Origin: Verrucomicrobiales bacterium
GTDB taxonomy: Bacteria; Verrucomicrobiota; Verrucomicrobiia; Limisphaerales; UBA9464
NCBI GenBank assembly: GCA_027488845.1
Contig: JAIYBC010000049.1
Coordinates: 1-57,707 of the forward strand
Length of the DNA stretch: 57,707 nt
Reading direction: 5' to 3'
Numbering within the stretch: position 1 is the first letter of the stretch; each line of letters begins with the position of its first letter. Below are positions 1 through 57,707 of this stretch, in pieces. The notes below the pieces were generated by a model that was given only the letters and a program-made list of their open reading frames with translations, was not told where the DNA came from and did not search any database. Position numbers and translations under genes: made by a program.

Positions 1-392
1 CAAAACAGGCCTCCACAAAAACATCTCAACCACCTCAACAACAACGGGATACAGAAGCTCCGAATCTTCACGACCTTTTTGCGACGTTTCCGAGCAGTCT
101 CGGTCCGCCTGGGGCATGAGCACCGAGAACCCATCCTTTTGCGCCTGATTCCCAAGGAGTTCAGGGGAATCAGCACTGTTTGCCCCGGTTGCCGCGGACG
201 ATTCCGGGATTCCTTCGAAGTCGGCGCCCTCTGGCTGATGCAGTCCAACGGATCTCGCATTCTCCGGTTTGAATCCTTGGTGCCGATCCACACGATCCAA
301 TGGCGGCAACGGATTTCCTGCCTTTTTCAGCGGATCTCCGATTCGGGTTGAAGTTGCGCCGTTCCTGGCAAGTCGGGATCTTTCGAAGCCCC
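1..392. other. Upstream stretch with no recognised gene
   Basis: The first ~75 bases are A/C-rich and the rest is ordinary GC-rich sequence. Short open frames exist on both strands but none resembles a known protein or shows a coding-like composition. It probably holds the promoter of the haem protein that starts at 393, but I cannot point to convincing -35/-10 boxes. Confidence 0.4.
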
Positions 393-1115
393 ATGAAGCT
401 CGCACTCCTCGTCGCCGTTTTGCCTGCGTTTTCCGCATTTGCGGTCGATTCGGACAAGTCGAACCGCTCACTGCCTCCCGCTGCCAACCGCAAAGTGGAA
501 TTCATCAGCGAGATCTACCCGATTTTCCACGCGGCCTGCATCCCTTGTCACGGCCCCGAGAAGCAGAAGGGCAAGTATCGCATGGACACACGGGAAGGTG
601 CCTTCAAGTTGACCTCGGACCACGGCCCGGCGATTGCGCCCAAAGAGAGCGCCAAGAGCGCGATCGTTCTGATGATGGCCGGACAGATCGACGAGATGCT
701 GATGCCGCCGCCCGGTGGCAAACCCGGGGAGAGCGATCCGCTGACCGCTGAGCAGATCGGGCTCATCCGGGCTTGGATCGACCAAGGTGCCGAGTGGCCC
801 GGCGGCCCGATTTCGCTCCAAAGGAAGCCGATCGGATTCGCCGCGCACATCCAACCGGTCTTGAAGCAGTTCTGCTCCGAATGCCACTCCGGGGCGAGCG
901 GACAAGGTGGGTTCCAAGTGGACAGTCTGGCCTCTGTGCTCCGTGGTGGTGAGAACTACGGGAAGGCCGTGATTCCAAAGGATCCCGGTCATTCCCCGTT
1001 GCTGACCATCGTTGGCGGCAAGGACGAAGACATCCCAAAGCCGGAGAAGCACCGGTTGCCCGACAAGACGGTCGAGTTGATCCGCGAATGGATACAATCC
1101 GGAGCTCCGGAGTAG
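393..1115 (+). CDS. Secreted two-haem planctomycete-type cytochrome C domain protein
   Basis: The 240-residue product begins with a signal peptide (MKLALLVAVLPAFSAFA). It has two haem-binding CxxCH motifs, CIPCH in the first half and CSECH in the second. Each is followed by a region ending in an RxWIxxGA-type motif (RAWIDQGAEWP and REWIQSGAPE). This duplicated arrangement is typical of the PSCyt1/cytochrome C domain of Planctomycetes and Verrucomicrobia, so the protein is probably periplasmic and redox-active or haem-binding. In those phyla the domain is often fused to PSD1/PSCyt2 domains; here it stands alone. I chose the ATG at 393 because it gives the signal peptide; an in-frame ATG at 300 would add 31 residues ahead of it. 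No partner gene is visible upstream. Confidence 0.85.
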   Translation: MKLALLVAVLPAFSAFAVDSDKSNRSLPPAANRKVEFISEIYPIFHAACIPCHGPEKQKGKYRMDTREGAFKLTSDHGPAIAPKESAKSAIVLMMAGQIDEMLMPPPGGKPGESDPLTAEQIGLIRAWIDQGAEWPGGPISLQRKPIGFAAHIQPVLKQFCSECHSGASGQGGFQVDSLASVLRGGENYGKAVIPKDPGHSPLLTIVGGKDEDIPKPEKHRLPDKTVELIREWIQSGAPE

Positions 1116-1213
1116 CGACCACCAATGGGGCTGAGACCTCTCACGGGGCACGCTGTGGCATTCACCGGATTCCATCGAGCGGGCTTCCGAGGATCGGATT
1201 CAATTGGCAGCGC

Positions 1214-1271
1214 CGGGAGGTCTCCCGAGCCTAGAAAACCTCTCCCGGCCTCCGCTTCGTCGAAGCGGAGG
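1214..1271. repeat. Hairpin-rich element between convergent genes
   Basis: Two hairpins lie close together. CGGGAG (1214-1219) pairs with CTCCCG (1222-1227). CCTCCGCTT (1249-1257) pairs with AAGCGGAGG (1263-1271). The first lies just beyond the stop of the minus-strand reductase gene (1231). The second lies inside its 3' end and encodes part of an unusual Pro/Arg-rich tail. It may act as a bidirectional terminator or be a dispersed element that has extended the reading frame. There is no clear U-tract. Confidence 0.5.
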
Positions 1272-2043
1272 GGGGCGCTGGTTTCGGTCGGCTTTCGGGT
1301 GTTCGAGAACCCGTTCTCCTGAGTTGGGAGGTGGTCGATTCAGCGCGAACCGCCTTCCAAATGGCGTACAGTTCCCCGCCGTGACGACGCACTTCAGGAC
1401 GCCCCAATCGAAAGGCATCGGCCAGCTTGGCCGGTGTCCCATCTGCGATCGTCGGACTGACGCCACCCCCGAAGACGAGAGGACACAGGGTCACCCGCAG
1501 TTCGTCGACCAGGCCGGACCGGAACATCGCGGAGTTGAGGCCGCCGCCGCCTTCGCAAACAAGGCGTCGAACACCCCATTTGGATCGAATCCAAACCAAG
1601 GCGGCTTCCAGATCGAGGACGGCGGACGGCGATACCCAGACCGCATCGGCGAGTGACTCCAAGCGTTGCCTCGCGCGAGCCGGGGCCTCCGATGACGTCA
1701 GCACGACAATCGGCGAACCCTTCTCCTTCCAAATCGCTGCCGATGGATTCAGCGACGCCCGGCCGCTGACCACCACGCGAAGGGGCATCGGACTCAAACC
1801 GGAAAGGATTCTTCTACGGCCAAAGGCTTCTCCGCCGTTGCCCAGTGTCGCCCCGGTTTCCTCAACGGTCCTGGCACCACAAAGGACGGCGTCAGCGGTC
1901 GCCCGCAAGGAGTACAGTTCCTTCAGGTCGCGCGGACTTCCGAAGGTGGTCACCTCTCGGCCGGCGGTCGCGATCTTGCCGTCTGCCGTCATCGCCATGT
2001 TCACCACCACCCACGGCCGATGGTTGGCATTGTCCGGCTTCAT
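1231..2043 (-). CDS. RibD C-terminal-domain (dihydrofolate-reductase-like) reductase
   Basis: The 270-residue protein matches the RibD_C/DHFR-like fold. It starts with a VVVNMAMTADGKIA motif, continues with a VLCGARTVEETGATL segment and ends the domain with VCEGGGGLNSAMF and DELRVTLCPLVFGGG. In riboflavin synthesis this domain reduces the ribosyl side chain of a pyrimidine with NADPH. The N-terminal deaminase domain of bifunctional RibD is absent, so this is a stand-alone reductase whose substrate may differ. The last ~30 residues after IWKAVRAE are Arg/Pro/Ser-rich, encoded by a hairpin element, and probably not part of the fold. Its start overlaps the stop of the upstream queA by 4 bases (ATGA), so the two are translated as a coupled pair. 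Confidence 0.8.
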   Translation of the reverse strand: MKPDNANHRPWVVVNMAMTADGKIATAGREVTTFGSPRDLKELYSLRATADAVLCGARTVEETGATLGNGGEAFGRRRILSGLSPMPLRVVVSGRASLNPSAAIWKEKGSPIVVLTSSEAPARARQRLESLADAVWVSPSAVLDLEAALVWIRSKWGVRRLVCEGGGGLNSAMFRSGLVDELRVTLCPLVFGGGVSPTIADGTPAKLADAFRLGRPEVRRHGGELYAIWKAVRAESTTSQLRRTGSRTPESRPKPAPPSASTKRRPGEVF

Positions 2044-3134
2044 CCCTCCACCTCCCCGTGGATCAACATGGCGTCGCCATAGGAGTAGAACCGGTACCGT
2101 TCAGCGACGGCCTCGCGGTAGGCGGCAAGGATCTTCGTGCGTCCTTCGGACCCCGCGGGATCGGCAAAGGCGCTCACCAGCATCAGGAGCGTGCTCTGGG
2201 GAAGATGGAAGTTGGTGATCATGGCGTCGACGGCCTGGAACTGGAACGGCGGCCGGATGAAGATCTCGGTGCGACCTTCACAGGCTTGGATCACCCCCGA
2301 ATTCCGCTGCGCCACGGACTCCAATACGCGTACCGTCGTAGTGCCCACGGCGACGATACGACCTCCCTGCGTCCGAGCCCTGCGGATGGCGGCCGCGGCG
2401 GGCTCACGGATCTCGAAGCGTTCCGAGTGCATCTTGTGATCCTCCAACTCCTCGGATTTCACCGGAAGGAACGTGCCCGCTCCGACGTGCAGGGTGACGG
2501 TTTGTATCTCCACTCCACGAGCGCGGATCTGCTCCAGCAGGGGTAGGGTGAAATGGAGGCCCGCGGTGGGTGCGGCGACGGATCCTTCGGGCGCCGCATA
2601 CACGGTCTGATAACGTGAACGGTCATCGACTCCTCCCCGATTCGCCTGTGACTCGATGTACGGCGGCAGCGGAATCTCACCGATCTCCTGAAGTGCCTGG
2701 AACAGGTTGAGTCCGCTCTCGAATCGGAGGCGGCAATGCCCCTCCTCGTTCTTCTCGATCAGCTCCGCCGTGAACCCAGCCCCGGATCGTCCCGCCTTGG
2801 CGGAGAATCGGAGGAGTGTTCCGGGCCTGACCCTCTTTCCAGGACGCAGCAGCACCCACCAGTCCAGCGGACAAACCTCCTCCAGCAGCAGGATCTCCAC
2901 CAATCCCCCGGTGTCGACCTTTCGGCCGTGAAGACGGGCCGGTATGACCTTGGAGTCGTTCAGCACCAGCACGTCACCCGCCCTGAACCAACGCAGGATA
3001 TCCCGGAACATCTTATGTTCAAGGGTGTTGCGAACCCTGTCCAAAACCAGGAGACGCGAGGCGTCGCGCTCCGCCGCGGGCGTTCCGGCAACGAGTTCCG
3101 GGGGAAGCACGAAATCGAAATCAGAGGTCTTCAC
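2040..3134 (-). CDS. queA: S-adenosylmethionine:tRNA ribosyltransferase-isomerase QueA
   Basis: QueA moves the ribosyl part of S-adenosylmethionine onto 7-aminomethyl-deazaguanine in tRNA, giving epoxyqueuosine at the wobble position. The 364-residue length is normal for the family. Recognisable blocks are FDFVLPPELVAGTPAAERDA at the N-terminus, VLNDSKVIPARLHG, the VAAPTAGLHFT block and MITNFHLPQSTLLMLVSAF near the C-terminus. The gene is the first of a minus-strand pair with the reductase gene and diverges from mraZ across a 324-base AT-richer gap. No other queuosine gene is in the window. Confidence 0.97.
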   Translation of the reverse strand: MKTSDFDFVLPPELVAGTPAAERDASRLLVLDRVRNTLEHKMFRDILRWFRAGDVLVLNDSKVIPARLHGRKVDTGGLVEILLLEEVCPLDWWVLLRPGKRVRPGTLLRFSAKAGRSGAGFTAELIEKNEEGHCRLRFESGLNLFQALQEIGEIPLPPYIESQANRGGVDDRSRYQTVYAAPEGSVAAPTAGLHFTLPLLEQIRARGVEIQTVTLHVGAGTFLPVKSEELEDHKMHSERFEIREPAAAAIRRARTQGGRIVAVGTTTVRVLESVAQRNSGVIQACEGRTEIFIRPPFQFQAVDAMITNFHLPQSTLLMLVSAFADPAGSEGRTKILAAYREAVAERYRFYSYGDAMLIHGEVEG

Positions 3135-3223
3135 TTCTCAAATGGGAGAAAAAGGGGATCGCATACCCGACCACCCACACACAGCCGCATCCACAAACCC
3201 CTCAGCATTCATGGTTTACACTA

Positions 3224-3241
3224 TTCACAGCGAAATGTGAA
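3224..3241. promoter_or_regulatory. Perfect 6-6-6 palindrome, operator-like
   Basis: TTCACA (3224-3229), a 6-base spacer and TGTGAA (3236-3241) form an exact inverted repeat 83 bases upstream of the queA start. It looks like a binding site for a dimeric regulator. The half-sites are in the opposite order to a CRP site (TGTGA-N6-TCACA), so I do not assign it to CRP. Confidence 0.45.
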
Positions 3242-3254
3242 CAACCAGTGAAGA

Positions 3255-3295
3255 GCAAAAAGTCGGGAAACAGCTATCGTTAGTTGCAAAAAGTC
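3255..3295 (+). promoter_or_regulatory. Direct repeat GCAAAAAGTC x2 upstream of mraZ
   Basis: GCAAAAAGTC occurs at 3255-3264 and again at 3286-3295, a spacing of 31 bases or about three helical turns. Both are followed shortly by GGG. MraZ of other bacteria represses its own operon by binding short direct repeats upstream of mraZ, usually TGGGA-type. These repeats have a different sequence, so a role as a lineage-specific MraZ operator is only inference. Confidence 0.35.
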
Positions 3296-3458
3296 TTAGG
3301 GCTCGGGTACAAAGTTGCAGCGCTTGGGAGGGAAAGTGGATCCCCAGTGTCGAATAGGGTCCGGCCAGGTGTGTGCAGGAGCACGTTCCGAGTCGAATCC
3401 CAGTCGAAATCGGGGACCGGAAATCGGGTTTCGGGAACGCGGGAACAGGCAACGAGTC

Positions 3459-3968
3459 ATGGCATCCAGCGACGTCAAAGAACCGGGGACGAATCCCCCG
3501 TCGGCAATGATGCCGGCGGCCGGATGTCCCCGCTTCACTTGGCGTTATGAACATCAGATCGATGGCCAAGGTCGAGCCTCTCTTCCGAGCAAGTGGCGTC
3601 CCGAGTCCACCGCCGGGCTGACCTTCATGGCAGTCATGATCAAGCACCCCTCCGAGGCGGAGTTCGTCATGGTGCTGCCGATGGACCAGTTCGAGCGCTT
3701 CATCAATCCCATCTGCGACGGGGACTTCACCGCACCGCTCAAGCTGGCGGAACGCCACGACTACGTCGACCGCATCATCGAACTGGAACTCGACAGCGCC
3801 GGACGTATCGCGCTGCCCAAGGAGATGCGGGCTGCGGCGCAACTGAAGTCCGACGTGATGTTCGTGGGCTGCATCAACCGCTTCGAGCTCTGGAATCCGA
3901 AGGCCTACGAATTGGCCCGGATGTCGGAGCAACTGCTCAAGAAGGTCCAGAACCCGGAGAAGACCTGA
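3459..3968 (+). CDS. mraZ: MraZ, AbrB-like regulator of the dcw cluster
   Basis: MraZ is a ring-forming DNA-binding protein with two SpoVT/AbrB-like repeats that controls the division and cell-wall operon. The first repeat is seen in YEHQIDGQGRASLPSKWR and the second in ELELDSAGRIALPKEMRAA, each with the D-x-x-GR-x-x-LP core. From the ATG at 3459 it is 170 residues, about 20 longer than usual at the N-terminus. A start at one of the two adjacent Met codons near 3507 would give the usual length and cannot be excluded. It is the first gene of the cluster, and the next gene starts 2 bases after its stop. Confidence 0.93.
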   Translation: MASSDVKEPGTNPPSAMMPAAGCPRFTWRYEHQIDGQGRASLPSKWRPESTAGLTFMAVMIKHPSEAEFVMVLPMDQFERFINPICDGDFTAPLKLAERHDYVDRIIELELDSAGRIALPKEMRAAAQLKSDVMFVGCINRFELWNPKAYELARMSEQLLKKVQNPEKT

Positions 3969-3970
3969 TC

Positions 3971-4375
3971 ATGAAGTTTCCTGCACTGCTGAACCCGAAG
4001 AGCTGGTTCATGCCCCGGCCGGCGTCGGACCGGACGCACGTGGGCACCGGGACGCCTTCGCGTACGGGTGGTGTGCCGATGGGTTCGGTGAAGGCCTTGC
4101 CGGTGGAGCTCGCCAGCCGCCTTTTCTCGTTCGAGAACCGGCGACGCGGCCAAAGCCGATTCGTCCAGGGTGAGCTGGTCCTTCCCGAGGCCCATCCGGT
4201 TCGAAGCGACCTCTTTGAGGACGACGTCGAACTGGTCCGGCGCCGCAAGGTTTCGCGTCTGATCCATGAGACGCGTTCGGCTCCCTCCACTCCGGGACAC
4301 CATGATCGGGAGTTGGCCATCAACCGGCTCCGCCAGCGCGAACCGGTCTCCTCGCGTGTCGTCCAGAATCCCTGA
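3971..4375 (+). CDS. Small basic protein of unknown function in the dcw cluster
   Basis: This 134-residue protein lies between mraZ (gap 2 bases) and rsmH (gap 15 bases), a place where most bacteria have nothing. It has no signal peptide or membrane segment. It is rich in Arg and Pro, with an acidic patch (SDLFEDDVELV) followed directly by RRRK. Its third codon positions are strongly GC-rich, as in its neighbours, which supports it as a true gene. The ATG at 3971 is the natural start. I recognise no family. Its position suggests co-expression with RsmH and a role linked to division or wall synthesis, but that is inference. Confidence 0.7.
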   Translation: MKFPALLNPKSWFMPRPASDRTHVGTGTPSRTGGVPMGSVKALPVELASRLFSFENRRRGQSRFVQGELVLPEAHPVRSDLFEDDVELVRRRKVSRLIHETRSAPSTPGHHDRELAINRLRQREPVSSRVVQNP

Positions 4376-4390
4376 CCCGCTGCATGTCCG

Positions 4391-5320
4391 GTGCCCACGT
4401 TCTCGCACACCCCGGTGATGCCTTCCGAGACGCTGTCCGCCCTGCGGCCGCGGTCGGGAGGACGTTACTTGGACGGGACACTCGGCGGAGCCGGCCATTC
4501 GGAGGCGATACTGACCGCGAGCGCGCCGGACGGCTTCCTCTGCGGCTGCGATCGCGACGACGACGCCTTGGAGGCGGCCGGACGCCGGCTTTCCGTTTTC
4601 CCGGGACGGTTTGAACTGAGGCGGGGGAACTTCTCGGAAGCGGCGGGGTGGATTCCGGCTGGGACCCTGGACGGGGTGTTGCTGGACCTCGGCGTGAGCT
4701 CCCATCAGATCGACAGTCCCGAGAGGGGGTTTTCGTTCCAGCACGACGGTCCGCTCGACATGCGGATGGATCGCCGCGGAGGACCCACCGCAGCGGACCT
4801 GGTAAACGGGCTGCCGGCCGAGGAGTTGGCACGGATCTTCTGGAAATGGGGCGAGGAACGCGAATCGAGACGGATCGCCCGCGCCTTGGAAAGCGAACGG
4901 AGAATGCGTCCCTTCACCACAACCCTGAGCCTGGCCGGATTCATCGAGTCCCTCGTCCCCCGTCGCGGCTCGCGGATCCATCCGGCCACCCGCGTGTTCC
5001 AGGCGCTGCGGATCGCGGTCAACGAGGAGCTTGCCTCGCTTCAGGCGGCGCTTCCGGCGCTCTTCGCCCTGCTGCGTCCCCAAGGCCGGCTTGCGGTCAT
5101 CACCTTCCATTCGTTGGAGGACCGCATCGTGAAGGAGTATTTCCGGACCGAGGCCCGCGGATACGACATCCAGGGATCCTACGACCACCCGGACTTCCGC
5201 ATTCCACGTGCCGCGCGGGGGCTCGACCTCCATCGCCGCGGATTGGTCGCCTCCGACGAGGAGACCGAAGCCAACCCCAGGTCCCGAAGCGCCCGACTCA
5301 GGGTGCTCGAACGCGTCTGA
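4391..5320 (+). CDS. rsmH: 16S rRNA (cytosine-1402-N4) methyltransferase RsmH
   Basis: RsmH (MraW) methylates C1402 of 16S rRNA with S-adenosylmethionine and is the usual second gene of dcw clusters. Diagnostic blocks are HTPVMPSETLSAL, YLDGTLGGAGHSEAIL (SAM loop), DGVLLDLGVSSHQID, RGFSFQHDGPLDMRMD and the C-terminal LAVITFHSLEDRIVKEYF. At 309 residues it has normal length. The start is a GTG at 4391, because the nearby ATG at 4384 is in another frame. The ftsL-like gene begins 2 bases after the stop. Confidence 0.97.
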   Translation: MPTFSHTPVMPSETLSALRPRSGGRYLDGTLGGAGHSEAILTASAPDGFLCGCDRDDDALEAAGRRLSVFPGRFELRRGNFSEAAGWIPAGTLDGVLLDLGVSSHQIDSPERGFSFQHDGPLDMRMDRRGGPTAADLVNGLPAEELARIFWKWGEERESRRIARALESERRMRPFTTTLSLAGFIESLVPRRGSRIHPATRVFQALRIAVNEELASLQAALPALFALLRPQGRLAVITFHSLEDRIVKEYFRTEARGYDIQGSYDHPDFRIPRAARGLDLHRRGLVASDEETEANPRSRSARLRVLERV

Positions 5321-5322
5321 AC

Positions 5323-5718
5323 ATGGCCGGAAGCCCCAATCCCACACCGTCGGAGATCCGGTTCGGCACCGTGCTGCGAGCCATCCTCGGATCGGCGATG
5401 ATCGCAGCCCTCGGCGTGCTTTGGGTCCTGCAGAGCCGGGAGCATCAGCAACTGCAGGATCAGATCACCCTCAGCAAGTCGAACTGCACGGTCTTGACCC
5501 ATCTCATCCGCCAGGATGGACGCAAACTGGACCCACTGCTCACCCGCCCCGCCCTCCTCGCCAAGGTGCAGGAGCTCGGGCTGGGCCTGACCAACATCAC
5601 CTATGGACAGGTGGTGAAGGTCACGAACTCGTCGCGCGAACGCTCCTTGGACATCACCTCACGTCGGCCCTCCCCCCAGGCGCCGGTCCCCGCCATCGCC
5701 ACCGCCGTTCCCCGATGA
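5323..5718 (+). CDS. ftsL: FtsL-like bitopic division protein
   Basis: The protein has 131 residues with a short cytoplasmic N-terminus, one membrane segment at about residues 17-37 (VLRAILGSAMIAALGVLWVL), and then a Q/E/L-rich heptad-like stretch starting SREHQQLQDQITLSKSN. This is the layout of FtsL, which joins FtsB and FtsQ and activates FtsW-FtsI. The family is too divergent for recognition by sequence alone, so the call rests on topology and on the conserved place between rsmH and ftsI. Its stop overlaps the start of ftsI by 4 bases. Confidence 0.75.
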   Translation: MAGSPNPTPSEIRFGTVLRAILGSAMIAALGVLWVLQSREHQQLQDQITLSKSNCTVLTHLIRQDGRKLDPLLTRPALLAKVQELGLGLTNITYGQVVKVTNSSRERSLDITSRRPSPQAPVPAIATAVPR

Positions 5719-7847
5719 ACCAGGACCTCCCCACGAATTCCAATCGGCGCCTGCGGTGCATGGCGTACCTGTTCGGCGGTGTCTTCGCGGTGCTCGCCGG
5801 ACGGCTGGTCTACATCCAGGGACTCCAGCCGGATTCACCGCGCTACACGCTCGGCGGCACGCCGGCCCGGGTCACCTACACCCCGGCGCTCCGAGGCGAG
5901 ATCCTGGACAGCCGCGGACAGCGGATCGTCCATTCCCAGCACGTCTACAACGTCCGGGCGAACCCGGTCCTGATCGGAGGACATGCGGATACCCTGGCGC
6001 GCCATCTCGCACCGGTCCTGGGCACCCCGGCGGAGCAGTTGGCCGAGTCCTTCCGGATCCGCCCCGAGCTCCGCTGGAAGCCGGAACCGAGGACCAACCT
6101 CGCCGGCGGATGGTCCACCAACTGGGTCCAGGCCAGCTTCACCAACCAGAGCGTCCTGGTGGCCACCAACCTCAGTCTGGACGCCTGGACCGCTGTGAAG
6201 ACGAACCTCGCCGCGTATGCCACCGCGGAGGAACTGGGGCTGCGGGCCGCTTGGGCCGCGCTGGATCGTCGCCGACTGAATCCGCCGACCTTCGCCTGGT
6301 GGGACCTGCCGTCCAAGTACCGATTCCGGCGCCAGCTGGCCCTGGAACGCAAGGAGATCGCGAAGGTGCTCCGTCCTCTCCGCATCGCGAACGACGTGAT
6401 CCGGAAGACCGCGCTTGCACCCGAGCTGCTCGAGAACCGGGTCTACCCCCACGAGAAGCTCAGCGCGCCGTTGCTCGGTTCGGTGACCAACGGTCCCGTT
6501 CCGGTCGTCGAGTACCGCACCGCCACCGGCAGCATCCACATCGCAGCCCGGGAACTGCCGCCCCGGGTCCAGGGGGCCTCCGGGATCGAACGCCAGTTCG
6601 ATGACGAACTCCGAGGGGTCCATGGCAAGTCCGTCTCCCGTCGTCGCGGCAGCCGCGAGCTCGCCAACACCCGGGAACTCGACGTCGTCCCGCAGCCCGG
6701 TGCGAACGTCCGCCTCACACTGGACGCCAACCTCCAGTACGTGGCCGAGGACGCCCTTCGCCGTGGCATGGAGCGACTGCGTCCCAACTGGATGTCGGCG
6801 ATCATGATCCGGCCGGCCACCGGTGAGATCCTGGCGCTCGCCAACGCCACCAGCCCGACCTACCTGCCGCCCGGGGTCACCAACGCCGCCTACTACCGGT
6901 CGCAGCCCCAGCGGAACCACGCGGTCTCCGAACTCGTCGAGCCCGGTTCGACGTTCAAGCTGGTCACCTACGCCGCCGCACTCGAGGCGGGTCGTATCAA
7001 CCCGGACTCCCGGATCGACTGCCAAGGCGGCGTCTGGATGCCTCCGACGGGCCGCCGCAAGACCGTGAACGACGCGCGTGGCCACAAGCTCGGCAACGCC
7101 AGCATCGAGGAGGCATTCGCGCTCTCGTCGAACGTCGGCGCCGCCAAGCTCGGCTACTACGAACTCTGGGACCCGAGGAGCGCACCTCGCGGCACGCCGC
7201 TCTGCCGCATGGCGGCGAACTTCGGCTTCATGCGCCGGACCGGGATCCTCTGCGGCGGCGAACCCGATACCCGCATTCCCTCCTGGGACGGCATGGGCAC
7301 CCAGATCATCCTGTCCTACGGGTACGGCATCTACGTGACCCCCCTTCAGGTCACCATGGCCTACGCGGCCATCGCCAATGGCGGCACGCTCATGGAACCG
7401 ATGCTGGTACGCTCCGTGGAGGACGCCTCCGGGAACGTGATCCGGTCCTACACCCCGCGCGTGGTCAACCAGGTCGTCCGCCCGGAAACGGCACGCCAAC
7501 TGGTCCGCCTCCTCACCGCCGTGGTCGGCCCCAAGGGAACCGGCAAGGACGCGGCCATGGCGGAGTACACGGTCGCGGGGAAGACCGGCACGGCCAACAA
7601 GATGACCCGCACCCACCTGGCCAACGGCGTCACCGCCCACTTCAGCACCTTCGTCGGATTCCTGCCGGCGGAGAAGCCGGAGATCTGCCTCCTGGTCTGC
7701 GCCGACGAACCCACGGGAACCGACGGCCGCGCCGCGTACGGCGCCGCCACCATCCCCACCTTCAACCAGATCGCCAGGGAGACCGCCAGCTACCTGACCC
7801 TTCCACCGTCGCCGTCCCTGGCCTTCGACATCTCGACCCGCCACTGA
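5715..7847 (+). CDS. ftsI: Class B penicillin-binding protein FtsI (septal transpeptidase)
   Basis: FtsI cross-links septal peptidoglycan in the periplasm. The 710-residue protein has one N-terminal membrane segment (LFGGVFAVLAGRLVYI), a dimerisation domain including RGEILDSRGQRI, and a C-terminal transpeptidase domain. The active-site motifs are all present: SxxK as STFK (S412-K415), SxN as SSN (471-473) and KTG (623-625). It is somewhat longer than E. coli FtsI, mainly from a large region between the dimerisation motifs and the SxxK. The ATG at 5715 overlaps the ftsL stop, and the murE-like gene follows after 2 bases. Confidence 0.94.
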   Translation: MNQDLPTNSNRRLRCMAYLFGGVFAVLAGRLVYIQGLQPDSPRYTLGGTPARVTYTPALRGEILDSRGQRIVHSQHVYNVRANPVLIGGHADTLARHLAPVLGTPAEQLAESFRIRPELRWKPEPRTNLAGGWSTNWVQASFTNQSVLVATNLSLDAWTAVKTNLAAYATAEELGLRAAWAALDRRRLNPPTFAWWDLPSKYRFRRQLALERKEIAKVLRPLRIANDVIRKTALAPELLENRVYPHEKLSAPLLGSVTNGPVPVVEYRTATGSIHIAARELPPRVQGASGIERQFDDELRGVHGKSVSRRRGSRELANTRELDVVPQPGANVRLTLDANLQYVAEDALRRGMERLRPNWMSAIMIRPATGEILALANATSPTYLPPGVTNAAYYRSQPQRNHAVSELVEPGSTFKLVTYAAALEAGRINPDSRIDCQGGVWMPPTGRRKTVNDARGHKLGNASIEEAFALSSNVGAAKLGYYELWDPRSAPRGTPLCRMAANFGFMRRTGILCGGEPDTRIPSWDGMGTQIILSYGYGIYVTPLQVTMAYAAIANGGTLMEPMLVRSVEDASGNVIRSYTPRVVNQVVRPETARQLVRLLTAVVGPKGTGKDAAMAEYTVAGKTGTANKMTRTHLANGVTAHFSTFVGFLPAEKPEICLLVCADEPTGTDGRAAYGAATIPTFNQIARETASYLTLPPSPSLAFDISTRH

Positions 7848-7849
7848 CC

Positions 7850-9148
7850 ATGCATCTCGAATCCCTCATCGAACGCCTGCCCGGGGTCTCCGCGCTCCCG
7901 GCCCGCGGCACGATCCCGGCCACCGAGATCCGCAGCGTCACCTCCGATCCGGACCGCGCCGGACCGGACACCATCTTCGCCGCGATCCCGTCCAGGATGG
8001 CCGCCGATCCGCTGGGAACCCAGACCGCCATCGGCCGCGGTGCTCCGGCCGTGATCTGTCGGCCCGGTACCGTCATCCCCAAGGGCACCCGCCGCATCGT
8101 CGCCGACCAGCCCGGCAGGACCTTCAGCGACGCCGCCGCGGCCCTCAACGGCAACCCCCTCTCCCGCCTCCACCTCTTCCGCGTGGGCCTCGCGGGCCGG
8201 GTCTCCGGCGCGGCGGCGGCCTTCCTCCATGCACTCCTGGAACACGCAGGGCACCGTTCGGCGCTCCTGACCGCCGACGGCGGCCTCGTCGCCGGCCGAC
8301 ATTTTCCGCAGGTGCCGGCGGAATCGGACAGCCACGAATGGCACCGCCTGTTCGCCGCGCACGTCCGCACCGGGGGCACCGCCCTGGTCGTGGAAGACCA
8401 CCCCTCGGTCAACGAGGTCCTGGGCGGCATCGCCCCGCTCGCAGAAACCCGGGTCGGCGACGCCGGCGGTCGCCGGATCCGCCCGGTCGCGCTCCACTGG
8501 CGTGGGAGCCGTGTGCGGATGGACGTCGGTTCCGCGGAGCGGCTCGCGCACACCCCGATCGCCGGTTCGGGAAGCCTCCGCGCCCTCGATGCGGCGATGT
8601 CGGCCTGCGCCGGGGCGGGCGCCGATCCGGTGCGCCTTGCCTCGCTGGTACCCGGGCTCACGCCCGCAACCGGCTTCATGGAACCGGTGCAGGCCGGCCA
8701 GCCCTTCGGCGTCTTCGTCGACGGCGCCAACGATGCGGCCTCCATCCGCGAACTGGTTCGGGAAGCGCGCGAAATGACCCAGGGTGCCGTGATCCTGGTG
8801 ACCGGCGCCGATGCGGGTTCGACCGCACAGACCCGGCAACAGCTGGGCGAGGCGGCCTCCGAGGCGGACCGCGTGATCCTCACCGCCGACAACCCGCGCC
8901 GTATCGGGTTCGCCGCGATCACCGCCGAGGTGCTCCGTGGAACCACCCGGCCCGCCCAGACGGAGCCCGACCGCCAACGCGCGATCCTCTCGGCAATCCG
9001 ACAGGCACGCGCCGGTGACATCGTCCTCCTCGCCGGCAAGGCCCGTCGGCCGGTCCAGGAGATCGACGGCACGATCGTCCCCTGGGACGACCGCTCCCAC
9101 GCCCGCGACTCCCTCGCCGTCCGCGGATGGATTGGAGACCTCACTTGA
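7850..9148 (+). CDS. murE: MurE-like protein, probable pseudoenzyme
   Basis: The gene sits where murE normally lies (ftsI-murE-murF) and aligns with MurE end to end, but at 432 residues it is ~60 shorter. Kept are the N-terminal IRSVTSDPDRAGPDTIFAAI block, the C-terminal-domain DNPR motif (347-350; selects meso-diaminopimelate in true MurE) and PWDDRSHARDSL. Lost are the P-loop, where GTNGKTT should be but GLAGRVSGA (113-121) is found, the EVSSHAL and NLTRDHLDYH segments of the central domain, the YAHTPD motif (now DGANDAAS, 291-298) and GKGHE (now GKARRP). It therefore cannot bind ATP in the usual way and is unlikely to ligate amino acids. The frame is open throughout with host-like codon use, so it is maintained, not decaying. 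Confidence 0.85.
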   Translation: MHLESLIERLPGVSALPARGTIPATEIRSVTSDPDRAGPDTIFAAIPSRMAADPLGTQTAIGRGAPAVICRPGTVIPKGTRRIVADQPGRTFSDAAAALNGNPLSRLHLFRVGLAGRVSGAAAAFLHALLEHAGHRSALLTADGGLVAGRHFPQVPAESDSHEWHRLFAAHVRTGGTALVVEDHPSVNEVLGGIAPLAETRVGDAGGRRIRPVALHWRGSRVRMDVGSAERLAHTPIAGSGSLRALDAAMSACAGAGADPVRLASLVPGLTPATGFMEPVQAGQPFGVFVDGANDAASIRELVREAREMTQGAVILVTGADAGSTAQTRQQLGEAASEADRVILTADNPRRIGFAAITAEVLRGTTRPAQTEPDRQRAILSAIRQARAGDIVLLAGKARRPVQEIDGTIVPWDDRSHARDSLAVRGWIGDLT

Positions 9149-9411
9149 ACCCGGCACGCTCCCATTTCCACGGCCTGGTCGCGGACCCGCTCCACGCAGG
9201 TGGCCTCAGCGCCTCGGCAAGACCACTGGCGCGCACTTGGCTGATGGTGTCGGACACCGAATCGACCGGCGTCGCCGGAGCCATGCGGAAAGGCCTGTCC
9301 GAGGTCCTGCCGCTTCGCTCCGCGAACACCTCCGGAGACGGGATGAACGACGTGTCCAACGGGTCGAAGTCGGTCACCACCCCCGTCCACGCCAGCTTCC
9401 GCCTGAACTGA
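9145..9411 (+). CDS. Small unknown protein between murE-like gene and murF
   Basis: An 88-residue frame starts at a TTG that overlaps the stop of the murE-like gene (TTGA) and ends 4 bases before murF, exactly filling the gap. Its third codon positions are nearly all G or C, as in the flanking genes. It has no signal peptide or membrane segment and is rich in Ser, Thr, Asn and Gly at the C-terminus. I recognise no family. A caution is that a 79-codon frame on the minus strand (9141-9380) shares the same third positions, so composition alone does not decide the strand; the operon fit favours plus. Confidence 0.5.
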   Translation: MNPARSHFHGLVADPLHAGGLSASARPLARTWLMVSDTESTGVAGAMRKGLSEVLPLRSANTSGDGMNDVSNGSKSVTTPVHASFRLN

Positions 9412-9415
9412 CGCG

Positions 9416-10816
9416 ATGGAACCCCTCACCCTCCAGACCTGCATCGAAGCCACCGGTGGAAGGGCTGTCCGCGCGGGTTCCGCCGCCTCGGTGTCCCGCG
9501 TGGAGACCGACTCCCGTTCGGCCCGGCCCGGCGACCTGTTCTTCGCCTTGAAGGGAGAGCGTTTCGACGCGCATGACTTCCTGCCCGAGGTCGTGGCAAG
9601 GGGAGTGGCGGCGGTGGTGGTCCGCAACGGCTCGGAGGGCCGCGTTCCCGACGGTCCGGCGGTGCTTGTCGTCGACGACACCCGCACCGCGTTGGGCCGG
9701 CTCGCCGCGGCCTACCGGCGCCAGCGGGATGTCCGAACCGCGTGCGTCTGCGGATCGAACGGCAAGACCAGCACCAAGGAGATGCTGGCGGACATCCTCG
9801 CGACCCGGTTTTCGACCCTGCGATCCGAGGCCAGCTTCAACAACGACATCGGCGTGCCGCTGAGCCTGCTCCGGATCGGGGCCGGCCACGAGGCCGCGGT
9901 GCTGGAGGCCGGCACGAACCACCCCGGCGAACTGGCGCCCCTGGTCGGGATGATCGCGCCGGATGTCGGCCTGGTCCCCAGCATCGGCCGGGAACACCTC
10001 GAACACTTCGGCGACCTGGCCGGCGTCGTCGAGGAGGAGTCCGCCTTGGGCCGCGGACTTTCCCGGCACGGGGTCCTGGTCCTCGGAGGCGACATGCCAT
10101 CCGCCGACGTCCTTGCGGCCTCGACGCGGGCCAGGGTCGTCCGCGCGGGCTTCGGCGGCGGGAACGACTGGCAGGTCCGCCTCACGGCCACGCGGTGGGA
10201 GAGCACATCGTTCCGGCTGACCGCCCCTCTTCCGGAATGGTGTCTCGAGTTCGAACTGGGGGTCCCCGGCCGACACATGGTCGCCAACGCCGCCGTCGCG
10301 CTGGCCGCCGCCGCCGCCATGGGTGCGGAACCGGAACCGGCGCGCCGCGCCCTCGCCGCATTCCGCGGGGCCAAACAGCGGCTCCAATGGACCGAGCACG
10401 CCGGTGTGCGGTTGCTGGATGACACCTACAACGCGAACGCCGATTCGATGCTGGCCGCGCTGCAGACCCTCTCCGACCTCCCGTGCGCCGGACGCCGTGT
10501 GGCGATCCTCGGGGACATGGCGGAATTGGGCTCGCATGCCGGGGAGGCGCACCGGGAGGTCGGAGCCGCCGCCGGAAGACTGGGTCTCGACGTGCTCGTG
10601 GCCATCGGGCGCCATTCGGAACTGACGCGGGAGGCGGCGGTCGGCACCACGACGCGACTCTCGTTCCCGGATGTCGAATCCGCCCTGCCGGCAGTGCGTG
10701 ACCTGCTCCGGAACGGAGACACCGTGCTCGCCAAAGCCTCCCGTTCCAGCCGGCTGGAACGGGTGATCGAAGGACTCCGCGAACACCTCAGGTCCGGGGA
10801 ACCGCCCTCCAACTGA
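9416..10816 (+). CDS. murF: UDP-MurNAc-tripeptide--D-Ala-D-Ala ligase MurF
   Basis: MurF is the last cytoplasmic Mur ligase and adds D-Ala-D-Ala to the UDP-MurNAc-tripeptide, using ATP. The 466-residue protein is complete. It has DSRSARPGDLFFALKGERFD at the N-terminus, the P-loop GSNGKTSTKE (Lys117), AVLEAGTNHPGELAPL, the PSIGREHLEHFGD segment, and the C-terminal-domain LLDDTYNANADSMLAAL and ILGDMAELG motifs. In contrast to the murE-like gene upstream, every catalytic element is in place. Its activity needs tripeptide made by MurC, MurD and MurE, none of which is encoded intact in this cluster. Confidence 0.96.
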   Translation: MEPLTLQTCIEATGGRAVRAGSAASVSRVETDSRSARPGDLFFALKGERFDAHDFLPEVVARGVAAVVVRNGSEGRVPDGPAVLVVDDTRTALGRLAAAYRRQRDVRTACVCGSNGKTSTKEMLADILATRFSTLRSEASFNNDIGVPLSLLRIGAGHEAAVLEAGTNHPGELAPLVGMIAPDVGLVPSIGREHLEHFGDLAGVVEEESALGRGLSRHGVLVLGGDMPSADVLAASTRARVVRAGFGGGNDWQVRLTATRWESTSFRLTAPLPEWCLEFELGVPGRHMVANAAVALAAAAAMGAEPEPARRALAAFRGAKQRLQWTEHAGVRLLDDTYNANADSMLAALQTLSDLPCAGRRVAILGDMAELGSHAGEAHREVGAAAGRLGLDVLVAIGRHSELTREAAVGTTTRLSFPDVESALPAVRDLLRNGDTVLAKASRSSRLERVIEGLREHLRSGEPPSN

Positions 10817-10819
10817 ACC

Positions 10820-11944
10820 ATGCTGTACCGCCTCTCCGAACTGTTCCCACAGGTTCCCTGGTCCGTGTTCAAGTACGTGACCTTCCGGAGCGCCGGCGCC
10901 GCGGTCACCGCGTTGCTGCTTTCCTGGATCCTAGGGCCCCGCGTCATCGCGTGGCTCAGGGACCTCCGTTTCCGGCAGGAATACCGGCCGAAGGACGTCC
11001 GGGGCGGAGAAGACCCGGCAGCGGCCGCGGCCGACCTCGCCAAGCGGGGGACTCCCACCATGGGAGGAATCCTGATCGTCCTGGTCTTGGACATCACCGT
11101 GTTCCTCTGGGCCCGCCCGAACACCATGGTTCTCCTGACCATGCTCTCGCTGCTCGTGCTCGCCTTCCTCGGCTTCTACGACGACTGGCTCAAGGTCACC
11201 AAACAGGACGCCGGCGGGGCGAAGTCCCGACTGAAGCTCGTCGTCCAGACGACCTTGGCCTTCGGCATCGGGATCTACCTTTGGATGCGCCCGTCCACCC
11301 GGGTGCTGGTCAGCGACATCCAGGTGCCCTTCCTCAAGGAACCCCTGCTCATCGGAGTGCCGATCCTCGGGATCCTCCTCGCCGGATTGACCATCATCGG
11401 GAGTTCCAACGCCGTGAACCTCACAGACGGCATGGACGGCTTGGCCATCGGGTGCACGCTGATCGTCGCGGTGGTCATGCTGATCCTCACCTACCTCGCG
11501 GACAACGTGAAGCTGGCCGCCTACCTCCAGATCCCCCATGTGCGGGAGACGAGCGAGTTGACGGTCGTCTGCGCGGCGTTGATCGGGGCCTGCCTGGGAT
11601 TCCTTTGGTTCAACTGCCACCCGGCGGAGGTCTTCATGGGCGACACCGGCAGCCTGGCCCTCGGCGGCACCCTTGGGATCATGGCGGTGCTCATCCACCA
11701 ACCGTTCGTGCTCATGATCGCCGGCGGGGTCTTCGTCGCCGAGGCGCTCAGCGTCATGCTCCAGGTCGGGTGGTTCAAATACACGCGGAAGAAGTACGGC
11801 GAAGGACGGCGCATCTTCCGGATGTCGCCGCTCCACCACCATTTCCAGAAGCTGGGGTGGAAGGAGTCGAAGGTGGTCACCCGCTTCTACATCGCCGGGA
11901 TCCTCTGCGCCGTGATGGCCCTGAGCACCCTCAAGATCCGGTGA
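10820..11944 (+). CDS. mraY: Phospho-MurNAc-pentapeptide transferase MraY
   Basis: MraY joins UDP-MurNAc-pentapeptide to undecaprenyl phosphate, making lipid I on the inner face of the membrane. The 374-residue protein has about ten membrane segments and the family signatures GTPTMGGILI, AFLGFYDDWLKV (Asp-rich loop), SNAVNLTDGMDGLAIG, EVFMGDTGSLALGG and SPLHHHFQKLGW. It starts 3 bases after murF. In most clusters murD follows, but here there is a 394-base gap and then a LysM lipoprotein gene. Confidence 0.97.
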   Translation: MLYRLSELFPQVPWSVFKYVTFRSAGAAVTALLLSWILGPRVIAWLRDLRFRQEYRPKDVRGGEDPAAAAADLAKRGTPTMGGILIVLVLDITVFLWARPNTMVLLTMLSLLVLAFLGFYDDWLKVTKQDAGGAKSRLKLVVQTTLAFGIGIYLWMRPSTRVLVSDIQVPFLKEPLLIGVPILGILLAGLTIIGSSNAVNLTDGMDGLAIGCTLIVAVVMLILTYLADNVKLAAYLQIPHVRETSELTVVCAALIGACLGFLWFNCHPAEVFMGDTGSLALGGTLGIMAVLIHQPFVLMIAGGVFVAEALSVMLQVGWFKYTRKKYGEGRRIFRMSPLHHHFQKLGWKESKVVTRFYIAGILCAVMALSTLKIR

Positions 11945-12338
11945 ACACGCCCACCAAGGAAACCCGGGACACGCCTTCGAAAGGCGGATTTCCCCATCTT
12001 TCCAAGCCGCGGGACGGGATGCTTCTTGCCCCTCCTGCGGCCCGGGCTTTAATCGTTTTGCGAGCCGGCGGAATCCGTCCGGTCGCTGCCAGTGTCTGTC
12101 GCGACGGCGACCGGTGCGAACCCCCATTTGTTCCAGCGGCTGCCGGAAGGCTTCGGGTCCCGACGATCCGAGTCCATTCCGGCGTCCCTGCGGCCTCCAC
12201 CCGGAGTGGAGGCGACATCGCGTTCCGTCCGGGACGCGCATCCCATTTCGCCACGGCACGGGTGGAGGACCCGGCCGCAACGAACCCGCCCCACCCAATC
12301 CTCGAACCGCGACGCCGCGACGTCGTCACCAACCAAGA
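11945..12338. other. 394-base gap where murD is normally found
   Basis: No murD-like sequence is visible in any frame, and the best open frame (a GTG at 11941 read to 12342) has mixed third-position composition unlike the neighbours. The gap contains a hairpin, GCCTCCAC (12193-12200) pairing with GTGGAGGC (12206-12213) around a 5-base loop, and a short AT-richer patch near 12045-12062 that could be part of a promoter for the LysM gene and the genes after it. It is the largest gap in the otherwise tightly packed cluster. Confidence 0.5.
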
Positions 12339-13241
12339 ATGAGCACACCCAACCCGCTGGTCCCCCAGGGCTCGAACCTCGAGCAGGCGGCCCGCAGCAA
12401 GTCCACCCTCAGCATCGCCGCGTTCATCGTCGGCGCACACGCCGCCGTCTTCCTCGGCCTCCTGCTGATCGGCTGCAACAAGGAGAAGCCCGCCGGCGAA
12501 TCCGGTCTCGTCGACGGCCAGGCGCCCGCTTCCGACTCCGCCGTGACACCGGGAACCGGCTTCAACGACACCAACTCCACGGCCGTGGTCACCAACGCCG
12601 TCGATCCCTACGCGCAACCGGTCTCGTTCCCTGGATCCGCTCCGACGAACGCGGTCGCCACCTCGACGCCAATCTCCCCGATCCCGCCCCAGCTTCCCGT
12701 CGATCCGATCGGTGGTCAGGCCCCTTCCCAGCCCATGGAGGCGCCTTCGGGCGGCGGCGAGTACACCGTCAAGTCCGGTGACATCGCCTACAACATCGCC
12801 AAGAAGAACGGAGTCTCCCTGAAGTCCCTCAAGGAGGCGAATGCCGGGATCGACCTGGGCCGGCTGAAGATCGGACAGAAGATCCAGCTGCCCGCCGCCT
12901 CCGCGAAGCCGGCCACCGGGGTCGCCGCCGGCACCGAGGCCACGGAAGGCGCTGCGCCCTCCTCCACCACGGCCTACACGGTCAAGGGCGGCGACACCCT
13001 CACCCGCATCGCCAAGAAGTTCGGGACCACGGCGAAGGCGATCCGCGGGGCCAACGGACTCCAAAGCGACGTCATCAAGGTCGGTCAGAAGCTGAAGATC
13101 CCGGTCAAGGCCGCCGCCGCACCGGCCCCCGCGTCCGAGCCCGCCCCGGCGTCCAATCCGGTTCCGGCCGCCGGACCGGCCGCCGGCTACGCGCCGCCGC
13201 CGTACAACCCGGCTCCCGCCGCCGGAAGCCAGCCCCAGTAA
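12339..13241 (+). CDS. LysM-repeat lipoprotein in the dcw cluster
   Basis: The 300-residue protein has a basic N-terminus, a hydrophobic stretch and a lipobox-like LLIGC ending in Cys46, so it is probably a lipoprotein anchored in a membrane. A Thr/Pro/Ser-rich linker follows, then two LysM domains, at about 142-186 (YTVKSGDIAYNIAKKNG...) and 213-257 (YTVKGGDTLTRIAKKFG...), and an Ala/Pro-rich tail. LysM domains bind N-acetylglucosamine in peptidoglycan. It has no catalytic domain. It occupies the place of murD between mraY and ftsW, which suggests a role in recognising or holding septal peptidoglycan. A plain membrane anchor without lipidation is also possible. Confidence 0.88.
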   Translation: MSTPNPLVPQGSNLEQAARSKSTLSIAAFIVGAHAAVFLGLLLIGCNKEKPAGESGLVDGQAPASDSAVTPGTGFNDTNSTAVVTNAVDPYAQPVSFPGSAPTNAVATSTPISPIPPQLPVDPIGGQAPSQPMEAPSGGGEYTVKSGDIAYNIAKKNGVSLKSLKEANAGIDLGRLKIGQKIQLPAASAKPATGVAAGTEATEGAAPSSTTAYTVKGGDTLTRIAKKFGTTAKAIRGANGLQSDVIKVGQKLKIPVKAAAAPAPASEPAPASNPVPAAGPAAGYAPPPYNPAPAAGSQPQ

Positions 13242-13272
13242 TCCGAACGGCATCCGCCCCGCCCCACCGCCC

Positions 13273-14418
13273 GTGCGCACCACCTCGCTCATCCTGCTGC
13301 TGACCGTGAGCCTCCTGCTCGCGCTCAGCATCACCATGTTGTCGAGCGCGGTGATGCTCTACTCGACCTTCCAGTCGATGGTGGCGGTGCAGGCGGGGGC
13401 GATCGCCGCGGGGATCGTGGGCATGTGCGCCCTCTGGCGCCTGGACTACCGGTGGTTCGTCCGGAACCACTGGTGGACCTACGCCGCGGCGACAGCCCTG
13501 CTCGTCCTCGTCCTCTCGCCGCTGGGCACCTTCCGCAACGGCGCCCAGCGCTGGGTCTTCGGCATCCAGCCGGCCGAGTTCGCCAAGATCTCCCTCCTGC
13601 TGACCCTCGCCGCCTGGTGCGCACGCCACGAGGCACGCATCCGGCTGGGGCGGCCGGGGATCGCCTTCGTCTGGGGATTCCTCCTGCCGGGCCTGCTCGT
13701 CCTCCCCCTGCTGGCGCTGCTCTACAAGCAGCCCGACCGCGGAACCCTCATCCTCTACGGAGTGGTGACCGTCGTGATGCTGCTGCTGGCGGGGCTCCAT
13801 TTCGGCTACGCGGCGATCGCGGCGGCCATGGGCGGCCTGCTGGGTTTCCACTTCTACAACACCAGCGAGATGGTCCGGAAACGCCTCGATGCGTTCCTCC
13901 ACCCGGAACTGTACCGCGAGAGCACCGGATCACAGGCCCTGAAATCCCTTGCCGCACTCCGCGAGGGCGGCATCCACGGCACCGGACTTGGGACCGGTGT
14001 CATCAAGCTGAGCATCCCGGAACAGCACACGGACTTCATACTGCCCGTCATCGGCGAGGAACTGGGGCTCGTCTTCACGCTCGCCGTCGTGGCCGCGTTC
14101 GTCGTCATCCTCTGCTGCGCCGTCCACATCGCCTCCCGTGCCGCGGATTCGTCCGGTCGCCTGCTCGCGGGCGGGATCGGATTCCTCATCGCCGGCCAGG
14201 CCGCCATCAACGTGGCGGTGGTCACCAATTCGATGATCAACAAGGGGATGCCCCTGCCTTTCGTGAGCCGGGGCGGCTCCAGCATGATGGCCATGCTCGC
14301 CCTGGTCGGACTGCTCCTCTCCATCGCGCGCCAAGCCCCGGAGGTCGCCGAGCGGAACCGGTCCATGGCGGGAAACCCGTTCGACGGAACCGAGATCGAA
14401 TCCCTGCCCGCCCGATGA
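13273..14418 (+). CDS. ftsW: SEDS-family glycosyltransferase FtsW
   Basis: FtsW polymerises glycan strands at the septum together with FtsI. The 381-residue protein has about ten membrane segments and the SEDS signatures RWVFGIQPAEFAKI, the QPDRGT motif, IPEQHTDFILPVIGEELG and PFVSRGGSSMM. The last motif has Arg where FtsW usually has Tyr or Asn (PFVSYGGSS). The start is a GTG at 13273, 31 bases after the LysM gene. The stop overlaps murG by 4 bases. RodA is the alternative, but the location favours FtsW. Confidence 0.95.
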   Translation: MRTTSLILLLTVSLLLALSITMLSSAVMLYSTFQSMVAVQAGAIAAGIVGMCALWRLDYRWFVRNHWWTYAAATALLVLVLSPLGTFRNGAQRWVFGIQPAEFAKISLLLTLAAWCARHEARIRLGRPGIAFVWGFLLPGLLVLPLLALLYKQPDRGTLILYGVVTVVMLLLAGLHFGYAAIAAAMGGLLGFHFYNTSEMVRKRLDAFLHPELYRESTGSQALKSLAALREGGIHGTGLGTGVIKLSIPEQHTDFILPVIGEELGLVFTLAVVAAFVVILCCAVHIASRAADSSGRLLAGGIGFLIAGQAAINVAVVTNSMINKGMPLPFVSRGGSSMMAMLALVGLLLSIARQAPEVAERNRSMAGNPFDGTEIESLPAR

Positions 14419-15641
14419 CCTCCCCGAGTTCCTCGCTCCACGTGGCCATCGCCTGCGGCGGCACCGGTGGACACCTCTTCCCCGGTCTCGCGGTCGGGCG
14501 TGAACTGGTCGCCCGGGGCAGCCGGGCGACGCTGCTCGTCTCCCCGAAGGAAGTGGATCAGACCGCGGTTGCGGGACTCACCGGACTCTCGGTGGCGACC
14601 CTGCCCGCCACCGGGCTCCAGGATGGACGCCACCTCGCGTTCGCCCTCGGGTTCTGGCGTGCGTTCCGCACGTCTTCGAGCCTCTTCCGCACCCGCGGTG
14701 GACGCCCGGACGCCTTGCTGGCCATGGGCGGATTCACCGCCGCCCCTCCGTTCCTGGCGGCCCGGCTGCGGGGTGCAGCCACCTTCCTCCACGAATCCAA
14801 CACCGTGCCCGGCCGGGCGAACCGCCTTCTTTCCCGCTTTGTGGACCGGGCCTTCATCGGTTTCCCGGAAGCCGCCACCCGCCTGCCGTCCGCCGTCTGC
14901 GAGTGCGTCGGCACCCCGGTCCGGGACGCCATCGCCCAACTGCGGAACCATCGCGATGTGGCCTCGGCCCGAACGGCGCTGGGCCTCGATCCGCAGCGTC
15001 CGGTGCTGCTGGTCACCGGCGGCAGCCAAGGCGCCCGCGGTCTCAACCGTCTGGTCTCCGCCGCCCTGCCCGCCTTGGCCCTCGCCGTGCCGGACCTCCA
15101 GTTCATCCACCTCTCCGGCACGCCCGACCTCGAGACGGTCCGCACCGCCCACCGCCCCTTCGGCCAACGCTCCGTGGTCCGACCATTTCTCGCCGAGATG
15201 CACCTTGCGCTCGCCGCCGCCGACGCCGTCGTGAGCCGGGCCGGAGCCTCCTCGATGGCGGAACTGGCCGCCCTCCGGCTTCCTTCGGTTCTGGTGCCCC
15301 TTCCCACCGCCACCGACAACCACCAGGCCCACAACGCCGACTCCTTCGTCCGGGCCGGGGCCGCGATCCGGCTCGACCAGGATTCCGCCACCGCCACCGG
15401 ACTCGTCGAGGCCGTCGTCTCGATCCTGTGCGGCGGATCCCACCGTGGCGGACTCCAGATGGGGCTGGAGCGGATGGATCGCCCCGGGGCGGCCGCGGGC
15501 ATCGCCGAAGCCATCCTTTCCCACCTGCGGGAACCCTTCACGCAGGCCGCGCGCCGAATGGTCCCCGCACCCCGCAAGCCGACGCCCGCGGAACACCGCG
15601 ACGCCACCGCCGTCCTGATTCCCGCCAAGGAGACCCCATGA
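14415..15641 (+). CDS. murG: MurG, lipid II-forming GlcNAc transferase
   Basis: MurG adds GlcNAc from UDP-GlcNAc to lipid I on the cytoplasmic face of the membrane. The N-terminal glycine loop is IACGGTGGHLFPGLAVG, followed by AMGGFTAAPPFLAA, FLHESNTVPGRANRL, the VTGGSQGARGLN block, and the donor-binding SRAGASSMAELAAL and LPTATDNHQAHNA. At 408 residues it is ~40 longer than usual because of a basic, Pro-rich C-terminal tail. It overlaps both ftsW and murB by 4 bases. murC, which usually sits between murG and murB, is absent. Confidence 0.97.
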   Translation: MTSPSSSLHVAIACGGTGGHLFPGLAVGRELVARGSRATLLVSPKEVDQTAVAGLTGLSVATLPATGLQDGRHLAFALGFWRAFRTSSSLFRTRGGRPDALLAMGGFTAAPPFLAARLRGAATFLHESNTVPGRANRLLSRFVDRAFIGFPEAATRLPSAVCECVGTPVRDAIAQLRNHRDVASARTALGLDPQRPVLLVTGGSQGARGLNRLVSAALPALALAVPDLQFIHLSGTPDLETVRTAHRPFGQRSVVRPFLAEMHLALAAADAVVSRAGASSMAELAALRLPSVLVPLPTATDNHQAHNADSFVRAGAAIRLDQDSATATGLVEAVVSILCGGSHRGGLQMGLERMDRPGAAAGIAEAILSHLREPFTQAARRMVPAPRKPTPAEHRDATAVLIPAKETP

Positions 15642-16627
15642 GCACTCCCCTCCGACTTTCCTCCGAGGCCCTGGCCCCGGACGACGAAGCGGCCGCGCTC
15701 CACGCCGAGGCCGTTTCGAACCTCTTCCGCGACCTGCAGATCCTGCTCCCGACGGACACCCTCATCCGCCGCGACGAACCGCTCGCAAAACGCACCACCC
15801 TCCGCGTCGGAGGCCCCGCCGACCTGCTCGTCGAACCCGGCAGCGACCCCGCCCTCGCCTTGGTCCTCGAGACCGCCCGCCTCCGCGGGCTGCCCGTGAC
15901 CGTCATCGGCCGCGGCTCGAACCTGCTCATCCGGGACGGCGGCGTCCGTGGCGTCGTGGTCTCCCTGGGCCACCCCCATTTCTCCCGCGTGGAAATCCGG
16001 GGCGAACGCATCACCGCCGGCGCCGGCGCCCGACTCAAGACGATCGCCCACGAAGCCCGCAGGGCCGGGCTCACCGGACTCGAGTTCTTCGAGGGAATCC
16101 CCGGCGCCCTGGGCGGCGCGCTCCGGATGAACGCCGGCGCCATGGGCGCCTGGACCTTCGACGCCGTCGAGTCGCTGCGTTACATGAGCCGTGGAGGCGT
16201 GATCTCCGAAGCCCCCGCCTCCGGGATCCCCGTCGAATACAGGGCCTGCCCGCTGCTCCGGACCCACATCGCCCTCGGCGCGGTGCTGAAGGCGACGCCG
16301 GCCGATGCCGAGGCCATCCGGACGCGCATGGACCAGTTCTCCCGCAAACGCTGGGACAGCCAGCCCAGCGAACCCAGCGCCGGCTGCACGTTCAAGAACC
16401 CGCTTCCAACCGTCCCCGCCGGACGTCTCATCGACGAGCTCGGCCTCAAGGGCACGCGCATCGGCGACGCCATGGTCAGCCCGGTGCACGCCAACTTCTT
16501 CGTCAACCTCGGCAACGCCACGGCCAAGGACGTCCTCACCCTGATCGAGGTGATCCGCACCCGCGCCCGCGAAGCACGCGGGCTCGAACTGGAGACCGAG
16601 GTCGAGATCCTGGGGGAGGACGCGTGA
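15638..16627 (+). CDS. murB: UDP-N-acetylenolpyruvylglucosamine reductase MurB
   Basis: MurB reduces enolpyruvyl-UDP-GlcNAc to UDP-MurNAc with NADPH and FAD. The 329-residue protein has the FAD-binding TLRVGGPADLLVEP and IGRGSNLLIRDGGVRG blocks, the FFEGIPGALGGALRMNAGAM motif, a catalytic-loop region PSAGCTFKNP and the C-terminal VHANFFVNLGNATAKDV. The motifs SAGCTFKNP and the length fit a type I or IIb enzyme; I did not resolve which. A strong ribosome site (AAGGAG) precedes the ATG. It overlaps murG and ddl by 4 bases. Confidence 0.97.
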   Translation: MSTPLRLSSEALAPDDEAAALHAEAVSNLFRDLQILLPTDTLIRRDEPLAKRTTLRVGGPADLLVEPGSDPALALVLETARLRGLPVTVIGRGSNLLIRDGGVRGVVVSLGHPHFSRVEIRGERITAGAGARLKTIAHEARRAGLTGLEFFEGIPGALGGALRMNAGAMGAWTFDAVESLRYMSRGGVISEAPASGIPVEYRACPLLRTHIALGAVLKATPADAEAIRTRMDQFSRKRWDSQPSEPSAGCTFKNPLPTVPAGRLIDELGLKGTRIGDAMVSPVHANFFVNLGNATAKDVLTLIEVIRTRAREARGLELETEVEILGEDA

Positions 16628-17538
16628 CAGGGAACCGGAACATCGTCGTGCTGCTCGGCGGCCCCTCGGCCGAACGCGAGGTCTCCCTCCGATCCGGCGC
16701 CGCCGTCGCCGCCGCATTGCGCTCCCTCGGCCACACCGTCGACGAGATCGACCCGGTTCCCGGCGACCTGCGGATCCCCGCGGGTGCCGATGCCGTCTTC
16801 CTCGCCCTCCACGGCACCTACGGCGAGGACGGCACCGTCCAGTCCGAGCTGGAGGAACTCGGGATCCCCTACACCGGCTGCGGGGTCTCCTCCTCCCTCT
16901 ACGCCTTCGACAAGGTCATCACCAAACGCCGCTGCATCCGCGCCGGCATTCCCACGGCCCCGTTCGTGGTCTTCAACGACGCCCGGGCTCCTTGGCCGGA
17001 AGGTTGGACCGCACCGGTGGTGATCAAGCCCACCCGCCAGGGTTCCTCGGTCGGACTCCAGTTCGTCGATTCCGCCGACGCCTTCCCGGCCGCCCTTGCG
17101 GAGTCGCTCCGGCACGGCGGCGAGGTGGTCATGGAACAGCGTGTCCTTGGACGCGAGACCACCGTCGGCATCCTCGATGGCCGCGCCCTGCCCGTCGTCG
17201 AGGTCCGCCCCAAGTCCGGTTCCTACGACTACTCGAGCAAGTACACGGCGGGCCGCACGGAATATCTCTGCCCCGCGCCCTTCGACGCACCGACCACCGC
17301 ACGCATCCAGGAAGCCGCCCTCGGCGCGTTCCATGCGGTCGGCGGACGCGACTACGCCCGGGTGGACGTGATGGTCTCCGGACAGGGCGACCCCGTTGTC
17401 CTCGAGGTGAACACCCTTCCCGGCATGACCGAGACCAGCCTTCTGCCCAAGGCCGCCGCCGCCGCCGGAATCGGCTTCGCGGAACTGTGCGACCGGATGG
17501 TTTCGCTCGCACTCCTGCGCAGGAATCCGCGGACCTGA
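16624..17538 (+). CDS. ddl: D-alanine--D-alanine ligase
   Basis: Ddl makes the D-Ala-D-Ala dipeptide that MurF attaches. The 304-residue ATP-grasp protein has the N-terminal LLGGPSAEREVSLRSG, LHGTYGEDGTVQ, the ATP-binding KPTRQGSSVGL, YDYSSKYTAGRTEYLCPA, and the C-terminal LEVNTLPGMTETSLLPKAA. Both D-Ala-binding regions look intact. The start is a GTG at 16624 overlapping the murB stop (GTGA), and ftsQ follows after 5 bases. Confidence 0.97.
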   Translation: MTGNRNIVVLLGGPSAEREVSLRSGAAVAAALRSLGHTVDEIDPVPGDLRIPAGADAVFLALHGTYGEDGTVQSELEELGIPYTGCGVSSSLYAFDKVITKRRCIRAGIPTAPFVVFNDARAPWPEGWTAPVVIKPTRQGSSVGLQFVDSADAFPAALAESLRHGGEVVMEQRVLGRETTVGILDGRALPVVEVRPKSGSYDYSSKYTAGRTEYLCPAPFDAPTTARIQEAALGAFHAVGGRDYARVDVMVSGQGDPVVLEVNTLPGMTETSLLPKAAAAAGIGFAELCDRMVSLALLRRNPRT

Positions 17539-17543
17539 CCCCG

Positions 17544-18503
17544 ATGTTCCAGTCCTCCCATTCCAACCGCCGCAACCGTCCCGCCGGTCAGACGCTGATG
17601 GCGCGCCTGAAGTCCGACGCAGCGGGCTCCCGCCGTCCTTGGTGGGTCCGAGCCCTCATCCGGACCGGTCTGCTCGCGGTGTTCATGGCGGCGCTCGGCG
17701 TCGGGGGCTGGTGGGTCCGGGACCGCTGGGTCTATCGGATCCCTTCCCTCGCCATCCGCGAGATCGTCGTCGAGGTCGACGGCGTGCTAGCCCCGGACGA
17801 GGTCCGCAGGCTCGCCGGCATCCGACTGGGCAGGAACATCCTCTCCGTGGACCTGCCGGGTCTGCGCGACCGCCTGCAACTCCATCCCCGCGTCGCCTCC
17901 GCGAAGATCGTCGTCGAATTCCCCGGAACCCTCTCGATCCAGATCCGGGAGCGGCTGCCCGTGGCCGCGGTGGAACCCCTCGTCGGGAGCGGCATCAAGG
18001 CCCGGTATCTCCTCGATGAGACCGGCCACGTGATCATGCCTCTCTCCCCGGGCGCCGCCCCGGAGCCGGCGATCGCCGCCGAGGCCGCACTGCCCCGGAT
18101 CACGGGTCGTGGCACGGTCTCGCCCGAGGCCGATGCCGACACCCTCGCCGCGCTGCGATTCCTCCGGGCACACTCCCTGCGGCCCGAGGGCGCCCTGCCC
18201 GACATCGCCTCCGTCTCCGTGGCGGTTCCCGGCCTGCTCGACGTCACCACGCTCGACGGTGCCACGATCCGGTTCGGGGGCGAACCCACGTCCCTGGACC
18301 TCCAGCTGCGACGCTGGAGCGACCTCCGCGCCACGCTGGCCGCCTCCGGGGAGAAGCGTGCCATCCGGACCCTCGACCTGAGCGTGTCCCAGAACGCCCC
18401 GATCCGCTGGCTGGAATCCTCCCCCGAACAACCCGCGACCGCCCCGGCCTCCCCGCAGACCCGGCCCCGGCTGAAGCGCATCCCCAGACGCACCCATGTT
18501 TAG
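17544..18503 (+). CDS. ftsQ: FtsQ/DivIB-type division protein
   Basis: The 319-residue protein has a basic cytoplasmic N-terminus, one membrane segment at about 39-57 (RTGLLAVFMAALGVGGWWV), then a POTRA-like region (IREIVVEVDGVLAPDEVRRLAGIRLGRNILSVD...HPRVASAKIVVEFPGTLSIQIRERLPVA) and a beta domain. This matches FtsQ, which links the division proteins in the periplasm. The C-terminal tail is Pro/Arg-rich. The gene overlaps ftsA by 8 bases, and the order ddl-ftsQ-ftsA-ftsZ is the classical one. Confidence 0.92.
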   Translation: MFQSSHSNRRNRPAGQTLMARLKSDAAGSRRPWWVRALIRTGLLAVFMAALGVGGWWVRDRWVYRIPSLAIREIVVEVDGVLAPDEVRRLAGIRLGRNILSVDLPGLRDRLQLHPRVASAKIVVEFPGTLSIQIRERLPVAAVEPLVGSGIKARYLLDETGHVIMPLSPGAAPEPAIAAEAALPRITGRGTVSPEADADTLAALRFLRAHSLRPEGALPDIASVSVAVPGLLDVTTLDGATIRFGGEPTSLDLQLRRWSDLRATLAASGEKRAIRTLDLSVSQNAPIRWLESSPEQPATAPASPQTRPRLKRIPRRTHV

Positions 18504-19704
18504 CGAAGCCCCATTGCTCGTCGGCCTGGAGATCGGCACCTCCAAGATCTGCGCCGCCGTCGGCGAGGAGAACGACCGCGGCGAATTCACCCTGCTCGGC
18601 ATCGGCCAGGCGCGCTCCCGCGGCGTCCGCAAGGGGGAGATCGTCGATCCCGCCAAGGCCCAGGAGGACGTCCGGACCGCCCTCGCCAACGCCGAGGAGC
18701 AGGCCGGCGTCACCATCGGCAACCTCTTCCTCGGGGTCACCGGCCGCCATGTCGAGGGCTTCAACAACGTCGGCATGCATCCCGTGGCCTCCGACGACCG
18801 CCTGGTCACCCCCCAGGACATCGCCGACGCCGCCGCCAACGCCAAGGCGATCACCCTCCCCGCGGAACACACCGTCCTCCACACCATCCGCCAGCGCGTC
18901 TGCATCGACGGCGAGGAAGTCGTGGACGACCCCGTCGGCATGGTCGGCCACAAGGTCGAGGCCCACGTCCACGTCATCCACGGCAGCGCCCTTCGCATCC
19001 AGAATCCGGTCAACCTCGTCCGCGCCCTCTCCATCGAGGTCAACCACACGGTCTTCAACGGACTCGCGGACGCCCAGGCGGTGCTCACCCCCGAGGACAA
19101 GGAGAACGGCGCGCTCGTCATCGACATCGGCGGCGGCACCACCGAGTTCGTCTTCCAGCAGGGCCAGGGCATCCGCCAGTCCGGCGTCTTCGCCATCGGC
19201 GGCGACCACATCAGCAACGACATCGCCATCGGCCTGAAGGTCAACCTCGGCATGGCCGAGAGCCTGAAGATCAAGTGCGGCAGCGCCCTGGTCGACCCCT
19301 CCTGCCATGGCCGCCGCGTGCCGATCGGCGAGGACGACCACGGCATCAAGTCCCGCGAGGTGAGCGTGGAACACCTCCGCCGGATCATGTCCGTCCGGAT
19401 CCAGGAGATCCTCGAGCTGATCGCCGAACGGTGTTCCGAAGGCTGCTTCCTCGACGAGGCGCGGGCGGGCGTCTTCCTTTGCGGCGGTGGCGCCCACATC
19501 CCGGGCATCGACGTCCTCGCCCAGCGCGTCTTCCACCTGCCGGTGACGCTGGCCACCTGCCGGAACATCACCGGGAACTCCACGACCCTTTCCCATCCCG
19601 AGTTCTCGACCGCCATCGGCATCGCGCGCTATGGCGGCATGCGCCTTCGGGGACGTCCCCGTCCGCGCTTCAACCTCCGCGACGTCTTCCCGTTCTTCCG
19701 CTGA
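18496..19704 (+). CDS. ftsA: Cell division protein FtsA
   Basis: FtsA is an actin-like ATPase that ties FtsZ filaments to the membrane and recruits later division proteins. The 402-residue protein has the phosphate-1 motif LLVGLEIGTSKICAAVGE, a 1C domain region, phosphate-2 ALVIDIGGGTTEFV, and the adenosine motif VFLCGGGAHIPGI. The C-terminus ends RPRFNLRDVFPFFR, a short basic and hydrophobic helix that would act as the membrane-targeting sequence. All nucleotide motifs look intact, unlike those of its partner FtsZ 10 bases downstream. Confidence 0.96.
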   Translation: MFSEAPLLVGLEIGTSKICAAVGEENDRGEFTLLGIGQARSRGVRKGEIVDPAKAQEDVRTALANAEEQAGVTIGNLFLGVTGRHVEGFNNVGMHPVASDDRLVTPQDIADAAANAKAITLPAEHTVLHTIRQRVCIDGEEVVDDPVGMVGHKVEAHVHVIHGSALRIQNPVNLVRALSIEVNHTVFNGLADAQAVLTPEDKENGALVIDIGGGTTEFVFQQGQGIRQSGVFAIGGDHISNDIAIGLKVNLGMAESLKIKCGSALVDPSCHGRRVPIGEDDHGIKSREVSVEHLRRIMSVRIQEILELIAERCSEGCFLDEARAGVFLCGGGAHIPGIDVLAQRVFHLPVTLATCRNITGNSTTLSHPEFSTAIGIARYGGMRLRGRPRPRFNLRDVFPFFR

Positions 19705-19714
19705 AAGGCCCGCC

Positions 19715-21022
19715 ATGAACCCCACCGAGAACGATCCCACCGCCCCCATCCGCTTCATCGCGGTCGGCCATGCGGGAGCCCAGATCCTCGAGGTCCTCCG
19801 GCGCGCCGTGCCCGCGGGCATCGAATGCGCCCATGCGGACACCAGTCCGGAGGCGCTCCGTTCGTCCCCGCTTCCCCGCCGGATCCTGCTCGGACAGTCG
19901 GTGAACCACGGTCTCGGCGCCGGAGGCGACCCGGACCTCGGCCGTCAAAGCGCCGAGGAGGACCTCCCCGCGATCCGCGCGTTCGCCACCGGCGCCCGCA
20001 TCGTCTTCGTCGTGGCCGGCCTCGGCGGCGGTACCGGTTCCGGGGCCGCACCCGTCGTGGCCCGCGCCGTCCGCGAGTCCAACGCCCTGGTCCTCGCCAT
20101 CGCCACCACCCCGTTCGAATTCGAACGTCGGCGCGTCGCCTACGCCCTCGAGGCCGTCGAACGGCTCAAGTCCGCCGCGGACGCCGTGCTCACCGTCTCC
20201 AACCAGCGCGTGCGGCGGATGCACGACGACAAGACCCATCCCCACGAGCTGTACCGGTTCGCCAACGACCTGCTGGCACAGACGCTCTGCGGGCTCTGGC
20301 GACTGCTCGGGGCCCCCGGCCTGATCCCCCTCGAGTTCAGCCATGTCGAGAGGCTCCTCCGCGGACGCCATGCCGAAAGCGCCTTCGCCGCGGTCGAGGC
20401 CACCGGCGGCAACCGCGCCCACGCGGCCGTCGAACAGCTGCTCACACACCCGTTCCTCGACACCGGCGCCGCCCTCGGCGCCGCCGGCGAGGTCCTGGTC
20501 AGCGTCTCCGGCGGCGACGACCTCCAGATCGGCGAGGTCGAGCGGCTGCTCGAATCGCTGCAACAGGGCTGCCCCCAGGCCTCCTTCATCGTCGGCGCCA
20601 CCATCGACCCCGCCCTCACCGGCCGGCTCCATGTCACGCTGATCGCGGTCAAGCCCGGCACCGCCGTGGGGCCGTCGCACCACGAATCCCCGAACGTCGC
20701 CGCCGGAAGGTCCGGACCGGCGGAAAGTCCCGTCGCAGGCGCGGCTTCCTTCGCCGGCGAGGACTTCCCCGGCGGCCCCGATCCCGCGGAACTCGCTCCG
20801 TCCCGTCTCCTGCCTCCCGCACCGGAACTCAATGCCGAACAGCGCCAACGGGTGTTGAAGGGACAGAAGGGCCGCACCGGACGACGGAAGCCCGATTCCC
20901 AGATGGTGATGAATTTCGACATCGCCCCGCGTGGCCGCTTCGACAACACCGAGCGCAACCGCCACAAGGGCGTCGACCTCGACGTGCCGACCTATCTCCG
21001 CCTTGGCATCGTGCTGAACTGA
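19715..21022 (+). CDS. ftsZ: Divergent FtsZ with degenerate catalytic loop
   Basis: The 435-residue protein aligns with FtsZ along its whole core: the RILLGQSVNHGLGAGGDP block, signature GTP loop GGGTGSG (104-110), TTPFEFERRR, and the FLDTGAALGAAGEVLVSVSG region. It ends with LDVPTYLR (422-429), the conserved tail that binds FtsA. Two functional loops are altered. The N-terminal glycine loop (GGGGGN in most FtsZ) reads VGHAGAQ, and the T7 loop, normally NxDFAD, reads PLEFSH (205-210). The Asp that drives GTP hydrolysis in the next subunit (E. coli D212) is His here. GTPase activity is probably weak or absent while FtsA binding is kept. A second FtsZ elsewhere is possible. Confidence 0.9.
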   Translation: MNPTENDPTAPIRFIAVGHAGAQILEVLRRAVPAGIECAHADTSPEALRSSPLPRRILLGQSVNHGLGAGGDPDLGRQSAEEDLPAIRAFATGARIVFVVAGLGGGTGSGAAPVVARAVRESNALVLAIATTPFEFERRRVAYALEAVERLKSAADAVLTVSNQRVRRMHDDKTHPHELYRFANDLLAQTLCGLWRLLGAPGLIPLEFSHVERLLRGRHAESAFAAVEATGGNRAHAAVEQLLTHPFLDTGAALGAAGEVLVSVSGGDDLQIGEVERLLESLQQGCPQASFIVGATIDPALTGRLHVTLIAVKPGTAVGPSHHESPNVAAGRSGPAESPVAGAASFAGEDFPGGPDPAELAPSRLLPPAPELNAEQRQRVLKGQKGRTGRRKPDSQMVMNFDIAPRGRFDNTERNRHKGVDLDVPTYLRLGIVLN

Positions 21023-21083
21023 CCGCGCCACGGGCTCCGTCCCGGGGTTGCCCGAACGACGTCCCGGGGCCAACTTCCCCATC

Positions 21084-21710
21084 GTGGATTCCCCCGCTCT
21101 CACCGCACGGCGCGCCACCGTCGAGGATCTTCCCGCACTCCGGGCACTATGGCAGGCCGCGGGCCTCCCGTGGGAGGAGCTGGAGAAGTTCATCACCGAA
21201 TTCCAACTGGTGGAGGATTCCGAAGGGAATCCCGCCGGGGCGGTCGGACTGCTTGTCGAAGGCACCGAGGCCCTCCTCCACACCGAAGCGCTCCGCCCGG
21301 ACGTCGACGCCGACGAGGCACGCGCCTCCCTCTGGCGCCGGATCCAGATCGTCGCCCGCAACCTCGGGGTCCATCGCGTCTGGACCCAGGAGGACGACCC
21401 CTACTGGACCGCCAGCGGATTCGCCGCGCCGTCCACCCACGATCTCGCCGCGGTCCGTGCCACGTTCCTCGGCGACGGCCCGGGCTGGCGATTCGTCCTG
21501 CTCGTGGACCCCGCCAAGGCCAATGCCGTCGTCCAGGAACAGATGGCCCTGTGGCAGGCCGAACGCGAACGCGAGGCCGAGGAGTTCCAGCGCAAGGTGA
21601 AGACCTTCCGTGCGGTGGCCTTCCTGCTGTTCGGAATCGTGGTCGCCCTGGCGCTGGGCGTGCTGTGGATGGTGATGAAGGCCAACATGCTCGGCCGTAT
21701 CGCCCGCTGA
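21084..21710 (+). CDS. GNAT-like protein with C-terminal membrane anchor
   Basis: The 208-residue protein begins with a GNAT-type first strand and helix (LTARRATVEDLPALRALWQA) and keeps the general order of an N-acetyltransferase domain through residue ~150. The acetyl-CoA loop (R/Q-x-x-G-x-G/A) is not visible. A charged helical stretch (QAEREREAEEFQRKVK) leads into one membrane segment near the C-terminus (AVAFLLFGIVVALALGVLWMV), so it is probably tail-anchored with the domain in the cytoplasm. I chose the GTG at 21084; a TTG at 21048 would add 12 residues. It lies 61 bases after ftsZ and may share its transcript. The function is unknown. Confidence 0.7.
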   Translation: MDSPALTARRATVEDLPALRALWQAAGLPWEELEKFITEFQLVEDSEGNPAGAVGLLVEGTEALLHTEALRPDVDADEARASLWRRIQIVARNLGVHRVWTQEDDPYWTASGFAAPSTHDLAAVRATFLGDGPGWRFVLLVDPAKANAVVQEQMALWQAEREREAEEFQRKVKTFRAVAFLLFGIVVALALGVLWMVMKANMLGRIAR

Positions 21711-21715
21711 CGCCC

Positions 21716-21743
21716 GAAGCCAGACGCCTGAAGCCCGAAACCC
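21716..21743 (+). repeat. Degenerate heptamer array (GAAGCCC/GACGCCT/GAAACCC)
   Basis: Four 7-base units follow one another: GAAGCCA, GACGCCT, GAAGCCC, GAAACCC. They begin 5 bases after the stop of the GNAT-like gene. The same unit types recur on the opposite strand at 40341-40368, so they belong to one dispersed family. Confidence 0.7.
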
Positions 21744-21798
21744 ACCCGTTGGCGTCCTTGCGGGAAGTCCGGCTTCGCTCCCAAGGAACGGCTCCGAC

Positions 21799-22341
21799 TC
21801 AGGGCGGAAGGATCTCCACGATCTCGGCCAAGGGATGCCCCTCCGCGTCGGAGAGCGTGTTCCGGCGACCGAACATCCAGGCTTCGCCGCCGATGCCCAA
21901 CGCATCGCGGATGAAGGCGTCGCCGCGGGTCCGGAAGTACGCCGAAGGACGGCTCAGATAGGGAATGCCGCTGGCGTTCAGGATCCCCCCCAAGGGCCGA
22001 CGCCCCTCGACGATCTGTCCGCGCCACGGCTCGGGAATCCGGTCCAGGAACGCCTCGGTCGCGCCGAACTCGATCGGCCGGCCGCTGCCGTCCAATTGGA
22101 GGGCGACCGTCCTCCGATACCGGTTCCCTTCGAGGGACGCGGAGAGCAACCGGAGATGGATCGTCCCGGCATGATGGGACTCCAAGGTCCGGGTCATGTC
22201 CCGCGTGTGGACCAGCAGCGTGCGGTAAGGCTCGGGAATCGACGCACCATCGAGGATCTCGGTGGCCGGCAACGACAGTCCCACCGGGCGATAGAGATTG
22301 CCCAACGGCTGGAGCAGATCGGACGGAGCGGGACTTTCCAT
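21799..22341 (-). CDS. Chorismate-lyase (UbiC)-like protein
   Basis: The 180-residue protein resembles the UbiC/chorismate lyase-like family, whose members remove pyruvate from chorismate to give 4-hydroxybenzoate. Supporting segments are LLVHTRDMTRTLESHH, YRRTVALQLDGSGRPIEFGA, GRRPLGGIL and the end MFGRRNTLSDAEGHPLAEIVEILPP, which matches the family pattern WxRRSxLxxxGxPLLVxExFLP. I chose the ATG at 22341 because upstream residues are low-complexity; a longer frame to 22530 exists. No ubiquinone or menaquinone gene is nearby, so the product could feed another aromatic pathway. Confidence 0.65.
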   Translation of the reverse strand: MESPAPSDLLQPLGNLYRPVGLSLPATEILDGASIPEPYRTLLVHTRDMTRTLESHHAGTIHLRLLSASLEGNRYRRTVALQLDGSGRPIEFGATEAFLDRIPEPWRGQIVEGRRPLGGILNASGIPYLSRPSAYFRTRGDAFIRDALGIGGEAWMFGRRNTLSDAEGHPLAEIVEILPP

Positions 22342-22642
22342 TCGGTCGAGGCGCGTCCGGCGGGACGATCGCTTCGACGCCACTGTGACCCACTGCTGGA
22401 GGGAAGTCGCGCCCGGAGAATGGTTTGGATTCGGAAGACGATCCGCCGCCATTCCAGGGGAACCGGGGAGTCCAGACTCGCACGCAAAACAGCGACGGAC
22501 CGTGGGCGAAGCGGCGGCTTTCGCCGACAAAGCCCAACACCCAACGGTGGAGGCCGTTTCGATCCCGGATCCTGCTCCCCCGTGGGCGCCTTTGCGTTTT
22601 GGCGTGAGTCCCCTCCCCTTTCCCCCATCGGAAAGGTCCGGC
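22342..22642. other. 301-base gap with no clear gene
   Basis: It lies between two minus-strand genes. The right part (22570-22630) has a run reading GCCTTTGCGTTTTGGCGTGAG, a text fragment of the kind often repeated in intergenic DNA of this phylum. An in-frame upstream extension of the UbiC-like gene covers the left part but reads as low-complexity Arg/Ser/Pro sequence. I see no RNA gene. Confidence 0.4.
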
Positions 22643-23422
22643 TCAGTTCGGATCTTCCTCGGGATCCACGGTCCAGACCACCCGCGACTGGGGCACGAAC
22701 GCCTTTCCCAGCGTCGGACTGCCGGCGACGGTGTCGATCACGAGGTTGCCACGGAGGTTCTCGGAATGTCCGTCCACGAAGGTGAGGTTGCCGCTTTGGG
22801 AATGGCGGGCCGAATAGCGGTTGGCAAACGCGTGGGGCTGGCCGTTGTAGGTGGCCTGGTTCGGATGGTACTTCGTCTCGCCGGGCAGGCCCGCCTCGGT
22901 GAAGGCGACGGTCTGCGACGGACGCTGCACGCTGCCGAGGCGGGGACGGAAATCGTTCCGCACCAGCTTCGAGTTCATCGCCAACGAGAAGAACGGGGCG
23001 GTGACCCGCACGGTCGGCGCCGGCAACCGGCCCGAGGGGCAGGTCAACATCGAGGACTTGTCGTAGAACGCGGCCGCGTTGGTGCCGTAGGCGGACACCG
23101 CCCGCAGGCCGATCCGCGGCGGCAGCACGTTGCACCAGAGATCGGCGTTGTTGGTGTTCATCGCCTGGGGCCAGGTGAGCTGGTCCTGGCCGAACGGCTT
23201 CTCCCGCGGAACCAGGTCGAGGTGGTCCTCGGCGTACATCAGCAGGGCCAAGCCCCACTGCTTCTGCTGGTTCAGGCAGGCGATCCGCTGCGCGCTCCCC
23301 TTGGCCTTTCCCAAGGCAGGCAGGAGCATCCCGGCGAGGATCGCGATGATCGCGATGACCACCAGCAACTCGATGAGCGTGAAGGCGGAGGCACGCCCCG
23401 CCGACCTGGAGGGACGCTTCAT
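22643..23422 (-). CDS. Type II secretion-type pseudopilin with H-x9-DG motif
   Basis: The 259-residue protein has a prepilin leader and hydrophobic helix near the N-terminus, [20 protein letters not shown] (residues 13-32). Cleavage is expected before Phe, with Ala rather than the usual Gly at -1. Near the C-terminus, [14 protein letters not shown] carries the H-x9-DG signature of the large pseudopilin-like family of Planctomycetes and Verrucomicrobia. These proteins are exported and sit on the cell surface or in the periplasm; individual roles are unknown. Its start overlaps the stop of the lamin-tail gene by 4 bases, so the two are translationally coupled. Confidence 0.93.
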
Positions 23423-25335
23423 TCGGCGGTGACGCGGAAGAGACCGACGGGGCTTCCCGCGGTGACCTCGACCCGGAATTCGGCGCGGCCGTCCGCGGAA
23501 GGCTGCAGGGCGGCACCCTGACCGACCCAGGCGCCGTCCGATTCCTGGCGGCGCTGCAACCGGTAGGTCCGACCTCCTTGGGCCGTGAATGAGATACGCA
23601 CCGAGCCGTCGTTCCTCTCGGCCGACAGCACCGGCGGCGTGGGCGGCAGCACGACGGTTCCGGCCCGGATCCGGCCCGGCGAACCCAGTTCGGCCACACC
23701 CACCAAGGTACCCGGCGCCTGGTAAACGCCGTTCACGCCGTCGACGCTCAGCGCGCCGAAGAGCCCCGTGTCGGGGTCGTAGTTGAAGCTCACGCCCGGC
23801 TCACCGGCCGGGAAGTCCACGGCCGCGATGGTGTCGCCGTTGGCGGTGGCCACGGCGTTCCAGAGCCGGAGCCCATCGCCCGCGGAGCTCAGACCGATTC
23901 CGCTGCCGGTGTACGAGATGATCTTCAATCCGGCCGGCAGCTCGTTGGTTCCCCACCAGGTCCGGAACTGCTCCGGTGTCAGGCGCTCGACGAAGACGAT
24001 CGATTCACCCGGCTGGATGACCAGGTTGGCGTTGGTGATGGTGATGGCCACGCCCAGGTTGGCGCTGCTGTCGTCGAACCGCCATCCGGTCAACGGGATC
24101 GGAACCGGCGAGAAAGACGTCAGCTCCCACCAGTCCTCGGCCCCGAAGCCGTTCCGGTCGATGAAGCCCGGGTCGAGGATCGTGCGGGCGCTGCTGACCT
24201 CGGTGAAGCGGATGTCCGGCCGCCCCAAAACGGTCAGCACCGCGCTGTTGGTCACCGTGCCCGAGGCGTTCGAGGCGACCACGGTGTAGGTCCCGGCCTG
24301 GTTGGTGGTGACCGCGCCGAGCGAAAGGAGGGATCCGACCGCACTCGGAATGGGTTGGGCGCCGAAGTACCAGGCGAAGCTGGGCTGGGGAACACCCGTT
24401 GCGACGATGGCCAATTCCACCGTGGCACCGGCGAAGACGGTCGTGTTCGTCAGCACCGTCGTGAACGCGGGGGCCGCCGGGGCCTCGGCGAGGGACAGCC
24501 GCACCGCGGCGCTCCGCAGGCTGCCGAGCCCGTTGTCGAGGCGGACGCTGTACTCACCGACCATCGCCGGGGTGAAGTTGGTGAGGGTCAGGCTTGCCGC
24601 GGTCGCGTTGCCGAGGAGGGAATCGCCCTTGAACCACTGGTAGGCCGGCCTGGGGAATCCGGCGGCCTGCACCTGCAGGGTGACCGTCGCTCCGGGATCC
24701 ACCACCTGGTTGGTGCTCAAGGACAGGACCGAGAGCGGGATCGCCGCCGGGGAAACCCCGGGCGATCCGGCGTCCAGTCCGTCGGCCGCCAACGCCGCGC
24801 CACCCACCCCGGCCACAGACCGACCCGTAAGCTGGCCCGTCACCGGATCGGGAACGAAGGACGCCGTGTTCGTCCCCGCGGCACCGAAGTCGACCGACAC
24901 CACCGGGATCGCATCCGCAGCCGCGCCGGGGCGCCAGAGCCGGATGCCGTCACCCGAGGAGCTCAGGCCAATGCCCGTCGCTGCGTAGGAGTTGATCTGG
25001 ACGCCCGCAGCCACGGCCGCGCCCCACCAGGTGCGGAAGCCGGCGTCATCGAGGCCTTCGGCGAAGATCACCGACTCACCGGGCGCGATCACCATCGACG
25101 GCAGGGTCACCACGCCGGTGGTCGTCCCGCCGGTCGTGTCGTTGAACAGCCATCCGGTCAGGTCCACGGACTCGGTGCCGTAGTTGGTCAGCTCCCACCA
25201 GTCCGCATGGACGAACGGCGCCGTCGCCAGCGAGGCGGCCGAATGCACCTCGGTCACCGCCAACTGGCCCATCACGGGAAAGGCGGCCGTCGCCGTCAAC
25301 AGGGCGACACGGGAGAAAAGAGTCGGGACATGCAT
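23419..25335 (-). CDS. Secreted protein with two lamin-tail domains and Ig-like domains
   Basis: The 638-residue protein has a signal peptide ([20 protein letters not shown]) and two lamin-tail domains. The first starts [12 protein letters not shown] and contains DWWELTNYG and LTGWLFND; the second starts [10 protein letters not shown] and contains DWWELTSFS and LTGWRFDD. Both include GLSSxGDGxRLW. Two Ig-like domains lie between them ([13 protein letters not shown] and [14 protein letters not shown]). The C-terminal ~60 residues resemble a fibronectin-like or sorting region ([10 protein letters not shown]). It is probably a surface or extracellular adhesive protein. The start at 25335 gives the signal peptide. 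It heads the pair with the pseudopilin gene. Confidence 0.88.
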
Positions 25336-25424
25336 GGCTTGAAGCAGTTTCAACCGGCTTCCTCGCACCCCCACGTGCCACGCGGGTTTCCGTTGTGAAA
25401 CGAACCTGTGACACCGCTTCCGCG

Positions 25425-27179
25425 CTAGCGCTTCTCCAGCTCCGCGAGGCGGTCGCGGACCTTCTTCAGGACGAACTTCTGAAGGGGCAGGCGCTTGGGA
25501 TCCGCCGACTGCAGCGCGGCCTCCATCTTCGCGACCTGGTCCTTCAGGGCGGCGACGTCCTTCATCGCCTGGATCGAGGACGCGATCTGGCGCGCCGCGG
25601 GCTTCTGCTCCGGGGTCAGGCCGACGAAATCGGGATCCTCCGCGTCGGAACCGGTCCCGGGCTTGCGGGTGTACACCGCGGTCGCACGGTTCTCCTTGGT
25701 GAAGTACTGGCCCACCACCCGCTTCACGTCCGCGGCGGTCACCGCCTGGATCTTGGCGCCCGCCGTGTTGACCTCACGCCAGTCGCCGAGGCCTTCGTTG
25801 AAGATCAGCTGGAACAGGATCGGCATGTTCGAGCTCAGCTTCCGGTACTCCGCGGCGGCGAAGTTGTTCTTCACCTTCTGCAGTTCCTCCGCCGGGACCT
25901 CCTCGCTCCCCAGACGTGCGATCTCGGCATGGATCGCGTCTTCCACCTCCGCCGGCGTGTGGCCGTCCTTCACCTCCGCCCCGATGCTGAACGCCCCGGC
26001 CCATTTGCGGGAATCCTGCTGCGCATAGGTCTCCGTCGCCACCTCGCGCCCCACCACCAGGCCCTTGTACAACCTACCGGTCCGGCCCAGCAGCAGCTGC
26101 TGCAACACCTCCAGCGCGTAGCCGTCGCGGTGGCCGAAACCGACCGTGCGCCAATACACCTCCACCTGCGGATTGGTCTCGGCCTCCGCCGCATAGCGCT
26201 TCTCGCCCAAAGACGGGATCTCCTGGGTGATCACCTCCGGCGGCGGCTGGCTGCCCTTCGGAATCCTGCCGAAATAACGGACCGCCATCTCCTTGGCCTC
26301 AGCGGCCTTGAAGTCGCCCACCAGGATCAGGGTGATGTTCTGCGGCTGGTAGTAGAGCGCATAGAAGTCGTCCGCCTGCTTCTTCGAGATCGCCGGGATG
26401 TCGCTCGGCCAGCCGATCACCGGCCAGTGGTACGGATGCGCGTCCCAGAAGAGGGCGTTGAACTGCTCCGCGAACTTCCCCGTCGGCGTGGATTCCGTCC
26501 GCATCCGCCGCTCCTCGAAGACCACGTCGCGCTCGGAATAGAATTCCCGGAACACCGGCCGCAGCAGGCGCTCGCTCTCCATCCACATCCACAGCTCCAG
26601 CTTGTTCGCCGGGACGCTGATGAAGTAGGCCGTCATGTCCTCCGACGTGAAGGCGTTCATGCCCGAGGCGCCCGCCGTCGTGTACACGCGGTCGAACTCG
26701 CTCTTCACGATGATCTCCCGCTGCTGCCGGATCAGCTCGTTGAACCGGCCCTCCAGCTCCTTCATGCGCGGCGTCTTCGCCTCGGGACTCGTGATCTCCC
26801 CGATCTCGCCCCGCCGGAGCGCGGCCCGCATCTTCGATTCCTCGGCCCGCATCTCGTCCCGCACCCGCTCCTGCTCGGCGATGATCTCCAGGTCCTTCTT
26901 CGCGTCCGTGGTGCCCAGGGTCGGCGTGCCCTTGAACATCATGTGCTCGAACAGGTGGGCGATGCCGGTGATGCCGGGCCGCTCGTTGGCGGAACCCACC
27001 CGGGCCACCCAACCGCCGGCCACCCGGGGCTCCCCGCGTCGCTCCACCAGCAGCAGGCGGAAACCGTTGGGCAGGGTCTCCTCCACCACCGGGATCTGCT
27101 GGGCCCGGAGCATGCAGGACGGGGCGGCGGCCAACGCGAGGGCGGCGGCCGAGGACATCAGGACGCGGAAACGGTTCAC
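25425..27179 (-). CDS. Secreted M16 (pitrilysin-family) zinc metallopeptidase
   Basis: The 584-residue protein has a signal peptide (start GTG at 27179, cleavage probably after LRA) and the inverse zinc motif HLFEH (75-79), with the third ligand Glu in the VVFEERRM segment (~222-223). Between them is a charged, helix-prone insertion (~92-165), which is common in one group of bacterial M16 peptidases. The C-terminal M16 domain includes the LLLGRTGRLYKGLVVGREVA block. It should cleave peptides in the periplasm. The ATG at 27158 is an alternative start that would remove the basic N-region. The frame stays open far upstream over eutB, but that part is antisense. It diverges from eutB across 102 bases. 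Confidence 0.9.
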   Translation of the reverse strand: MNRFRVLMSSAAALALAAAPSCMLRAQQIPVVEETLPNGFRLLLVERRGEPRVAGGWVARVGSANERPGITGIAHLFEHMMFKGTPTLGTTDAKKDLEIIAEQERVRDEMRAEESKMRAALRRGEIGEITSPEAKTPRMKELEGRFNELIRQQREIIVKSEFDRVYTTAGASGMNAFTSEDMTAYFISVPANKLELWMWMESERLLRPVFREFYSERDVVFEERRMRTESTPTGKFAEQFNALFWDAHPYHWPVIGWPSDIPAISKKQADDFYALYYQPQNITLILVGDFKAAEAKEMAVRYFGRIPKGSQPPPEVITQEIPSLGEKRYAAEAETNPQVEVYWRTVGFGHRDGYALEVLQQLLLGRTGRLYKGLVVGREVATETYAQQDSRKWAGAFSIGAEVKDGHTPAEVEDAIHAEIARLGSEEVPAEELQKVKNNFAAAEYRKLSSNMPILFQLIFNEGLGDWREVNTAGAKIQAVTAADVKRVVGQYFTKENRATAVYTRKPGTGSDAEDPDFVGLTPEQKPAARQIASSIQAMKDVAALKDQVAKMEAALQSADPKRLPLQKFVLKKVRDRLAELEKR

Positions 27180-27281
27180 CTTGCGCCCAAGGAAGCAGCG
27201 GACCCGTCCCGAGGCAACGGCGGAGACGACTCCGGCCCACCCCGCCGCCCCAAGGAAACGCTGGGCCGTCGGGCCGGCCGC

Positions 27282-28658
27282 ATGTTCAATCTCCCCGTGG
27301 CCGCGCCGACCCCGCTCCCCCGACTCCTCGCCCTGGCTTCGCCGGCACGATCCGGAGACCAGTTGGCCGGCGTCGCCGCGGAATCCCGGGAACAACGCGT
27401 CCGCGCCCAGCAGGAACTCGCCGACACCCCGCTCTCCCGGTTCCTCGAGGAACCGCTCGTCCCCTACGAATCGGACGAGGTCACCCGGCTGATCCTCGAT
27501 TCCCACGACCCCGTGGCCTTCGCGCCGATCCGATCCCTCTCCGTCGGGCAGTTCCGCGAATGGCTCCTGGACTTCGCCACCGACGGCGCCCGGATCGAGG
27601 CCGTCTCCGCGGGCCTGACTCCCGAGATGGTCGCCGCGGCCAGCAAGATCATGGCGAACCAGGACCTGATCCTCGTCGCCTCGAAACGCCGCGTGGTCAC
27701 CCGCTTCCGGAACACCCTCGGCCAACCCGGAACGCTCGCGGTCCGCCTCCAGCCCAACCACCCCACCGACGACCCCAAGGGCATCGTCGCCGCCATCCTC
27801 GACGGCCTCCTGCTCGGCGCCGGCGACGCCGTGATCGGCATCAACCCCGCCACCGACAGCGTCCGTTCCCTCGAGGTCCTCTCCCGCCTGCTCGACGACC
27901 TCATCCAAGGCCACGGCATCCCCACCCAGGGCTGCGTGCTCGGACACGTCACCACCCAGATCCGCGCCATCGAGGCCGGGGTCCCGATCGACCTCGTCTT
28001 CCAGTCCATCGCCGGCACCGAAGCCGCCAACGCGTCCTTCGGCGTCCACCTCGGGCTCCTCCGCGAGGCCCAACAGGCCGCACTCTCGCAGAACCGCGGA
28101 ACCGTCGGACGGAACGTCATGTACTTCGAGACCGGACAGGGCTCCTGCCTCTCCGCCAACGCCCACCACGGAATCGACCAGCAGACCCTCGAGGCCCGCG
28201 CCTACGCCGTCGCCCGCGCCTTCGACCCCTTCCTCGTGAACACGGTCGTCGGCTTCATCGGCCCCGAGTACCTCGCCGACGGCAAGCAGATCCTGCGCGC
28301 CGGCCTCGAGGACCACTTCTGCGGCAAGCTGCTCGGTCTGCCGATGGGTTGCGACGTCTGCTACACCAACCACGCCGAGGCCGACCAGGACGACATGGAC
28401 GCGCTCCTCACCCTGCTGGCCGTGGCGGGCGTCAACTACGTCATGGGCGTGCCCGGCGCCGACGACGTCATGCTCAGCTACCAGTCGACCTCCTTCCACG
28501 ACGCCTGGTACATCCGACAGGTCCTCGGACTTCGGCCTGCCCCCGAGTTCGATGCCTGGCTCGCACGGGTCGGTCTGCTCGACGACGCCGGACGGCTCCG
28601 CTCGCCTTCGGACCGCCTGCCCTTCACCCGGCACGCCCTCCTGGAGGACGCACGATGA
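27282..28658 (+). CDS. eutB: Ethanolamine ammonia-lyase large subunit EutB
   Basis: EutB is the catalytic subunit that, with EutC and adenosylcobalamin, converts ethanolamine to acetaldehyde and ammonia. The 458-residue length is normal. Signature regions include AAASKIMANQDLILVA, RLQPNHPTDDPKG, GDAVIGINPATDSV, FQSIAGTEAANASFGV, FETGQGSCLSANAHHG and GCDVCYTNHAEADQDDM. It overlaps eutC by 4 bases. No microcompartment shell, EutA reactivase or ethanolamine permease gene is adjacent, so use without a compartment is likely. The ATG at 27282 is preferred; the open frame extends far upstream only as a shadow of the M16 gene. Confidence 0.96.
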   Translation: MFNLPVAAPTPLPRLLALASPARSGDQLAGVAAESREQRVRAQQELADTPLSRFLEEPLVPYESDEVTRLILDSHDPVAFAPIRSLSVGQFREWLLDFATDGARIEAVSAGLTPEMVAAASKIMANQDLILVASKRRVVTRFRNTLGQPGTLAVRLQPNHPTDDPKGIVAAILDGLLLGAGDAVIGINPATDSVRSLEVLSRLLDDLIQGHGIPTQGCVLGHVTTQIRAIEAGVPIDLVFQSIAGTEAANASFGVHLGLLREAQQAALSQNRGTVGRNVMYFETGQGSCLSANAHHGIDQQTLEARAYAVARAFDPFLVNTVVGFIGPEYLADGKQILRAGLEDHFCGKLLGLPMGCDVCYTNHAEADQDDMDALLTLLAVAGVNYVMGVPGADDVMLSYQSTSFHDAWYIRQVLGLRPAPEFDAWLARVGLLDDAGRLRSPSDRLPFTRHALLEDAR

Positions 28659-29446
28659 ATCCGTCGGAAACCCCCGCGGACCTCGGCGCCGCACTGCGCC
28701 GCCGCACCCATGCCCGCGTCGGACTCGGCCGCGTCGGAGGAAGCCTGCCCACGTCCGCGCTCCTGGATTTCCGCCTGTCCCACGCCCGCGCCAGGGATGC
28801 CCTGCTCCGCCCCCTCGACGCCCCGGCTCTCGCCGACGCCGTGGCCGCCGCCACCTCCGGATGCCGGGTCCTCACCGTCGACAGCGCCGCTCCCGACCTC
28901 GCGACCTACCTCGTCCGGCCCGATCTCGGACGGTCCCTCGCACCCTCCGCGATCCCCGTGCTCGAGGCGGAGCGGACCACGCCGCCGGCCGACCTCGCCC
29001 TGGTGGTCTCCGAGGGTCTGTCCACGCTGGCGGTCGAGAACCACGCCGCCGAGGTGCTCGGCCATCTCGTCCCAAGCCTGCTTGCCGACGGATGGCGCCT
29101 CGCCCCGATCGTGCTCGTCCGTCGCGGCCGAGTGGCGGTCCAGGACGTCGTCGGCTCGGTCCTCGGCGTTTCCCACGCGCTCATCCTTCTCGGAGAACGC
29201 CCCGGCTTGGGTACCCCGGACAGCCTCGGCGCCTATCTGGTCCACGAACCGCGGCCCGGAAACACCGACGCCCGGAGGAACTGCGTCTCCAACATCCACG
29301 CCGCCGGCCTCCGCCCTCCCGACGCCGCCTCCCGCCTGCTCTGGCTGCTGAACGCCTCCCGGCTCCGTCGCGTCAGCGGGGTGGAACTGAAGGACGAATC
29401 GGACCTGCTCCAGATCCGGCCCGCCGAACCGCCCCGCACCTCCTGA
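28655..29446 (+). CDS. eutC: Ethanolamine ammonia-lyase small subunit EutC
   Basis: EutC partners with EutB and helps bind adenosylcobalamin. The 263-residue protein has the family features THARVGLGRVGGSLPT at the start, LDFRLSHARARDAL, LVVSEGLSTLAVENHA, the GERPGLGTPDSLGAYLVHEP block and the C-terminal RRNCVSNIHAAGL. It is about 30 residues shorter at the N-terminus than the enteric protein, as is common outside enterics. It is translationally coupled to eutB. Confidence 0.95.
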   Translation: MNPSETPADLGAALRRRTHARVGLGRVGGSLPTSALLDFRLSHARARDALLRPLDAPALADAVAAATSGCRVLTVDSAAPDLATYLVRPDLGRSLAPSAIPVLEAERTTPPADLALVVSEGLSTLAVENHAAEVLGHLVPSLLADGWRLAPIVLVRRGRVAVQDVVGSVLGVSHALILLGERPGLGTPDSLGAYLVHEPRPGNTDARRNCVSNIHAAGLRPPDAASRLLWLLNASRLRRVSGVELKDESDLLQIRPAEPPRTS

Positions 29447-29627
29447 GCCCTTCCAAGGTTTCAAAGGCGGACGGCACGCGTGACTCGGCGCCGTGCGTTT
29501 GAGGTCCCGTCCCCGTCTGCGAACCTCCGCGTGGGGATTCCGTCAGCGGGCTCACTTCCCGAGCCGGGGTTGCGCTTCGATTCCCGGCTGGCATCCTTCC
29601 ATCCGAAAACCCTCCGCATTCAACCAG

Positions 29628-30872
29628 ATGAACTCTCCCCTGCATTCCGCCATCGCGGCCCTCGGCCTGCTGGCCACCGGTTCCCTCGCCGCGGCCGACT
29701 GGCCCCAATGGCGCGGCCCCACCCGCAACGACCACTCTCCCGACAAGGGCCTGCTCAAGTCCTGGCCCAAGGACGGACCGAAACGGGCCTGGCTCAACGA
29801 CGGCGTCGGCCTCGGTTACGCGGGCTACTCCATCGCGGACGGGAAGCTCTTCACCATGGGCCTCCGTGAGGGCCAGGAACTGCTCATCGCCCTCGACGCC
29901 GCCATCGGAAAGGAACTCTGGGCCACCCCCGCCGGTCCCCGCTATCCCAACAACTGGGGCGACGGCCCCCGCATGACCCCCACCGTGTCCGGCGACCGCG
30001 TCTTCGCCATCGGCGGCCAAGGCCTGCTCGTCTGCGCCTCCGCCAAGGACGGCAAGGTTCTCTGGACCAAGTCCCTCGTCTCCGACCTCGGCGGCAAGCT
30101 CCAGGACTGGGGCTACACCGAATCCCCGCTCGTCGTCGGTGATGTCGTGATCTGCACCCCGGGCGGATCCCAGGGGACGCTCGCCGGCCTCGACACCCAG
30201 ACCGGCAAGGTCGTCTGGCGCTCCAAGGACGTCACCGACAACGCCCAGTACTCCTCGCCCATCCTCATCTCCCATGAGGGCAAGCCGCAGGTGGTCCAGC
30301 TGATCATGAACAAGGTGTTCGGCGTCGATCCCAAGTCCGGCGCGCTCCTCTGGAAACACGACTTCCCCGGCCGCGTCGCCGTCATCCCGACACCCATCTA
30401 CTCCGACGGCATCGTCTACGTCACCGCCGGCTACGGCGTCGGCTGCGCCGCGTTCAAGCTTGGGCCCGGCAACTCGGTGGAACCCCTCTACCAGGACAAC
30501 AAGGTGATGAAGAACCACCACGGCGGCGTGGTGCTCGTCGGCGGCCACCTCTACGGCCATTCCGACGGCGCCGGCTGGGTCTGCCAGGAACTCGCCACCG
30601 GCAAGGAGGTCTGGTCCCACAAGGGCTTCGGCAAGGGCGCCGTCCACTACGCCGACGGCATGCTCTACTGCCTCGACGAACGCAGCGGCGACGTCGCGCT
30701 CGTGGAGGCCAACACCCAGGGATGGAAGGAAGTCGCCCGATTCAAGCTGGCTCCGCTGAGCGAGAAGCGCAGCCGCCAGGGCGGCATCTGGCCCCACCCG
30801 GTGGTCGTCAACGGCCGCCTCTACCTGCGCGACCAGGAGTACCTCCACTGCTTCGACGTGAAGGGAAGCTGA
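29628..30872 (+). CDS. Secreted PQQ-like beta-propeller protein
   Basis: The 414-residue protein has a signal peptide (MNSPLHSAIAALGLLATGSLAAA) and then the phylum-typical opening DWPQWRGPTRNDHSP. It contains several beta-propeller blades of the PQQ-like type, for example IALDAAIGKELWATP, VCASAKDGKVLWTKS, AGLDTQTGKVVWRSKD and FGVDPKSGALLWKHD. It lacks an obvious haem motif or quinone-dehydrogenase catalytic set, so it is probably a binding or scaffold protein and not an enzyme. The ATG at 29628 gives the signal peptide. A perfect hairpin follows the stop. Confidence 0.92.
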   Translation: MNSPLHSAIAALGLLATGSLAAADWPQWRGPTRNDHSPDKGLLKSWPKDGPKRAWLNDGVGLGYAGYSIADGKLFTMGLREGQELLIALDAAIGKELWATPAGPRYPNNWGDGPRMTPTVSGDRVFAIGGQGLLVCASAKDGKVLWTKSLVSDLGGKLQDWGYTESPLVVGDVVICTPGGSQGTLAGLDTQTGKVVWRSKDVTDNAQYSSPILISHEGKPQVVQLIMNKVFGVDPKSGALLWKHDFPGRVAVIPTPIYSDGIVYVTAGYGVGCAAFKLGPGNSVEPLYQDNKVMKNHHGGVVLVGGHLYGHSDGAGWVCQELATGKEVWSHKGFGKGAVHYADGMLYCLDERSGDVALVEANTQGWKEVARFKLAPLSEKRSRQGGIWPHPVVVNGRLYLRDQEYLHCFDVKGS

Positions 30873-30886
30873 ACGCCCCCGGCCTG

Positions 30887-30913
30887 CGGCCTCGGGCACC
30901 CCGCCCGAGGCCG
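30887..30913 (+). terminator. Perfect 11-bp hairpin after the PQQ-like gene
   Basis: CGGCCTCGGGC (30887-30897) pairs exactly with GCCCGAGGCCG (30903-30913) around a 5-base loop, 14 bases after the stop codon. There is no U-tract, so it may act with Rho or as an RNA-stabilising end and not as a classical intrinsic terminator. Confidence 0.65.
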
Positions 30914-30944
30914 CACCCAGATCCTTCCCCAAGCCATTCTGGGG

Positions 30945-30989
30945 TGGGAGGCGACGTCAGGAGTCCCAAACCGACCCGGCGCCGCTTTC
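30945..30989 (+). repeat. Dispersed GACGTCAGGAGTC element, copy 1
   Basis: This ~45-base element has the core TGGGAGGCGACGTCAGGAG followed by TCCC and, after a few bases, ACCCGGCGCCGC. It shares most positions with copy 2 at 31726 and its core with copy 3 at 32275, all in the same orientation. GGGA and TCCC flank the core as a small inverted repeat. It lies upstream of the toxin-antitoxin pair. Confidence 0.75.
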
Positions 30990-31098
30990 TCATCCCCATT
31001 GCCGTGGCGAGCGTGGGATGCATTCCGTCGGAACTGCCCGGCTCCGGCGAATAGCCCGCCAAGGTTGACGACAATGGTGTCGGAGATAGGATTCCTAT

Positions 31099-31380
31099 AT
31101 GAAGACCGCGGTGTATCCCTTGCCCATGGATGCGAACCTCGCCCGCGAGGTGAACCGAGCCTCGAAGGCGACGGGGCTCTCTCGTGCCGAACTCATGAGG
31201 CAGGCTATCGCCTTCGGTCTTCCGACCGTCATCAAGGCACTCGGCAAGCCCCAGGGTCGGATCACGACCGTCAACCCGCTTTCATCCAGGCAGTCGCGGG
31301 AACTGTATGGGCAGGACGACGACGACCGTCAGGAAGTCGCTCGGCTCATGGCCGCTCAACACCTAGGGGTGTCCGATTGA
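31099..31380 (+). CDS. Ribbon-helix-helix antitoxin-like protein
   Basis: The 93-residue protein has a short beta strand (YPLPMD) and two helices (NLAREVNRASKATG, SRAELMRQAIAFGLP), the arrangement of a ribbon-helix-helix DNA-binding domain. A mostly disordered C-terminal half (QSRELYGQDDDDRQE) could wrap a toxin. The next gene encodes a MazF-like toxin and overlaps by 4 bases, so this is most likely its antitoxin and autorepressor. Codon use is less GC-rich at third positions than in the flanking housekeeping genes, which suggests acquisition. Confidence 0.8.
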   Translation: MKTAVYPLPMDANLAREVNRASKATGLSRAELMRQAIAFGLPTVIKALGKPQGRITTVNPLSSRQSRELYGQDDDDRQEVARLMAAQHLGVSD

Positions 31381-31703
31381 AGGCCTGGGAGATCTACACC
31401 GCAGACATCTTCGGCGAGCACCCAGTTGTATTGGTCTCCAACCAACCTCGCATCGACGCGAAGCCGGAAGTGGTCGTCCTCGGATGCCGCACGATGCGTC
31501 CCTCCAATGAGCGGGAACCGAGGGCCAACGAGGTCCTGCTCGATGAAGCCGACGGCCTAGATCTGAAGACCCTTTGCCGGTGCGACCTCCTCTTCACCGT
31601 GGAGAAGAACAACTTGGGCCGTCTTCGGGGCATAGTCACACCGGCTCGGCGCAAGGAGATCGCCCGCAGGATCATCCAAGGGTTGGCCATCGCCGGAATG
31701 TGA
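31377..31703 (+). CDS. MazF/PemK-like toxin
   Basis: The 108-residue protein matches the MazF/PemK fold in order: an opening strand pair (WEIYTADIFGEHPVVLVSNQ), a middle strand (KPEVVVLGCRTM), NEVLLDEADGLDLKTLCRCDLLFTV and the closing helix (RRKEIARRIIQGLAI). MazF toxins cut single-stranded RNA at short motifs. The Arg/Pro-rich first loop of typical MazF (GxxxRPVLV) is reduced to HPVVLVSNQ, so catalytic strength is uncertain. The start is TTG at 31377 overlapping the antitoxin stop (TTGA), which would keep toxin output low and coupled. Confidence 0.75.
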   Translation: MKAWEIYTADIFGEHPVVLVSNQPRIDAKPEVVVLGCRTMRPSNEREPRANEVLLDEADGLDLKTLCRCDLLFTVEKNNLGRLRGIVTPARRKEIARRIIQGLAIAGM

Positions 31704-31725
31704 TCCTCCTCCCGCTGTCTTGTCC

Positions 31726-31774
31726 TGGGAGACGTCGTCAGGAGTCTCGCAGCAACCCGGCGCCGCGTTGCTGC
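31726..31774 (+). repeat. Dispersed GACGTCAGGAGTC element, copy 2, with hairpin
   Basis: The core TGGGAGACGTCGTCAGGAG is followed by TCTC and then ACCCGGCGCCGC, matching copy 1 at most of 45 positions. GGAGAC and GTCTC flank the core as an inverted repeat. The end also forms a perfect hairpin, GCAGCAAC (31749-31756) with GTTGCTGC (31767-31774). It begins 22 bases after the toxin stop and could terminate that transcript. Confidence 0.75.
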
Positions 31775-31819
31775 CCCGGCCCGAATACCCAACGCCCCAT
31801 TCCGTCGCGTTGTCACCCT

Positions 31820-32134
31820 TCAGCGATCGCCCAGCTCACGAACGGCCTTGCGACGGTTCGCCAGCAAGCTCGTCACACAAAGGACCGTCCCACCGCCGAA
31901 CCAAGGCAGTCCGAAGCGGAGGAACCCGAATCCGATCTTCCGGTTCTCCTCAGGCCCCACATCCGCCAAGGCACCGAGAAATCCCAATACTCCAAGTGCC
32001 ACAGAGACCAGCGCGACTGCGAAACAGGCGATGCCCACGAAGCCTGCGATCGCCTTCAACGCACGGATCCGCGTCCACCCGTCTCCGGCTCCGCCACGAT
32101 TCTCGACGTCTTTCTGAACTGGCGATGGTTTCAT
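31820..32134 (-). CDS. Small two-pass membrane protein of unknown function
   Basis: The 104-residue protein has two hydrophobic segments, about residues 29-52 (AIAGFVGIACFAVALVSVALGVLGFL) and 72-91 (GLPWFGGGTVLCVTSLL), joined by a polar loop (GPEENRKIG). No family is recognised. It lies alone between copies 2 and 3 of the dispersed element, and its third-position GC is lower than that of the housekeeping genes, like the toxin-antitoxin pair. It is convergent with the toxin gene. Confidence 0.55.
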   Translation of the reverse strand: MKPSPVQKDVENRGGAGDGWTRIRALKAIAGFVGIACFAVALVSVALGVLGFLGALADVGPEENRKIGFGFLRFGLPWFGGGTVLCVTSLLANRRKAVRELGDR

Positions 32135-32274
32135 GATGGTTCCAGCCCGGCTTGGGCGCCTGTTTCCTCCGGCCCGCGGGATCCGAAGGCGCTAAGTGGA
32201 TTGAGGGTGTGATCAGGATTCAGAACCGTCGCCGCTGCGTCGGACTGCCCCGTCACTTCCCCCGACTCCGCTGC

Positions 32275-32317
32275 GGCAGGAGACGACGCCAGGAGTCTCA
32301 CCTCAATCCGGGACTGT
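32275..32317 (+). repeat. Dispersed GACGTCAGGAGTC element, copy 3
   Basis: The core AGGAGACGACGCCAGGAG followed by TCTCAC is in the same orientation as copies 1 and 2, with GGAGAC and GTCTC as flanking inverted repeats. The right part (CAATCCGGGAC) is more diverged from the ACCCGGCGCC of the other copies. Confidence 0.65.
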
Positions 32318-32578
32318 TCCGCAAGGCGGTTCAGGGTTCTGTGGCGCGGTCTTCGGATCAGGATGGTCCCGCCGGTGGATGCTGGGACTCCACGCCTTCG
32401 GATGGGCTCGTCGACGGAATGGGGCGCTGCCCTTGGTGGTGGGGTCGCGGAGGTCGAGGGCTCTGTGGGAAAAAGGCGCGAGCGGACTCGCGCACTCCAC
32501 GACGCTCCCGCGCATCACCAGGTCGCAGGTGTCTTCCCTGGTCGGTGTGCGAAATGCCCCGGCGAAGGCGGAACGGGC

Positions 32579-32599
32579 AATCCGTGCCAATCCGTGTCC
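32579..32599 (+). repeat. Double AATCCGTG motif, copy 1
   Basis: AATCCGTG occurs twice, 11 bases apart and then TCC. The same motif with one base less between the halves is at 48945-48964. Both are in gaps between genes. It appears to be a short dispersed intergenic element. Confidence 0.55.
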
Positions 32600-32631
32600 A
32601 ACTCCAACTCCTCGCCCAAATCACGAGTCTC

Positions 32632-32652
32632 GAATCGGGAATCGGGAATCAG
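32632..32652 (+). repeat. Heptamer array GAATCGG x2.7
   Basis: GAATCGG GAATCGG GAATCAG runs to within a few bases of the stop codon of the minus-strand oxidoreductase gene and slightly overlaps its 3' end. It is one of several 7-base arrays in the window. Confidence 0.6.
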
Positions 32653-33722
32653 AGGTCGATCCATCGACCCGTCGCGGCGGATTCCAAGGCGGCATCCATG
32701 ACCGACTGCGTGGCCGCACCGTCGTGGAAGGACACCGAACACGGACGCTGTTCCCGGATCGCGTTGATGAACTCCACCGCCTGGTCGTAGCGGAAGCTCA
32801 CCAGGGGATCGCCGACACCGGGATCGCGCGGGGATCCCGGCCAAACCCAGAATTCGCGCGGAACCGGCAACGGCGTCATCCCGGGCCCGCCGATCCGGCC
32901 GTGCTGCAGCTCGTTCCACTTGCCGGTCGTGAACTCGAAGCTGCCTTCGCTGCCATTGACCTCCACGTAGTCGAGGCTGCGCCAACTCTCGTTCCGACCG
33001 CTCGCCAGCTTCGTGCTCTCCAACACCCCCGTGGCCCCGTTCCGGAAGTCCGCGATGATCGCGACCCAGTCGTCGGTGTCGTTCGGCTTGCCCGCCCGGA
33101 TCGGCGTCAGCGTCTTCACGTTGGCCACGATCCGCTTCATCGGCCCCACCAGGTGGTGCGCGAAGTTGATCCGGTGGCTCAGCATGTCGCCCAGCTCACC
33201 GGTGCCGGCGAGTTTCTTCACCATCCGCCAGCCGAGGTCCCGAGTGCCCCAGTCCTGCAGGCGGCATGAACGGTAATGCCAGGGCTCGCCGAGGTCGCCG
33301 CTGTCCGCGAGGTGCTTGAGGTAGCGCATTGCCGGCACGAAGCGGTAGGTGAACGCCGTCATGTGCCGCACGCCCGCCGCATCCGCCGCCGCGGCCATCG
33401 TCCGCGCGTCCGCCGCTCCCAACGCGATCGGCTTCTCGCAGAGCACATGCTTGCCCGCCGCGATCGCCGCCATGGCGATCGGGTAGTGCAGCATGTTCGG
33501 CGTGGCGATGATCAACGCGTGGACGTCGTCGCGCGCGACCACGTCCTCGTAACGCGTCGTGGTCACGTTGCACCCGGTCTCCACCCGCGCCCGCTCCAGG
33601 GTGCGCGGATCCGCATCGCACAGCGCCGTGACCCGCACGTCCCGGCAGAGGGCGAGTCCGGGAAGGTGGTTCTGCAGGGTGATGCCGCCGCAGCCGATGA
33701 TGCCGATGCCGAGTGTGCTCAT
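32649..33722 (-). CDS. Gfo/Idh/MocA-family oxidoreductase
   Basis: The 357-residue protein has an N-terminal Rossmann domain for NAD(P) (GIGIIGCGGITLQNHLP) and the family motif CEKPIAL, followed by the C-terminal alpha/beta domain with the likely catalytic region around NFAHHLVGPMKRI. It lacks a signal peptide, so it acts in the cytoplasm. These enzymes oxidise or reduce sugar-like or inositol-like compounds; the substrate cannot be told from sequence. The ATG at 33722 gives a start directly before the Rossmann strand. It diverges from the large glycoside-hydrolase-like gene. Confidence 0.92.
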   Translation of the reverse strand: MSTLGIGIIGCGGITLQNHLPGLALCRDVRVTALCDADPRTLERARVETGCNVTTTRYEDVVARDDVHALIIATPNMLHYPIAMAAIAAGKHVLCEKPIALGAADARTMAAAADAAGVRHMTAFTYRFVPAMRYLKHLADSGDLGEPWHYRSCRLQDWGTRDLGWRMVKKLAGTGELGDMLSHRINFAHHLVGPMKRIVANVKTLTPIRAGKPNDTDDWVAIIADFRNGATGVLESTKLASGRNESWRSLDYVEVNGSEGSFEFTTGKWNELQHGRIGGPGMTPLPVPREFWVWPGSPRDPGVGDPLVSFRYDQAVEFINAIREQRPCSVSFHDGAATQSVMDAALESAATGRWIDL

Positions 33723-33874
33723 GTGTTTCGCAGGATCCGGGTAGGCTAACGCCGCCGGCGCGCCGGGAACAAACCCGGAAACGTCCGTCGACGCCGCATC
33801 CGCCTCGACGCCCCGGCCACACGCCCGCACCTTCCCCGGGACACGCCCATTTCCGAACCGAACCGGTCTCCGCC

Positions 33875-36568
33875 GTGAAAGCCCCCTTCCCCACCTCCGG
33901 ATCCGCCTTCGCACTGGCGTTCGCATTCGCGCTCCTTCCCGACGCCAAACCGCTCGCCGCGTCCCACGTCTGGATCGAGGCCGAGAACCCGACCCGGCAC
34001 TCCATGCACCGGCATCCCTGGTGGTACGACCAGGTCCACACCAACGTCTTCTCCGGCGGCGCCTTCCTCTCCAACTTCCACGCCACCGAGGACGGCACCG
34101 CCGAGTATGCCTTCCAGCTCCCCGCCGAAGGTCGACGCGACCTGTGGATCCGCGCCAACCCCGTTCAGTCGGTCCTGCGCGTCTCCGTGAACGGCGAACC
34201 GGAGCTCGACGTGGACTTCCGCCACGGTCTCGTCGGACAGGAGAACGTCGCCGCCGACGGCAAACCCGACCTGCGTTTCCTCGCGTGGGTGCGGATCCCG
34301 GCCATGGCCTTCCGCGCCGGCGACAACCGCGTCGCGTTCCGCATGGCCAGCGGCAACAACCACCACGGCATGCTCGACTGCTTCGTCCTCGCCGACGGCC
34401 CGTTCGATCCCGTCGAGGCCCTCGCGGCCAGGTCGCCCGCGGACGGCGGCGACGCAGGTTGGTTCCCGTTCGCCCCGGGCGAGGACGCCTTCCCGACCAA
34501 CAGCGTCATCGACCTCCGTCCGCTCAACGAACGGTACGCCGGCGAGCACGGCCGGATCGAGGTCTCCGGAGGCCAGTTCGTGAGGTCCGGCGACGGGCAA
34601 CCGGTGCGCTTCTGGGCGGTCAACGGCCCGCCATCCGAAGCCAAGGATCCCGCGGAGCTCCGGCGTCTCGCCCGGCTGCTCGCCAAGTACGGCGTGAACC
34701 TCGTGCGGGTGCACGGCCCCGTGTTCGACGACGCCGGCGAACCCGACCCGGCCCGCATCCGCCGCGTCCAGGAAGTCGTCGCCGCCATGAAGTCGGCCGG
34801 AATCTACAGCCATCTCTCGGTGTACTTCCCGCTGTGGCTCAAGCCGACGCCCGCGACCCGCTGGCTCAAGGGCTACGACGGCGGCAAGCACCCGTTCGCG
34901 GCGCTGCTGTTCAACGCCGACTTCCAGGCGCAGTACCGCCGTTGGGTCGAGGCGCTCCTTACCGCCCCGGCCTCCGGCGACGCGGCGCGCCTGCTCGACG
35001 ACCCCGCGGTCTTCGGCTTCGAGATCCAGAACGAGGACTCCTTCCTCTTCTGGACCTTCAACGAACAGAACCTGCCCGAGGCCCAGCTGAACCTCGTCGA
35101 ATCCCTCTTCGGCGGTTGGCTGACCCGGAAGTACGGCTCCTGCCAGGCCGCCCTCGACGCGTGGGCCGGTCCACGGCTCAAGCGCGATGCCCCGGAGTCG
35201 GGACGGATCGCGTTCCGCCCGCTGTGGTCCATCGCCAACGAACGGACCCGCCGCGACAAGGACACCGTGGCGTTCCTCGTCGAGACACAGACCGCCTTCT
35301 ACCGGGAAACCATCCAGTGGATCCGGGGACTCGGCTTCCGCAGCCTGGTCCACGCCTCCAACTGGACCACCGCCGACGCACAACGCCTCGGCCCGCTCGA
35401 GAAGCTCTGCTACACCGTCGGCGACTTCGTGGACCGCCACGGCTACTTCGGCAGCGCCGTCTCCGGTGAGGCCTCGGAATGGTCCCTGCGCGAGGGCCAC
35501 ACCTTCCGCAACCGCAGCGCCTACCGTTTCGACGGCGAGAAGCCCTCGTCGGGCCGCCTCTACGTGCACCCGGCGATGGATCCCTCCTACAACGGGCTTC
35601 CCTCGATGATCTCGGAGACGACCTGGAACCGCCCCAACCGGCATCGCACGGAGGCGTCGCTCTTCCTCGCCGCGTACGGGGCCCTCCAGGACTCCGACGC
35701 CCTCGTCCACTTCGCCCTCGACGGCGCCCGATGGTCGGTGAAGCCGGGATTCTGGATGCAGCCATGGACGTTGATGTCGCCTTCGCAGGTCGCCCAGTTC
35801 CCCGCGACCGCGCTGCTGTATCGCCAAGGACTTGTCCGTCCGGGCGAACTGCTGGCGGACGTCCGGCTCAACCGTCGCGAACTCCTGGATCTCCAAGGCA
35901 CGCCGCTGCCGCAGGACGCCGCCTTCGACGAACTGCGGCTGAAGGACGTCCCCGGCGGCCTTTCACCGGTCCAACCGGGCCAGGTGATCGACCCACTCGT
36001 CCACTTCGCCGGACGGACCGCGGTCACCTTCACCGACACCCCGCGCCAGACGTTGACCCGGGACCTGACGTCCCTGGTCGACCGGACCCGCCGTCGCGTC
36101 ACCGCCTCGACCGGGGAACTGGAACTGGACTACGGGAAGGGAGTGCTCCAGGTGCGTGCGCCGGCCGTGCAGGGCGCCGGCGGCAACCTCGGCTCGGAAC
36201 CGGTCATCGCCCTGCCGGACCTCGTCGTGCGCAGCCCGATGGAGGTCGGCCAGATCCTCGTGGTGAGCCTCGACGGCAAGCCGCTCGCTGTATCCGACCG
36301 CCTGTTGCTCCAGGTGATGAGCGAGGAGCGGCCCACCGGCTGGGCCGACGAGCCGGCCGAGGCCGGCAGCCGCCGGATCCGTTCGTTGGGACGCGATCCG
36401 TGGCGCGTGCGGGAGATCGCGGGCACGGTCGAATTCCGCCGCGCGGACGCCTCGAAGCTGCGGGTGCGCCGCCTCGACCACCAAGGGGTTCCGGTGGCCG
36501 ACCACGGCGACGCCCGACGCATCGGACTCGATCCGAAGACGCTCTACTACGAGGTGCGTCGCGAGTGA
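33875..36568 (+). CDS. Large secreted glycoside-hydrolase-like protein
   Basis: The 897-residue protein has a signal peptide and an N-terminal region opening HVWIEAENPT, like carbohydrate-binding modules. A central TIM-barrel region resembles clan A glycoside hydrolases (LLAKYGVNLVRVHGPVFDD). The sequence FGFEIQNEDS places a candidate acid/base Glu at 387 after Asn, and MISETTWN places a candidate nucleophile Glu at ~581. The rest is probably beta-sandwich. I cannot assign a GH family. The start GTG at 33875 gives the signal peptide; an in-frame ATG at 33713 would overlap the divergent gene. The neighbouring oxidoreductase suggests a sugar pathway. Confidence 0.78.
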   Translation: MKAPFPTSGSAFALAFAFALLPDAKPLAASHVWIEAENPTRHSMHRHPWWYDQVHTNVFSGGAFLSNFHATEDGTAEYAFQLPAEGRRDLWIRANPVQSVLRVSVNGEPELDVDFRHGLVGQENVAADGKPDLRFLAWVRIPAMAFRAGDNRVAFRMASGNNHHGMLDCFVLADGPFDPVEALAARSPADGGDAGWFPFAPGEDAFPTNSVIDLRPLNERYAGEHGRIEVSGGQFVRSGDGQPVRFWAVNGPPSEAKDPAELRRLARLLAKYGVNLVRVHGPVFDDAGEPDPARIRRVQEVVAAMKSAGIYSHLSVYFPLWLKPTPATRWLKGYDGGKHPFAALLFNADFQAQYRRWVEALLTAPASGDAARLLDDPAVFGFEIQNEDSFLFWTFNEQNLPEAQLNLVESLFGGWLTRKYGSCQAALDAWAGPRLKRDAPESGRIAFRPLWSIANERTRRDKDTVAFLVETQTAFYRETIQWIRGLGFRSLVHASNWTTADAQRLGPLEKLCYTVGDFVDRHGYFGSAVSGEASEWSLREGHTFRNRSAYRFDGEKPSSGRLYVHPAMDPSYNGLPSMISETTWNRPNRHRTEASLFLAAYGALQDSDALVHFALDGARWSVKPGFWMQPWTLMSPSQVAQFPATALLYRQGLVRPGELLADVRLNRRELLDLQGTPLPQDAAFDELRLKDVPGGLSPVQPGQVIDPLVHFAGRTAVTFTDTPRQTLTRDLTSLVDRTRRRVTASTGELELDYGKGVLQVRAPAVQGAGGNLGSEPVIALPDLVVRSPMEVGQILVVSLDGKPLAVSDRLLLQVMSEERPTGWADEPAEAGSRRIRSLGRDPWRVREIAGTVEFRRADASKLRVRRLDHQGVPVADHGDARRIGLDPKTLYYEVRRE

Positions 36569-36673
36569 TGCGCGGGCGGCTTGTTGTCCTTTGTTCGGGG
36601 TTCGTCGTCCAAGCCGGACACCGACATGGGACGCCGGTTTGCCCCCGTTTGCCTTCGCCTTCCTTCCGCCAGG

Positions 36674-37825
36674 TCAGATCACGTCGAGGAAGCGCTGCAG
36701 TTCGGCGTCGGTGTTGTAGAAGTGCGGCGAGAGCCGGATCAGCCACTGGCCGTCCGGCATCCGACGCCGCGAGGTGACGACCCCGGCTTCACCCAGCTTC
36801 CGGTGCAGCGCGGACATGTCGTCGCCGGGCCGGTGGAAGCTGGTGATGCCTCCGGCGTTCTCGGGCAGGACGTCCGCGCGCAGGACCTCGTAGCCCTTGG
36901 CCTGGATGGCCGGCGCCAGCCAGGCACGTTTGCGGGAAAGCTCCGACGCGATGGCTTCCACGCCGATCTCCTGCACCAGCTTCAGCGCGGCCTCGAGCCC
37001 GAGCAGCCCGAGGAAGTTGTGGGTGCCCGCCTCGTAGCGGCGTCCGCCTTCCTGGAACTGCATGTCGTCCTGGGTCAGGAAGTCCGGGCACTTCACGTTG
37101 TGCCATCCATGGACCACCGGACGGATGTGCGGCTGGACTTCCTTCCGCACGTAGAGGATGCCCGCCGCGCAGGGGCCGAGCAGCCACTTGTGCGAATCGG
37201 CCGCGAGGATGTCCACGTGCGTCGCCGGCGTCGGGAAGGCTCCGAGCGTCTGGATCGCGTCGAGGCAGAACAGGACGCCACGGCTCCGGAGCATCTTCCC
37301 GATGGCGTCGATGTTCACCCGGAAGCCGGTCAGGTAGTGCGCGCTGGCGATCGACACCAGACGGGTGTCCTCGTCGATCTGCCCCTGCACGTCCACCACC
37401 CGGATCCGGCCCAGCTCGCGGATGTTCATGAACCGGACTTCGACCCCGCGGTCGGCCAGCGCCATCCACGGATAGACGTTGGAAGGATAGCAGTCGTGGT
37501 AGACGAGGACGTTCTGGCCCCGTTTCACATGCAGGCCGGCAGCGACCTGGCTCAAGGCCAGCGAGGTCGGGCCGACCAGCGAGATCTCGTCCGCCTGGGC
37601 TCCGATGAGGCTGGCGGCCGACTGCCGGATCCGATGCACGGTTCCTGCGGGAATCGCCGCCTCCTGGTCCGCCATGGCACAGGCGGCGGAATACCCGTTC
37701 ACCGCGTCGCTCACCCGTCGGGGAAGCGGACACACCCCCGCATGGGCGAGGTACACGGAGTCCTGGACCACCGGGAACTCCCGACGGCGCAGGGCTTCGT
37801 CGGAATGCAGTTCGGAAATCGTCAC
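36674..37825 (-). CDS. Class V PLP-dependent aminotransferase-like enzyme
   Basis: The 383-residue protein has the class V fold: VYLAHAGVCPLPRRV at the N-terminus, SLVGPTSLALSQVAAGL, FCLDAIQTLGAFP with the cofactor-binding Asp, and ADSHKWLLGPCAAGI with the Lys that binds pyridoxal phosphate. The C-terminal domain ends WLIRLSPHFYNTDAELQRFLDV. It belongs near the selenocysteine lyase, kynureninase and isopenicillin-N-epimerase-like group; the substrate is unknown. The GTG at 37825 is chosen because upstream residues are low-complexity. Confidence 0.88.
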   Translation of the reverse strand: MTISELHSDEALRRREFPVVQDSVYLAHAGVCPLPRRVSDAVNGYSAACAMADQEAAIPAGTVHRIRQSAASLIGAQADEISLVGPTSLALSQVAAGLHVKRGQNVLVYHDCYPSNVYPWMALADRGVEVRFMNIRELGRIRVVDVQGQIDEDTRLVSIASAHYLTGFRVNIDAIGKMLRSRGVLFCLDAIQTLGAFPTPATHVDILAADSHKWLLGPCAAGILYVRKEVQPHIRPVVHGWHNVKCPDFLTQDDMQFQEGGRRYEAGTHNFLGLLGLEAALKLVQEIGVEAIASELSRKRAWLAPAIQAKGYEVLRADVLPENAGGITSFHRPGDDMSALHRKLGEAGVVTSRRRMPDGQWLIRLSPHFYNTDAELQRFLDVI

Positions 37826-37903
37826 GGCCCGGACGCTATCCGACGTCCCTCCACGAAGGCCAGCCACACCGGGAAGTGCCGGAAGCGCCCCTAGGCAGCC
37901 GCT

Positions 37904-37934
37904 GGCAACTGGCAACTGGCAACTGGCAACTGGC
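37904..37934 (+). repeat. Heptamer tandem repeat GGCAACT x4.4
   Basis: Four perfect GGCAACT units plus GGC lie 8 bases from the stop codon of the terC-like gene and upstream of the aminotransferase start. The perfect tandem copies suggest recent expansion and possible length variation between strains. Confidence 0.85.
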
Positions 37935-37942
37935 GCAGGGCG

Positions 37943-38683
<741 letters not shown>

Positions 38684-38867
38684 CGGGCGGGGAACCTATG
38701 CTCTGCCGGCCAAATCGCGAGCGAAACCGGCCGACGACGAAACTTGCCGTTGCCCGCCGGAAGCGCGGGCCGGTATCTTCCGCACGTTCCCGCAACCGTT
38801 TCGAACAATGCCCCGTTGAATGACCGATCCTGTTGACGCGTCATCCCGCGGTCACACCAACCCCACC

Positions 38868-40205
38868 ATGAGCGAGATCCTCAACTCCGGCGCCTCCATC
38901 CTCACGCGCCGCCACTTCCTCTCCACCTCGGGCTCCGCCGTCGGCGGCGCGCTGCTCGCCGGCTCGGCGATCTCCCAGTTCGTCCATGCCGCGGCCAGCG
39001 ACGAGATCAAGATCGCGCTCGTCGGTTGCGGCGGCCGTGGTTCCGGCGCCGCCAACCAGGCCCTCAACGTCCCGGGCAACAAGCTCGTCGCCGTCGCCGA
39101 CGCCTTCCAGGACCGCCTCACCGGCTCCCTCGAGAACCTCAAGAAGGAACACGGCGCCAAGGTCGACGTCCCGGCCGACCGCCAGTTCGTCGGGCTCGAC
39201 GGCTACAAGAAGGCCATCGCCCTCGCCGATGTCGTCATCCTCGCAACCCCTCCCGGCTTCCGTCCCCAGCACTTCGAGGAGGCCGTCCGCCAGGGCAAGC
39301 ACGTGTTCATGGAGAAGCCGGTCGCCGTCGACGGCCCAGGCGTCCGCCGCGTGCTCGCCGCCGCCGAGGAGGCCAAGAAGAAGAACCTCAAGGTCGGTGT
39401 CGGCCTCCAGCGCCACCACCAGCCCGGCTACATCGAGACCCTCCGTCGCCTCCATGGCGGCGCCATCGGCGACATCTACCTCGTCCGCGCCTACTGGAAC
39501 GACGGCGGCGTCTGGGTGAACCCCCGCAAGGAAGGCCAGACCGAACTCGAGTACCAGATGCGCAACTGGTACTACTTCAACTGGCTCTGCGGCGACCACA
39601 TCACCGAGCAGCACATCCACAACCTCGACGTCGCCAACTGGGTCAAGAACGCCTACCCCGTGAAGGCCCACGGCATGGGCGGACGCCAGGTCCGCACCCA
39701 GAAGGAGTACGGCGAGATCTTCGACCACCACGCGGTCGAGTACACCTACGCCGACGGCACCACGCTGCTCAGCCAGTGCCGCCACATCCGCGGCGCCGAC
39801 AGCAACGTCTCCGAGCAGTGCGTCGGCTCGAAGGGCTTCTGCGACATCAGCGGCCACAACATCCGCTTCGTCGGCGGCGGCAGCTGGCGGTACCGTTCCG
39901 AGAAGCCGGTCGATCCGTACCAGCAGGAGCACGACGACCTCTTCGCGGCCATCCGCAAGAACACCGAGTACAACGAGGCGTTCAACGGCGCGAAGTCGTC
40001 CCTCACCTCGGTCATGGGCCGGATGTCCACCTACACCGGCAAGACCATCACCTGGGAGCAGGCCCTGAACTCCAAGATCCAGCTCGCGCCGGACGACTTC
40101 GAGAACCTCACCTGGAACTCCGCCTGCAAGTCCCTGCCCAACGCCGAGGGCTTCTACCCCGTCGCCGTCCCGGGCAACGCCGAGTGGTTCAAGAAGGTCG
40201 TCTGA
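38868..40205 (+). CDS. Tat-exported Gfo/Idh/MocA-family oxidoreductase
   Basis: The 445-residue protein has a twin-arginine signal (LTRRHFLSTSGSAVGGALLAG), a Rossmann motif (IKIALVGCGGRGSGAANQA) and the MEKPVAV motif. The catalytic-domain region contains CGDHITEQHIHNLDVANW, with paired His residues. Tat export implies folding with NAD(P) bound before transport. Such proteins are abundant in Planctomycetes and Verrucomicrobia and probably act on carbohydrates in the periplasm. I chose the ATG at 38868, which places the twin arginines 29-30 residues in. A strong terminator follows. Confidence 0.94.
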   Translation: MSEILNSGASILTRRHFLSTSGSAVGGALLAGSAISQFVHAAASDEIKIALVGCGGRGSGAANQALNVPGNKLVAVADAFQDRLTGSLENLKKEHGAKVDVPADRQFVGLDGYKKAIALADVVILATPPGFRPQHFEEAVRQGKHVFMEKPVAVDGPGVRRVLAAAEEAKKKNLKVGVGLQRHHQPGYIETLRRLHGGAIGDIYLVRAYWNDGGVWVNPRKEGQTELEYQMRNWYYFNWLCGDHITEQHIHNLDVANWVKNAYPVKAHGMGGRQVRTQKEYGEIFDHHAVEYTYADGTTLLSQCRHIRGADSNVSEQCVGSKGFCDISGHNIRFVGGGSWRYRSEKPVDPYQQEHDDLFAAIRKNTEYNEAFNGAKSSLTSVMGRMSTYTGKTITWEQALNSKIQLAPDDFENLTWNSACKSLPNAEGFYPVAVPGNAEWFKKVV

Positions 40206-40241
40206 TCCGCTCCCTTTCCGGACACTCACGTCCCCTCCGCA

Positions 40242-40277
40242 GGCCCGCGCCGCCCACACGGCGCGGGCCGTTTCTTT
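40242..40277 (+). terminator. Rho-independent terminator
   Basis: GGCCCGCGCCG (40242-40252) pairs perfectly with CGGCGCGGGCC (40259-40269) around a 6-base loop, followed by GTTTCTTT. It lies 36 bases after the stop of the Tat-exported oxidoreductase. Confidence 0.9.
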
Positions 40278-40340
40278 GCCGGATACCCCGACCCAGCCGG
40301 GTCCCTTCGATGGCAGGGGGATGGAAATCACGTTGAGGAT

Positions 40341-40368
40341 GGGTTTCAGGCGTCAGGCGTCAGGCGTC
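40341..40368 (-). repeat. Heptamer array, GACGCCT x3 plus GAAACCC
   Basis: Read on the minus strand the units are GACGCCT three times and then GAAACCC. The GACGCCT and GAAACCC units are identical to units of the array at 21716-21743 on the plus strand. It lies in the gap before the sigma-factor gene. Confidence 0.8.
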
Positions 40369-40429
40369 CGAAATCGTTTTTCGCAGACAAATTCCCGGCC
40401 GACGCGCGTCCTCTCCACGGAAAGCACGC

Positions 40430-40939
40430 ATGAGCGCACCGGACGCATTGGAACGGCTGTACGACACCCACGCGGGTGCGCTGTTCGCGTTCGCCCTGAA
40501 CCTGACGCGGTCCGAGCCCGACGCCCGGGACCTGCTGCAGGACCTCTTCCACCGCCTCGCCGACCGCCCGATGCCGTCCGAGGTCCGGGATCCGCGTGGC
40601 TGGCTGCTCCGTTCCCTGCACCACCTTTCCGTGGACCGCGTCCGCCGCCGCGACAGCCGCTCCCGCGCCGCCGATCGGCTGGCCGCCGAGTCGCTCGAGC
40701 TCTTCGCGCCGGTCGCCGACCCGGACGAGGCCGCCTTCCGCCACGAGCTGGCCGCCGCCCTCGGCGAGCTGCCCGAGGAACAGCGCTCGGTGGTGCATCT
40801 CAAGCTCTGGGAAGGCCGCACCTTCGAGCAGATCGCCGACCTGCTCGACATTCCAGCCAACACCGCCGCCAGCCGCCACCGCTACGCGCTCGAGAAGCTG
40901 CGCGACCGGCTTCGCCCCCTCTACGACGAGATCCGCTGA
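40430..40939 (+). CDS. ECF-type RNA polymerase sigma factor
   Basis: The 169-residue protein has a sigma region 2 (LERLYDTHAGALFAFALNLTRSEPDARDLLQDLFHRLA) and a region 4 helix-turn-helix (ELPEEQRSVVHLKLWEGRTFEQIADLLDIPANTAASRHRYALEKL). Region 3 is absent, as in ECF factors. It would direct RNA polymerase to a small set of promoters. It is followed at short spacing by a one-pass membrane protein and a large membrane protein, suggesting control by a membrane partner. Confidence 0.94.
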   Translation: MSAPDALERLYDTHAGALFAFALNLTRSEPDARDLLQDLFHRLADRPMPSEVRDPRGWLLRSLHHLSVDRVRRRDSRSRAADRLAAESLELFAPVADPDEAAFRHELAAALGELPEEQRSVVHLKLWEGRTFEQIADLLDIPANTAASRHRYALEKLRDRLRPLYDEIR

Positions 40940-40961
40940 ATCCCTCCAGGAAAGGAATCCC

Positions 40962-41432
40962 ATGGACACCCGCAACATCCCTTCCGACCCCGGCCAACCC
41001 GACGACCTGGAAGCCCACATCGCCCGCACCGTCTTCCTTCCGCCGCCGACCGACCTCCGGGCCGCCTGTCTCTCCCGCTCCTCCCGCATTCCGGCCAACC
41101 CCGACTCGTCGCCGCTGTGGCGACGTCTGTGGGACGCCTTCATCACTCCCCATCCGGTCCTGGCGACTTCCATGGCCGCGGCCTGGATCACCATCTTCGG
41201 GCTGTGGTTCTCGACGCCGGAAGTCGGACGCGGCGAGTCCCTCCGCCACGCCCGCGTCCCGGAGGAGTACAGCCGCACCCTGGCCGCCCAACGCGCGGAA
41301 CTGCTCGCCTCGCTCCGCGCCGTCGACGAGGACTCCTCGCCAGCCGTCCGTGACCGTGCTCCCCGGCGGGTGCCGCCTTCCGCGACGCCCGCGCCCCGCA
41401 GCTCCCTTTCCCACACCAACCGGATGGCCTGA
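40962..41432 (+). CDS. One-pass membrane protein, possible anti-sigma partner
   Basis: The 156-residue protein begins 22 bases after the sigma-factor stop, behind a good ribosome site (AGGAAAGGA). It has a cytoplasmic N-terminal ~60 residues, one membrane segment around 65-84 (HPVLATSMAAAWITIFGLWF) and a Pro/Arg/Ser-rich outer tail. No zinc-finger anti-sigma motif (HxxxCxxC) is visible. The layout and location fit an anti-sigma factor or co-regulator, but the sequence itself does not prove it. Confidence 0.7.
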   Translation: MDTRNIPSDPGQPDDLEAHIARTVFLPPPTDLRAACLSRSSRIPANPDSSPLWRRLWDAFITPHPVLATSMAAAWITIFGLWFSTPEVGRGESLRHARVPEEYSRTLAAQRAELLASLRAVDEDSSPAVRDRAPRRVPPSATPAPRSSLSHTNRMA

Positions 41433-41483
41433 GTCCCGCATCCGCCTCCTTCGCTTCGTTCCAACACCCTGCCAACCGCTTCC

Positions 41484-43337
41484 ATGAACCTCCTGACCCG
41501 CCTCCACATCCTGCCTCCTCCGGACCGGCGCTTCGGCTTCTGGAGAACCGTCCTCCTCTACCTCCTCGCCGTGATCGTGATGCTGGTGCTCAGCAACACC
41601 GCCCTCTCCGGCATGATCGGCGGCGACCTGCTGCGCAATGTCGTCAGCCTCCTCCTCGCCCTGCCGAGCCTGCTGGTGCCGTTGCTCTGGAACCGCTCCG
41701 CGGTGAAGGCCGGCGCGCCGGGCTTCCTCGCCGTCTGGGCTTCCCGCATCCGCGCCATCGCCTCCGTCGCCTTCGTGTTCGGCACCGCGCTCGCGCTGAT
41801 CCTGGCGGTCGAGAACCGCCGGGCCGCCAGCGCCTGGAAGGCCCTCGAGTCGGACCTGAAGTCCCGCGGTGAACCGCTCCGCTTCACCGATCTGGCCGGT
41901 CCTCCGATCCCGCCGGAACAGAACTTCGCCGAACACCCGCTCATGGCCGGCATCCTGTCCTACACCGAGACCAACGACGCCCGCGGTCTCCCGACGTTCC
42001 GCTGGACGTGGACGGGGCAGAAGAAGCAGCGGGAACTCAGCGACGCCCTGCGCTTTCCCGAGATCCCCACCCCGGAGACGAAGGAAGGGAAGAAACTCCG
42101 CCGCACCGGCCCCGACCTCGTCGCGCTGTCCGAGGTGCTGAAGACCGGCACCAACATGTACCGGACGTCGGTCACCGACCCGGTCACCGGCGACTCCAGC
42201 TTGACCAACAAGCTGTTCAACCTCCCGATTCCACCGCCGGACATGGCCCCCGCCCAGGCCGTGCTCTTCGTGCTCGAAGCCAAGCGGCCGCTGTTCGACC
42301 AGATCGCCGAGGCCGCCCGTCGACCCGGCAGCCGCTTCGACATCCGCTATGACGACGGCCCCAACGCCCTCCTGCCCCACCTGGCCTTGCACAAGGCCAT
42401 GGCCGTGCAGCTCCGCACCCGGATCGCCGCCCGCATCGGAACCGGCGATGCGAAGGGAGCCATGGAGGACATCGACACCATCCTCCGACTCGCCGAGAAG
42501 CTGGACGGTGATCCGACCATGATCAGCTACCTTGTCCGGGTGGCCGTTCAGACCATCGCGGTCTCGGGCTTCTGGGAAGGCGCCACCGCACACGCCTGGT
42601 CCGACGCGCAGCTCGCCGAGTTCCAGCGCCGGTTCGACGGGATCCGCCAGCGGGATCCGCTGGTCCGGGCCTTCCGGGGGGAACGCCTGTTCGGGAAGAC
42701 CGCCTTCGAGATGCTTCGGGAAGGCCGTCTCGACTACGGCATGCTGGCTGGCAATGACGGGGAAAGCGACCCGCGGGTCGGCATGGTCCGGCTGTTTCCG
42801 AGCAGTTGGCTGCTCCAGAACCAGATCCATCACACCCGGCTGCTCGACGGCGTGACCTCGATCCTGCTCAAGGCCGATCCGGAACGCTGCGTGGCCTCCG
42901 CGGAGGTCGGCCGGGGAATGAACGACCTCGAGGACGCCTTCTTCGTCGGCAAGGGCAAGGGCTTCATGCCCTACCGGATCCTGGCCGACATGTTGACGCC
43001 GGCCCTCGCCAGGACCCACGTGAAGGCGGACCGGATGCTGACCGTGACCCGACTCGCCTCGGCGGCGGCGGCCTTGGAGCGTCATCGGCTCGCGACGGGT
43101 TCCTACCCGAAGGCGCTCGCCGAACTCGCCCCCCGTTTCGCGGCGACCGTCCCGACCGACCCGATGACCGGCCAACCGTTCGGCTACCGATTGGAAGGCG
43201 ATGGGACCTTCACCCTGTACGGCATGGGTCCAAACAAGAAGGACGACAACGGGGTCTTTGAGGCCAAGAGCGGCGGCGGCGACCTGGACTGGGTCTGGCC
43301 GCCGGCCCGTCTGACCGAGGAACGACGCCTCTTCTGA
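41484..43337 (+). CDS. Large membrane protein with pseudopilin-like C-terminal domain
   Basis: The 617-residue protein has three N-terminal membrane segments (about 22-38, 51-68 and 88-108) and a large soluble region. Its C-terminal ~90 residues resemble the end of GspG-type pseudopilins: LERHRLATGSYPKALAELAP, then VPTDPMTGQPFGYRLEGDGT, LYGMGPNKKDDNG and a final DLDWVWPP. This module is found on many planctomycete and verrucomicrobial membrane proteins. The function is unknown. It is third in the operon with the sigma factor, 51 bases after the one-pass protein gene. Confidence 0.8.
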   Translation: MNLLTRLHILPPPDRRFGFWRTVLLYLLAVIVMLVLSNTALSGMIGGDLLRNVVSLLLALPSLLVPLLWNRSAVKAGAPGFLAVWASRIRAIASVAFVFGTALALILAVENRRAASAWKALESDLKSRGEPLRFTDLAGPPIPPEQNFAEHPLMAGILSYTETNDARGLPTFRWTWTGQKKQRELSDALRFPEIPTPETKEGKKLRRTGPDLVALSEVLKTGTNMYRTSVTDPVTGDSSLTNKLFNLPIPPPDMAPAQAVLFVLEAKRPLFDQIAEAARRPGSRFDIRYDDGPNALLPHLALHKAMAVQLRTRIAARIGTGDAKGAMEDIDTILRLAEKLDGDPTMISYLVRVAVQTIAVSGFWEGATAHAWSDAQLAEFQRRFDGIRQRDPLVRAFRGERLFGKTAFEMLREGRLDYGMLAGNDGESDPRVGMVRLFPSSWLLQNQIHHTRLLDGVTSILLKADPERCVASAEVGRGMNDLEDAFFVGKGKGFMPYRILADMLTPALARTHVKADRMLTVTRLASAAAALERHRLATGSYPKALAELAPRFAATVPTDPMTGQPFGYRLEGDGTFTLYGMGPNKKDDNGVFEAKSGGGDLDWVWPPARLTEERRLF

Positions 43338-43382
43338 TCTCCGGTCAGCCGGCCCCAGGCCGGGTTGACGAAGGGAACGGAA

Positions 43383-43435
43383 CGCCGGGACGCGAAGGCA
43401 GGGGAGACGTTCCCTCTTCGCGTCTTGGCGCTTTT
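43383..43435. terminator. Long hairpin between convergent genes
   Basis: CGCCGGGACGCGAAG (43383-43397) pairs with CTTCGCGTCTTGGCG (43416-43430), a 15-base stem with two G-T pairs and an 18-base loop, followed by CTTTTG. It can serve both convergent genes. The stem text is of a kind often repeated between genes in this phylum. Confidence 0.65.
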
Positions 43436-43473
43436 GCAGGAGGTCCCGTCCGCTGGAAACGGAGGAATCCGGT

Positions 43474-45864
43474 TCAGCGGGCGGCTTCCGGAACCGGAAC
43501 CGGGCAGATCCGACGGACCACCGCTTCGAATTCTGAGCGTCGGATCGGCTTGAACAGGAAGGCGTCCGCACCGGCTGCGGTGCATCGTTCGCCGTCTCCG
43601 GCCATCGCGTTCGCCGTCAGGAGCAGGATCGGAACCCGCCTTCCGTCCACCTCCATGGACCGGATCCTCCGGACCGCCTCCAGGCCGTCCATCTCGGGCA
43701 TCTGCCAATCCACGATGAGCAGGTCCCAAGTGGCATCGCCGAAGGCCTCCACCAGTTGGGTGCCGTCCGAGACCACGGTGGGCTGCATGCCGAGTATCCC
43801 GGCGAAGCGACTCACCAGACGCGCGTTCACCTCGTTGTCCTCCGCGATGAGGACCCGGAATCCGTCGCCGCGTTCCAACGAACACAACTCCGGGGCGGCG
43901 GCGGAATCGGGTTGGACGACGGTTCCTCGCGGATGCGACCGGTCCACCGCATCCGCCGGGCTCGGCAACGGCGCGGCCAACGGCAGGCGGATCCGGAAAC
44001 AGGATCCGACGCCGAGTTCCGACTCGAGGACGATCGTCCCACCCATCTGTTCCACCAGGGCCTTGGAGATGGCCAGGCCGAGCCCGACGCCTCCATGACG
44101 GCGGCTGTGGGACGCGTCCACCTGCACGAACTTGTTGAACAGCTTCGGGATCATCTCCTGCGGGATCCCGGGGCCGGTGTCTCGGACCTCCACCACGGCG
44201 GAGTCCTCGGCCGCCGAAACCCGGAGCCTCACGGAACCGCGGTCGGTGAACTTCACGGCGTTGCCCACGAGGTTGAGCAGGACCTGCTTGAGACGGAGCG
44301 GGTCGCCGGCCACCGGCATCGAGGGGAAACGCGTCTCCAGGACGCACTCGACACCCTTGGAACCCGCGGAGGCCTGGAGCAGCCCGACCACCTCGCGGGC
44401 GATCGGAACCAAGTCGACCTCCTGCGAGACCACGTCCATCCGGCCCTGTTCGATGCGGGAGATGTCGAGGATCTCGTTGACGATTCGGAGGAGGTGCTCG
44501 GCGCTGTCCCGGATGATGCGCACCTGTTGGCGTTGATCCTCGTTGAGCGGCGACTCCGCGAGGAACTCGGAGAAGCCCAGCATCCCGTTGATCGGCGTCC
44601 GGAGTTCGTGGCTCATCACGGCGAGGAAGCGCGACTTCGCCTCGTTGGCCTGCTCGGACTCGCGGGCAAGGCGCGCGGACTCGGCGGCGGACTGCTTCAG
44701 CTGCTCCACGAGGAAGCCGAGCTGGTTGTTCCGTTCCTCGAGCGAGGCCTTGGCCTCGGCCAGGTCGCGCGTGCGGGCCTCGACTCGGGCCTCGAGGGTC
44801 CTTCGGGCCTCCGACAGGGCCGTGCCCATCGCGTTGAAGGCCTCCGCCAGTTCGCGGAGTTCCAGGACCGAGGCGGAGGGAACCGATTCCTCGAGCCGCC
44901 CGCCCCGGAAGCGGTTGGCGGCCGCCGTCAACGAGCGGAGCGGGCCGACGATGCCCCGGGCGAGGTAGGCCAACACCAGCACCGCGCCGGCGAACGAGAT
45001 CCCCAGCATGGTCGCCGAGGCGTTCAGGGTGGAGACGTGGGCCCGATGACCTTGGGTACGGGCGTCCTCGATGAGTCCGTCCATCACCCCGGAAAGCCGG
45101 TGGATCGCCGAGCGGAATCCACCCTGGAGACCCTCGCGTTCGTTGAGACCGTTCCTCACCGCGAGTGCGTGGTGGGCGACGATCGCGGCCCGGTAGGCGG
45201 ACAGGTCGGGGTCCGGCCCGAGCAGGACGGCAAGGCGGTCCATCGTCGACTCCACCGTCCGGTACTCCTGGGCCTCGGCCCGCAGGAGGTAGCCGAGGAT
45301 GCCCGTCTCCAGCGAGGCCAGCAGCGCCACCGCCTCGGGGTTTCCGGAATGGCGAGCGACCATCGCACGATGGCGCCCCCGCCACTCGCCCTCCAACCCG
45401 TAGGACTCGCCTCCCATCCTGTGGACGTTCCGACGGAGCTCGCTGAACAGGTTGGAATACGAACCGATCTCCTGGAGGAGCACCGAAGGCCGGCTGTCGC
45501 CGCGGGTCAGGGAATTCGACTGGAGTTCCACCAGGTTGGTCGCAATCGACCGGATCGCCGCGTCGACGCGGGACAGGTTCACGCTTTCACCGGTCTCCAG
45601 ATACGAGGGACTCCTCCGGTCCCGCAGCAGGAAGTCCTTCTCGCCACGCCGCAATTCACCGACGGCGCCCTGGATGAGATGGGTGTTCTCGGCGACCTGG
45701 AACCAGTCCTTCGCCTCGTTCAACCGGACGACCTGGACGCAGAACGTCAGCAACCCCACCAGCACCAGCGGTGCGACGCCGACGAGGATGAGCCGATTGC
45801 GAAGCGAGGCCGGCCGGCGGCTTGTCTTCAAGCCGGATGCGGCTCCCTGGACGCGGTTCACCAA
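43474..45864 (-). CDS. Membrane-bound hybrid histidine kinase
   Basis: The 796-residue protein has two membrane segments (about 23-45 and 285-303) that enclose a ~240-residue helical periplasmic sensor, then a HAMP domain (304-355) and a coiled coil. The kinase core has SHELRTPINGMLGF with His419, an N box (NLVGNAVKF), RDTGPGIP, FNKFVQVDAS and GGVGLGLAI. A C-terminal receiver has LIAEDNEVN, the phosphorylated Asp719 in LLIVDWQMPEMDG, and a conserved Lys in LFKPI. All catalytic residues are present. It has no adjacent response regulator, so the output partner is encoded elsewhere. Confidence 0.95.
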   Translation of the reverse strand: MVNRVQGAASGLKTSRRPASLRNRLILVGVAPLVLVGLLTFCVQVVRLNEAKDWFQVAENTHLIQGAVGELRRGEKDFLLRDRRSPSYLETGESVNLSRVDAAIRSIATNLVELQSNSLTRGDSRPSVLLQEIGSYSNLFSELRRNVHRMGGESYGLEGEWRGRHRAMVARHSGNPEAVALLASLETGILGYLLRAEAQEYRTVESTMDRLAVLLGPDPDLSAYRAAIVAHHALAVRNGLNEREGLQGGFRSAIHRLSGVMDGLIEDARTQGHRAHVSTLNASATMLGISFAGAVLVLAYLARGIVGPLRSLTAAANRFRGGRLEESVPSASVLELRELAEAFNAMGTALSEARRTLEARVEARTRDLAEAKASLEERNNQLGFLVEQLKQSAAESARLARESEQANEAKSRFLAVMSHELRTPINGMLGFSEFLAESPLNEDQRQQVRIIRDSAEHLLRIVNEILDISRIEQGRMDVVSQEVDLVPIAREVVGLLQASAGSKGVECVLETRFPSMPVAGDPLRLKQVLLNLVGNAVKFTDRGSVRLRVSAAEDSAVVEVRDTGPGIPQEMIPKLFNKFVQVDASHSRRHGGVGLGLAISKALVEQMGGTIVLESELGVGSCFRIRLPLAAPLPSPADAVDRSHPRGTVVQPDSAAAPELCSLERGDGFRVLIAEDNEVNARLVSRFAGILGMQPTVVSDGTQLVEAFGDATWDLLIVDWQMPEMDGLEAVRRIRSMEVDGRRVPILLLTANAMAGDGERCTAAGADAFLFKPIRRSEFEAVVRRICPVPVPEAAR

Positions 45865-45936
45865 GGAACAATCGGAATTCCCGACCGCTCCCCGTGTGAC
45901 AAAACGGTATAAATCACCGCCACCTCCCGGAAACCA

Positions 45937-46836
45937 CTACAGTTTTTCCGTTCCAAGGCCTTCCGCCATCCAACGGCTGAACCGCGGAAGCCGCAGGTCC
46001 AGTAGACGCTCCACCTTCCCGATGTCCATCGAGGTGTCGGGCGACCTCGGTGCCCCCCGGTAGTCCCGCAACGAACCGGCCCGGTAGGGTGTCGGGAGGT
46101 CGGGTTGCGCCCGGCGACACCACTCCGCGACGAGAAGCCCGATCTCGACCCGCGACAACCGCTCGCGACCCGCGACATGGAACAGGCCGCCGTGCCGTCC
46201 GCGGATCATCGCCCACAGAACCCGCGCCGTCTCTGTCGCGGCGATCGGAGAACGGTACTCGTCCTCGAACAGGTCCAAGGTCCGGCCCGCCCGCCACGCC
46301 TCGCGCATCTCCTCGTTGAAAGCCGACCGGCCGACCGGCGATCGGCCGAAGTTCAGCGAGGTGCGCACCACGACGTGGCGCGGATTGGCCAGGACCGCGG
46401 TCTCCGCCGCCACCTTGGTCTCGGCGTACACGCTCAACGGATTCACCGGGTCGGTCTCGACGTAGCCGCCCTTCAGCCCGTCGAACACCAGGTCCGTGGA
46501 CATCAGAAGGAACGGGATGCCTTCCGCGAGGCCGGCGAGGTGTGCGGTCGCGGCGTGGTTGATCCGCCATGCGGCCTCCGGGTCACGCTGGCACGCAGGG
46601 CTCTTGCTCATCGCCGCGCAGTGGATCACCGCCGACGGCCGCTCCGCCGCGAAGAGCCGGTCCACCGCGGCGAAGTCGGTGAGATCCAGGTCGGCCCGGG
46701 CCAACCCACGCACCGGAAACGACGCCGGCGATCCGTCGCGCCCGAACCGGACCACCTCGGCGCCGATCAGGCCGGCGGCCCCGGTCACCCAGACCGCCCC
46801 TTCCTGGGACGGCGTCGGATCCGAGACGGCGATCAT
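45937..46836 (-). CDS. RmlD-like sugar-nucleotide reductase (SDR family)
   Basis: The 299-residue protein is an extended short-chain dehydrogenase with an N-terminal nucleotide loop (VWVTGAAGLIGAEVV), VIHCAAMSKSPACQ, LLMSTDLVFDGLKGGY and the catalytic YAETK (Tyr and Lys). This combination matches dTDP-4-dehydrorhamnose reductases, but no other rml gene is adjacent, so the substrate is open. The start overlaps the stop of the upstream isomerase-like gene by 4 bases, indicating co-translation. Confidence 0.85.
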   Translation of the reverse strand: MIAVSDPTPSQEGAVWVTGAAGLIGAEVVRFGRDGSPASFPVRGLARADLDLTDFAAVDRLFAAERPSAVIHCAAMSKSPACQRDPEAAWRINHAATAHLAGLAEGIPFLLMSTDLVFDGLKGGYVETDPVNPLSVYAETKVAAETAVLANPRHVVVRTSLNFGRSPVGRSAFNEEMREAWRAGRTLDLFEDEYRSPIAATETARVLWAMIRGRHGGLFHVAGRERLSRVEIGLLVAEWCRRAQPDLPTPYRAGSLRDYRGAPRSPDTSMDIGKVERLLDLRLPRFSRWMAEGLGTEKL

Positions 46837-47738
46837 GCCCGGCACAACCGTATCGCCCGGTCCAACGCCGCGAGGTTGCCCTCCACCGTGCCCGCCCTGG
46901 GGATGAACTCCTGTCCGACGAACCCCGGGTAGCCGGTCTCCGCGAGCGCCCGCAGGATCGCCGGGTAGTTCAGCTCCTGGTCCGGCACGTCGAGGTCGCA
47001 TCGGCCGGGATTCCCCGCCGTGTGGACGTGTCCGATCCACGCCGCGTGCTGGCGGATCCGGCGGATGACGTCGCCGTTCATGATCTGCACGTGGTAGATG
47101 TCGAAGAGCACCTTCACGCGCTCGGACGACACCGCCTTCACGATGTCCACGGCCTGGTCGATGTCGTCGCAGAAGTAGTCCGGATGGCCCTTCATCGGGA
47201 CGTCCACCCGGGAGTTCAGCATCTCGAGGCACAGCGTCACCCGCCGTTTCTCCGCATGGGCGGCGACCTTCTTCAGGCCGTCCACCATGTTGCGGAAGCC
47301 CGTCTCCTTGGGGATCCCGCGGGCGAATCCGGAGAAGGTGATGACGTTGGGCGAACCGAACGCCGCCGCCTCGTCGAGGGCCTGGGTGCAGGCGGCGACG
47401 CACTCGCCGTGCTCCTCGACATGGGCGAAGCCCTTGGCGAAGCCGTGTCGCCCGAAGATCGCGCAGGTGAGCCCGTGGCGCTTCAGCGTCGGGAAGGTGT
47501 CGGGGCCGACCAGTTCCACGGAAGGCACACCGAGGCGCACGCACTCGGCGCAGAGGTGCTCGAGGGTGACCGGCGCCAGGTTCCAGAGGCTGGCGCTGTG
47601 ACGGAACCGCGCCGCCGGCGCGGAAGCCGGAGACGTCGGGGCGGCCGCGGAACCCACGGAGACGCCGGCCAGCCCGGCGACCACCGAGGCGGCCGCGCCG
47701 AGCACCAGGTCCCTTCTGGGGAGGATCGGATCGGACAT
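46833..47738 (-). CDS. Exported hydroxypyruvate-isomerase-like TIM-barrel protein
   Basis: The 301-residue protein begins with a Tat-like signal (LPRRDLVLGAAASVVAGLAG) and then an AP-endonuclease-2/xylose-isomerase-like TIM barrel. Residues resemble hydroxypyruvate isomerase: CLEMLNSRVDVPMKGHPDY with a metal-binding Glu, FDIYHVQIMNGD with Asp and His, and IGHVHTAGNPGRCDL with the His pair, plus GFVGQEFIP near the end with the second Glu. It likely isomerises a small sugar or acid. It is coupled to the RmlD-like gene. Confidence 0.85.
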   Translation of the reverse strand: MSDPILPRRDLVLGAAASVVAGLAGVSVGSAAAPTSPASAPAARFRHSASLWNLAPVTLEHLCAECVRLGVPSVELVGPDTFPTLKRHGLTCAIFGRHGFAKGFAHVEEHGECVAACTQALDEAAAFGSPNVITFSGFARGIPKETGFRNMVDGLKKVAAHAEKRRVTLCLEMLNSRVDVPMKGHPDYFCDDIDQAVDIVKAVSSERVKVLFDIYHVQIMNGDVIRRIRQHAAWIGHVHTAGNPGRCDLDVPDQELNYPAILRALAETGYPGFVGQEFIPRAGTVEGNLAALDRAIRLCRA

Positions 47739-47833
47739 GCGCCGGATCCTGCCGCGATATCCGCCCGGACGGAAGGACCTCTTCCGGTCCATTCCCGGCT
47801 TTCCCGACGGCGTTCCGGTGGCACCGTCCCGCC

Positions 47834-48820
47834 GTGAAGAAGTCCCCACGGGAAATGCCCATGTCCCGACCGCCGCTGGAGCGGATGATGCAGATCCACT
47901 CGGCCATCGGCGCGGGGAAGCATCCCAACGCCAGCCGGCTCGCCCGCGACCTCGAGGTCAGCACCAAGACCATCCAGCGCGACATCGAGTTCATGCGCGA
48001 CCGGATGGGTCTCCCGATCGAGTACGACGAACAGCGCTACGGCTACTTCTACACCGAGCCGGTGGACGCCTTCCCGTCGCTCCAGATCACCGAGGGCGAG
48101 CTGGTCGCGCTCGTGGTCGCCGAAAAGGCCCTTCAACAATACCGGGGCACCCCCTTCGAGAAGCGCCTGCTCACCGCCTTCAAGAAGCTCGAGAAATCCC
48201 TGCCCGACACGGTCTCGCTGAACCTCGCGGAGTGGACGCAGACCATCTCGTTCCGCACCACCGCGGAACCCAACGTGGACCTCGCCATCATCGACGTCCT
48301 CGCCCAGGCCGCCGCCGCCGGCCGCACGCTGCGCCTCCGCTACCGCAAGCCGGGCGGATCGGTGGAGGAACGCGTGGTCGAGCCCTACCACCTGGGGAAC
48401 GTCAACGGCGACTGGTACCTCTTCGCGAACGACCACCTGCGCAAGGCGATCCGGACCTTCGTACCCTCGCGGATCCAGGCCGCCGAACCCACCGGAGAGA
48501 CATTCCAACGGCCTTCCAGGTTCGACCTGGAGAAGCACCTCAAGGACAGCTTCGGCGTGCACTCGCGCAGCGGCGACCATGCGGTGCGGATCCGCTTCGA
48601 CCGCACCGTCGCCGACTACATCCGCGAGAAGCGCTGGCATCCGTCCCAGGAACTCGTCGACACCGCCGACGGCGGGGTGGAGCTGAACCTCCGTCTCGGG
48701 AGCCTTTTGGAGATCGAACGGTGGATCCTCGGCTGGGGCGGGACCGCCACGGTGCTCCAACCGCCGGAACTCGTGGAGGCGATCCGCGCCTCGGCCACCG
48801 CGATCCTGGGCCGCTACTGA
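47834..48820 (+). CDS. YafY-type transcriptional regulator (HTH plus WYL domain)
   Basis: The 328-residue protein has an N-terminal winged helix-turn-helix (PNASRLARDLEVSTKTIQRDIEFMR) and a C-terminal WYL domain (LRLRYRKPGGSVEERVVEPYHLGNVNGDWYLFANDH, with the W-Y-L triad), then a WCX-like end. WYL domains sense ligands, often nucleic-acid or nucleotide signals, and such regulators control DNA-damage, phage-defence and metabolic genes. It diverges from the isomerase/reductase pair over 95 bases and may regulate it. The start is the GTG at 47834 or an ATG at 47855 or 47861. Confidence 0.93.
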   Translation: MKKSPREMPMSRPPLERMMQIHSAIGAGKHPNASRLARDLEVSTKTIQRDIEFMRDRMGLPIEYDEQRYGYFYTEPVDAFPSLQITEGELVALVVAEKALQQYRGTPFEKRLLTAFKKLEKSLPDTVSLNLAEWTQTISFRTTAEPNVDLAIIDVLAQAAAAGRTLRLRYRKPGGSVEERVVEPYHLGNVNGDWYLFANDHLRKAIRTFVPSRIQAAEPTGETFQRPSRFDLEKHLKDSFGVHSRSGDHAVRIRFDRTVADYIREKRWHPSQELVDTADGGVELNLRLGSLLEIERWILGWGGTATVLQPPELVEAIRASATAILGRY

Positions 48821-48944
48821 CCCATTCGGGAGCGCGAGGCGAAGAACGGAAGTTCAGGTCTCCATCTCTCCATGCACCGGACGCTCGGCCCTTCCCCGGA
48901 GCCCACGCCACCCCGGCGGGAGTCTCCAAATCCCAATCCACGGG

Positions 48945-48964
48945 AATCCGTGCAATCCGTGTCC
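48945..48964 (+). repeat. Double AATCCGTG motif, copy 2
   Basis: AATCCGTG twice and then TCC, as at 32579-32599 but with one base less between the halves. It lies in the 197-base gap between the WYL regulator and the VOC protein, followed by further text (TCCGCGTCTCCGTGG) typical of intergenic repeats in this phylum. Confidence 0.55.
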
Positions 48965-49017
48965 GCTCCTCTACGTGTCCTCCGCGTCTCCGTGGCCAAG
49001 CCGAGGCCGGATTCCCG

Positions 49018-49386
49018 TCAAAGGACCTGCCCGATGCGGACCAGGTTGCCGTCGGGATCGACGACCGCGAACTCCCGCATTCCCCAAGGCTTGTCCTGCA
49101 GCCGGTCCATCCGAGGAATCCCGTGGGGTGGCAATTGGGCCGGCGTGAGCTCGCGATGCCACGCCGCGGCATCCTGCACGCGGAGGTAGCAGCCCGCATG
49201 GGATTCCTCGGGTCGCAGCCCGCGGTGGGTGAAGAAGTGCAGCTCGACCGTGCCCCGGGTCAGGATCGCGTAGTCTCCGTGCTCATGGACGTCCCCCTCG
49301 AATCCGAGCCGACGGTAGAAGGCAACGGTCCCAGCCAGGGAACGGCTGGGAAGGATCGGAATCGCGAGGTCGGCTTCGGTGCTCAT
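49018..49386 (-). CDS. VOC-family (glyoxalase/bleomycin-resistance-like) protein
   Basis: The 122-residue protein has one VOC module. LAIPILPSRSLAGTVAFYRRLGF is the first beta-alpha unit, VELHFFTHRG the middle strand, and REFAVVDPDGNLVRIGQ the closing unit. The order matches bleomycin-binding and related proteins that sequester small molecules, but enzyme activity is also possible. The start at 49386 gives the normal length; a longer frame runs upstream but is low-complexity. Confidence 0.88.
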   Translation of the reverse strand: MSTEADLAIPILPSRSLAGTVAFYRRLGFEGDVHEHGDYAILTRGTVELHFFTHRGLRPEESHAGCYLRVQDAAAWHRELTPAQLPPHGIPRMDRLQDKPWGMREFAVVDPDGNLVRIGQVL

Positions 49387-49471
49387 GGGGGAAGGGTTTC
49401 CGGTCGGACAGCGAAATCCCAGCCCACCCTGTCGGGATGGGAAGCCGGGCCGCCCCCGTACCGGGGACGAT

Positions 49472-50095
49472 TCAGACCTTGGCCTTCGCCGCGTCGGCGG
49501 CGCGCCACAGATACCAGGCCGCGGTCGTGCGACAAGGTGCCCAGCGCTCGCCGATCTCGGCCAACTCGCGCGGCTTCGGCTGCTCGCGCTTCCGGAAGGT
49601 GACCCGATAGCCTTCGCGGACGCCGAAGTCGTCCACGGGCAGGACGTCCGGTCGGCCGAGCTTGAAGATGAGCAGCATCTCCACTGTCCATCGGCCGACT
49701 CCACGGCAGGCGGTCAACCGCTCCACGATCTCGGCGTCGGACATCCGGGCGATCCGGCGCGACGTCGGGACGGTGCCGTCGATCGACTTCGCGGCGATGT
49801 CGCGGATGGCGGCGATCTTGGACCCGGAGAACCCCGCCGCGCGAAGGGCCGTGTCGGGAACGGTCGCGAGGTCCTCGGGCTTCGGGAAGCGGCGTCCCGG
49901 GAAATGGGCGAGGAAACGGCCGAGGATCGTCTCCGCGGCCTTGCCATGAAGCTGCTGGTGCGCGACGGCGCGGACGAGGGATTCGAACGGAGTCCGTCCG
50001 CCTTCCGGCACCAGCGTACAGGGCCCGACCCGCTCGATGAGGGCGCCGAGCACCGGATCGCAGCGGCGGAGATGCTCGAGCGCTTCGGGGGTCAT
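49472..50095 (-). CDS. DNA-3-methyladenine glycosylase (HhH-GPD family)
   Basis: The 207-residue protein matches the AlkA-type glycosylases that remove alkylated bases. It has the substrate-pocket helix FESLVRAVAHQQLHGKAAETI, a helix-hairpin-helix (LTACRGVGRWTVEMLL) and the catalytic Asp in VLPVDDFGVREG. The N-terminal TBP-like domain of E. coli AlkA is absent, as in shorter bacterial relatives. It is the fifth gene after tyrA on the minus strand and overlaps the TIGR03790-type gene by 4 bases, so DNA repair is coupled here with an aromatic-acid operon. Confidence 0.92.
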   Translation of the reverse strand: MTPEALEHLRRCDPVLGALIERVGPCTLVPEGGRTPFESLVRAVAHQQLHGKAAETILGRFLAHFPGRRFPKPEDLATVPDTALRAAGFSGSKIAAIRDIAAKSIDGTVPTSRRIARMSDAEIVERLTACRGVGRWTVEMLLIFKLGRPDVLPVDDFGVREGYRVTFRKREQPKPRELAEIGERWAPCRTTAAWYLWRAADAAKAKV

Positions 50096-51849
50096 TTCGG
50101 GACGGCGTTGGTGCCCGCGAGACGCTGCAGTTCCGCCTGGATGCGTTCCTGCGCGGCCCGGTCGCGCATGTCGCGGGCGAAATGCAGCTGGCGGGTGCGG
50201 ACCGTCTGCCGGTCCGACCTGTCCGGGTCGATCTCCATGACCTTGTCCAAGGCCTCGAAGGCCGCACGCGGCCTGTCCATCACGCGGTAGGTCTCCACGG
50301 CGTCCAGCAGCAGCCGGACCCGTTGGCGCGGCGTGCAGTCCGCGGCCGCCAAGGCGTTCGAGTACCAGGCGGCGGCCTTGGCTGCGCGCGACTGGTTCCA
50401 ATAGAGGCGCGCGATCTTCTCGGAGACGATCGCGCTCTGGGACGCCAAGGGCTGCGCCTCGAGCATCTCCAGGTTCCGATCCACCACCTGCGAAGGAGAC
50501 AGCGGGATCCTCGAGGGAACCGCCGGGGCGGGCCCCTTCACTGGCACGCGACCGTTCAGGATGTCCACGTTGACCTTCCGCACGAGCGCGTAGGCGGTCA
50601 GGGGACTGTTGGCCAGGGCCAGCATCTCGCCGTACTGGAGGGGCGTCAGCCGGAAAGGCCGGTACAGCGGATCGCCGATGACCACGGTCTGCCACGAAAG
50701 CATCGGATGGCAGGTCATCGCGGCCTCGCCGAAGGTCATGCCGAGGTAGCCCCATCGCTCGAGGAACACCCCGGGGTGCGGCGTGAGGTCGAGATAGGGT
50801 TCGGCAACGCAACCCATGGTGCAGGTGGCGCCCCGGGCGAGCATCGGTCCAACCCAGTTCTCGTCGCGCGACCGGATGTTGGCCCCGCTGAAGGAATGGA
50901 GGTGGTAGGCGAAGGCGCCGGGGAGGAACTCCATCTCCGGCGCGACGAACGGTCCGACGATGTGAGACTCGTACCATCCCACGTAGAGGCCGATCTGGCT
51001 CATCGGATAGCCGACCCCGAGCGTCTCGGGCCTGGTGTCGACGAAGGTCTCGAATCCCAGGCGCTTCGCCGCCGAGGCGGCGTTGGTGATCATCACGTCA
51101 CCCCGCTGGTAGGGACCGTCCTTGATCGATCGGAGATCGATGTAGGCATGCCCCCAGAGCCCCCGGGCCTCGGCCTCGATCGCCTTGTCGACGATCGACC
51201 GGGCGATGTCCGGGGTGGGGCCGTCGAGCCGACTCACGATGAACGCCCCCTTCGTGGGCTGCAGCTCCGAGGCATTGGTGGAATTGCCGAACGGGTTCCC
51301 GGCCAGGCCGGCCCATCGGAAATGACCGATCCGCGGCAACAGGCAAAGGTCCTGGTCCAGGCAGGCGTCGTTCCGGTTGAGCACGCCGGGAAGGCCGTTG
51401 GTTCCCTCGACCAGGCCGGGGTCGTGCTGGATGTACCAGGGGATCCCGAAACACGGCACCAGGTACCGGATACGGCTGCGGACCAGCGTGTACCGGGTTC
51501 CGCCGGTGACCGGCCCACCCGACGGCACCGGTTCCCGGGTCCACTCGGCGAGGCCGTTCGTGGACATCCATTCGAGCAACGGCTGCTGAAGCAGCGCCGT
51601 GTAGTCCTTGCGGCTGATCGAACCGCCGTCGGGCAGGTCGAAGCCGACGACCTGCGAGTCCGGGACCGCGCGCTTCCGGGCGTAGTGCTGGGCGACGGCC
51701 TTGGAATCGGCGACGCGCGAGTTGTAGATCACCAACACCTCGTCCCCTTCCGCTCCCACCAGTCGCAAGGAGGCCGCCAAAAGGGCGACCACCATCGACC
51801 GCAGGAATCGGAACGTCGGGAACCGGGGAGTTGTCACGTTGTCCAACAT
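50092..51849 (-). CDS. TIGR03790-type secreted protein
   Basis: The 585-residue protein has a hydrophobic N-terminus acting as a signal (RFLRSMVVALLAASLRLVG), then the family opening EVLVIYNSRVADSKAVAQHYARKR and VPDSQVVGFDLPDG. Further family blocks are VPCFGIPWYI, a GHAYIDLRSIKDGPY motif and RGATCTMGCVAEPYLD. A C-terminal ~120-residue region has TPR-like helices (SEKIARLYWNQSRAAKAAAWY). The family is scattered in Planctomycetes, Verrucomicrobia and Acidobacteria and has no known role. It follows cmk, with stop and start sharing one base (TGATG). Confidence 0.85.
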   Translation of the reverse strand: MLDNVTTPRFPTFRFLRSMVVALLAASLRLVGAEGDEVLVIYNSRVADSKAVAQHYARKRAVPDSQVVGFDLPDGGSISRKDYTALLQQPLLEWMSTNGLAEWTREPVPSGGPVTGGTRYTLVRSRIRYLVPCFGIPWYIQHDPGLVEGTNGLPGVLNRNDACLDQDLCLLPRIGHFRWAGLAGNPFGNSTNASELQPTKGAFIVSRLDGPTPDIARSIVDKAIEAEARGLWGHAYIDLRSIKDGPYQRGDVMITNAASAAKRLGFETFVDTRPETLGVGYPMSQIGLYVGWYESHIVGPFVAPEMEFLPGAFAYHLHSFSGANIRSRDENWVGPMLARGATCTMGCVAEPYLDLTPHPGVFLERWGYLGMTFGEAAMTCHPMLSWQTVVIGDPLYRPFRLTPLQYGEMLALANSPLTAYALVRKVNVDILNGRVPVKGPAPAVPSRIPLSPSQVVDRNLEMLEAQPLASQSAIVSEKIARLYWNQSRAAKAAAWYSNALAAADCTPRQRVRLLLDAVETYRVMDRPRAAFEALDKVMEIDPDRSDRQTVRTRQLHFARDMRDRAAQERIQAELQRLAGTNAVPK

Positions 51850-52544
51850 CAGGGCGGCGGGACCAAAGGCAAACCGAGTCGCTCGCGGACATGGCCGAAG
51901 AGGACCGCGAAGGTCTCGTCCGGTGTCTGGCCGGTGTTGTTGACCCGGATCGCGTCCAACGCGGGGATCAACGCGCCCTTCTTGCGATGGATGTCCATGC
52001 TGTCGCGCCAGGCGCCGTCGGTGGAGCCGCCCCGACCCTCGATGCGCTTCTGGCGCTCCTCGGCGTCGGCCTCCAGGAAGAACTTCACCGGGGCCAGAGG
52101 GAACACCTCCGTGCCGATGTCCCGCCCTTCCATCACCAGGGGCCCGAGGGTGCTGCAGTCCCGTTGCCGCGCCACCATCCAGTCGCGGACCTTCCCGATC
52201 TGCGCCACCACGGGAACGCACTTCTCCACGGCGTCGGAACGGATCTCCTTCGCCGGGAAATAGCCGTCCACATGGAGCCAGGCCTGCCCGTCGACGACCC
52301 GCATCTCCACCTTCCAGGAACGCAGTTGCCGCGACACGGCCTTCTCATCGGCGTCGGTCATCGGTTTCTCAAGCCGGATGCCCTTGCCAAGGCAGTGCCA
52401 GGCGAGGGTCCGGTACATGGCGCCGGTGTCGACGTAGACGTAGCCGAGCTCCTTGGCGAGCCGGCGGGAAAGGGTGCCCTTGCCCGAGGCGCTGGGGCCG
52501 TCCACGGCGATGACCTGCGGCAGTTTCATGGTGGGATGGCTCAT
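51849..52544 (-). CDS. cmk: Cytidylate kinase
   Basis: Cmk phosphorylates CMP and dCMP with ATP. The 231-residue protein has the P-loop VIAVDGPSASGKGTLSRRLA, the YVDTGAMYRTLAWHCL motif, the VMEGRDIGTEVFP motif with the CMP-binding Arg-Asp, and a lid region with RxxxD pattern (DIHRKKGALIPALDAIRVNNT). The start overlapping aroA (52544) is used; an ATG 15 bases downstream is equally possible. aroA-cmk neighbours are common in bacteria. Confidence 0.96.
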   Translation of the reverse strand: MSHPTMKLPQVIAVDGPSASGKGTLSRRLAKELGYVYVDTGAMYRTLAWHCLGKGIRLEKPMTDADEKAVSRQLRSWKVEMRVVDGQAWLHVDGYFPAKEIRSDAVEKCVPVVAQIGKVRDWMVARQRDCSTLGPLVMEGRDIGTEVFPLAPVKFFLEADAEERQKRIEGRGGSTDGAWRDSMDIHRKKGALIPALDAIRVNNTGQTPDETFAVLFGHVRERLGLPLVPPP

Positions 52545-53812
52545 TCGGCGTCGAGTTCGGAGTGGGTGAGGACACGCCCGGTCCGGGCATCGGTCACGGC
52601 CACGCCGAGTCCGAGCGGCGCCGGGGCGGCCAGTTTCCTGAAGAAGTTGGGAAAGGTCTTCCGCACGCAGCCGGGATGGCGCAACCGGATGCCCGGGACC
52701 TTCAGCCCGAGGGTCGCGAAGCACATCGCCATCCGGTGGTCGTCGTAGGTCTCGATCTCCGCCCCATGCAGGACGGACGGCTCGACGGTCAGCGTGTCGC
52801 CGGACTCGGTGACCCGGGCGCCGCAACGGGTCAGCTCCGTCCGCAGGGCCGCCACCCGTTCACATTCCTGCACGCGCAGCCTCCCGAGGTCGGTGAACCG
52901 AACGGTCCGGCCCGCCAGCGGCGCCACGGCGATCGCGGTCATGATGCTGTCGCCGAGGTCCCGCTCGCGGGACACCTCCGCCGGCAGGTCGAGGAACCGC
53001 GGGTAGCGCGCGTCCACCTGCCATCCGGATTCCGGCCAGTGGTTGACCGAAATCCGGTCTCGTCCCAGCAGGTGCGCCGCCGCCCAGAAGTAGCTGCCGC
53101 TCGAGGCGTCCGGCTCGACCTGGAATTCCCCGCCACCATGGGGGAACGTCTCCATCAGCCGACGGGTCATCTCCACGTAGGGCATCTCGTCGGGGTTGGC
53201 GCCGGTGACACCGATCTCCCATCCAGCAAGGCGTGACGGCATGAGCAGCGCCGAGGCGAACTGGGAGCTCTCGGCCACGCTCACCTCGCATCGGGCCGCA
53301 CGCGGGCCGGCGCCGTGGAGGACGGCGGGAAGCCGGTCGTTCGGCGAATCGACCCGGTATCCCAGGGCCCGGAGCGCTGCGAGCAACCCGGCCTGCGGAC
53401 GCTCGTGCATCCGGGGAACGCCCGCGAGCCGGTACGCACCCCGCCCCAGGCAGCACAGGGCCGCGAGGAACCGGGCCGCGGTGCCGGCGTTGCCGACGAA
53501 CAGGTCCAACGGTTCCGCCGCCGTCCCGGCCCGGGGAATCGTTCCACCGGCGCCCTCGATGCGGAGGATGCGGTTCGCCTCCTCCGCGGGATCCGGCAGC
53601 ACTTCCACCGGGAATCCCATCGTTCGCAGACACCCCGTCATCACCTGCGTGTCCTCGCTCCACAAGGCACCCCGGAGCGTGACCGGACCCGAGGCCATCG
53701 CCGCCAGGATCAACGCGCGGTTGGTGATGCTCTTGGAGCCGGGGATCGTGATGGCGGAGACGGAGGGGATCCCGGTGGGCGGGATGATCTCGATGAGGTC
53801 GGGAAGCGGCAT
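52541..53812 (-). CDS. aroA: 5-enolpyruvylshikimate-3-phosphate synthase AroA
   Basis: AroA joins phosphoenolpyruvate to shikimate-3-phosphate on the way to chorismate. The 423-residue protein has ITIPGSKSITNRALILAAMA (Lys and Arg for substrate), LFVGNAGTAARFLAALCC, the SQFASALLM block, and the C-terminal RVQECERVAALRTELTRCG and TYDDHRMAMCFA. The start at 53812 (MPLPDLIEII) is preferred over an upstream ATG in low-complexity sequence. It lies 16 bases after tyrA and overlaps cmk by 4 bases. Confidence 0.97.
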   Translation of the reverse strand: MPLPDLIEIIPPTGIPSVSAITIPGSKSITNRALILAAMASGPVTLRGALWSEDTQVMTGCLRTMGFPVEVLPDPAEEANRILRIEGAGGTIPRAGTAAEPLDLFVGNAGTAARFLAALCCLGRGAYRLAGVPRMHERPQAGLLAALRALGYRVDSPNDRLPAVLHGAGPRAARCEVSVAESSQFASALLMPSRLAGWEIGVTGANPDEMPYVEMTRRLMETFPHGGGEFQVEPDASSGSYFWAAAHLLGRDRISVNHWPESGWQVDARYPRFLDLPAEVSRERDLGDSIMTAIAVAPLAGRTVRFTDLGRLRVQECERVAALRTELTRCGARVTESGDTLTVEPSVLHGAEIETYDDHRMAMCFATLGLKVPGIRLRHPGCVRKTFPNFFRKLAAPAPLGLGVAVTDARTGRVLTHSELDAE

Positions 53813-53828
53813 CGGCAGGTTCGGTCGG

Positions 53829-54698
53829 TCAGGAAACCTCGGGGTACCGGGCATCACGCCGGGTCTTGGCCTGCTGGAAGAACTCCTCCACCGCGGCCGC
53901 GTCCCCTTCGTCGAGCGCACGGCGGAACTCCTGGAGGTCCTCGATGAACACCCCCAGCACCCGGGACAGGTTGCGGCGGTTGGCGAAGGAGATGTCGCGC
54001 CACATCTGCGGCGACCCCGAGGCCACCCGCGTGGTGTCCCGGAAACCGCCCGCGCACAACTCGGCCTGCTCCTTCGGGTGGACCGGACTCAGGACGTAGT
54101 TCGCCAATCCGGCCGCAACCACATGCGGCAGGTGGCTGGAACGCCCCACCAGGTCGTCGTGCAGCATCGGATTCATCCGGAGGACCCGGGAACCCACCGA
54201 TTCCCAAAGGGCGGACACGCGGTCCACAGCCGCCTGCGGAGTGCCGGTGGTGGGCGTGACCACGGAAACGGCGCCCTCGAAGAGATCCGCCCTCGCATGC
54301 GCCGGCCCCGACTTCTCCGCTCCGGCCATGGGATGACTCCCGACAAAAAGCACGCCGGCGGCCTGGGCCGCGGGCTCGATCTCGGCGACCAGGGCCGACT
54401 TCACGCTGCCGACGTCCGTGACGAGGCAGTCCGGCGCGAGGAACGGGGCCATCTCGCGGAACAACGCCGGCATCTGGCCGACCGGCGAGCAGAGGACCAC
54501 CAGGTCGGCACCTCCGACGGCCTCGGCCACATTCCGGGTGCAGCGGTCCACCACTCCAAGGGAAAGGCATTCGGCAATGGACGCCTGTCGGCGCACGAAA
54601 CCCTGGACGGTCTCCGCCAGGCCGCGCCGTTTCATGGCCAGCCCAAGCGAACCGCCCAACAGGCCCACGCCCGCCAGTGTCACCTTCCGGAAATGCAC
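53829..54698 (-). CDS. tyrA: Prephenate dehydrogenase TyrA
   Basis: TyrA oxidises prephenate or arogenate in tyrosine synthesis. The 289-residue protein has the NAD-binding VTLAGVGLLGGSLGLAMKRRG, VVLCSPVGQMP, VTDVGSVKSALV, the catalytic GSHPMAGAEKSG, and HLPHVVAAGLANYVL. It lacks a chorismate mutase domain and a regulatory ACT domain. It heads the minus-strand operon tyrA-aroA-cmk and diverges from the next gene with only 30 bases between, so both promoters lie very close together or inside genes. Confidence 0.95.
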   Translation of the reverse strand: MHFRKVTLAGVGLLGGSLGLAMKRRGLAETVQGFVRRQASIAECLSLGVVDRCTRNVAEAVGGADLVVLCSPVGQMPALFREMAPFLAPDCLVTDVGSVKSALVAEIEPAAQAAGVLFVGSHPMAGAEKSGPAHARADLFEGAVSVVTPTTGTPQAAVDRVSALWESVGSRVLRMNPMLHDDLVGRSSHLPHVVAAGLANYVLSPVHPKEQAELCAGGFRDTTRVASGSPQMWRDISFANRRNLSRVLGVFIEDLQEFRRALDEGDAAAVEEFFQQAKTRRDARYPEVS

Positions 54699-54728
54699 GG
54701 GTGAAGCCTACGGGAGCCTCCGCGGGCG

Positions 54729-56159
54729 ATGGAAGCCCTGATGCCCAGCCCCTTCGGGAATCCCGACATACAAATCCGCCACCCATCCGGTCTATCGGGT
54801 GTGGTTCCGTCATCCAGAACTCCCGCCCCTTCCCCGTCCTCCTCCAACCGGTCCCGGTCGCCCCACCCCATCGCCGTCGCCGCCCTGCTCCTGATGGGTG
54901 CCATTTCGTTCGTGGTTTCTCGTCCGACCCGGATGGATCCGGCGAAAGAACCGGTTCCGGCCAACCAGGGTGCCGGAACCGCGGATTCCGACGCCTCCGC
55001 CGGAGCCGCGCCGCCTGCGGACCTCGAGCCCATCCCCACGGACGCCGCAGCGGCCGTCCGCCGCCTGCAAACCCGATTCCATTCCATCCAACGCCGACGG
55101 CTTCAGGACTATGCCGCTTTCCGCGGAATCGCGGTGCCGCGGGCCGCGCTCGATTTCCTCACGGCCGCGGAACGGCGGGACTTCGACGGTTTGAAGCGAC
55201 TGTACCTGGCCTTTCTCCAGGAAAACGGCATTCCCGATCTGCCCGAGGAGACGCGACACATCCTGCGGCCATGGATCACCGAAGTCTTCGGAGTGGAGGA
55301 ACAGCTGCGCGAGTGGCCCGCCGGCGCACTCATCGTGTATGGCCGCCAGGTGCTCGATTCGATACCGGCCGGGGCCGTCTATCTCGGCGGAACCGACGAA
55401 GGCCGCTTCATCCCGACCTTCCTCAACGCCACCGCGGCCGAACCCGGGATCGTGCTCACCCAAAACGGCCTCGCCGACGCCTCCTACCGGGAATATCTGG
55501 GATTCCTGCTCGGCGACCGCGTCCAGTTGCCCACCGCGGCGCAGGTGGATGCGGCCTTCGCACGGGTGCTGGAGGAACAGGGGCAAACCGGACCCGACGG
55601 ACGACGGACGATGGGTGGCGGCCGCGCCGTGATGGCCATCAACGACCTCGTTGTCCGCGCCATCGCCGACTCCAATCCAGACCTGCGGTTCGCCGTGCAG
55701 GAATCCGGACCCATGCCATCGACCTACCCCGGGGCTTCGCTGGCCGGATCGCTCTACCAGTTCGGCGTTCCAGTCCTGTCGCCTTCGGCCGGGGAACTCA
55801 CGTCCATGGCGGCGGCGGCGGCGGAACAATGGCAGGAGACCCTGGGGCGGCTGCGGTCGGACCCCGAGGCCCTCGCCAACCCGCGGGTCCGGTCGGCGTT
55901 CGCCACCCTCATCTCGGGACAGGCCTCGGTGCTCGCCGGACGCGGCCTCCAGGAGCCCACCTGGGAACTCTACCGTTTGGCTCTGGCCTTCTCGCCCGAA
56001 GCCCGGGGCATCCGCGCCGCCTTCGCCGAAAGCCTGGCCCTGGCGGGTCGCCCGGAGCAGGCGCGACTGCTGCTCGAGGCCGCCCCTGGAGGAAGTCCGG
56101 AATCGATGGAGGGCTCGAGGAACGGCATTCCCGGATCGGACAGCCCCGGTTCACCGTGA
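54729..56159 (+). CDS. Conserved-looking protein of unknown function with N-terminal membrane anchor
   Basis: The 476-residue protein has a disordered Pro/Ser-rich N-terminus, one membrane segment (about 47-64, PIAVAALLLMGAISFVVS) and a large outer region. Part of that, ALIVYGRQVLDSIPAGAVYLGGTDEGRFIPTFL followed by VLTQNGLADASYREYL, reads like a conserved core, and TPR-like helices follow at the C-terminus (LYRLALAFSPEARGIRAAFAESLALAGR). I recognise no named family. The start is the ATG at 54729 or the one 4 codons later. It diverges from tyrA. Confidence 0.75.
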   Translation: MEALMPSPFGNPDIQIRHPSGLSGVVPSSRTPAPSPSSSNRSRSPHPIAVAALLLMGAISFVVSRPTRMDPAKEPVPANQGAGTADSDASAGAAPPADLEPIPTDAAAAVRRLQTRFHSIQRRRLQDYAAFRGIAVPRAALDFLTAAERRDFDGLKRLYLAFLQENGIPDLPEETRHILRPWITEVFGVEEQLREWPAGALIVYGRQVLDSIPAGAVYLGGTDEGRFIPTFLNATAAEPGIVLTQNGLADASYREYLGFLLGDRVQLPTAAQVDAAFARVLEEQGQTGPDGRRTMGGGRAVMAINDLVVRAIADSNPDLRFAVQESGPMPSTYPGASLAGSLYQFGVPVLSPSAGELTSMAAAAAEQWQETLGRLRSDPEALANPRVRSAFATLISGQASVLAGRGLQEPTWELYRLALAFSPEARGIRAAFAESLALAGRPEQARLLLEAAPGGSPESMEGSRNGIPGSDSPGSP

Positions 56160-56301
56160 GGGCCCGGAAACGGACCTGCCCGCGGCCGGCAGAACCTGCC
56201 GGATCGTCCCGGGTGGCTTCATGGGGAGCATCAACCGCCCGAATGGCCAACAATTCGCCCCTTGAAAGGCGTACGACCGGCCGGAGACTCCCAGCCGATT
56301 T

Positions 56302-57390
56302 ATGGCTCATGTGAAGTTGCACATCCCCGGTCCGGTCGAGGTCAGCGAGAAGACGCTCCAGGCGATGACCCGTCCGATGATCGGCCACCGCGGGCAGGGG
56401 TTCAAAGACCTCTACGCGAAGATCCAGCCCCAGCTTCAGACCCTGCTTTCCACCAGGCAGCTGGTTTATCTCTCCACCTCCAGCGCCTGGGGCGTGATGG
56501 AAGGCGCGCTTTCCAACCTGGCGACGAAGAAGGTGCTGAACTGCATGTGCGGCGCTTTCTCGGACAAGTGGTTCGACGTCTCGAAGAAGGTGGGCAAGGA
56601 GGCCGAGGCGCTCCAGGTGCCTTGGGGATCCCCGATCCGGGCGGAGCAGATCGACGCGAAGCTCGCCACCGGCCAGTTCGACGCGCTGACCTTGATCCAC
56701 AACGAGACCAGCACCGGCACCATGAGCCCGCTCGATGAGATCGCCGCGCTCAAGGCCAAGTATCCCGATGTCATGTTCATCGTGGACGCCGTGTCCTCGA
56801 TGACCGCGATGCCGCACCGGTTCGACGAACTCGGGATCGACGTGCTCCTTGCCGGGACACAGAAGGCCTTCGCGCTGCCGCCGGGCCTGGCGGTGTTCGT
56901 CGCCTCGCCCGCCGCCTTGGCGAAGGCCGCCACGGTGAAGACCCGCGGCTACTACTTCGACTTCGTGGAGTTCGAGAAGAACGCCAAGGAGAGCATGACC
57001 CCGAGCACGCCTTCGATCCCGCACATCAATGCGCTGTCGTCGAAGCTCGACGACTTCTTCGCCGAAGGCCTGGAGGCCCGCTACGCCCGCCACGCCAAGA
57101 CGAACCAGATGCTCCGCGACTGGGCCTCGAAGCATGGCTTCACCCTCTTCCCGGAACCGGGCTTCGAGTCGAGGACCCTCGTCTGCGTCAACAACGGCGC
57201 CAAGCCGGGCGGCCGCGTCGTCGACGTCGCCAAGCTCCAGAAGGGCATGAAGGACCGCGGCGTCCTGATCGACGGCGGCTACGGCAAGATCAAGGGCACG
57301 ACCTTCCGCGTGTCCAACATGGGCGACGAGACCGAGGCGACCATCGCCGATCTCGTGGGCAAGCTCGACGAGTCCATCGCCGGGCTCTGA
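56302..57390 (+). CDS. Class V aminotransferase (alanine-glyoxylate/serine-pyruvate type)
   Basis: The 362-residue protein has the N-terminal HIPGPVEVSEKTLQAM and IGHRGQGFKDLY of the alanine-glyoxylate/serine-pyruvate aminotransferase group. It also has HNETSTGTMSPLDEI, the cofactor-binding Asp in FIVDAVSSM, and LLAGTQKAFALPPG with the Lys that forms the Schiff base. In many bacteria lacking classical SerC, a protein of this group supplies phosphoserine aminotransferase activity next to serA, but the downstream gene is not in the window. A clear terminator-like hairpin follows. Confidence 0.93.
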   Translation: MAHVKLHIPGPVEVSEKTLQAMTRPMIGHRGQGFKDLYAKIQPQLQTLLSTRQLVYLSTSSAWGVMEGALSNLATKKVLNCMCGAFSDKWFDVSKKVGKEAEALQVPWGSPIRAEQIDAKLATGQFDALTLIHNETSTGTMSPLDEIAALKAKYPDVMFIVDAVSSMTAMPHRFDELGIDVLLAGTQKAFALPPGLAVFVASPAALAKAATVKTRGYYFDFVEFEKNAKESMTPSTPSIPHINALSSKLDDFFAEGLEARYARHAKTNQMLRDWASKHGFTLFPEPGFESRTLVCVNNGAKPGGRVVDVAKLQKGMKDRGVLIDGGYGKIKGTTFRVSNMGDETEATIADLVGKLDESIAGL

Positions 57391-57411
57391 CCGTCCCAAT
57401 CCGCCGATCCA

Positions 57412-57450
57412 CCGCCCGGATCTTGGGGAGACTCCCCGGTCCGGGCGGTT
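57412..57450 (+). terminator. Hairpin terminator after the aminotransferase gene
   Basis: CCGCCCGGA (57412-57420) pairs with TCCGGGCGG (57440-57448), with an inner GGGGA/TCCCC stem, followed by TTTCGCATTT. It begins 21 bases after the stop codon. The U-tract is weak but present. Confidence 0.8.
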
Positions 57451-57505
57451 TCGCATTTCCATGGCCTTCTGCGGTCCGCGGATCCGCGGTCATGATGCAC
57501 GGGTC

Positions 57506-57592
57506 CATCCACAGATCCGGCAGATGTCCGCGGATCCCTCTCCCAAGGCTCCTCACCCATCTGCGTCGCTCTGTCCCATCTGTGGATCCCGC
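57506..57592. repeat. 87-base direct repeat, copy 1
   Basis: This 87-base unit is repeated at 57621-57707 with one base difference. It starts with ATCCACAGAT and ends with ATCTGTGGAT, a perfect 10-base inverted repeat, and holds a nested CAGATG/CATCTG pair. It can fold into a long hairpin. It lies after the terminator of the aminotransferase gene. Confidence 0.85.
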
Positions 57593-57620
57593 TCCCACTC
57601 GATTCCCGGTTCACCAGACA

Positions 57621-57707
57621 CATCCACAGATCCGGCAGATGTCCGCAGATCCCTCTCCCAAGGCTCCTCACCCATCTGCGTCGCTCTGTCCCATCTGTGG
57701 ATCCCGC
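57621..57707. repeat. 87-base direct repeat, copy 2 (to window end)
   Basis: The unit differs from copy 1 at one position (GTCCGCAG instead of GTCCGCGG) and has the same terminal inverted repeat at 57622-57631 and 57693-57702. A 28-base unrelated spacer separates the two, giving a period of 115. It reaches the last base of the window, so more copies may follow. Confidence 0.85.

Follow-up and report, generated by a model that had tools for sequence, protein, structure and literature searches.

Textbooks list the ligases MurC, MurD and MurE as essential, and all three are drug targets. MurG-scaffolded Mur complexes have reportedly been described for Bordetella pertussis; in these, as in MurE-MurF complexes, both ligases are active. 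Furthermore, a MurB-MurC fusion is said to occur in Verrucomicrobium spinosum. Mpl, an enzyme of peptidoglycan recycling, salvages peptide beside MurC-MurE as described in an excerpt of PMC3060825, in which its strongly preferred substrate is L-Ala-gamma-D-Glu-DAP, with weak use of L-Ala and L-Ala-D-Glu; overexpression of E. coli mpl rescues a murC mutant, and (S/T)AFFDKRSK is given there as an Mpl-specific motif. Angiosperm MurE homologs are a peripheral component of PEP, and AtMurE is functionally divergent (excerpt of PMC12681378).

The window, i.e. the whole stretch of 57,707 nucleotides analyzed here (G000:C54), belongs to an assembly of 5.39 Mb that is 95% complete. It contains a dcw cluster with the order mraZ, mraW, ftsL, ftsI, murE*, murF, mraY, a LysM gene, ftsW, murG, murB, ddl, ftsQ, ftsA and ftsZ (Table 1); mraZ and ftsL were named by sequence and place. 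The intact cluster of genome G144 reads ftsI-murE-murF-mraY-murD-LysM-ftsW-murG-murC-ddl. In the window, murG is followed directly by murB near position 15640, where the intact cluster has murC, and no murD remnant was found at the murD place. The initial annotation had the murE* gene packed between ftsI and murF. This holds for the side of ftsI, which murE* adjoins, but not for the other side, where a gap of about 267 bases before murF is occupied by a decayed SIMPL gene (PF04402, DUF541). The SIMPL gene that separates murE* from murF in a sister genome (L013) is 243 aa long, and a recurring family with a SIMPL representative was present in 31 of 80 dcw loci, 6 of which bear murE. At the named locus L133, a SIMPL gene is located directly 5' of murF.

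Table 1. Coordinates of dcw cluster features in the window.
Feature	Position	Strand	Basis or remark
ftsI	5208..7847	+	ORF as listed; true start inside ORF
murE*, predicted MurE-derived pseudoenzyme, 432 aa	7850..9148	+	ORF, profile search, alignment, fold model
SIMPL (PF04402) gene remains	9145..9411	+	about 465 bases shorter than the sister-genome gene
murF, Mur ligase, P-loop GSNGKTS	9416..10816	+	profile match
mraY	10820..11944	+	
murD place of the intact G144 cluster (between mraY and LysM gene)	11945..12335	+	
ftsW, then murG	13273..14418	+	
ddl	16624..17538	+	then ftsQ, ftsA, ftsZ
ftsA	18496-19704		after ftsQ
ftsZ	ends 21022		after ftsA

At residue 113, the P-loop place of murE*, the sequence reads GLAGRVSGA instead of GTNGK(T/S), with Gly in the Lys column. 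DNPR, the motif of DAP-adding MurE, is present at 347-350, DGANDAAS stands at 291 in place of YAHTPD, and GKARRP is found at 396, where the GKGHE loop is lost. From the P-loop to PLIGRH, 184 residues were counted in the intact MurE of G144 and 122 in murE*; thus, about 60 central residues are deleted. The EVSSHAL/NLTRDHLDYH part, and with it the central stretch of the metal site, falls within this deletion, and a gap occupies the column of the carbamylated Lys, the role of which is described in an excerpt of PMC3060825. Scored with the MurE model TIGR01085, murE* reached 135 bits (E 3.6e-39), which is below the curated cut-off of 257.3, and the C-terminal Mur domain was the only Pfam match over cut-off. 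Judged by its sequence, murE* is a MurE pseudoenzyme. The initial annotation had described it in these terms, as a MurE relative without P-loop, central region and GKGHE, and the motifs were found where it had placed them; the host-like codon use that it noted agrees with a GC3 of 0.863, as compared to 0.81-0.94 in five neighbor genes.

An AF2 model of murE* was built with alignment A2 (26 rows, 23 of them from the window's family) and reached a pLDDT of 90.7 and a pTM of 0.88. MurE structures ranked first in comparisons with Foldseek and VIA-align. Staphylococcus aureus MurE (4c13) aligned over 419 residues with Z 34.3 and an rmsd of 3.5 (model range 1-429), and PAP11 (8r6s) over 417 residues with Z 31.2 and an rmsd of 3.0. 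The likeness to MurE from end to end, also claimed at the outset, was recovered in the model: murE* is predicted to retain the whole three-domain fold of MurE.

Homologs of murE* were found in 38 of the 50 family genomes, its own included, and in 7 of 9 genera. The match showed 33-96% identity in 36 other genomes and consisted of a short piece alone in G033 (48%); 12 genomes had none. One of the 38 matches contains an internal stop, the remaining 37 do not. A GK(S/T) P-loop in register is absent from all 26 rows of A2, L097 reading TGGKSRA out of register. Of the 23 family rows, 13 have the full DNPR and 10 a changed form of it; furthermore, the N-terminal part comprises 63-65 residues instead of about 100 in 5 of the 23, where it is unaligned (start codons assumed). 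In two family genomes of genus g2, ftsI adjoins murF with no murE* between them, hence the gene is dispensable in places; the family member G011 has a gap of 944 bases and no murE*.

Between the window and its two nearest relatives, NG86 dN/dS of murE* was 0.05 and 0.07; nine other nearer pairs gave 0.06-0.23, so that ten of these eleven comparisons fell at 0.05-0.14 and one at 0.23. At the same loci, values of 0.11-0.33 were obtained for the compared part of murF and 0.03-0.13 for ftsI; murE* was lower than the murF part in all eleven. In six distant comparisons with the window, where dS approached or exceeded 1, murE* gave 0.17-0.56 or yielded no value; the ratios of murF were raised as well (0.12-0.44), and those of ftsI were 0.10-0.28. 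Pooled over seven pairs, or six in the case of domain 1, the values for domains 1, 2 and 3 of murE* were 0.15, 0.13 and 0.11. The best conserved of seven stretches was GFMEPVxAGQPFGVFVD at 276-292 in domain 3, the least conserved was the P-loop place with a mean pairwise identity of 0.25. By these comparisons, murE* is old and under purifying selection, and neither decaying nor an assembly error. The initial annotation had already assumed that the gene is kept by selection and had named a dN/dS near 1 as the sign of decay; the ratios of the nearer pairs, together with the homologs across the family, came out in favor of selection.

A PF08245 profile search of the own genome, G000, gave three candidates, all of which were scored; they are MurF, Mpl and FolC. 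Neither MurC nor MurD nor a second MurE was found by this search in the 95% complete assembly; a second, intact murE was the first thing that the initial annotation had proposed to look for. The Mpl of G000 (contig C17) passes the TIGR01081 profile with an E of 6.8e-130 and carries TAFFDKRSK. Three or fewer PF08245 matches were present in 46 of the 50 family genomes, the identity of the matches having been read in G000 only, and G024 and G010 have extra PF08245 pieces at contig ends. Extra whole Mur-ligase-like genes were seen at G041:C237:4892-5449, G047:C144:11531-12085 and G047:C268:19076-19648.

The search was extended to the order Limisphaerales (245 genomes; 80 related records, all MAGs), with the best six or fewer candidates scored per genome and a genome completeness of 54-98%. 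Over the curated cut-offs were MurE in 95 genomes, MurC in 63, MurD in 132 and Mpl in 208, a MurD over cut-off not being equivalent to an active MurD; 53 of the 63 MurC-passing genomes are among the matches listed. Thirty-nine genomes are termed MurC-less here: they have no MurE over cut-off, and their best MurC-model E is 1e-83 to 2e-94, i.e. at the level of Mpl; 8 of them have MurD over cut-off. Among the matches listed, the best MurC-model match of MurC-less genomes was their own Mpl gene. Twenty genomes termed intact have MurD and MurE over cut-off, and a listed MurC over cut-off was present in 19 of them, not in G098. MurA was over cut-off in 39 of 39 MurC-less genomes; therefore, UDP-MurNAc can still be made.

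Glutamate racemase MurI was over cut-off in none of the 39 MurC-less genomes, in 13 of the 20 intact and in 1 of 6 intermediate ones; counted by family, it was present in 0 of 18 vs 7 of 12 (Fisher p 0.0004). MurI-like matches under cut-off occurred in six MurC-less genomes, and a MurI-like piece of G037 (107 bits, contig end) may be a real MurI. MurC, MurD and MurI are missing together with MurE while MurA, MurB, MurF and Mpl stay, which is our main point beyond the initial annotation. A YcjG-like protein, resembling the E. coli L-Ala-D/L-Glu epimerase with at least 93 bits, was found in 32 of 39 MurC-less, 7 of 20 intact and 4 of 6 intermediate genomes. This enrichment (Fisher p 0.0005 by genome and 0.02 by family) is a correlation among related genomes that are not independent. 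Five of 20 loci (L216, L217, L218, L219 and L222), all from the window's family, have folC close to the YcjG-like gene. Two larger families beside it were rejected, because they consist mostly of shadow frames (48 of 52 members).

Nineteen other dcw clusters were read, and all 17 that reach the murC place have murB there and no murC match. These clusters are otherwise complete, with murD, murE, both or neither left, often in altered form. Among the 80 named loci, some of which are cut by contig ends, 18 had a murE match and 12 a murC match. Remnants of murD, scoring 42-172 bits, were seen after mraY and before the LysM gene in L107, L108, L109, L110, L112, L126 and L146, where the gene seems to be in decay.

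All twelve scored residues are intact in 19 MurD rows (G144 and 18 named loci, 17 with murE in view). Of 25 other rows, a set in which some genomes appear twice, 20 lack the carbamate-site Lys and 19 the metal-site Glu. The P-loop Lys, by contrast, is present in 24 of these 25, hence the altered MurD may not be inert, and the repeated pattern may reflect changed rather than lost function. The altered MurD of G202 (L083) and G070 (L082) keeps the P-loop Lys, has Gln for the metal-site Glu and has no carbamate Lys. MurD of G069 and of its named copy L138 differs at one scored residue only.

Altered MurD is the survivor in several other families, and degenerate MurE was found in f1, f33, the f15 genomes G063 and G249 and two genomes of f57; altered MurE and MurD therefore seem, within the limits of a quick tree of 97 clusters, to have arisen more than once. 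This tree, in which many forks are weak and the branch of the window is long, was used solely to see that the losses are clustered and recurrent. MurD and MurE are both intact in L147, L161, L168 and L172, one clade on this tree; murB occupies the place of murC in these loci, where Mpl may perform the MurC step. G147 (L095) of f15 has an intact MurE in a dcw cluster without murC and murD, and no MurI over cut-off. Together with G069, these are among the MurC-less clusters in which the residues of MurD and/or MurE are all or nearly intact.

The neighborhoods of mpl and of the YcjG-like gene were searched for a source of tripeptide, and no shared neighbor suggesting a tripeptide maker was found. 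Widely shared mpl-neighbor families (20 loci in 19 genomes, 3 of them intact) were discarded as mpl shadow frames, since 81 of 82 members overlap mpl; one weak family in 5 loci is free of such overlap. No family confined to murE-less dcw loci was present in more than 10 of 62; one such family resembles an amidase (L106). ATP-grasp_4 (PF13535) matches scored 21-44 bits, several at dcw ddl genes and none in G000, and gave no candidate; two stronger matches occurred in G080 and G118. GCS2 was found in 2 of 39 MurC-less and 3 of 20 intact genomes, with no candidate for a tripeptide ligase.

We consider it most plausible, with confidence just short of even, that murE* is a direct descendant of dcw murE which has lost its ligase chemistry and acts as a non-catalytic partner of the MurF, MraY/MurG and FtsI machinery. 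The loss of the site, the purifying selection and the gene set were observed in the sequences, and the whole MurE fold was modelled; the flow of precursors through Mpl and the scaffold function of murE* are inferred. Following MurA and MurB, Mpl would join a pre-formed tripeptide to UDP-MurNAc, and the resulting UDP-MurNAc-tripeptide would be passed to MurF; murE* would be left without a ligase job and would serve as a scaffold or partner of the remaining wall machinery. Since Mpl and MurF remain where MurC, MurD, MurE and MurI are gone, a pathway via Mpl is probably the simplest, and the selection acting on a well-folded but dead MurE next to murF suggests a partner role. Several results fit less well: the missing murE* in 12 of 50 family genomes and the direct ftsI-murF adjacency in the two g2 genomes, the distant comparisons at 0.17-0.56 or without a value (with murF rising likewise), the lack of a tripeptide-making enzyme in the ATP-grasp_4 and GCS2 searches, the extra Mur-ligase-like genes of G041 and G047, and the altered MurD that keeps its P-loop Lys in 24 of 25 rows and is possibly not inert. 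The MurC-less clusters with near-intact MurD or MurE are, moreover, not explained by one simple route.

Obligate scavenging, in which muropeptides or tripeptide from other bacteria would be attached by Mpl and murE* would be a sensor or a leftover, appears unlikely. The joint absence of MurC, MurD, MurE and MurI with Mpl kept would agree with it, as would the YcjG-like gene in 32 of 39 MurC-less vs 7 of 20 intact genomes. However, the trait is spread over many families, and these genomes of 2-9 Mb, with MurA, Ddl (where read) and an otherwise complete dcw cluster, are unlike those of wall auxotrophs.

Equally improbable in our judgment is a role of murE* as a sensor or regulator that binds UDP-MurNAc-tripeptide or DAP without ligation and adjusts the activity of MurF, MraY or Mpl. 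The model retains all three domains of the fold, conservation is highest in domain 3, and the DAP-site motif DNPR is present in the window and complete in 13 of 23 family rows, but it is altered in the other 10, the N-terminal part is about one third shorter and unaligned in 5 of 23, and the Glu of GKGHE is lost. Binding of the UDP-MurNAc-peptide, which the initial annotation had found attractive, is thus doubtful. The uneven retention of the ligand-binding features makes a scaffold likelier than a ligand sensor.

A stepwise replacement of MurC, MurD and MurE on UDP-MurNAc by unrelated enzymes outside the Mur-ligase profiles is quite improbable. The tripeptide must come from something, and lineages with MurD alone or MurE alone would fit such piecemeal change; yet three substitutes would be needed and a further one for MurI, the widespread Mpl already yields the product, and two ligase families (ATP-grasp_4 and GCS2) gave no candidate. 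Very little weight can be given to a changed enzyme activity of murE* without P-loop, e.g. on free peptide: strong purifying selection and a well-ordered model speak for it, but among the seven stretches conservation is lowest at the P-loop place (identity 0.25), and no new conserved polar cluster was seen in A2 by eye. Finally, that murE* is a decaying pseudogene or an assembly error is hardly credible in view of dN/dS of 0.05-0.23 in the eleven nearer comparisons, 37 of 38 matches free of stops and a pLDDT of 90.7, even though the neighboring SIMPL gene is decayed in the window, murD remnants occur in seven named loci and one of the 38 family matches contains a stop.

The reading of murE* as a non-catalytic partner in an Mpl-fed pathway can be widened to the order, though more tentatively and with somewhat less confidence. 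Over half of the genomes sampled from the order, whose members are apparently free-living, would encode peptidoglycan synthesis without MurC, MurE, MurI and often MurD; free tripeptide would be produced by undescribed enzymes, with D-Glu perhaps arising by peptide epimerization, and would enter via Mpl, and MurE*/MurD* would be structural or regulatory parts. A lineage without the enzymes for the first three residues may thus build its wall by an undescribed route. Having MurA, MurB, MurF, MraY, MurG, Ddl and FtsI but not MurC-MurE, it must feed the pathway differently, and tracing its tripeptide to the source would uncover new peptide ligases or else an auxotrophy for wall peptide in bacteria with large genomes. 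If true, this would go beyond another non-enzyme derived from a Mur ligase. Furthermore, a selected MurE* together with an altered MurD would be a natural test of roles of Mur ligases beyond catalysis. Among titles and abstract openings of the open-access literature, a dcw MurE pseudoenzyme or the combined loss of Mur enzymes is apparently undescribed.

Compared to the MurE ligases of S. aureus (4c13) and Mycobacterium tuberculosis (2xja), murE* shares the dcw place, the three-domain fold and DNPR; unlike them, it has neither the P-loop nor about 60 central residues nor GKGHE, and it stays below the TIGR01085 cut-off. Described Mpl works beside MurC-MurE, whereas in G000 it is the sole Mur-type peptide entry found. 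The MurE-MurF ligase complex 8f5d, also a fold match, is a precedent for Mur ligases as physical partners; in contrast to it, murE* is dead as judged by its residues and is unfused to MurF. By analogy, the nearest precedent for its reuse may be PAP11, a subunit of the chloroplast RNA polymerase and a MurE descendant reused in another machine, which matches murE* in fold. PAP11, however, belongs to a plant organelle and to an RNA polymerase, whereas murE* is a bacterial dcw gene, the two being compared here by sequence and fold.
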